From the NCBI GenBank assembly GCA_016281475.1, contig JAEEIS010000178.1:1-22050 (forward strand): DNA of 22,050 bases. The letters run 5' to 3'. Of this stretch, positions 1 through 22,050 are shown piece by piece (the stretch's first letter is position 1; every line of letters starts with the position of its first letter). A program made the translations under genes and the position numbers. The stretch is from Bacteroidales bacterium. GTDB lineage: Bacteria > Bacteroidota > Bacteroidia > Bacteroidales > P3. Under the pieces are notes generated by a model that searched no databases, had not been told where the DNA came from, and was given only the letters and a program-made list of their open reading frames with translations.

Positions 1-141
1 GACCTCCACTTCAAGTGGGACGGCAACACCAACGAGGGCCTCAAGTGCCCCCAAGGCACTTACGTCTACATCGTCACCTACCGCCGCCCCGGCACCGAGG
101 ACATCGTCACGCAGAAGGGCAGCATCACGCTGCTGAGATAG
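1..141 (+). CDS. 3' end of a T9SS type B-sorted (gliding-motility C-terminal domain) secreted protein, partial
   Basis: The frame is open from the window edge to a TAG at 139-141 and encodes the last 46 residues of a protein whose start lies outside the window. The peptide has the WDGNTNEG...CPQGTYVYIVTY...KGSITLLR layout of the C-terminal domain of gliding-motility-associated (CHU_C, type B) sorting signals. In this family the domain directs type IX secretion across the outer membrane in Bacteroidetes; the signature is a W-D-G-x-x-N turn, P-x-G-T-Y-x-Y, and a final G-x-(V/I)-T-L-(L/I)-R strand. The passenger domain is not visible, so the protein's own function is unknown. Its presence implies that a type IX secretion apparatus is encoded elsewhere. 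recQ follows 37 nt downstream on the same strand with no visible terminator between them. Confidence 0.85.
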   Translation, partial: DLHFKWDGNTNEGLKCPQGTYVYIVTYRRPGTEDIVTQKGSITLLR

Positions 142-178
142 CAGAGACTAGGTCTGTCGCCCAGTTCTTTGACCAATC

Positions 179-2101
179 ATGAAATCTGATGCTGACAAAC
201 AAGGAATACTGAAAAAATATTGGGGTTACGACTCCTTCCGCCCCCTGCAGGCCGAGATAATAGACTCGATCCTGCAGGGGTGCGATACTTTGGCACTCAT
301 GCCTACGGGTGGAGGCAAATCGGTCTGCTACCAAGTGCCCGCCTTGATGCTCGACGGACTCTGTCTCGTTGTCTCCCCTCTCATCTCGCTAATGAAAGAC
401 CAAGTGCAGCAGCTACGCAGCCGTGGCTTCAAAGCAGCCTGTCTCGTGTCGGGTACCACCAGTATCGAACAGGAAATCATCTACAACAACTGCATCCACG
501 GCAAAATCAAGTTGCTCTATGTCTCTCCCGAGCGACTCAACCAACAGGTCTTCATCGAACACTTCCGACAGATGCACGTCTCGTTCCTTGCCGTGGACGA
601 GGCACACTGCATTTCGCAGTGGGGCTACGATTTCCGACCTTCCTATCTGAGGATAGCCAAGATACGAGCCTACCATCCCAACCTTCCCATTCTGGCACTC
701 ACCGCCACCGCCACCCCACAGGTCGCCGACGACATACAGCGACAGCTCATGTTTGCCTCCACCAGTCGTCTGTTCCGGTCCAGTTTCCACCGCCACAATT
801 TGGCATACATGGTCTTCCACGAGGACGACAAACAAGGGCGGCTGCTGCGCATTGCGCACAACGTGGGCGGCAGCGGCATTGTCTACGTGCGCAACCGCCG
901 TCGCACACGCGAAATAGCCGACCGGCTAATAGCCAACGGTGTCAGTGCCACATATTATCACGCCGGGCTAGAGCCGAAGGAACGCGACAACGCCCAACGC
1001 CGCTGGATGCAAGGCGAGGTGAGTGTCATCGTGGCAACCAACGCCTTCGGCATGGGCATCGATAAACCCGACGTGCGCTATGTTGTACACCTCGACATAC
1101 CCACCTCCGTCGAAGCCTACTTTCAAGAAGCCGGACGTGCTGGACGAGACGGTAAGAAGGCATTCGCCGTGCTGCTCTACAACGACGACGACCTCGATAC
1201 CCTGCAACGCAACTTCGACAACAGCTATCCGCCACGCAAACACATCGCCAACATCTACCGAGCCATCTGCAACTACTACCAACTGCCCATTGGGGCTGGC
1301 ACCGACTGCCAGTTCGATTTCGACTTCGAAGCTCTGTGCAGCACCTATCGGTTCAATGTGATGGAATTCTTCAGTGCCACCCGCCTGCTCGAGAGAGAAG
1401 GGCTGTTGGCCCTGCCCGAACCCGACGAATCGCAGTCGCGTCTCTACATCCCCCTCAGCCGAGAGGATGTCTACCGTTTCCAAGTGGAACAGCCACGCTA
1501 CAGCGACCTCATGTCGCTGCTGCTACGTATGTATGGAGGGCTATTCACCGACTTCACTCCCATCTCCGAACAGATGCTGGCCCGCAGACTATACCTCGAC
1601 CCACAACAAATACGCAACATGTTGCTCCACATGGACGCACTCAAGGCTGTCGTATACCGGCCCCGCCACCTCAAGCCGCAAATCGTCTTCACCTCACCGC
1701 GCATCGATGCCAACGACCTCTATCTGACTGAGATCAATTACACCGAACTGAAGCAGCACGCCACCGAGCAACTGGAGGCCATCCGCCACTACGTTTTGGC
1801 TGACCGAGAGTGCCGCAACACAATGCTGCTCGCCTACTTTGGAGAAACCGCCACAGACTCTTGCGGCATCTGCGACCATTGCTTGCGGCAGAGAAAAGCC
1901 TCATCTGCAGCATTTTCCGACAGCACTACCGCTTTGCGGACTCGCCTCCTCCAACTGCTGAAAGAAAGACCCTACCGCGCAGAAGAATTGATTCGTCAAG
2001 TTGGCGACATCGACGAAGGGCATGTGCGAGAAATGCTGCACGAAATGGTCGACCAGCACCTCGTCACCATCGACGGAATGCTGCAATTCAAAGCCTTATA
2101 A
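179..2101 (+). CDS. recQ: RecQ-family ATP-dependent DNA helicase
   Basis: A 640-residue superfamily 2 helicase that unwinds DNA 3'-5' in recombination and repair. Visible in order: the RecQ Q-motif region (residues 14-24, YWGYDSFRPLQ), Walker A PTGGGKS (42-48), DEAH box (140-143) followed by the aromatic-rich loop CISQWGYDFRP, motif III LTATAT, helicase C-terminal lobe with ATNAFGMGIDKPDVR, and motif VI QEAGRAGRDG (316-325). The RecQ zinc site is present as C545, C562, C565 and C568 (CGICDHC). The last 55 residues could be a winged-helix-like region. I see no recognisable HRDC domain, although the length is close to that of E. coli RecQ (609). All catalytic motifs are intact. It converges on a small minus-strand lipoprotein gene only 14 bp away. 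Confidence 0.97.
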   Translation: MKSDADKQGILKKYWGYDSFRPLQAEIIDSILQGCDTLALMPTGGGKSVCYQVPALMLDGLCLVVSPLISLMKDQVQQLRSRGFKAACLVSGTTSIEQEIIYNNCIHGKIKLLYVSPERLNQQVFIEHFRQMHVSFLAVDEAHCISQWGYDFRPSYLRIAKIRAYHPNLPILALTATATPQVADDIQRQLMFASTSRLFRSSFHRHNLAYMVFHEDDKQGRLLRIAHNVGGSGIVYVRNRRRTREIADRLIANGVSATYYHAGLEPKERDNAQRRWMQGEVSVIVATNAFGMGIDKPDVRYVVHLDIPTSVEAYFQEAGRAGRDGKKAFAVLLYNDDDLDTLQRNFDNSYPPRKHIANIYRAICNYYQLPIGAGTDCQFDFDFEALCSTYRFNVMEFFSATRLLEREGLLALPEPDESQSRLYIPLSREDVYRFQVEQPRYSDLMSLLLRMYGGLFTDFTPISEQMLARRLYLDPQQIRNMLLHMDALKAVVYRPRHLKPQIVFTSPRIDANDLYLTEINYTELKQHATEQLEAIRHYVLADRECRNTMLLAYFGETATDSCGICDHCLRQRKASSAAFSDSTTALRTRLLQLLKERPYRAEELIRQVGDIDEGHVREMLHEMVDQHLVTIDGMLQFKAL

Positions 2102-2115
2102 CGATTTATTGCTGT

Positions 2116-2604
2116 TCAGAATAGTGAACGGCCATAATATGACAACGCCATCCGACGAGTTTCAGCATCGAGATAGTCAAGTCCCCTGTCGATATTGTTG
2201 ATGGCCGAATCCAACGCAGGATCCATCGCCGTCACCACGGCAATGGCAGAGTCGACATCGGCAATAGCGGCTTGCAACTCGGCAATATCGGGGTCGTCGG
2301 GCAGGGTGGGAGCTACACGATACAGGCCGGCCAATATCTCATACACATGGTAGCACGCTGGCGCATAGTGGTACTTGTTAGCCATCACAATGGAATACGC
2401 CAGACACACGTCCGCCGTACCGGCATCGGTACATTGGTCATAAAATGCGTTATAAGCCGCCGTGTCGCCCTCATACAGTATCTTAGCTATTAGCTCTTCG
2501 TCAGCTGTGCTATGACTCTTAGGCGAAAGACAAAATGGGCCGTCGCAAGCATTCAACAACAGCACTATCATCATCACTATGAGCAACCTTAGCGTCCTCA
2601 TCAT
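2116..2604 (-). CDS. small predicted lipoprotein, function unknown
   Basis: A 162-residue protein starting with a charged MMRTLR segment, a hydrophobic stretch and a lipobox LLNAC, so Cys20 would be the lipidated first residue after signal peptidase II cleavage. The mature part is mostly helical-looking, rich in Ala and Asp, with several further cysteines (the first at 25). I recognise no domain. The start codon overlaps the maf stop in an ATGA (2601-2604), so it is translationally coupled to maf and is the last gene of the minus-strand operon. The stop lies 14 bp from the recQ stop (convergent genes), with no clear hairpin terminator in the gap. The product is inferred to sit in the cell envelope. 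Confidence 0.85.
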   Translation of the reverse strand: MMRTLRLLIVMMIVLLLNACDGPFCLSPKSHSTADEELIAKILYEGDTAAYNAFYDQCTDAGTADVCLAYSIVMANKYHYAPACYHVYEILAGLYRVAPTLPDDPDIAELQAAIADVDSAIAVVTAMDPALDSAINNIDRGLDYLDAETRRMALSYYGRSLF

Positions 2605-3173
2605 ACATCTGGTTTGGTCAGCGTCATCAATTCACGATAAAGGCGAGCCACTGGCAACCCCATCACGTTATAGTAACAGCCTTCAATACGTTCAATACCC
2701 ACCATGCCTATCCATTCCTGTATGCCATAGGCTCCAGCCTTGTCGAAAGGCTTGTAGACATCTATATAGTAGTTGATTTCCTCGTCGGTGAGCTGACGGA
2801 AATGGACATCGGTTCGCTCAGTGAATGCCACGCAGCGGTCGGCGTTGCGTAGGCAAACGCCTGTGTACACCTGATGTGCCTTGCCCGACAGGTTGTGTAA
2901 CATTTCGGCCGCTTCCTCGCGACTACAGGGCTTGCCCAGCACCTGAGTGCCCAGCACCACCACCGTGTCGGCTGTCACCAACACCTCGTCAGGGTCGAGA
3001 GAGATGGTATAACCATCCGCCTTGAGGCTAGCCAATGCTTCTGCCACCCGGTCGGCCGACAATGTGGCTGGGACCTTCTCTTCCACGTCTACATCCACTA
3101 CAGTCAGCGGAAGGCCCAACTGCCCCAGCAGTTCGCGCCTACGTGGGGACTTGGATGCCAACAATAACCGCAT
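2601..3173 (-). CDS. maf: Maf-family nucleoside triphosphate pyrophosphatase
   Basis: A 190-residue cytoplasmic Maf/YhdE-type nucleotide pyrophosphatase; the family hydrolyses non-canonical or excess NTPs such as dTTP and UTP to the monophosphate and pyrophosphate. Visible motifs are the N-terminal ASKSPRRREL phosphate-binding segment (6-15), the catalytic aspartate in VTADTVV (D69), K80 in LGKP, DKAGAYGIQ (144-152) and GCYYNVMGLP (165-174). Length and motif order are normal for the family. The start shares one base with the stop of the upstream MORN-repeat gene (TGATG, 3171-3175) and the stop overlaps the following lipoprotein gene, so the three are very probably one transcript. Substrate preference (dTTP/UTP type) is inferred from general similarity only. 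Confidence 0.95.
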   Translation of the reverse strand: MRLLLASKSPRRRELLGQLGLPLTVVDVDVEEKVPATLSADRVAEALASLKADGYTISLDPDEVLVTADTVVVLGTQVLGKPCSREEAAEMLHNLSGKAHQVYTGVCLRNADRCVAFTERTDVHFRQLTDEEINYYIDVYKPFDKAGAYGIQEWIGMVGIERIEGCYYNVMGLPVARLYRELMTLTKPDV

Positions 3174-4363
3174 CAGCGTTTGTTTTCCTGTTTCTTGGCA
3201 GTGTTGTCCTTCATGGAGGTCATCTTGCCGTCCTTAAACTGGGCCACTACGCCCTCCTGACCGTACTTGTCATACCACACCCATTTGCCTTCCTTCTTGC
3301 CTTTCACAAAGTTGCCAATCTCTTCGGGAGCTCCGGCGGTGTTGTAGCGTTCATACTTGCCGTCGCGCACGCCTTCGACATAGTTCTCTGCAATTTCCAC
3401 CTTGCCGTTAGCATGGTAGCGCACAGTCTTGCCGTGCTGCAGGTCATCGTGGTAGTTCATCTCGTAACGCACGCTGCCGTCTTCGTACACGCCGCGCCAG
3501 AGGCCTTCCTTCTTGCCGTTGTGGAAGCTGCCCGTGTAGTCGACATTGCCATCCTCGTACCATGCAGTCCATGTACCCTCCTCCTTGTCGTTCACATATT
3601 GGCCTTCGTGCAGTTTCTGGCCGCTCTCATACCAAGTGGTCCACAGACCTTGCTTATATCCATTGTTATACTGTCCTTCGCGCCATTTCTCGCCCGTCTC
3701 ATAATAGTAGGTCCATGTGCCAGTCTCGTTGCCTTCGGTATAGTGGCCACGGATGCCCAGGTTTCCATTGGTGCGCCAGTAGAAGAGCCACTCGCCCTCC
3801 TGCTCGCCCTGCACTAGCCGGCCCTCCTGGTCCTTCTTGCCTGTGGGCGTATACCACACTGCCGGGCCTTCCAGCTCGTCATCCACGTAGGTGCCTTCAA
3901 ACTTTAGCTTGCCGTTCTCATGCCATTCGCGGGTCTTGCCCTCGCGCACGCCGTCGACGTAAGGCACCTCATCCTTCTGCTGCCCATTCTGATACCATGA
4001 CACAAACATGCCCTGTTTCTTGCCTTCCACCACCTGCACCTCGCTCTGCTTGGCCCCATTAGCATACCACGTGCGACTGGTACCGCTGCCGCTCATCACC
4101 ATCTCTTCGTGCTTGGTGCCGTCGTTATAGAACGTGCGCCACACGCCCACCTTATGGCCTTGGTTGTCGTACTTCCCTTGGCGGAACACCTTGCCGTTGG
4201 GATGCCACCATGTCCAGTTGCCGATATGCACACTGTCGTCGTTCAACGTGCCCGACACATACATCTGGTCGGGATGGGTGACGTAAGCTTCTTCGTAATG
4301 GATCTGGGCACCTGCCACACATGCCAGCAGGCAGCCGAAAGCAAAAAAGAGAATCTTCTTCAT
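3173..4363 (-). CDS. exported MORN/YwqK-type repeat protein (14 repeats)
   Basis: A 396-residue protein with an N-terminal export signal (MKKILFFAFGCLLACVAGAQ) and an almost pure tandem array of about 14 repeats of roughly 23 residues, of the form G-x-W-x-x-W/Y-Y-x-x-G-x-x-x-x-x-G-x-Y-x-x-G (for example KEEGTWTAWYEDGNVDYTG). This is the MORN_2/YwqK pattern. Such arrays form elongated beta-hairpin solenoids; their role in Bacteroidetes is mostly unknown. Cleavage after AGA (signal peptidase I, leaving Q) looks likely; an LLAC lipobox-like string inside the same signal makes lipidation a weaker alternative. The C-terminal tail is basic. It is the first of three overlapping genes (with maf and a lipoprotein). 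The name 'toxin-antitoxin YwqK antitoxin', often attached to this family, is not supported by anything here. Confidence 0.93.
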   Translation of the reverse strand: MKKILFFAFGCLLACVAGAQIHYEEAYVTHPDQMYVSGTLNDDSVHIGNWTWWHPNGKVFRQGKYDNQGHKVGVWRTFYNDGTKHEEMVMSGSGTSRTWYANGAKQSEVQVVEGKKQGMFVSWYQNGQQKDEVPYVDGVREGKTREWHENGKLKFEGTYVDDELEGPAVWYTPTGKKDQEGRLVQGEQEGEWLFYWRTNGNLGIRGHYTEGNETGTWTYYYETGEKWREGQYNNGYKQGLWTTWYESGQKLHEGQYVNDKEEGTWTAWYEDGNVDYTGSFHNGKKEGLWRGVYEDGSVRYEMNYHDDLQHGKTVRYHANGKVEIAENYVEGVRDGKYERYNTAGAPEEIGNFVKGKKEGKWVWYDKYGQEGVVAQFKDGKMTSMKDNTAKKQENKR

Positions 4364-4404
4364 GGTATTTGTTGAATAGGTTGTTATCTAAGTTGTTCTA
4401 TTGG

Positions 4405-4436
4405 TCCGACCAGTCCTACATCTCCGGCTAGTCGGA
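4405..4436 (-). other. inverted repeat between the DUF4270 gene and the MORN-repeat gene
   Basis: TCCGACCAG at 4405-4413 pairs with CTAGTCGGA at 4428-4436 with one mismatch and a 14-nt loop. It begins just 3' of the DUF4270 stop codon on the minus strand and lies inside the 75-bp gap to the next gene. There is no T-run after it in the minus direction, so it does not look like a standard terminator. It could be an mRNA-stabilising or processing hairpin within an operon. Confidence 0.4.
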
Positions 4437-4438
4437 AA

Positions 4439-5716
4439 TTATTTCATATCAGTATATACAAAGTCAATCCGCACCGGGTCGTCTGCCTCAGTGCCGTTGA
4501 GCACCGTGCGGAAGCCCGACGAGCGGCGCGCGTCGATAATCAGTTCCATGCCATAGTCCTTACCCGTGCGCATCAGCTCTTGCAGGTGCCGCGACACTCT
4601 AAGGCGGTAATAATGCTTGTCTCGATGGTAGTAGCCGTCGAATCCTGCATACGTATAGGTGTTAGTCAACACGTTGGCATCAGTCACATACACCAGGCTA
4701 CCGTCCGCACCCCGTTTCATTGCCAGAATGCGCACGGGTGTCTGAGTGTCGGCAGTGTCATACACGGGCAGCAACAACTCGGCATAGTGAATCACCGCCG
4801 TCGGGTGCTGGGCGTGGAACTGGTTGAGGAACGGCTGTAGGCTCAGTCGCACACGTGTGCCACCCAGCGGTTCCAAATAGAGCTTCTCGCCACCGGCAAT
4901 GGTGTCCTTCCTGTTCTGCCCGAAAAGAGCCAGCGGGGTGCCGCTATAGTCATGCTTAAAATACATGCTATGTGCCGCCTCACCGTTGATGATAAAGTCA
5001 AACTGGCGGGCATTAGTGTCTACGTCGGGGTTGTGATAATAGACCGTCAGACGAGTGCTGGTAGCCGACAGACTGACCGTCACCAGCTTCTGGCAGTCGC
5101 TGCCCAGATGCAGGGCAAGCCCCTTAGTCTGTTCCACAAAGTCGGCTGGCGAGGGACTCTCGCGCTGCAGCACCGGGAATATTTCGCGCCGCATGGGCAG
5201 CCGCAGGCTGTCGGCAGTGAAGTTCACCACACTGTCGAAAAAGCAGGTGCTGCTCTCCGCCAGACGGTCATCGGAGGTATACGCGCTGTCGGAAAGCAAC
5301 GGCTCCGCCAACTGGTTGATAATGATATGCAGCGGCACAGGTGTCGAATCGGTACGCGCAGGGAACACCGTGTCGATGACCAGCGTCAACACTACCGAGT
5401 CAATCTGCACCGACTCGGAGATGCGCACACCGTCCTGCGGAATCGTTATCTGCGAATACAGCACAGCCTCCACGCTGCCAAACGTAGCATCGGCAAAATT
5501 GCCAAACACGCCAGCAGTGAAACCCGCTGTCAGCAACGAGTCGTCATAGATTGTGCATGCCGTCACGTATGCCGTGTCGCGCACGCCGTCATAAATCGTA
5601 AACGGGTCCTGCAGGTCGACACCCAAGTCCGTTTCCTTCTCTGTACAGGCCGAGGGCAACAGTACCAACAGCAGTCCTAACGGGAACAATAATTTCTTGA
5701 AATTCATCTTTTGCAT
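4439..5716 (-). CDS. DUF4270-family lipoprotein
   Basis: A 425-residue protein with an N-terminal lipoprotein signal: a hydrophobic stretch ending LLPSAC, Cys24 being the predicted lipidation site, followed by the acidic TEKETD, which in Bacteroidetes can favour surface exposure. The mature part is beta-rich with the DUF4270 start (ETDLGVDLQDP..., then DSVVLTL and similar strands) and an Arg-rich RLRVSRHLQEL segment near the C-terminus. I recognise the family from its sequence style and from its usual neighbour, a short GT5-like protein, which lies 15 bp upstream here. The biochemical function of DUF4270 is unknown. An internal ATG at codon 4 is an alternative start. It is probably co-transcribed with the GT5-like gene. 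Confidence 0.88.
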   Translation of the reverse strand: MQKMNFKKLLFPLGLLLVLLPSACTEKETDLGVDLQDPFTIYDGVRDTAYVTACTIYDDSLLTAGFTAGVFGNFADATFGSVEAVLYSQITIPQDGVRISESVQIDSVVLTLVIDTVFPARTDSTPVPLHIIINQLAEPLLSDSAYTSDDRLAESSTCFFDSVVNFTADSLRLPMRREIFPVLQRESPSPADFVEQTKGLALHLGSDCQKLVTVSLSATSTRLTVYYHNPDVDTNARQFDFIINGEAAHSMYFKHDYSGTPLALFGQNRKDTIAGGEKLYLEPLGGTRVRLSLQPFLNQFHAQHPTAVIHYAELLLPVYDTADTQTPVRILAMKRGADGSLVYVTDANVLTNTYTYAGFDGYYHRDKHYYRLRVSRHLQELMRTGKDYGMELIIDARRSSGFRTVLNGTEADDPVRIDFVYTDMK

Positions 5717-5731
5717 GTTGTGGGAGTGGTA

Positions 5732-6556
5732 TTAGTTGTTGATGGCGCTGCCACACAGCGTCTCATACAGTTTGTTAATCTTTGCATAGAACTCCTTGCG
5801 GTCTGGATTATAATCCAGCACATGCCGCTTGTTCTCCTTGGCAAACTGCACCAACTCGGGATTGACATTGGGCGATGCCACCACGATGCCGTTGGCGTAT
5901 GTGATGGCGGCCTTCATCAGCGTCATATAGTCCAAATCCTGATACAGGCGCAAATCCTTCGCCGTCGCTCCATCGGCACGCATCTTCTTCTCCATCTCCT
6001 CGGGAAACTTGCCCTTAAACGGCTCCTCGGTCAGCGAAAACACGGTGCGCGTACCGCTGAAGAAGGCGTTCTCCTTGTTGATACGGCGCAGATAGAATGG
6101 CACCATGCAGCTAAACCAACCCGAGAAATGAATCAGATGGGGCTGCCATGCCAGCTTGCGCACCGCCTCCAATGTGCCACGACCAAAAAACAGTATACGC
6201 TCGTCGTTGGCGGGAAGCAGGTTCCCCTTCGCATCGAACGAACTGCCAAACTTAGTGAAATACTCTTCGTTATCGATGAAATACACTTGCAGGCGCGCCG
6301 AGGGCAACGAACCCACCTTAATTATCAGCTGATGGTCGCAATTATTCACTATCAGATTCATGCCCGACAGGCGAATCACCTCGTGGAGCTGGTGCTTACG
6401 TTCATTTATGTCGTAGAACCGAGGCATAAAGACACGGATTTCTCGACCCAATTCTTGGGTATACTGAGACAGATGCCGCGTCATCAACGTGGCATCGCTC
6501 TCATCCGAAAAAGGTGCAACGCCTTGGCTTACATATAATATCCTTCCTTTCGCCAT
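5732..6556 (-). CDS. glycogen/starch synthase-like protein, GT5 N-terminal domain only
   Basis: A 274-residue protein matching the N-terminal (acceptor) half of GT5 glycogen synthases, as found in the short 'glycogen/starch synthase' of Bacteroides (ILYVSQGVAPF near the N-terminus, then EIRVFMPRFYDINER, LHEVIRLSGMNLIV, RLQVYFIDNEEYF). The usual K-T-G-G-L nucleotide-sugar motif after the first strand is replaced by SDESDATL, and the whole C-terminal GT-B domain is absent. The ORF ends naturally 15 bp before the DUF4270 gene, so this is the family form and not a local truncation. By itself it is unlikely to be a complete glycogen synthase; a regulatory or binding role is an inference. It is the first gene of the minus-strand run and has its own -7 box. 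Confidence 0.88.
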   Translation of the reverse strand: MAKGRILYVSQGVAPFSDESDATLMTRHLSQYTQELGREIRVFMPRFYDINERKHQLHEVIRLSGMNLIVNNCDHQLIIKVGSLPSARLQVYFIDNEEYFTKFGSSFDAKGNLLPANDERILFFGRGTLEAVRKLAWQPHLIHFSGWFSCMVPFYLRRINKENAFFSGTRTVFSLTEEPFKGKFPEEMEKKMRADGATAKDLRLYQDLDYMTLMKAAITYANGIVVASPNVNPELVQFAKENKRHVLDYNPDRKEFYAKINKLYETLCGSAINN

Positions 6557-6583
6557 ATAATCTGTATATAATTATTTAAATTG

Positions 6584-6591
6584 CAAAGATA
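6584..6591 (-). promoter_or_regulatory. Bacteroidetes -7 box for the GT5-like/DUF4270 operon
   Basis: On the minus strand this reads TATCTTTG, an exact match to TAnnTTTG, 27 bp upstream of the GT5-like start. No convincing -33 TTTG is visible at the expected spacing, so only the -7 element is supported. Confidence 0.6.
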
Positions 6592-6788
6592 CGATTTTTT
6601 TTTGATTCAGCAGATTTTTGACTTAAAATATATCCGACCACAGCCACGCCTTCCCCCACTCGTGCAGCCATGCAGGTCACATGCCACCACCACCCTTTTT
6701 CTCCTTTTATGAGCAGTATCGGAACGCGGTATTAACCAATTGTTGATAAAATGAAATGTTAAAGATTTTTGCGCATTTGTTTTTTTTG

Positions 6789-6796
6789 TATTTTTG
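6789..6796 (+). promoter_or_regulatory. Bacteroidetes -7 box for recX
   Basis: TATTTTTG matches TAnnTTTG. A possible -33 TTTG lies at 6768-6771 (17-bp spacer, slightly short). Transcription would begin near 6802, almost on top of the first recX ATG codons, which bears on the choice of start. Confidence 0.6.
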
Positions 6797-6812
6797 CAAT
6801 ATGGTTCAGAAT

Positions 6813-7280
6813 ATGTCAGAAGAAGAAATGTCGCTGTTAGCCAGGGCAGAACGTTATTGTGCAAATGAAGAGCAGTGCCGTACATCGGTCAGAAAGAAGC
6901 TATGCGACTGGGGTGCTTCGATGGAGGCATCCGGCAAAATTGTTTCCCGTCTCATCGACCAGGGGTTTATTGACGAGCGCCGCTATGCCCGCGCCTACGT
7001 CTCCTCCAAGCTCCGCACCCAGAAGTGGGGCCGCCTCAAGGTGGTCTACCAGCTGCGCTCAAAACAGGTGCCGCCCAAGTTCATCACCGAGGCCTTGGCG
7101 GAAATCCCCGACGAGGAGTACCGCAACATCATGTTGGATGTGGCTAACATGAAGTGGAGTTCCTACAGTGCCACCGAACCCACCCCAAAACGTCGTTCCA
7201 AACTGGTCACATTCCTTGCCTCCCGCGGCTTCGAATCGCCTGAGATACAGGCCATGCTCGTCGACCATTTCACCGAATAG
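6813..7280 (+). CDS. recX: RecX-family regulatory protein
   Basis: A RecX-type protein, about 155 residues from the chosen ATG. The family binds and modulates RecA filaments. Visible are the first helical repeat with ARAERYCANEEQCRTSVRKKL, the core RLIDQGFIDERRYARAYVSSKLRTQKWGRLKVVYQLRSKQV, and the C-terminal repeat KLVTFLASRGFESPEIQAML. The frame is open further upstream (ATGs at 6756 and 6801), but the hydrophobic extension from 6756 is not RecX-like and lies before the -7 box. Initiation at 6813 (MSEEEMSLLARAE) fits the family N-terminus best; 6801 and 6828 remain possible. The stop is 28 bp from the convergent SAM hydroxide adenosyltransferase stop. Confidence 0.92.
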   Translation: MSEEEMSLLARAERYCANEEQCRTSVRKKLCDWGASMEASGKIVSRLIDQGFIDERRYARAYVSSKLRTQKWGRLKVVYQLRSKQVPPKFITEALAEIPDEEYRNIMLDVANMKWSSYSATEPTPKRRSKLVTFLASRGFESPEIQAMLVDHFTE

Positions 7281-7308
7281 GCATAGCGGCAGCCCCGCCC
7301 CCCATGCC

Positions 7309-8115
7309 CTATTCGTCAAAGAAACGCACAATCACAGCGTCGTGCATGCTCAGTCCAAAATACTGTTCGGCCGAGTATTGTCGTAGTGCCACCTGCAGGT
7401 AGCCCGTGGCAGAGACCGTAAGCAGGGCAGCCCCGCGTCCGTTGCCCGAATTTTTCGCAGCAGAATAGTCTCTAACCACCTCTTTCAATGGCAGTTCTCG
7501 CACCTGCATCTCAAACTTGCGTTCTCCCCTTATCCTCTTAAATTCGTCATAGGTCATATTGAGTATGGCATTGCCATAGTCGTCAATATAGTCGACATAC
7601 AGCTTCATCAGATTATTCGCCAGGATGGGTTCTATGGGCGTATAGGGCAGCAAGGCCTCCAGCGGAGTGCCCAGGTCGGCAAGGTCGGCACCCATCGCCA
7701 GCTGGGTGGCTATCGGACAAAAGATGTCGTAGGCGGCAAATGTGCGGAAGTCGTCCTGGTTGTATTCCACCGCCGTGATGGCGACGGCTCGTTCCATATC
7801 GTTGCCAAACACGGCATGGGGCAGCCCATTATCAACGCAGATATAATACTGGTGGTTATGCTCCACCACCACAAAAGGGTCGTTCTCGTGGCGTGCTACG
7901 GTATTGTCGATGACATGAATCGTGCCCTCGGGAAAACCCATGCAGGCATGGCGCACCACAAAGATGGCACGGGCCAACTCAAATGGCTCGAGGCCGTGGG
8001 TGACATCGACAACCCTCACGTTCGGAATACTGGAGTAGAGACGACCTTTCACCATTCCGGCAAAATAGTCACTATAGCCCCAGTCAGTGGTCAGTGTGAC
8101 AATAGGTGATTCCAT
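7309..8115 (-). CDS. SAM hydroxide adenosyltransferase family protein (DUF62)
   Basis: A 268-residue member of the SAM-dependent chlorinase/fluorinase/hydroxide adenosyltransferase family, which splits SAM to adenosine and methionine using water. Visible are the N-terminal TLTTDWGYSDYFAGMVKG and VVDVTHGLEPFELARA, then FPEGTIHVIDNTV, YYICVDNGL, and in the C-terminal domain YVDYIDDYGNAILNM. The canonical V-D-P-G-V-G segment is replaced by IDNTVARHEN; D70 and R75 may be the counterparts of the Asp and Arg of the family's catalytic triad, but I cannot confirm this. A divergent form is typical of Bacteroidetes homologues as I remember them. It is transcribed away from sufC from its own -7 box. Confidence 0.9.
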   Translation of the reverse strand: MESPIVTLTTDWGYSDYFAGMVKGRLYSSIPNVRVVDVTHGLEPFELARAIFVVRHACMGFPEGTIHVIDNTVARHENDPFVVVEHNHQYYICVDNGLPHAVFGNDMERAVAITAVEYNQDDFRTFAAYDIFCPIATQLAMGADLADLGTPLEALLPYTPIEPILANNLMKLYVDYIDDYGNAILNMTYDEFKRIRGERKFEMQVRELPLKEVVRDYSAAKNSGNGRGAALLTVSATGYLQVALRQYSAEQYFGLSMHDAVIVRFFDE

Positions 8116-8172
8116 GCAACAGTGTGCTTTATACTTACTTCTTAATATTTCTTAGGGTGATATTTGGTTGTG

Positions 8173-8180
8173 CAAAAATA
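8173..8180 (-). promoter_or_regulatory. Bacteroidetes -7 box for the DUF62 gene
   Basis: The minus strand reads TATTTTTG (TAnnTTTG), 57 bp upstream of the DUF62 start. The sufC -7 box lies only 30 bp away on the other strand, so the two promoters are back to back. No clear -33 element is seen. Confidence 0.55.
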
Positions 8181-8210
8181 CACTTTTTTTATCAATTGCA
8201 GAAAAAAATG

Positions 8211-8218
8211 TATCTTTG
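8211..8218 (+). promoter_or_regulatory. Bacteroidetes -7 box for the sufC-sufD-exporter operon
   Basis: TATCTTTG matches TAnnTTTG, 62 bp upstream of the chosen sufC ATG. No clear -33 TTTG at 19-21 bp. Its position shows that sufC is the first gene of its transcript, so sufB is not immediately upstream. Confidence 0.6.
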
Positions 8219-8280
8219 TAAGATTGCCGAGACAGGGTTTTCGGCCGTAATCATTGTTTAATCAAATATTTAAATACTAC

Positions 8281-9045
8281 ATGTCGCTACTATCAATCCG
8301 CAATTTGCATGCCTCGATTGGCGAGAAAGAGATTCTGAAGGGGGTAAACCTCGATGTCAACTATGGCGAAGTGCACTCCATCATGGGTCCCAACGGCAAC
8401 GGCAAGAGCACCCTCGCAGGCATCATTGCCGGCAACACCAAATATACCGTCACCCAGGGCGAGGTGATCTACAAGGGCAAGAACATCCTCGACATGCCCG
8501 TCGAGGTGCGTGCCGCCGAAGGCATCTTCCTCGGCTTCCAATACCCCGTCGAAATCCCCGGCGTCAGCATCACCAACTTCATGCGCACCGCCGTCAACGA
8601 GCAGCGTAAATATCGCGGCCTCGACCCCCTCTCCGGTGCCCAGTTCATGCGCCTCATGGAGGAAAAGAAAAAGGTCGTGGAGATGACCACCAACCTTGCC
8701 AACCGCTCTGTCAACGAGGGTTTCAGCGGCGGTGAGAAAAAGAAGAACGAGATTTTCCAGATGGCCATGCTCGACCCCACCCTCGCCATCCTCGACGAGA
8801 CCGACTCCGGCCTCGACATCGATGCCCTCCGCATCGTCGCCACCGGCGTCAACAAGCTCCGCCGTCCCGACAACGCCACCGTCGTCATCACCCACTACCA
8901 GCGCCTGCTCGACTACATCGTCCCCGACTTCGTGCATGTCCTCTACGAAGGCCGCATCGTCAAGACCGGCCCCAAGGAACTGGCCCTCGAGCTCGAGGAG
9001 AAAGGCTACGAATGGATTCGTCAAGAATTAGAAGGAAAGGAGTAG
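8281..9045 (+). CDS. sufC: SufC, Fe-S cluster assembly ATPase
   Basis: A 254-residue soluble ABC-type ATPase of the SUF iron-sulfur assembly system. Motifs: Walker A GPNGNGKST (36-44), signature FSGGEKKKNEI (from F148), Walker B LAILDETDSGLD (D172, E173) and H-loop H205 in ITHYQRLL. The SGGEKK-(K/R)-NEI signature and DETDSGLD are diagnostic of SufC as against transport ATPases. The frame extends 9 codons upstream to an ATG at 8254, but MSLLSIRNLHASIGEKEIL from 8281 is the usual SufC N-terminus. sufD follows after 7 bp. Third codon positions are strongly C-rich. There is no sufB in front of it: the upstream gene is divergent. Confidence 0.97.
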   Translation: MSLLSIRNLHASIGEKEILKGVNLDVNYGEVHSIMGPNGNGKSTLAGIIAGNTKYTVTQGEVIYKGKNILDMPVEVRAAEGIFLGFQYPVEIPGVSITNFMRTAVNEQRKYRGLDPLSGAQFMRLMEEKKKVVEMTTNLANRSVNEGFSGGEKKKNEIFQMAMLDPTLAILDETDSGLDIDALRIVATGVNKLRRPDNATVVITHYQRLLDYIVPDFVHVLYEGRIVKTGPKELALELEEKGYEWIRQELEGKE

Positions 9046-9052
9046 CCACGCC

Positions 9053-9982
9053 ATGATACGCAAAGACCAGCTACCCGACATCTGGGGCGACGGCCTCAAA
9101 TGCTCCGCCCCGCCAACCGACATGGAAGTCCACCCCGCCGACGCTTCGCACAAACTTGTGCTCTTCGACCAGTCGTATGGCAGCCTCTTCCATCTCAACC
9201 CGCAGGACGGCTACACTGTCGAGCCCGACCACGACCACATCCGCCTCACCATCCGACAGAATGCCGCACTGGAACTCTACCGCCTGCAATACATGAATCG
9301 CGAGTGCGTCACCCAGCTCGACATCACCATGGAAGCCGGTTCCAGCCTCAACCTCTGCACCATCACCCTCAACGGCGACCACGTGCGCAACAACATTGCC
9401 ATCCGCATGAAGGGCGAAGGCTGCCACCTCGAGGCCAACGGCCTCTACCTCGTCGACCGCGAGCAGGAATGCGACAACTACATCTTCGTCGAGCACGCCT
9501 ACCCACACTGCGTCAGCCACGAGCTCTACAAAGGCATCGTCGACGATGCCGCCCGCGCACGCTTCAACGGACACGTCCTCGTCCAAGACGGTGCCGTCAA
9601 GACCGAAGCCTACATGACCAACCGCAACATCCTCCTCACCGACAAGGCGCATGTCGACACCCGGCCCTTCCTCGAGATCTACAACGACGACGTCAAGTGC
9701 TCCCACGGCAGCACCATAGGACAGCTCGACCAGCAGGCCCTCTTCTATCTCCGCTCCCGCGGCATCCCCGAGCGCACCGCCATGATGATGCTCAGCTACG
9801 CCTTCTGCGACGAGGTCATACGCTACATCTCCATCCCCACCCTCCGCGACACCGTGGGCGACATGGTCAAGAAACGCCTCCATGGCGAGCTCATGCCCCC
9901 CTGCGACGAGTGTGCCATCCGCTGCACCACCCCCTGCAACGGCGCCGAAGCCGACTTCCACATCGACCCCACCAAACTCTAA
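9053..9982 (+). CDS. sufD: SufD-family Fe-S cluster assembly scaffold, short form with four-Cys tail
   Basis: A 309-residue SufB/SufD-core protein that should pair with SufC. The diagnostic block runs HELYKGIVDDAARARFNG, then TDKAHVDTRPFLEIYNDD, then VKCSHGSTIGQLDQQ (C216, H218) and LFYLRSRGIPERTAMMML; the KCSHG-x-T-x-GQLD form is SufD-like, not SufB-like. It is about 110-140 residues shorter than E. coli or typical Bacteroides SufD and lacks the N-terminal helical domain. This is not a local frameshift, because sufC ends 7 bp upstream. The C-terminus holds C284, C287, C291 and C295 (CDECAIRCTTPC), a possible metal site that I do not know from E. coli SufD. Whether it acts as a lone SufBD scaffold or needs a distant SufB is open. 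Confidence 0.9.
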   Translation: MIRKDQLPDIWGDGLKCSAPPTDMEVHPADASHKLVLFDQSYGSLFHLNPQDGYTVEPDHDHIRLTIRQNAALELYRLQYMNRECVTQLDITMEAGSSLNLCTITLNGDHVRNNIAIRMKGEGCHLEANGLYLVDREQECDNYIFVEHAYPHCVSHELYKGIVDDAARARFNGHVLVQDGAVKTEAYMTNRNILLTDKAHVDTRPFLEIYNDDVKCSHGSTIGQLDQQALFYLRSRGIPERTAMMMLSYAFCDEVIRYISIPTLRDTVGDMVKKRLHGELMPPCDECAIRCTTPCNGAEADFHIDPTKL

Positions 9983-10071
9983 AAATAATAACGAAATAAC
10001 GTTATAACATAATAACGACAAAAAAAACACTCGCCCCCGCGAGGTTTCAATTTCCAATTTTCACCTCCCAA

Positions 10072-11901
10072 GTGCCCGTCCTCCGCGTATTCCGATACCT
10101 CAAGTTCTACCCCTGGAACATCACCGCCAATCTGTTTTTCAACATGCTGGCGGTAGTGTTCAACATGTTCACCTTCGTAATGATAGTGCCATTCGTAGAA
10201 CTCCTCTTCGGCACCGCCCAGCCGCCCGCTGAGCTGCCCCCCTTCAGCTTCGACCAGCACTACCTCTCCCTCTGGCTCACCTACACCCTCGCTCACTACA
10301 AGACCCTCTACGGCCTTTGGCGCTGCCTAGTATCCATCGCCGCGGGCTACCTCGCCTTCTCCCTCCTCTCCAACACCTGCCGCTACGCCGCCCAGTTCGT
10401 CATCAGCCCCATGCGCAACGGCATCACCATGCGCCTCCGCAACGACCTCTACCACCACATCACCATCCTCCCCGTCTCCTACTTCAACTCTCGCCGCCGT
10501 GGCGACATCATCAGCCGCACCTCCAACGACATTGCCGACATCGAGTGGGGCGTCCTCACCTCCGTCATCTCCCTTGGCAAAGACCCCGTCAACATCATCT
10601 TCTTCTCCCTCGCCCTCATCTTCATCAGCCCCCGCCTGTTCCTCTACTTCCTCATCATCCTCCCCGCCGCCGTCTGGCTCATCGGCCTCATCGGCCGGAG
10701 CCTACGCCGCAACTCCACCAAGGGTCAGGCCCGCCTCGGCAACCTCTTCGCCATACTCGAAGAGTCCCTCTCCGGCCTCCGCGCCATCCGCTCCTTCGGC
10801 CGCGAAGACGACCGCGAGCGGCACTTTGCCGAAGCCAACGACAGCTATGCCCGCACCATGATTCGTGTCGCCCAGCGGCGCGAACTCAGCAGCCCACTCT
10901 CCGAAGTGCTCCTCACCCTCGGCCTCGTCTTCATCCTCATCCTCGGCGGCATGGCAGTCCTCCAAGGCGAGCTCCTCTCCTCCGTCTTCATCCTCTTCGT
11001 CATCCTCTTCGCACGCCTCATCCCGCCGGTGCAGTCCATCGTCCGCGTCTACAACAACCTCCAGAAAGCCAATGCCGCCGCACAGCGCGTCTTCGAACTA
11101 CTCGATGCCGACGAAACCATCTACCAGGCCCACGATGCCGTCCCCCTCGCCACCTTCTCCACCGGCATCGAATACCGCCACGTCTCCTTCGCCTACCAAA
11201 CCGCCCCGCAGGCCGACCCCGTCTACGTCCTTCGCGACATCTGCCTCACCATCCCCAAAGGCAAGACCATCGCCATCGTTGGCCCCTCGGGCGCAGGCAA
11301 GACCACCCTCGTCGACCTCCTCCCCCGTTTCTACGACTGCACCCAGGGCGAAATACTCATCGACGGCATCCCACTCAAAAACCTCAACATCAACAGCCTC
11401 CGCGCACAGATAGGCCTCGTTTCGCAAAACTGCATCCTCTTCAACGACACCGTCGCCAACAACATCGCCTTTGGCCGCTCCGACTACAGCATCGATGCCG
11501 TCCGTCGTGCCGCCCAAGTGGCACACGCCGACGAATTCATCACTCTCATGGAACAAGGCTACGACACCCCCATCGGCGACCGCGGCCTCAACCTCAGCGG
11601 CGGCCAGCGGCAACGCCTCTCCATCGCCCGCGCCGTCCTCAAAAACCCGCCCATCCTTATCCTCGACGAAGCCACCAGTGCCCTCGACACAGAGAGCGAA
11701 CACACCGTCCAGCAGGCCCTCAACCAGCTCATGCAGGGCCGCACCTGCATCGTCATCGCACACCGACTCTCCACCATCTGCCACGCCGACGAAATCATCG
11801 TCATGAACCGCGGCACCATCGTTGAGCGCGGCACCCACGACCAGCTCATCGCCCTCGGCGGCCTCTACCGCCGCCTCGTCGACATGCAGTCCTTCCGCTA
11901 G
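10072..11901 (+). CDS. ABC exporter, fused permease and ATPase (MsbA-like)
   Basis: A 609-residue half-transporter: an N-terminal six-helix membrane domain (about residues 1-340) fused to an ATPase domain. Motifs: Walker A GPSGAGKTT (404-412), signature LSGGQ (508-512), Walker B ILILDE (528-533) and H-loop H564 in IVIAHRLST. The architecture is that of homodimeric lipid, peptide or drug exporters; an MsbA-like lipid-flippase role is plausible but the substrate cannot be read from sequence. The start is the GTG at 10072: no in-frame ATG lies upstream, and the next one (10144) would remove part of the first membrane helix. It follows sufD by 89 bp with no terminator, so it may share the suf transcript, although the function seems unrelated. 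Two terminators follow it. Confidence 0.93.
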   Translation: MPVLRVFRYLKFYPWNITANLFFNMLAVVFNMFTFVMIVPFVELLFGTAQPPAELPPFSFDQHYLSLWLTYTLAHYKTLYGLWRCLVSIAAGYLAFSLLSNTCRYAAQFVISPMRNGITMRLRNDLYHHITILPVSYFNSRRRGDIISRTSNDIADIEWGVLTSVISLGKDPVNIIFFSLALIFISPRLFLYFLIILPAAVWLIGLIGRSLRRNSTKGQARLGNLFAILEESLSGLRAIRSFGREDDRERHFAEANDSYARTMIRVAQRRELSSPLSEVLLTLGLVFILILGGMAVLQGELLSSVFILFVILFARLIPPVQSIVRVYNNLQKANAAAQRVFELLDADETIYQAHDAVPLATFSTGIEYRHVSFAYQTAPQADPVYVLRDICLTIPKGKTIAIVGPSGAGKTTLVDLLPRFYDCTQGEILIDGIPLKNLNINSLRAQIGLVSQNCILFNDTVANNIAFGRSDYSIDAVRRAAQVAHADEFITLMEQGYDTPIGDRGLNLSGGQRQRLSIARAVLKNPPILILDEATSALDTESEHTVQQALNQLMQGRTCIVIAHRLSTICHADEIIVMNRGTIVERGTHDQLIALGGLYRRLVDMQSFR

Positions 11902-11970
11902 CATCAGCCCATTCCCCTCTCGTCCAAAGCCTCCAGGCACACACCCCCACCCTCCATCCACGTCACCCAT

Positions 11971-11991
11971 ACGCCGTCAGGCGTTTTCTTT
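11971..11991 (+). terminator. intrinsic terminator 1 after the ABC exporter
   Basis: A 5-bp GC-rich stem ACGCC/GGCGT with loop GTCA (11971-11984) is followed by TTTCTTT. It lies 69 bp after the exporter stop, in the right orientation to end the sufC-sufD-exporter transcript. Confidence 0.6.
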
Positions 11992-11992
11992 C

Positions 11993-12041
11993 AACCCAAA
12001 TCGGTCATTAGGGTTTATGGCAGTAATGACCGATTTGGGTT
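11993..12041. repeat. 18-bp perfect inverted repeat with 13-nt loop
   Basis: AACCCAAATCGGTCATTA at 11993-12010 is exactly repeated in inverse orientation at 12024-12041. No T-run follows, so a terminator role is unlikely. The 13-bp core TGACCGATTTGGG (12027-12039) occurs again at 14806-14818, next to the rpsA terminator, so the element is a dispersed repeat. Confidence 0.85.
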
Positions 12042-12072
12042 CAATAGCCCTATGCCAACATCCTCCTCCTAT

Positions 12073-12095
12073 TCTCCGTTAGGAGATTTCTTTTT
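12073..12095 (+). terminator. intrinsic terminator 2 after the ABC exporter
   Basis: Stem TCTCC/GGAGA with loop GTTA (12073-12086) followed by TTTCTTTTT. It has the same layout (5-bp stem, GTYA loop, TTTCTTT tail) as the hairpin 100 bp upstream and may act as a backup terminator. Confidence 0.55.
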
Positions 12096-12250
12096 GTTCT
12101 CGCAGCTCGCACCTCCCCGTTCACTCCTAGCCAACAAACACGCTGTCAAACATTTACTCCCTTCAACTCATTAGATATCATATACCTTAAATTATAGGGC
12201 ATTATTATCCACTCTATTTTATCCGACTCATTTGCAACACATTAACCCTG

Positions 12251-12286
12251 GTTATCCGATAAAAGATAAATGAACGGTCGGATAAC
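12251..12286. repeat. 9-bp inverted repeat (GTTATCCGA ... TCGGATAAC)
   Basis: Perfect 9-bp arms at 12251-12259 and 12278-12286 with an 18-nt loop. A direct copy of the TTATCCGA half-site lies at 12219-12226. It could be an operator or a remnant of a mobile element end; nothing nearby decides this. Confidence 0.5.
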
Positions 12287-12347
12287 GGTACAACCCACCC
12301 TCCACTCAGAGGGAGGACTGAGAGAATGCAAATTTAACATTCGTTAA

Positions 12348-12545
12348 CTTTATGCAACTTCAAACAATGAAAGCAACTCTACCTACGGATGTTATTGGAC
12401 AAAAACATGGTATTCAAATACTAGTAAAGCACGGTATGTAAATATTACACCGCAAAGTTTTTTATGGCCTAGTACTGGTTCTGGCAATACTACGTACCGT
12501 CATGCTCGAATGTCACACCGCTTACTCAGGGAGGTCACTCAATAA
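12348..12545 (+). pseudogene. C-terminal remnant of a FISUMP/DUF1566-type surface protein
   Basis: From just after a TAA at 12345 the frame runs open for 65 codons to a TAA at 12543-12545 without a start codon in a sensible place. The peptide contains YGCYWTKTWYSNTSKARYVN and ends RMSHRLLREVTQ, which fits the C-terminal pattern of Bacteroidetes FISUMP/DUF1566-like domains (G-x-YW-(S/T)-x-T-x-Y ... V-R-x-V-R-(E/D)-V). A strong intrinsic terminator sits 32 bp after the stop, just where the intact gene would have had one. I therefore read this as the leftover 3' end of a secreted or surface lipoprotein gene whose 5' part has been deleted. It is shorter than anything I would expect to be functional. 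Confidence 0.65.
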
Positions 12546-12577
12546 TAAAACAATAACACAACAAATACATTATAAAG

Positions 12578-12605
12578 GGGGTATCGGAGAGATGCCCCTT
12601 TTTTT
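12578..12605 (+). terminator. intrinsic terminator after the FISUMP-type remnant
   Basis: Stem GGGGTATC/GATGCCCC (12578-12585 and 12591-12598, one G-T wobble), loop GGAGA, followed by seven Ts (12599-12605). A canonical Rho-independent terminator on the plus strand. Confidence 0.85.
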
Positions 12606-12772
12606 ATGTTTTTCTTGCCAAGTAATACGGCTCATTGCGGATGCCGCCGCATTTGTGTTTTTATAGCCTATAAAAGCCTCAACCGGCCTGAAAGGCCAGA
12701 AGCCGCCAGCCCAGGGCATTAGGACTCACTAACTCCCACCGCTATCCACCCTACCTCCGCCTTTTCCTCACT

Positions 12773-12799
12773 ATTTATCCACTATATTAGTGGATAAAT
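12773..12799. repeat. 12-bp palindrome with 3-nt centre
   Basis: ATTTATCCACTA at 12773-12784 and TAGTGGATAAAT at 12788-12799 are perfect inverse copies around TAT. It is AT-rich and lacks a T-tail, so it looks more like a protein-binding site or an element end than a terminator. Confidence 0.7.
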
Positions 12800-12937
12800 A
12801 CCGTATTAGAGGTAATAATCAGTAGAATGACGTAGGGAGCCGTAAGAATCGGTAAGAATCAGTAACGCCACGAAAAATTATTTGTATAGAGTCACTGAAA
12901 ATAGCATACTCAAGTTTGACAAGGAGACTTCTATAAA

Positions 12938-12954
12938 CTGCCTCGAAGAGGCAG
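12938..12954. repeat. hairpin CTGCCTC-GAA-GAGGCAG
   Basis: Perfect 7-bp arms with a 3-nt loop, 8 bp before repeat copy A. It belongs to the group of 3-nt-loop palindromes that is dense in this island. Confidence 0.65.
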
Positions 12955-12962
12955 ACTCTCAA

Positions 12963-13013
12963 TAACCCCACACTTGCAGTGTGGGGTTACCGAGAGCCAG
13001 CCCCTCCGGGGCT
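12963..13013. repeat. REP-like double hairpin, repeat copy A
   Basis: First hairpin: 12-bp arms TAACCCCACACT (12963-12974) and AGTGTGGGGTTA (12978-12989), loop TGC. Second hairpin: AGCCCC (12999-13004) and GGGGCT (13008-13013), loop TCC. The 33 bases 12980-13012 recur at 13917-13949 with two mismatches, in the same orientation. The two copies lie on either side of the first TA module. Confidence 0.85.
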
Positions 13014-13120
13014 ACCCTCCGACTGCGGCTATGACGTGTTGGAGAGCCTGAAGAATAATTGCATGGGCAGAACAATAAAACAACAAATTCTACGTTAATA
13101 GAGAAAACATCACACCCGCT

Positions 13121-13354
13121 ATGACTACTGTGGACATAAGAGCAGCCATCAACAACGAGCTGAACAGTTTCACGCCCGACATGCTGCTGCAGGTTGCCGA
13201 ATATATGAAATCGCTGCGCGAGGAAAGACATTCCTCCAAGAGCACCACCATCACACCGCTGGTCGCCAGCCTTTTCACTGGCCACTCCATTAGTCTCACT
13301 GATGACGAACTGGACCATATGAAAGAGGCCTACCTTAAAGAGAAATATTTATGA
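13121..13354 (+). CDS. type II antitoxin of TA module 1 (VapB-like position)
   Basis: A 77-residue protein, MTTVDIRAAINNELNSF..., with a helical N-terminal half, a basic middle (REERHSSKS) and an acidic C-terminal tail DDELDHMKEAYLKEKYL. The tail matches the toxin-wrapping ends of small Bacteroidales antitoxins that precede PIN toxins. The stop overlaps the start of the PIN-domain gene in an ATGA (13351-13354), the classical TA coupling. I do not recognise the DNA-binding fold with certainty. The frame is intact, unlike that of its partner. The assignment rests mainly on size, tail and context. Confidence 0.8.
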   Translation: MTTVDIRAAINNELNSFTPDMLLQVAEYMKSLREERHSSKSTTITPLVASLFTGHSISLTDDELDHMKEAYLKEKYL

Positions 13355-13761
13355 GACATATTTTTCTTGACACCAACGTCCTGCTTGACCTGTTGTTGGA
13401 AAGGTCTCCCTAGGATCGCGACACAGCCATGCTGCTCAGCATGGCCGACCGTAAAGAGATAGCTTTACTATGCTGCCCATTGTCATTTTCGACAGCGATA
13501 TATTTGATGCAACGGCTGAAATACAGTCGTCATGAAATTGTAACCAAACTATCGGTTGTCAAATCTCTTTGCACAATCACCCCTATCGACGACGCAATAC
13601 TCGACCGCATGCTACATTGCGACTTCAAGGATTTGGAAGATGCCATCCAGTATTATTCGGCACTTGCTGCTGGAGCGGAGATAATCATCACACGCAACAC
13701 AAAGGACTTCTCGACAGCCGACATACCTGTACTTACTCCGTCGGAGTTTTTAGGCAAATAA
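13351..13761 (+). pseudogene. PIN-domain (VapC-like) toxin gene of TA module 1, interrupted by an in-frame TAG
   Basis: Reading from the ATG that overlaps the antitoxin stop, the frame gives MRHIFLDTNVLLDLLLERSP, a TAG at 13411-13413 (codon 21), then DRDTAMLLSMADRK... through to a TAA, 136 positions in all. PIN features are otherwise intact: D7 in LDTN, acidic residues in DFKDLEDAIQ (D94, E96, D97), and D119 in TRNTKDF. PIN toxins are Mg-dependent RNases that cut tRNA or mRNA. The stop removes all but 20 residues. Restart at the ATG at 13429 would give a 110-residue product without the first catalytic Asp. No frameshift is needed, so one base change accounts for the defect. Suppression of the stop is an alternative. 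Confidence 0.85.
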
Positions 13762-13810
13762 ATAAACAAAAAAATACATTAGGCAATCCCCACTCACGGC
13801 TTTTCTGCCA

Positions 13811-13883
13811 GCGTGCCGGAGGCACGCGCTCTCACACCCCCCGACACCCGTTGCAGATTCCAGAGCGCGTGCCTCCGGCACGC
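13811..13883. repeat. 22-bp perfect inverted repeat, each arm itself a hairpin
   Basis: The arms 13811-13832 and 13862-13883 are exact inverse copies separated by 29 bases. Each arm contains GCGTGCC/GGCACGC with a 3-nt loop (GGA in the left arm, TCC in the right), so the DNA can form one long stem or two small hairpins. No T-run follows. Confidence 0.85.
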
Positions 13884-13907
13884 CCACACATCCCCCGTCC
13901 GCCTCCA

Positions 13908-13949
13908 CACATTGCATGTGGGGTTACCGAGAACCAACCCCTCCGGGGC
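13908..13949. repeat. REP-like repeat copy B
   Basis: Contains CACAT-TGC-ATGTG (13908-13920) and CCCC-TCC-GGGG (13938-13948). The stretch 13917-13949 matches 12980-13012 at 31 of 33 positions in direct orientation. The first stem is shorter than in copy A and partly mismatched. Confidence 0.8.
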
Positions 13950-14175
13950 AAATTACCGTATAACAAATAATCATCTGATATTCACCAATCTATTATGCCT
14001 ATTTCATGATTATCTGATGCGTTTTCTATTCACCAAGTAGACATCGATAAGAGATGAATCGGACATGAATAAGAAACAAGTAGAGGGCAGGCAGGATAAA
14101 ATAAAAATAAACAACCTTGGCACAATAAAAAGTATCGAACAACGTTATTACATAAAAGACTAAAAAGAACACCCC

Positions 14176-14379
14176 ATGACACAAATCACACTAAACGTCG
14201 CTGACGAGAGTTTGTTGCCTATGCTGCGACGGCTAATACGTGCCATCGACGGTGCAGACATCGCTCCACGTCCCCGTCGCATCAGCGGAATCGAACAAGT
14301 CCTGAAGGACAAGACCGAAGGCCGTGTCACCACATGGGACAGCCCACAACAGATGTTTGACACATTGATGGCTCAATGA
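14176..14379 (+). CDS. type II antitoxin of TA module 2 (partner of the YafQ-like toxin)
   Basis: A 67-residue protein, MTQITLNVADESLLPMLRRL..., ending GIEQVLKDKTEGRVTTWDSPQQMFDTLMAQ. The short N-terminal beta strand followed by a helix suggests a ribbon-helix-helix-like or related dimerisation domain. The GI-x-x-V-x-D-x-x-x-GRV...MFDTL tail is the type seen in Bacteroidales antitoxins that precede YafQ/RelE toxins. The TGA stop overlaps the ATG of the toxin frame (14376-14379). The frame is intact. No homology search was possible, so the family name is left open. Confidence 0.82.
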   Translation: MTQITLNVADESLLPMLRRLIRAIDGADIAPRPRRISGIEQVLKDKTEGRVTTWDSPQQMFDTLMAQ

Positions 14380-14654
14380 GATACATCATTCAAACCACCA
14401 AATAGTTTGACAAAGCATTTAAACTTTGCCAACGACGCGGCTACAAGATGGACCATCTGCTTGCGATCGACAATCTATTAGCCGCCACTGGCACACTGCC
14501 ACGAAAATATCGTCCGTACAAACTCGTCAACTTCCCTGGAGGCAACACGTGGGAATGCCATATTGAGCCTGACTGGTTGCTTGTATGGGAACAAAACGAC
14601 ATGCAACTCACCCTGCTGATGCTCGATACTGGCACACATTCCGATATTTTTTAG
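14376..14654 (+). pseudogene. YafQ-family (RelE superfamily) toxin gene of TA module 2, interrupted by an in-frame TAG
   Basis: The frame reads MRYIIQTTK, TAG at 14403-14405 (codon 10), then FDKAFKLCQRRGYKMDHLLA... to the natural TAG at 14652. The full frame is 92 positions, the length of YafQ. The YafQ active-site region is visible: H62, D66 and W67 in CHIEPDW, and H88 and F92 in THSDIF, corresponding to H63, D67, W68, H87 and F91 of E. coli YafQ, a ribosome-dependent mRNase. The residue aligned with E. coli H50 appears to be Tyr48 (RPYKL, where relatives tend to have PHKL). A CAG-to-TAG change would explain the stop (TTKQF expected). Restart at the ATG at 14448 would lose the N-terminal helix. 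Confidence 0.85.
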
Positions 14655-14704
14655 GTACAAAACACCAACTCCCAAGGCGTTGCCCTGAGCGATAGGTCAT
14701 ATTA

Positions 14705-14787
14705 GCTCCGTCGGAGTACATCACTACCCATTGTTACGACTACTAAGTTGTTCTGGGCAGCGTGCTGCCAGCACAAGGCTGTGCCTT
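14705..14787. repeat. cluster of short palindromes between TA module 2 and rpsA
   Basis: CTCCG-T-CGGAG (14706-14716), GTGCT-GCC-AGCAC (14762-14774) and AAGGC-TGT-GCCTT (14775-14787) lie in the gap between the YafQ-like gene and rpsA. The last two abut each other and both have 3-nt loops, like the other palindromes of this island. Confidence 0.65.
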
Positions 14788-14805
14788 GGGGTGAGCTAAC
14801 CCTAT

Positions 14806-14818
14806 TGACCGATTTGGG
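14806..14818. repeat. third copy of the TGACCGATTTGGG core
   Basis: This 13-mer is identical to the core of both arms of the inverted repeat at 11993-12041. Here it stands alone, directly beside the rpsA terminator. Confidence 0.7.
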
Positions 14819-14820
14819 AT

Positions 14821-14850
14821 AAAAAAGCCGGGGCGACGGGCGCTCCGGCT
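14821..14850 (-). terminator. intrinsic terminator of rpsA
   Basis: On the minus strand a 10-bp stem with one wobble (14841-14850 with 14826-14835) and loop CCCGT is followed by a run of six Ts (plus-strand As, 14821-14826). It lies about 40 bp after the rpsA stop. Confidence 0.88.
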
Positions 14851-14890
14851 CAAAAAAATATGAACAAAAAAATGAGGACAATGGTTGAGG

Positions 14891-16690
14891 TTATTCGCCC
14901 TTTTGTTCTTTCTCGATCTCCTCCTTGAGGCTGGCAAGGACGCTGAGGTCGCCAAGGGTGGTCTTTTCAAGAGTCTCGTTGATCTTCTTGACGGTCTTCT
15001 TGGTGGCGCGGTCTTTCTTAGCCTCGTCGCTCTCGTTCTTGGCACGCTCGCCTTCGATGGCGTCGTGGAGCACGCGGGTGTGGGAGACGATGATTTTCTT
15101 GTTGTCCTTTGAGAATTCGATGACCTTGAAGTCAAGGGTCTCGCCCTGACGGGCCTTGGTCTTGTCTTCCTTCTCGAGGTGACGCATGGGAGCGAAGCCT
15201 TCAACACCGTAGGGGAGGGTGATGGTTGCGCCCTTGTCGTTCACGCTGGCGACGGTGCCCTGGTGGACGCTGCCGACGGTGAAGAGGGATTCGTAGACAT
15301 CCCAAGGATTCTCTTCGAGCTGCTTGTGGCCGAGGCTGAGACGACGGTTTTCGGCATCGACTTCGAGAACGACGACTTCGATGCTGTCGCCAATCTTGGT
15401 GAACTCGGCGGGGTGCTTGATTTTCTTACTCCAGCTGAGGTCGCTGATGTGGATGAGGCCGTCGACGCCTTCTTCGAGTTCGACGAAGATGCCGAAGTTG
15501 GTGAAGTTGCGGACGGTGGCGGTGTGCTTGCTACCGACGGGGTATTTCTCGGCGATGGTCAGCCACGGGTCGGGCATGAGCTGCTTGAGACCGAGGCTCA
15601 TCTTACGCTGCTCGCGGTCGAGGGAGAGGACGACGGCTTCGACCTCCTGGCCGACCTTGAGGAAGTCCTGTGCGCTGCGCAGGTGCTGGCTCCAGCTCAT
15701 CTCGCTGACGTGGATGAGGCCTTCGACACCGGGGACTACCTCGACGAAGGCACCGTAGTCGGCGATGACGACGACTTTGCCCTTCACGCGGTCGCCCTCT
15801 TTGAGGTTAGCATCGAGAGCATCCCAGGGGTGAGGAGTGAGCTGCTTGAGACCGAGGGCGATGCGGTGCTTCGCCTCGTCGAAGTCGAGGATGACGACGT
15901 TGATTTTCTGATCAAGCTCGACAATGTCTTTCGGGTCGGAGACACGGCCCCAGCTGAGGTCGGTGATGTGGACCAGACCGTCCACGCCGCCCAGGTCGAC
16001 GAACACACCGTAGGGGGTGATGTTCTTGACGGTGCCTTCGAGCACCTGACCTTTTTCGAGGTGGGAGATAATCTCGGCCTTCTGGGCTTCGATTTCGTCC
16101 TCGATGAGGGCCTTGTGGCTGACAACGACGTTCTTGTATTCGTGGTTAATTTTCACGACCTTGAATTCCATGCTCTTGTCGACGAACACATCGTAGTCGC
16201 GAATGGGCTTGACGTCGATCTGCGAACCGGGGAGGAAGGCCTCGATGTTGTCGAAGACGGTGACGATGAGACCACCTTTGGTGCGGCTCTTGACGTAGCC
16301 GGTGATGATTTCCTGATTTTCGTAGGCCTGGTTGACACGCTCCCAAGACTTGAGGATACGAGCCTTTTTGTGGCTGAGGAGGAGCTGACCGTTGGCATCT
16401 TCCTGACTTTCGACGTAGACTTCGATCTTGTCGCCTGCCTTAAAGTCGGGGTTGTAACGCAGTTCGGAAGCGGGGATGACACCGTCGCTCTTGAAACCGA
16501 TGTTGACGACTGCCTCGCGGTCGGTGATGCTGACGATGGTGCCTTCGATGACCTCCTGCTCGGTGAAAGCATTGAAGGTCTGCTCGTACTGCTCAATCAT
16601 CTTTTGTGATTGTTCGTTGTTGACTTCTTTTTTATTGTCGATAGCATCCCAGTCAAAGTCTGCTAACGGCTGCACATTTTTGTAATCCAT
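14891..16690 (-). CDS. rpsA: 30S ribosomal protein S1
   Basis: A 599-residue protein with six S1 RNA-binding domains at about 46-108, 126-193, 213-281, 299-368, 385-455 and 473-537. Domains 3-5 carry the standard YG/FG-x-F-V-(D/E)-L...GLIH(I/V)S-(D/E)-(L/M)SW core (for example GVFVDLGGVDGLVHITDLSW), while 1, 2 and 6 are more divergent, as in other S1 proteins. S1 binds mRNA on the small subunit and helps initiation on mRNAs without a strong Shine-Dalgarno, which fits Bacteroidetes. The C-terminal 55 residues are highly charged and coiled. It has its own promoter, a leader of about 100 nt and a clear terminator, so it is probably transcribed alone. Confidence 0.97.
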   Translation of the reverse strand: MDYKNVQPLADFDWDAIDNKKEVNNEQSQKMIEQYEQTFNAFTEQEVIEGTIVSITDREAVVNIGFKSDGVIPASELRYNPDFKAGDKIEVYVESQEDANGQLLLSHKKARILKSWERVNQAYENQEIITGYVKSRTKGGLIVTVFDNIEAFLPGSQIDVKPIRDYDVFVDKSMEFKVVKINHEYKNVVVSHKALIEDEIEAQKAEIISHLEKGQVLEGTVKNITPYGVFVDLGGVDGLVHITDLSWGRVSDPKDIVELDQKINVVILDFDEAKHRIALGLKQLTPHPWDALDANLKEGDRVKGKVVVIADYGAFVEVVPGVEGLIHVSEMSWSQHLRSAQDFLKVGQEVEAVVLSLDREQRKMSLGLKQLMPDPWLTIAEKYPVGSKHTATVRNFTNFGIFVELEEGVDGLIHISDLSWSKKIKHPAEFTKIGDSIEVVVLEVDAENRRLSLGHKQLEENPWDVYESLFTVGSVHQGTVASVNDKGATITLPYGVEGFAPMRHLEKEDKTKARQGETLDFKVIEFSKDNKKIIVSHTRVLHDAIEGERAKNESDEAKKDRATKKTVKKINETLEKTTLGDLSVLASLKEEIEKEQKGE

Positions 16691-16797
16691 GTGTGAGATT
16701 TTTAGGTTTTGGGGCCGCCCATCCGACCGGGTGAAACATACGTAACATATTGGGCAATACCCGATTGAATGGGAATCGAGCTACTCAATACGGACTG
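16691..16797 (-). other. rpsA 5' leader with alternative short stems
   Basis: From the predicted start point (near 16791) to the ATG lies about 100 nt. In the transcript, a central GGG (plus-strand CCC 16760-16762) can pair either with an upstream CCC (16771-16773) or a downstream CCC (16752-16754), and AATCG/CGATT (16763-16778) gives a further stem. This could be an autoregulatory leader, but no known leader motif is recognised. Confidence 0.35.
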
Positions 16798-16805
16798 CAA
16801 AAATA
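16798..16805 (-). promoter_or_regulatory. Bacteroidetes -7 box for rpsA
   Basis: The minus strand reads TATTTTTG (TAnnTTTG), 107 bp upstream of the rpsA start. No obvious -33 TTTG at the expected distance. Confidence 0.55.
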
Positions 16806-16955
16806 CGAATTATTTTTGAATTACGAAGAAAAATTTGCCGGAAGGAGTTGGAAAAACCGGAGGAAGGGAGGGACGGGACAGGAATTTGACAATTATTAAC
16901 AATGACAATCTAATAAAAAATAGGATTTGACGTTATCTAATTGAGCAAAAAGCAC

Positions 16956-16963
16956 TAATTTTG
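16956..16963 (+). promoter_or_regulatory. Bacteroidetes -7 box for the 1514-residue protein gene
   Basis: TAATTTTG matches TAnnTTTG, 22 bp upstream of the ATG at 16986, implying a leader of about 15-18 nt. A TTTG at 16926-16929 is too far away (26-bp spacer) to be a standard -33 element. Confidence 0.55.
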
Positions 16964-16985
16964 CAACGTGAAATAATATGCACTT

Positions 16986-19900
16986 ATGAAACGAATCATC
17001 CCTTATCTCATTCTGTTTGCCTTGCTGCCGATGCTGTGCCAGCAGGCTGATGCACAGACCCGTCCGACCAAGGCGAAAGTGACCTTCGACCAGGATTCGA
17101 TAGCCCCGCAGCTGCTGCGCTACCTCAACGGCAACAGCAAGGTGGAGGAGAAAATAGCTGCCAACGCCGAGTTGGTGGGCAATTTTGAGAAGGCATACCT
17201 GAGCCTCGACGAGAAACGCCAGCAACAGGTGGTGGACCTCTACAACGCCGCGCGCAAGACTAAGATGGAACCCACGCCCGACTATGAGAACCTGACGCGG
17301 ACGCTGGTGGCGTACCGTGGCTCGCAGGTGTCGGCGACAGTCTTCGACGAGTGGCTGGCCGCCACCGCCGCCATCATGACCATGACCAGCAAGAAGAAAG
17401 AAATCACCGGCTTTATCGAGTATACCGCCGCCCTGCTGGAGAGCCGCACGTTGTACCGCTCGAAGTCGTCGGTGTGGAAGACGCAGCCCGACGCCACGTT
17501 CCAGCTGGAGGTGCTGCGCAACGACATACGCACCATCTTCAAGGGGTCGGTGGACCTCACCTATATCTCCGGCACGGGCAACAATGCCGACCAGAACACC
17601 ATCTACGGCACCACGGGCACCTACTACTACCTGACCGAGACCTGGGAGGGCAAGGGCGGAAGGCTGACCTGGGAGCGTTGCGGCGTGTCGGCAGCCACCT
17701 GCCACGCCGACCTGGAGGACTATTCGGCCAGCGTGAAACTGCCCAAGTTCACCGCCGACTCGGTGACATTCATCAACAGCAACTATTTCAAGACCCCCAT
17801 CAAAGGATCGGTGGAGGAGGCGTTGAGCACCAAGACCGACGCGGACAAGTACACCTTCCCCAAGTTCCGCTCCTATCAGAAGGACTTCCAGCTGAAGGAT
17901 GTGCTGCCTGGCGTGGATTTCGAGGGCAACTTTATGATGTACGGCCCCCGCTTTGTGACCAACGACGAGAAGAACCCCGCCTCGATGATATTCTACCGCG
18001 AGGGAAAGCGTTTCCTGGTGGTGACGGCGACCAAGTTTGCGGTGCTACCGCACATGCTCACCTCGGAGCGTGCGGCGGTGAAGATGTATATAGGCCAGGA
18101 CTCTATCTGCAACGCCGGTGTGCTGGTGCGCTACACCACCGCAGACAACAAGGTGAACATGATTAACAACACCAAGCGCAACTACTACAGCCCCTATACC
18201 GACAGCTACCACCAGCTGGATATCTACTGCGAGAATATCAACTGGCTGATAGATAAGGACATTATCGAGTTTAACATGGTGGCGCAGAACAACACTCAGA
18301 CCTTTGTCACCTTTGAGTCGAACCGCTACTACTCGCTGCAGAAGGCGATGGAGGTGCAGGGCATAGACCGAGAGAGCCCCGTGGTGCGCGTATATAAATA
18401 TATGAAGGCGCACGACATGAAGAAGGACTTCTCACTGGTGGCGTTGGAGAATGCCATCCGCATGGACGAGAGCCAGACCAAGCTGATGGTGCACGGGCTG
18501 TCGAAGGCGGGACTGGTGTCTTACGACGAGGGCACGAAGCGCATACATGTGCACGACAAGCTGATAGGCTTCTACAAGGCCATTGTGAAGCAGCAGGGGC
18601 ACGACTACGACGCGCTGACGCTGCAGTCGGAGACCACCGACAACAACGCCGAACTGGAGCTGTCGACCCTCGACCTGCGGGTGCACGGCATTAAGAAATT
18701 TGTGGTGAGCGACAGCCAGTTGGTGGTGGTGAAGCCCTATGGCGGCGACATCATAGTGAAGAAAAACAGGGACATCCTCTTCTCGGGCTTTATCAATGTG
18801 GGCCGTTTCGAGATGAACGTCACCGATGCCTCGTTCTACTACGAAGACTTCAAATTCGACCTACCACAAATCGACTCCATACGCTTCTACGTGACCAGCT
18901 TCACCGACCCCAACAAGGAGGTGATGGTGCGCACACCGCTGTTTAACCTGGTGGGCGACATACAGGTGGACAAGCCCGACAACCACTGCGGACTGAAGAA
19001 GAACAAGGAGTACCCTATCTTCAACAGTGTGCAGCCGAGCTATGTGTATTACGACCGTCCGTTTATCTTCAACGGCGTGTATAACCGCGAGAACTTCTAC
19101 TATTCGCTCTACCCCTTCGTCATCAAGCAGCTGACCGACTTCAAGACCGACAGCCTGGAATTCCTAGGCGCGCTGACCTCGGCAGGCATCTTCCCCGAGA
19201 TACAGGAACCACTGAAGGTGCAGCGCGACTACTCGCTGGGATTCATCTCGCAGGTGCCGTCGGGCGGCTATCCCACCTACGGCGGCAAGGGCACTTTCTA
19301 CAAGACGGTGGACCTCAGCTATCGGGGTCTGCGCGGCGAAGGTACGCTGGAATACCTCACAGCCACAGCCAAAACCACACGCTACCTCTTTATGCCCGAC
19401 TCGATGATGGCGCATACCGATACATTCTACGTGAAGGAGGAAGACAACTTCCCCGACTGCCGCAACGGCAAGACACTGATACGCTGGTATCCATACAAAG
19501 ATTCGATGACGGTGTCGCAGCTGAAGGATGGCACCCCGTTCCAGATGTACCACGGAGTGACTCAGCTGGCAGGACGTTTCACCATGCAGCCTAAGGGCGC
19601 AACAGGCTACGGCACCGCCACACTCCATGAAGGGAAGTTGAAATCGAAACGTTTCGAGTTTAAGACAATGGAGATGGATGCCGCGCAGACGGACTTCACC
19701 TTGATGTCGACCAAATACAACAACGTGGCTTTCGAGGCTAAGAATATGCGGTCGCATGTGGACTACGAAGAGCACACGGGACGGTTCACCTCCAACGCCG
19801 ATTTGGAACGCACACTGCTGCCCGCCTTGGGCTACGCAGCCTGGGTGGACCAATACACATGGAACTGGGACCACAAGTTCCTTGCCCTCGACAACAGCAA

Positions 19901-21530
19901 GAGCATGGAGACTGGCGGCATGGAGGTGGTACCACTGCGCGACCGTGCCAAGAGGCTCAACCAAATGCCCGGCGCACGGTTTGAAAGCACCGACCCCAAG
20001 CTGAAGGACATACGCTTCTGTGCCATCAACAGCACCTACCAGTACGACAACCTGGAGCTGTCGAACCACAACGTCTACGCCCTACCCATCGCCGACGCGG
20101 TCATCGCCCCGGCGGGCGACTCGCTGCATATCAGCAAAGGCGGCGACATGAGCCTCATCCAAGGCGGCGAACTGCTCTTCCCACGCGACAGCGGCTTCCA
20201 CCTATTCTATAATTGCGACCTGATGGTGAAGAACGGCCAACAGTATGGCGGAAAGGGCTATATAGACTATGTGGGAGTGGACGAGAAGAAACAGCCTATC
20301 TACATGACCGAAATCGCCCCTAATGCACAGGGAGTAAGCGTTGCCAACGGCACCATCGCCGACAGTGCCAACTTTACCCTATCGGAGGCGTTCGGCTTTG
20401 CTGGCAAGGTGAGTGCCGACGCACAGCATAGGTTCTTCCGCTTCGACGGCGGTGTGCGCCTGCTGCACAAATGCGCCCCAAAAGACCAGCTGGGGCTGCT
20501 GGCATATGCCGACTACCTCGACCCCGAAGACATCCGCGTCACCGTGCCTGAGAACCCCGTCGACTGGAAGGGCAATCCCATCAGTGCCTCGCTGCATCTG
20601 GCACAGATGGGGCTCAAACCCACCGCAGCTTTCTTAGTCAAGCAACAACCTGGCATAGAGTTGCTCAGCAGCCACGGACTACTACACTACGACGAGGGTG
20701 CCAGCACCTATACCATCACCTCGCAGGAGAAACTTGACGACAAGGAGGTCATAGACCGCTTCCTGACCCTCCACACCGACAACTGCGTCATCGAAGGCGA
20801 AGGCCCCATCGACTTCGGCGTGGGCGAAGGGCCTGTGGTGGTACGCTCGTATGGCACGGTCTATTACGACCCACAGAACGAGAACGACTTTCTGATGAAG
20901 ACCATTTTCGGCATCACATTCCCCATTGACAACGGGCTTATCACACAGATGGCAAAGCAGATTGAGAACGACCTGCGACCGGATGCCGCCGACCGCGACA
21001 ACGACCTGCTCGACCGTGCGCTCAACTACAACATGGGCGACCCCAACGGCGAGCTGGCATACCAGACCTACCTCAGCACGGGTGCCTTCGACAAACTGGA
21101 AGGCTGCTTGGACAACACCATCATGTTCGAGGGCTTGCGCTGGCAGTATACACCCACATTGGGCTACCATGCCAGCGGCACTACTGCCATCTGCAACGTG
21201 GGCAAGCAGCAGCTGCACGTCAACGTGCGCGTCAAGGCCCAGCTCTTCAAGAAAGGCAGCGAGACCTATTTGGTGCTATATATCCAGGTTGCCAACGACC
21301 ACTGGTACTATTTCAAGTACGAGTATAAGACTCATCACCTGAGTATCAACAGTAGCGTGGGTGAATGGAATGACAAGCTTGTAGGCCTGAAGAAGGACAA
21401 GCGCGTGATGGAGGGCTTCTCCTACTCACTGACTAACTCGCGCAACGAGATTCAGAGTTTCCTCTCTGGCTTCTCGGGCGACTCGTCAGACATGGAAGAA
21501 GAGGAAGAGGTGGAAGAGGACGACGAATAG
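16986..21530 (+). CDS. very large exported protein of unknown function (1514 residues)
   Basis: Starts with a clear signal peptide (MKRIIPYLILFALLPMLC...ADAQ, cleavage likely after ADA). The long mature part alternates charged helical stretches (about residues 30-130 and 470-540) with beta-rich, aromatic regions, for example RGEGTLEYLTATA, GYGTATLHEGKL and GGKGYIDYVG. It ends in an acidic tail, MEEEEEVEEDDE. There is no lipobox, no further membrane helix and no T9SS sorting domain at the end, so a periplasmic or peripherally membrane-bound location is the simplest guess. I do not recognise a family. The reading frame is continuous over 4.5 kb, with a promoter in front and a strong terminator behind, so it is a real, monocistronic gene. 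It is divergent from rpsA. Confidence 0.93.
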   Translation: MKRIIPYLILFALLPMLCQQADAQTRPTKAKVTFDQDSIAPQLLRYLNGNSKVEEKIAANAELVGNFEKAYLSLDEKRQQQVVDLYNAARKTKMEPTPDYENLTRTLVAYRGSQVSATVFDEWLAATAAIMTMTSKKKEITGFIEYTAALLESRTLYRSKSSVWKTQPDATFQLEVLRNDIRTIFKGSVDLTYISGTGNNADQNTIYGTTGTYYYLTETWEGKGGRLTWERCGVSAATCHADLEDYSASVKLPKFTADSVTFINSNYFKTPIKGSVEEALSTKTDADKYTFPKFRSYQKDFQLKDVLPGVDFEGNFMMYGPRFVTNDEKNPASMIFYREGKRFLVVTATKFAVLPHMLTSERAAVKMYIGQDSICNAGVLVRYTTADNKVNMINNTKRNYYSPYTDSYHQLDIYCENINWLIDKDIIEFNMVAQNNTQTFVTFESNRYYSLQKAMEVQGIDRESPVVRVYKYMKAHDMKKDFSLVALENAIRMDESQTKLMVHGLSKAGLVSYDEGTKRIHVHDKLIGFYKAIVKQQGHDYDALTLQSETTDNNAELELSTLDLRVHGIKKFVVSDSQLVVVKPYGGDIIVKKNRDILFSGFINVGRFEMNVTDASFYYEDFKFDLPQIDSIRFYVTSFTDPNKEVMVRTPLFNLVGDIQVDKPDNHCGLKKNKEYPIFNSVQPSYVYYDRPFIFNGVYNRENFYYSLYPFVIKQLTDFKTDSLEFLGALTSAGIFPEIQEPLKVQRDYSLGFISQVPSGGYPTYGGKGTFYKTVDLSYRGLRGEGTLEYLTATAKTTRYLFMPDSMMAHTDTFYVKEEDNFPDCRNGKTLIRWYPYKDSMTVSQLKDGTPFQMYHGVTQLAGRFTMQPKGATGYGTATLHEGKLKSKRFEFKTMEMDAAQTDFTLMSTKYNNVAFEAKNMRSHVDYEEHTGRFTSNADLERTLLPALGYAAWVDQYTWNWDHKFLALDNSKSMETGGMEVVPLRDRAKRLNQMPGARFESTDPKLKDIRFCAINSTYQYDNLELSNHNVYALPIADAVIAPAGDSLHISKGGDMSLIQGGELLFPRDSGFHLFYNCDLMVKNGQQYGGKGYIDYVGVDEKKQPIYMTEIAPNAQGVSVANGTIADSANFTLSEAFGFAGKVSADAQHRFFRFDGGVRLLHKCAPKDQLGLLAYADYLDPEDIRVTVPENPVDWKGNPISASLHLAQMGLKPTAAFLVKQQPGIELLSSHGLLHYDEGASTYTITSQEKLDDKEVIDRFLTLHTDNCVIEGEGPIDFGVGEGPVVVRSYGTVYYDPQNENDFLMKTIFGITFPIDNGLITQMAKQIENDLRPDAADRDNDLLDRALNYNMGDPNGELAYQTYLSTGAFDKLEGCLDNTIMFEGLRWQYTPTLGYHASGTTAICNVGKQQLHVNVRVKAQLFKKGSETYLVLYIQVANDHWYYFKYEYKTHHLSINSSVGEWNDKLVGLKKDKRVMEGFSYSLTNSRNEIQSFLSGFSGDSSDMEEEEEVEEDDE

Positions 21531-21558
21531 CACGACAAGACACGCGATAGCATACAAC

Positions 21559-21594
21559 ATCCCCTCGCACAGCTGGTTGTGCGAGGGGATTGTT
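21559..21594 (+). terminator. intrinsic terminator of the 1514-residue protein gene
   Basis: Perfect 13-bp arms ATCCCCTCGCACA (21559-21571) and TGTGCGAGGGGAT (21578-21590) with loop GCTGGT, followed by TGTTATT. It lies 28 bp after the stop codon. Confidence 0.85.
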
Positions 21595-21748
21595 ATTAAC
21601 GGCATCGGACGGCCAATTTTCGCATTTCCGCCATGAAAAGAGACGTTTTTGAATAGGGTATACCCATTGACGGAAGAGAAAAATCATCTATACTAACTTC
21701 TGTAAAACAGATTGTTGTATCAAATATGACAAAAAAATATGATTTTTT

Positions 21749-21780
21749 TTTGTCCATATCGAAAAAAGTTAGTACTTTTG
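21749..21780 (+). promoter_or_regulatory. promoter of the tRNA-Leu pair (-33 TTTG, -7 TACTTTTG)
   Basis: TTTG at 21749-21752 and TACTTTTG at 21773-21780 (TAnnTTTG) are separated by 20 bp, the standard Bacteroidetes spacing. This is the best complete promoter in the window. The first tRNA begins 23 bp downstream. Confidence 0.8.
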
Positions 21781-21803
21781 CACCCGCTTTCGAGAGATAG
21801 CAA

Positions 21804-21887
21804 GCCCAGGTGGTGGAATTGGTAGACACGCTACTTTGAGGGGGTAGTCGCCGTAGGGCGGTGCAAGTTCAAGTCTTGTCCTGGGCA
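21804..21887 (+). tRNA. tRNA-Leu (anticodon GAG)
   Basis: An 84-nt class II tRNA. The acceptor GCCCAGG pairs perfectly with CCTGGGC (21880-21886), and the discriminator is A. The anticodon stem is CTACT/GGTAG (with a U-G pair next to the loop) around TTGAGGG, giving GAG, which reads CUC and CUU. The T arm contains GTTCAAGTC, and there is a long variable arm as expected for Leu. The 3' CCA is not encoded (CAA follows the discriminator). Confidence 0.93.
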
Positions 21888-21889
21888 CA

Positions 21890-21916
21890 AAAAGAGCAAC
21901 GCAGGTTGCTTTTTTT
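21890..21916 (+). terminator. terminator-like hairpin between the two tRNA-Leu genes
   Basis: Stem AGCAAC (21895-21900) and GTTGCT (21905-21910) with loop GCAG, followed by six Ts (21911-21916). Upstream As can extend the stem by pairing with these Ts. It starts within a few bases of the first tRNA end. Confidence 0.7.
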
Positions 21917-21923
21917 ACCACCA

Positions 21924-21942
21924 AGTTCCAAGAGAGGGAACT
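21924..21942 (+). other. small hairpin before the second tRNA-Leu
   Basis: AGTTCC (21924-21929) pairs with GGAACT (21937-21942), loop of 7, ending 9 bp before the second tRNA. It may be an RNA-processing structure in a shared precursor. No separate TAnnTTTG promoter is seen in this gap. Confidence 0.35.
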
Positions 21943-21951
21943 CTACCAGAT

Positions 21952-22036
<85 letters not shown>

Positions 22037-22050
22037 AGAGAATTCTACAA

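What the first reader, a model, noticed from the sequence alone, without database searches (positions are those of the whole stretch)
13121..14654. Two neighbouring toxin-antitoxin modules, both with an intact antitoxin and a toxin cut by a single in-frame TAG
Both TA pairs keep the ATGA coupling, an intact antitoxin, and a toxin frame (PIN and YafQ-like) that is full-length and family-like except for one amber codon close to the 5' end (codon 21 and codon 10). Neither toxin has a frameshift. Two unrelated toxins failing in the same way is unlikely to be random decay over a long time: either both were recently silenced by nonsense mutations, leaving antitoxins that could still act as anti-addiction factors, or the amber codons are read through by suppression and throttle toxin output. 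TAG is used as the ordinary stop of sufC, recX, the ABC exporter, the 1514-residue gene and the YafQ-like gene itself, so genome-wide reassignment is not the explanation.
Basis: partly seen in the sequence, partly recalled or inferred. Interest (0 to 1): 0.8.

Follow-up and report, generated by a model that had tools for sequence, protein, structure and literature searches.

The report
Two toxin-antitoxin pairs with nonsense-cut toxins
Two neighbouring bacterial toxin-antitoxin pairs have each kept the antitoxin but lost the toxin to one early stop codon, most likely the ordinary way such self-poisoning genes fall silent rather than a special reading of that codon.

Summary
A PIN_3-type toxin frame (13351-13761) and a YafQ-type toxin frame (14376-14654) each follow an intact antitoxin with an ATGA overlap. 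Each has a single in-frame TAG (codons 21 and 10) and no frameshift.

Best reading: ordinary silencing by nonsense mutation in a small acquired islet. Both truncated proteins and antitoxin 1 are each on 7 database contigs, and no near-identical full-length toxin is among the best 120 hits, so a one-off assembly error is unlikely. The two close relatives that show the whole site lack the islet.

Of 100 YafQ-like matches in 190 genomes of the same family, 5 are full-length frames with one internal stop (3 TAG, 2 TAA); three more are broken otherwise. Four stop-bearing relatives keep a full-length antitoxin; one (L066) has a TAG in its antitoxin too. Given nonsense, TAG is expected in 40-53% of cases, so two TAGs have a chance near 0.2.

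No amber-suppressor tRNA was found in four close relatives; TAG ends 5 of 15 window genes and interrupts none. Readthrough is unsupported but not excluded; an anti-addiction role is untested.

The parts
13121..13354 (+). antitoxin 1, 77 aa, intact; no family model at cut-off
   Evidence: open frame; 57-62% identical over 76 codons to antitoxins preceding six intact PIN toxins; cluster P0241 on 7 contigs
13351..13761 (+). PIN_3-type toxin frame, interrupted at codon 21; ATGA overlap with antitoxin 1
   Evidence: post-stop piece PIN_3 E 1.5e-9; four uninterrupted relatives at 69-71%
13411..13413 (+). in-frame TAG, codon 21 of toxin 1; one invariant residue stands here in 94 of 94 anchored relatives (96 examined, 2 lacked the anchor)
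14176..14379 (+). antitoxin 2, 67 aa, intact; no family model
   Evidence: homologues next to YafQ-like toxins, 52-62% identical over 67 codons
14376..14654 (+). YafQ-type toxin frame, interrupted at codon 10; ATGA overlap with antitoxin 2
   Evidence: post-stop piece YafQ_toxin E 2.2e-19, TIGR02385 RelE_StbE E 8.3e-9
14403..14405 (+). in-frame TAG, codon 10 of toxin 2; six different residues stand here, by ungapped numbering, in 106 relatives of 91-93 aa
11902..14890 (.). islet between the ABC exporter gene and rpsA holding both modules; relatives L003 and L017 have only 219 and 789 bases between the same genes

Best explanation
Two ordinary chromosomal type II toxin-antitoxin modules, a PIN-domain RNase and a YafQ/RelE-type mRNA interferase, entered the gap between an ABC exporter gene and rpsA in a gut-type Bacteroidales species. 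Each later lost its toxin through one early nonsense mutation. The antitoxins remain because an antitoxin cannot safely be lost before its toxin, so the usual visible intermediate is 'toxin dead, antitoxin intact'. Shown: anatomy, absence of the islet in two relatives, intact homologues elsewhere, codon-level constraint, and similar broken toxins in relatives. Inferred: that the toxins are inactive, the order of events, and that no readthrough occurs.
For: Single TAG in each, frame otherwise open. Full-length relatives exist: 6 of 190 genomes have uninterrupted PIN toxins at 72-75% to query P0002, and 92-aa YafQ proteins reach 74%. Third-position mismatches far exceed second-position ones against relatives (PIN 0.58-0.66 against 0.09-0.12; YafQ 0.48-0.65 against 0.13-0.27). 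Broken relatives are common: 8 of 100 YafQ matches are flagged with an in-frame stop; read one by one, 5 are full-length frames with one stop (3 TAG, 2 TAA: L066, L093, L094, L081, L088), L078 and L095 are frameshifted and L096 is a remnant. 2 of 58 PIN matches are flagged: one clean TAA (L051), one decayed gene. Control: Maf, 4 flagged among the listed part of 188 matches, all four stops at the native end. Stop-bearing toxins L051, L081, L088 and L093 have full-length antitoxins. P0001, P0121 and P0241 are each on 7 contigs with no near-identical full-length toxin among the best 120 hits. Expected TAG share 0.40-0.53. Decay of TA loci by nonsense mutation is described in PMC7167474 (passages read).
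Against: Both toxins of one islet being cut is more than independent rates would give, so a shared cause such as relaxed selection on the islet is needed; the case was also picked because it looked odd. Survivorship is not absolute: in L066 the antitoxin carries a TAG (codon 13) as well as the toxin. The window's own genome is not held, so its tRNAs and other TAG-bearing genes are unseen. The frames behind the stops are still clean, which fits recent loss but would also fit use.
Confidence: 0.86

Rival explanations
1. The toxins were lost and the antitoxins are now kept by selection as anti-addiction factors against incoming elements with matching toxins (compatible with the best explanation, adding a use).
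For: Antitoxins intact, with third-position excess against relatives; uninterrupted PIN and YafQ relatives are present in the same bacterial family. The anti-addiction model is described in PMC2654758 (passages read).
Against: Survivorship explains intact antitoxins without selection. Constraint against distant relatives mostly predates toxin loss, and the window antitoxins have a higher ratio of first-plus-second to third-position change (AT1 0.39-0.50, AT2 0.37-0.51) than most relative pairs shown (AT1 0.21-0.50, AT2 0-0.38). No plasmid or incoming toxin was searched for.
Confidence: 0.2
2. The TAGs are read through at a low rate by suppression, throttling toxin output.
For: Frames behind both TAGs are clean and full-length. 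A relative's pair, L066, carries one TAG in each gene with otherwise clean frames.
Against: No CUA tRNA found in 4 close relatives: 11 pattern hits, of which ARAGORN recognises four, each tRNA-Leu with anticodon UAG. 0 of 15 other window genes has an internal stop and 5 of 15 end in TAG. Broken relatives also use TAA and frameshifts at other places. In the L066 genome TAG ends 6 of 18 large frames in a 20-kb stretch and the tRNA pattern has no hit.
Confidence: 0.04
3. Assembly or sequencing error at both sites.
For: Read data are not available.
Against: Each truncated call and antitoxin 1 is on 7 contigs, with two sequence variants for P0001 and P0241, and no near-identical full-length form is among the best 120 hits. 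The contigs could not be opened, and some may come from the same reads.
Confidence: 0.02
4. Translation restarts downstream of each TAG (ATG 13429 or 13508; ATG 14448) and makes a shortened protein with a use of its own, for example binding the antitoxin.
For: Restart-length calls recur: P0100 (84 aa, 67% identical) for PIN; P0178 (68 aa) and P0180 (78 aa) for YafQ.
Against: The PIN restart product lacks the first acidic motif (FLDTN), which PIN nucleases need by general knowledge (recalled). The recurrences may be further broken genes: P0180 resembles L078, whose toxin start is out of frame.
Confidence: 0.05

Closest known systems
YafQ (DinJ-YafQ) type II toxin, Pfam PF15738; solved structures 4ml0, 4ml2, 4q2u
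   Same: Post-stop frame matches the YafQ model over profile 9-87 of 88; the intact relative P0123 matches solved YafQ chains at E 3e-9 to 4e-8
   Different: Frame cut at codon 10; the post-stop piece scores below the NCBI YafQ cut-off TIGR00053 (33.4 against 87.25) but above RelE_StbE TIGR02385; antitoxin 2 has no family hit
PIN_3-family (PF13470) type II toxin of Bacteroidales
   Same: PIN_3 hit; antitoxin upstream with ATGA overlap, as in six relatives with toxins 72-75% identical to P0002
   Different: Frame cut at codon 21; no credible solved relative found by sequence with P0002 (best E 0.88)
Decaying chromosomal TA loci such as ccdO157 of E. coli
   Same: Toxin-antitoxin locus degenerating on the chromosome, with nonsense mutation named as a route of decay (PMC7167474, passages; PMC2654758, passages)
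   Different: Other families and host; two adjacent modules in one islet. The primary ccdO157 paper was seen only in reference lists, not read

Membership tests
YafQ-type type II TA module | Toxin frame matches the YafQ model | tested here: met
   Post-stop piece PF15738 E 2.2e-19, 70 bits against cut-off 30
YafQ-type type II TA module | Antitoxin gene directly upstream, overlapping | tested here: met
   14176-14379, ATGA overlap; similar arrangement in many relatives
YafQ-type type II TA module | Uninterrupted toxin gene | tested here: not met
   TAG at codon 10: a broken member, not a working module
PIN-domain type II TA module | PIN domain toxin with upstream antitoxin | tested here: met
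   PF13470 E 1.5e-9; antitoxin homologous to those of six relatives
PIN-domain type II TA module | Uninterrupted toxin gene | tested here: not met
   TAG at codon 21
Amber-readthrough or recoded gene | Suppressor tRNA or reassigned TAG | tested here: inconclusive
   Own genome not held; none found in four close relatives with one pattern that had no positive control; TAG is a terminator in 5 of 15 window genes
Amber-readthrough or recoded gene | TAG position conserved among homologues | tested here: not met
   94 of 94 anchored PIN relatives and 106 YafQ relatives of 91-93 aa have a residue at the site; these are protein records, so genes cut there would be missed, but none of the 10 stop-flagged matches read has TAG at these codons
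Anti-addiction antitoxin | Neutralises toxins of incoming elements | not testable with these tools
   Needs a bench assay

The most novel reading that the evidence does not exclude
Both toxins are made at a trickle by amber readthrough in this species, a shared translational throttle set on two unrelated toxins of one islet.
Probability: 0.04. Interest if true: 0.8.

Novelty: new member of a known kind. Interest (0 to 1): 0.15.

Why it matters
It is a clean snapshot of how addiction modules die: toxin first, by point mutation, with the antitoxin left behind. The family-wide count (5 of 100 YafQ-like matches are full-length frames with one internal stop) gives a rough measure of how often this is seen in uncultured Bacteroidales, and L066, where the antitoxin is cut too, shows the order is not absolute. 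It warns against reading single in-frame TAGs in toxin genes as recoding.

Tried and rejected
Genome-wide recoding: rejected for the window (TAG ends recX, the 7309-8115 gene, sufC, the ABC exporter and the 1514-aa gene; no internal stops in 15 genes).

Origin from a TAG-recoded phage: scans of viral contigs found 27 YafQ relatives at 34-43% identity to P0122, none with an in-frame stop, and no relative of the PIN toxin P0002; no support.

Anti-phage system: no PADLOC hit for the two antitoxins and the two post-stop pieces. RNA element: only the two tRNA-Leu genes reach an Rfam cut-off in the window. A possible gene remnant at 12348-12545 has no Pfam or NCBIfam hit.

Suppressor tRNA lead: a sequence conserved in four relatives looked like a CUA anticodon in the pattern scan, but ARAGORN calls it tRNA-Leu with anticodon UAG. 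The backwards control pattern gave 4 hits in the same genomes, and the pattern had no positive control for a true suppressor.

Mended on re-check: I first took 7 of the 8 flagged YafQ matches as nonsense cases. Reading the frames again leaves 5; L095 is a frameshift and L096 a remnant. L066's antitoxin, which I had noted only as short, has an in-frame TAG. It was missed by the '0 of 29' flag because the matched stretch was only a part of that antitoxin. For that I raised readthrough from 0.03 to 0.04 and lowered the best explanation from 0.87 to 0.86.

Limits: no scan of metagenome contigs was available, so the 7 contigs behind P0001, P0121 and P0241 could not be opened. The genomes are metagenomic or unnamed assemblies, so some of their stops may be errors. 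The Maf listing is only part of its 188 matches. L094 has no recognisable antitoxin or ATG start, and L096 no antitoxin.

Full report
What is there. The window carries two adjacent antitoxin-toxin pairs in the gap between an ABC exporter gene (ends 11901) and rpsA (14891-16690, minus strand). Pair 1: antitoxin 13121-13354 and a toxin frame 13351-13761, overlapping by ATGA, with TAG at 13411-13413 (codon 21). Pair 2: antitoxin 14176-14379 and a toxin frame 14376-14654, again with ATGA, with TAG at 14403-14405 (codon 10). The pieces behind the stops match Pfam PIN_3 (E 1.5e-9) and YafQ_toxin (E 2.2e-19). Neither frame has a second internal stop or a frameshift.

Where it comes from. No whole genome is held for the window. 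The 1514-aa neighbour gene has relatives at 91-94% amino-acid identity in four Bacteroidales assemblies (L001, L002, L003, L017; L002 and L017 are titled sheep and goat omasum) and at 43-79% in 19 other loci, several titled rumen or horse faeces. In L003 and L017, the two loci that hold both the ABC exporter gene and rpsA, only 219 and 789 bases separate them, against about 3,000 in the window. The other 21 loci do not show both orthologues, so the site could not be judged there. A short open frame at 12348-12545 may be a gene remnant but matches no family.

Are the stops errors? The protein database holds the window's truncated toxin calls as P0001 (84 aa) and P0121 (68 aa), and antitoxin 1 as P0241 (77 aa); each is on 7 contigs, and the P0001 and P0241 clusters each hold two sequences. 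The next-best toxins are 71% (PIN) and 74% (YafQ) identical at most among the best 120 listed. A gene without the stop should have been called full-length and listed near 100%; none is. The contigs could not be opened, so I cannot prove that they are independent samples or that all seven carry both stops.

Do relatives have intact toxins? Yes. Six of 190 genomes of the same family have uninterrupted PIN toxins at 72-75% identity to P0002, each preceded by a homologous antitoxin with ATGA overlap (L033-L038). YafQ relatives of 92 aa reach 74% identity. At the PIN stop site 94 anchored relatives (of 96 examined; 2 lacked the anchor motif) share one invariant residue. At the YafQ site 106 relatives of 91-93 aa carry six different residues by ungapped numbering.

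How recent is the loss? Against relatives, mismatches behind the stop fall mainly on third codon positions (PIN: first 0.25-0.30, second 0.09-0.12, third 0.58-0.66, six relatives; YafQ: first 0.21-0.40, second 0.13-0.27, third 0.48-0.65, thirteen relatives). The ratio of first-plus-second to third-position change for the window's PIN piece (0.29-0.34) is somewhat higher than among the relatives (0.16-0.32, 13 of 15 pairs at or below 0.23 or so), while for YafQ it is similar (0.34-0.52 against 0.21-0.62 in the 25 pairs printed). The antitoxins behave alike: AT1 0.39-0.50 against 0.21-0.50 among relatives, AT2 0.37-0.51 against 0-0.38 in the 20 pairs printed. So most of the divergence looks like that of used frames, and the stops probably came late; some relaxation in the window's lineage is possible but not established.

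Is 'two TAGs' special? Counting all single-base changes to a stop in intact relatives (6 PIN, 12 YafQ genes), TAG makes up 0.40-0.43 for PIN and 0.51-0.53 for YafQ under three transition weights. Two TAGs given two nonsense events have a chance of about 0.2. Broken toxins are also common nearby. Of 100 YafQ matches in 190 genomes, 8 are flagged with an in-frame stop (4 TAG, 3 TAA, 1 TGA). I read all eight. Five are full-length frames with one internal stop: L066, L093 and L094 (TAG) and L081 and L088 (TAA), at different places except that the TAGs of L066 and L094 fall at the same late site. L078 (the flagged TAG is the antitoxin's own terminator) and L095 are toxins whose start lies in another frame, and L096 is a remnant without its first part. 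Of 58 PIN matches 2 are flagged: one clean single TAA (L051) and one decayed gene with several stops (L098). Control: Maf, a housekeeping gene with 188 matches (not all listed), has 4 flagged among those listed, and all four stops lie at the native end.

Antitoxins beside broken toxins. In one search, L051, L081, L088 (within a longer open frame) and L093 have full-length antitoxins upstream; L095's antitoxin frame is open without a detected ATG; L094 and L096 have none recognisable. L066 is an exception to the pattern: its antitoxin has a TAG at codon 13 and its toxin a TAG at codon 64. Antitoxin 2 gave 0 flagged of 29 matches, but the G082 (L066) match covered only a part of that antitoxin and so hid this stop. 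I checked whether G082 might read TAG as sense: in a 20-kb stretch around the pair TAG ends 6 of 18 large non-overlapping frames (TGA 7, TAA 5), ARAGORN finds no tRNA there, and the CUA-tRNA pattern has no hit in the genome. So a dead toxin behind a live antitoxin is a recurring, though not exclusive, state in this bacterial family.

Against this, both toxins of one islet being cut is more than independent rates would give. A shared cause, such as an islet no longer under selection, is the simplest answer; the case was also selected because it looked odd.

Readthrough. TAG ends 5 of the 15 other window genes examined and none has an internal stop. A pattern scan for CUA-anticodon tRNAs in the four closest genomes gave 11 hits (4 for the backwards control), of which ARAGORN recognises four, each tRNA-Leu with anticodon UAG. 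The pattern had no positive control and the species itself is unseen, so this weakens but does not exclude suppression. The 27 viral relatives of the YafQ toxin have no in-frame stop and none was found for PIN, so origin from a TAG-recoded phage has no support.

Literature. The review PMC7167474 (passages read) states that some E. [quoted passage not shown] PMC2654758 (passages read) mentions degeneration of ccdO157 and inactivated hok-sok copies and describes the anti-addiction model. PMC6918082 was looked at for two terms and not used. Searches listed other papers that I did not open; search 46, for four terms including 'intact antitoxin', found none.

Verdict. Interest is low; the readthrough reading keeps about 4%.

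Noticed in passing
L066 1275-1776 (genome G082): A related TA pair in which antitoxin and toxin each carry one in-frame TAG (codons 13 and 64) with otherwise clean frames, in a genome where TAG is an ordinary terminator; a parallel to the window that is not explained beyond decay.
   Followed up: partly
11990-12044 and 14798-14824: A roughly 20-base element (ACCCAAATCGGTCATTA core) forms a hairpin just after the ABC exporter gene and recurs at the far end of the islet with 2 mismatches; exact 16-base copies also occur in L016, L018 and L019 (3 of 154 loci), so it is a dispersed repeat that may mark the islet's ends.
   Followed up: partly
12968-13012 and 13905-13949: An 84% identical 45-base direct repeat brackets the first TA module.
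   Followed up: no
13811-13883: Perfect 22-base inverted repeat with a 29-base loop between the two TA modules.
   Followed up: no
12348-12545: 65-codon open frame that reads like the C-terminal remnant of a larger protein; no Pfam or NCBIfam hit.
   Followed up: partly
16986-21530: 1514-aa protein with no Pfam family above cut-off, with relatives at 43-94% identity in 23 Bacteroidales-type loci.
   Followed up: no
L066 and L094: Two distant YafQ-like toxins (62% and 40% identical to P0123) in different genomes carry TAG at the same late site.
   Followed up: no
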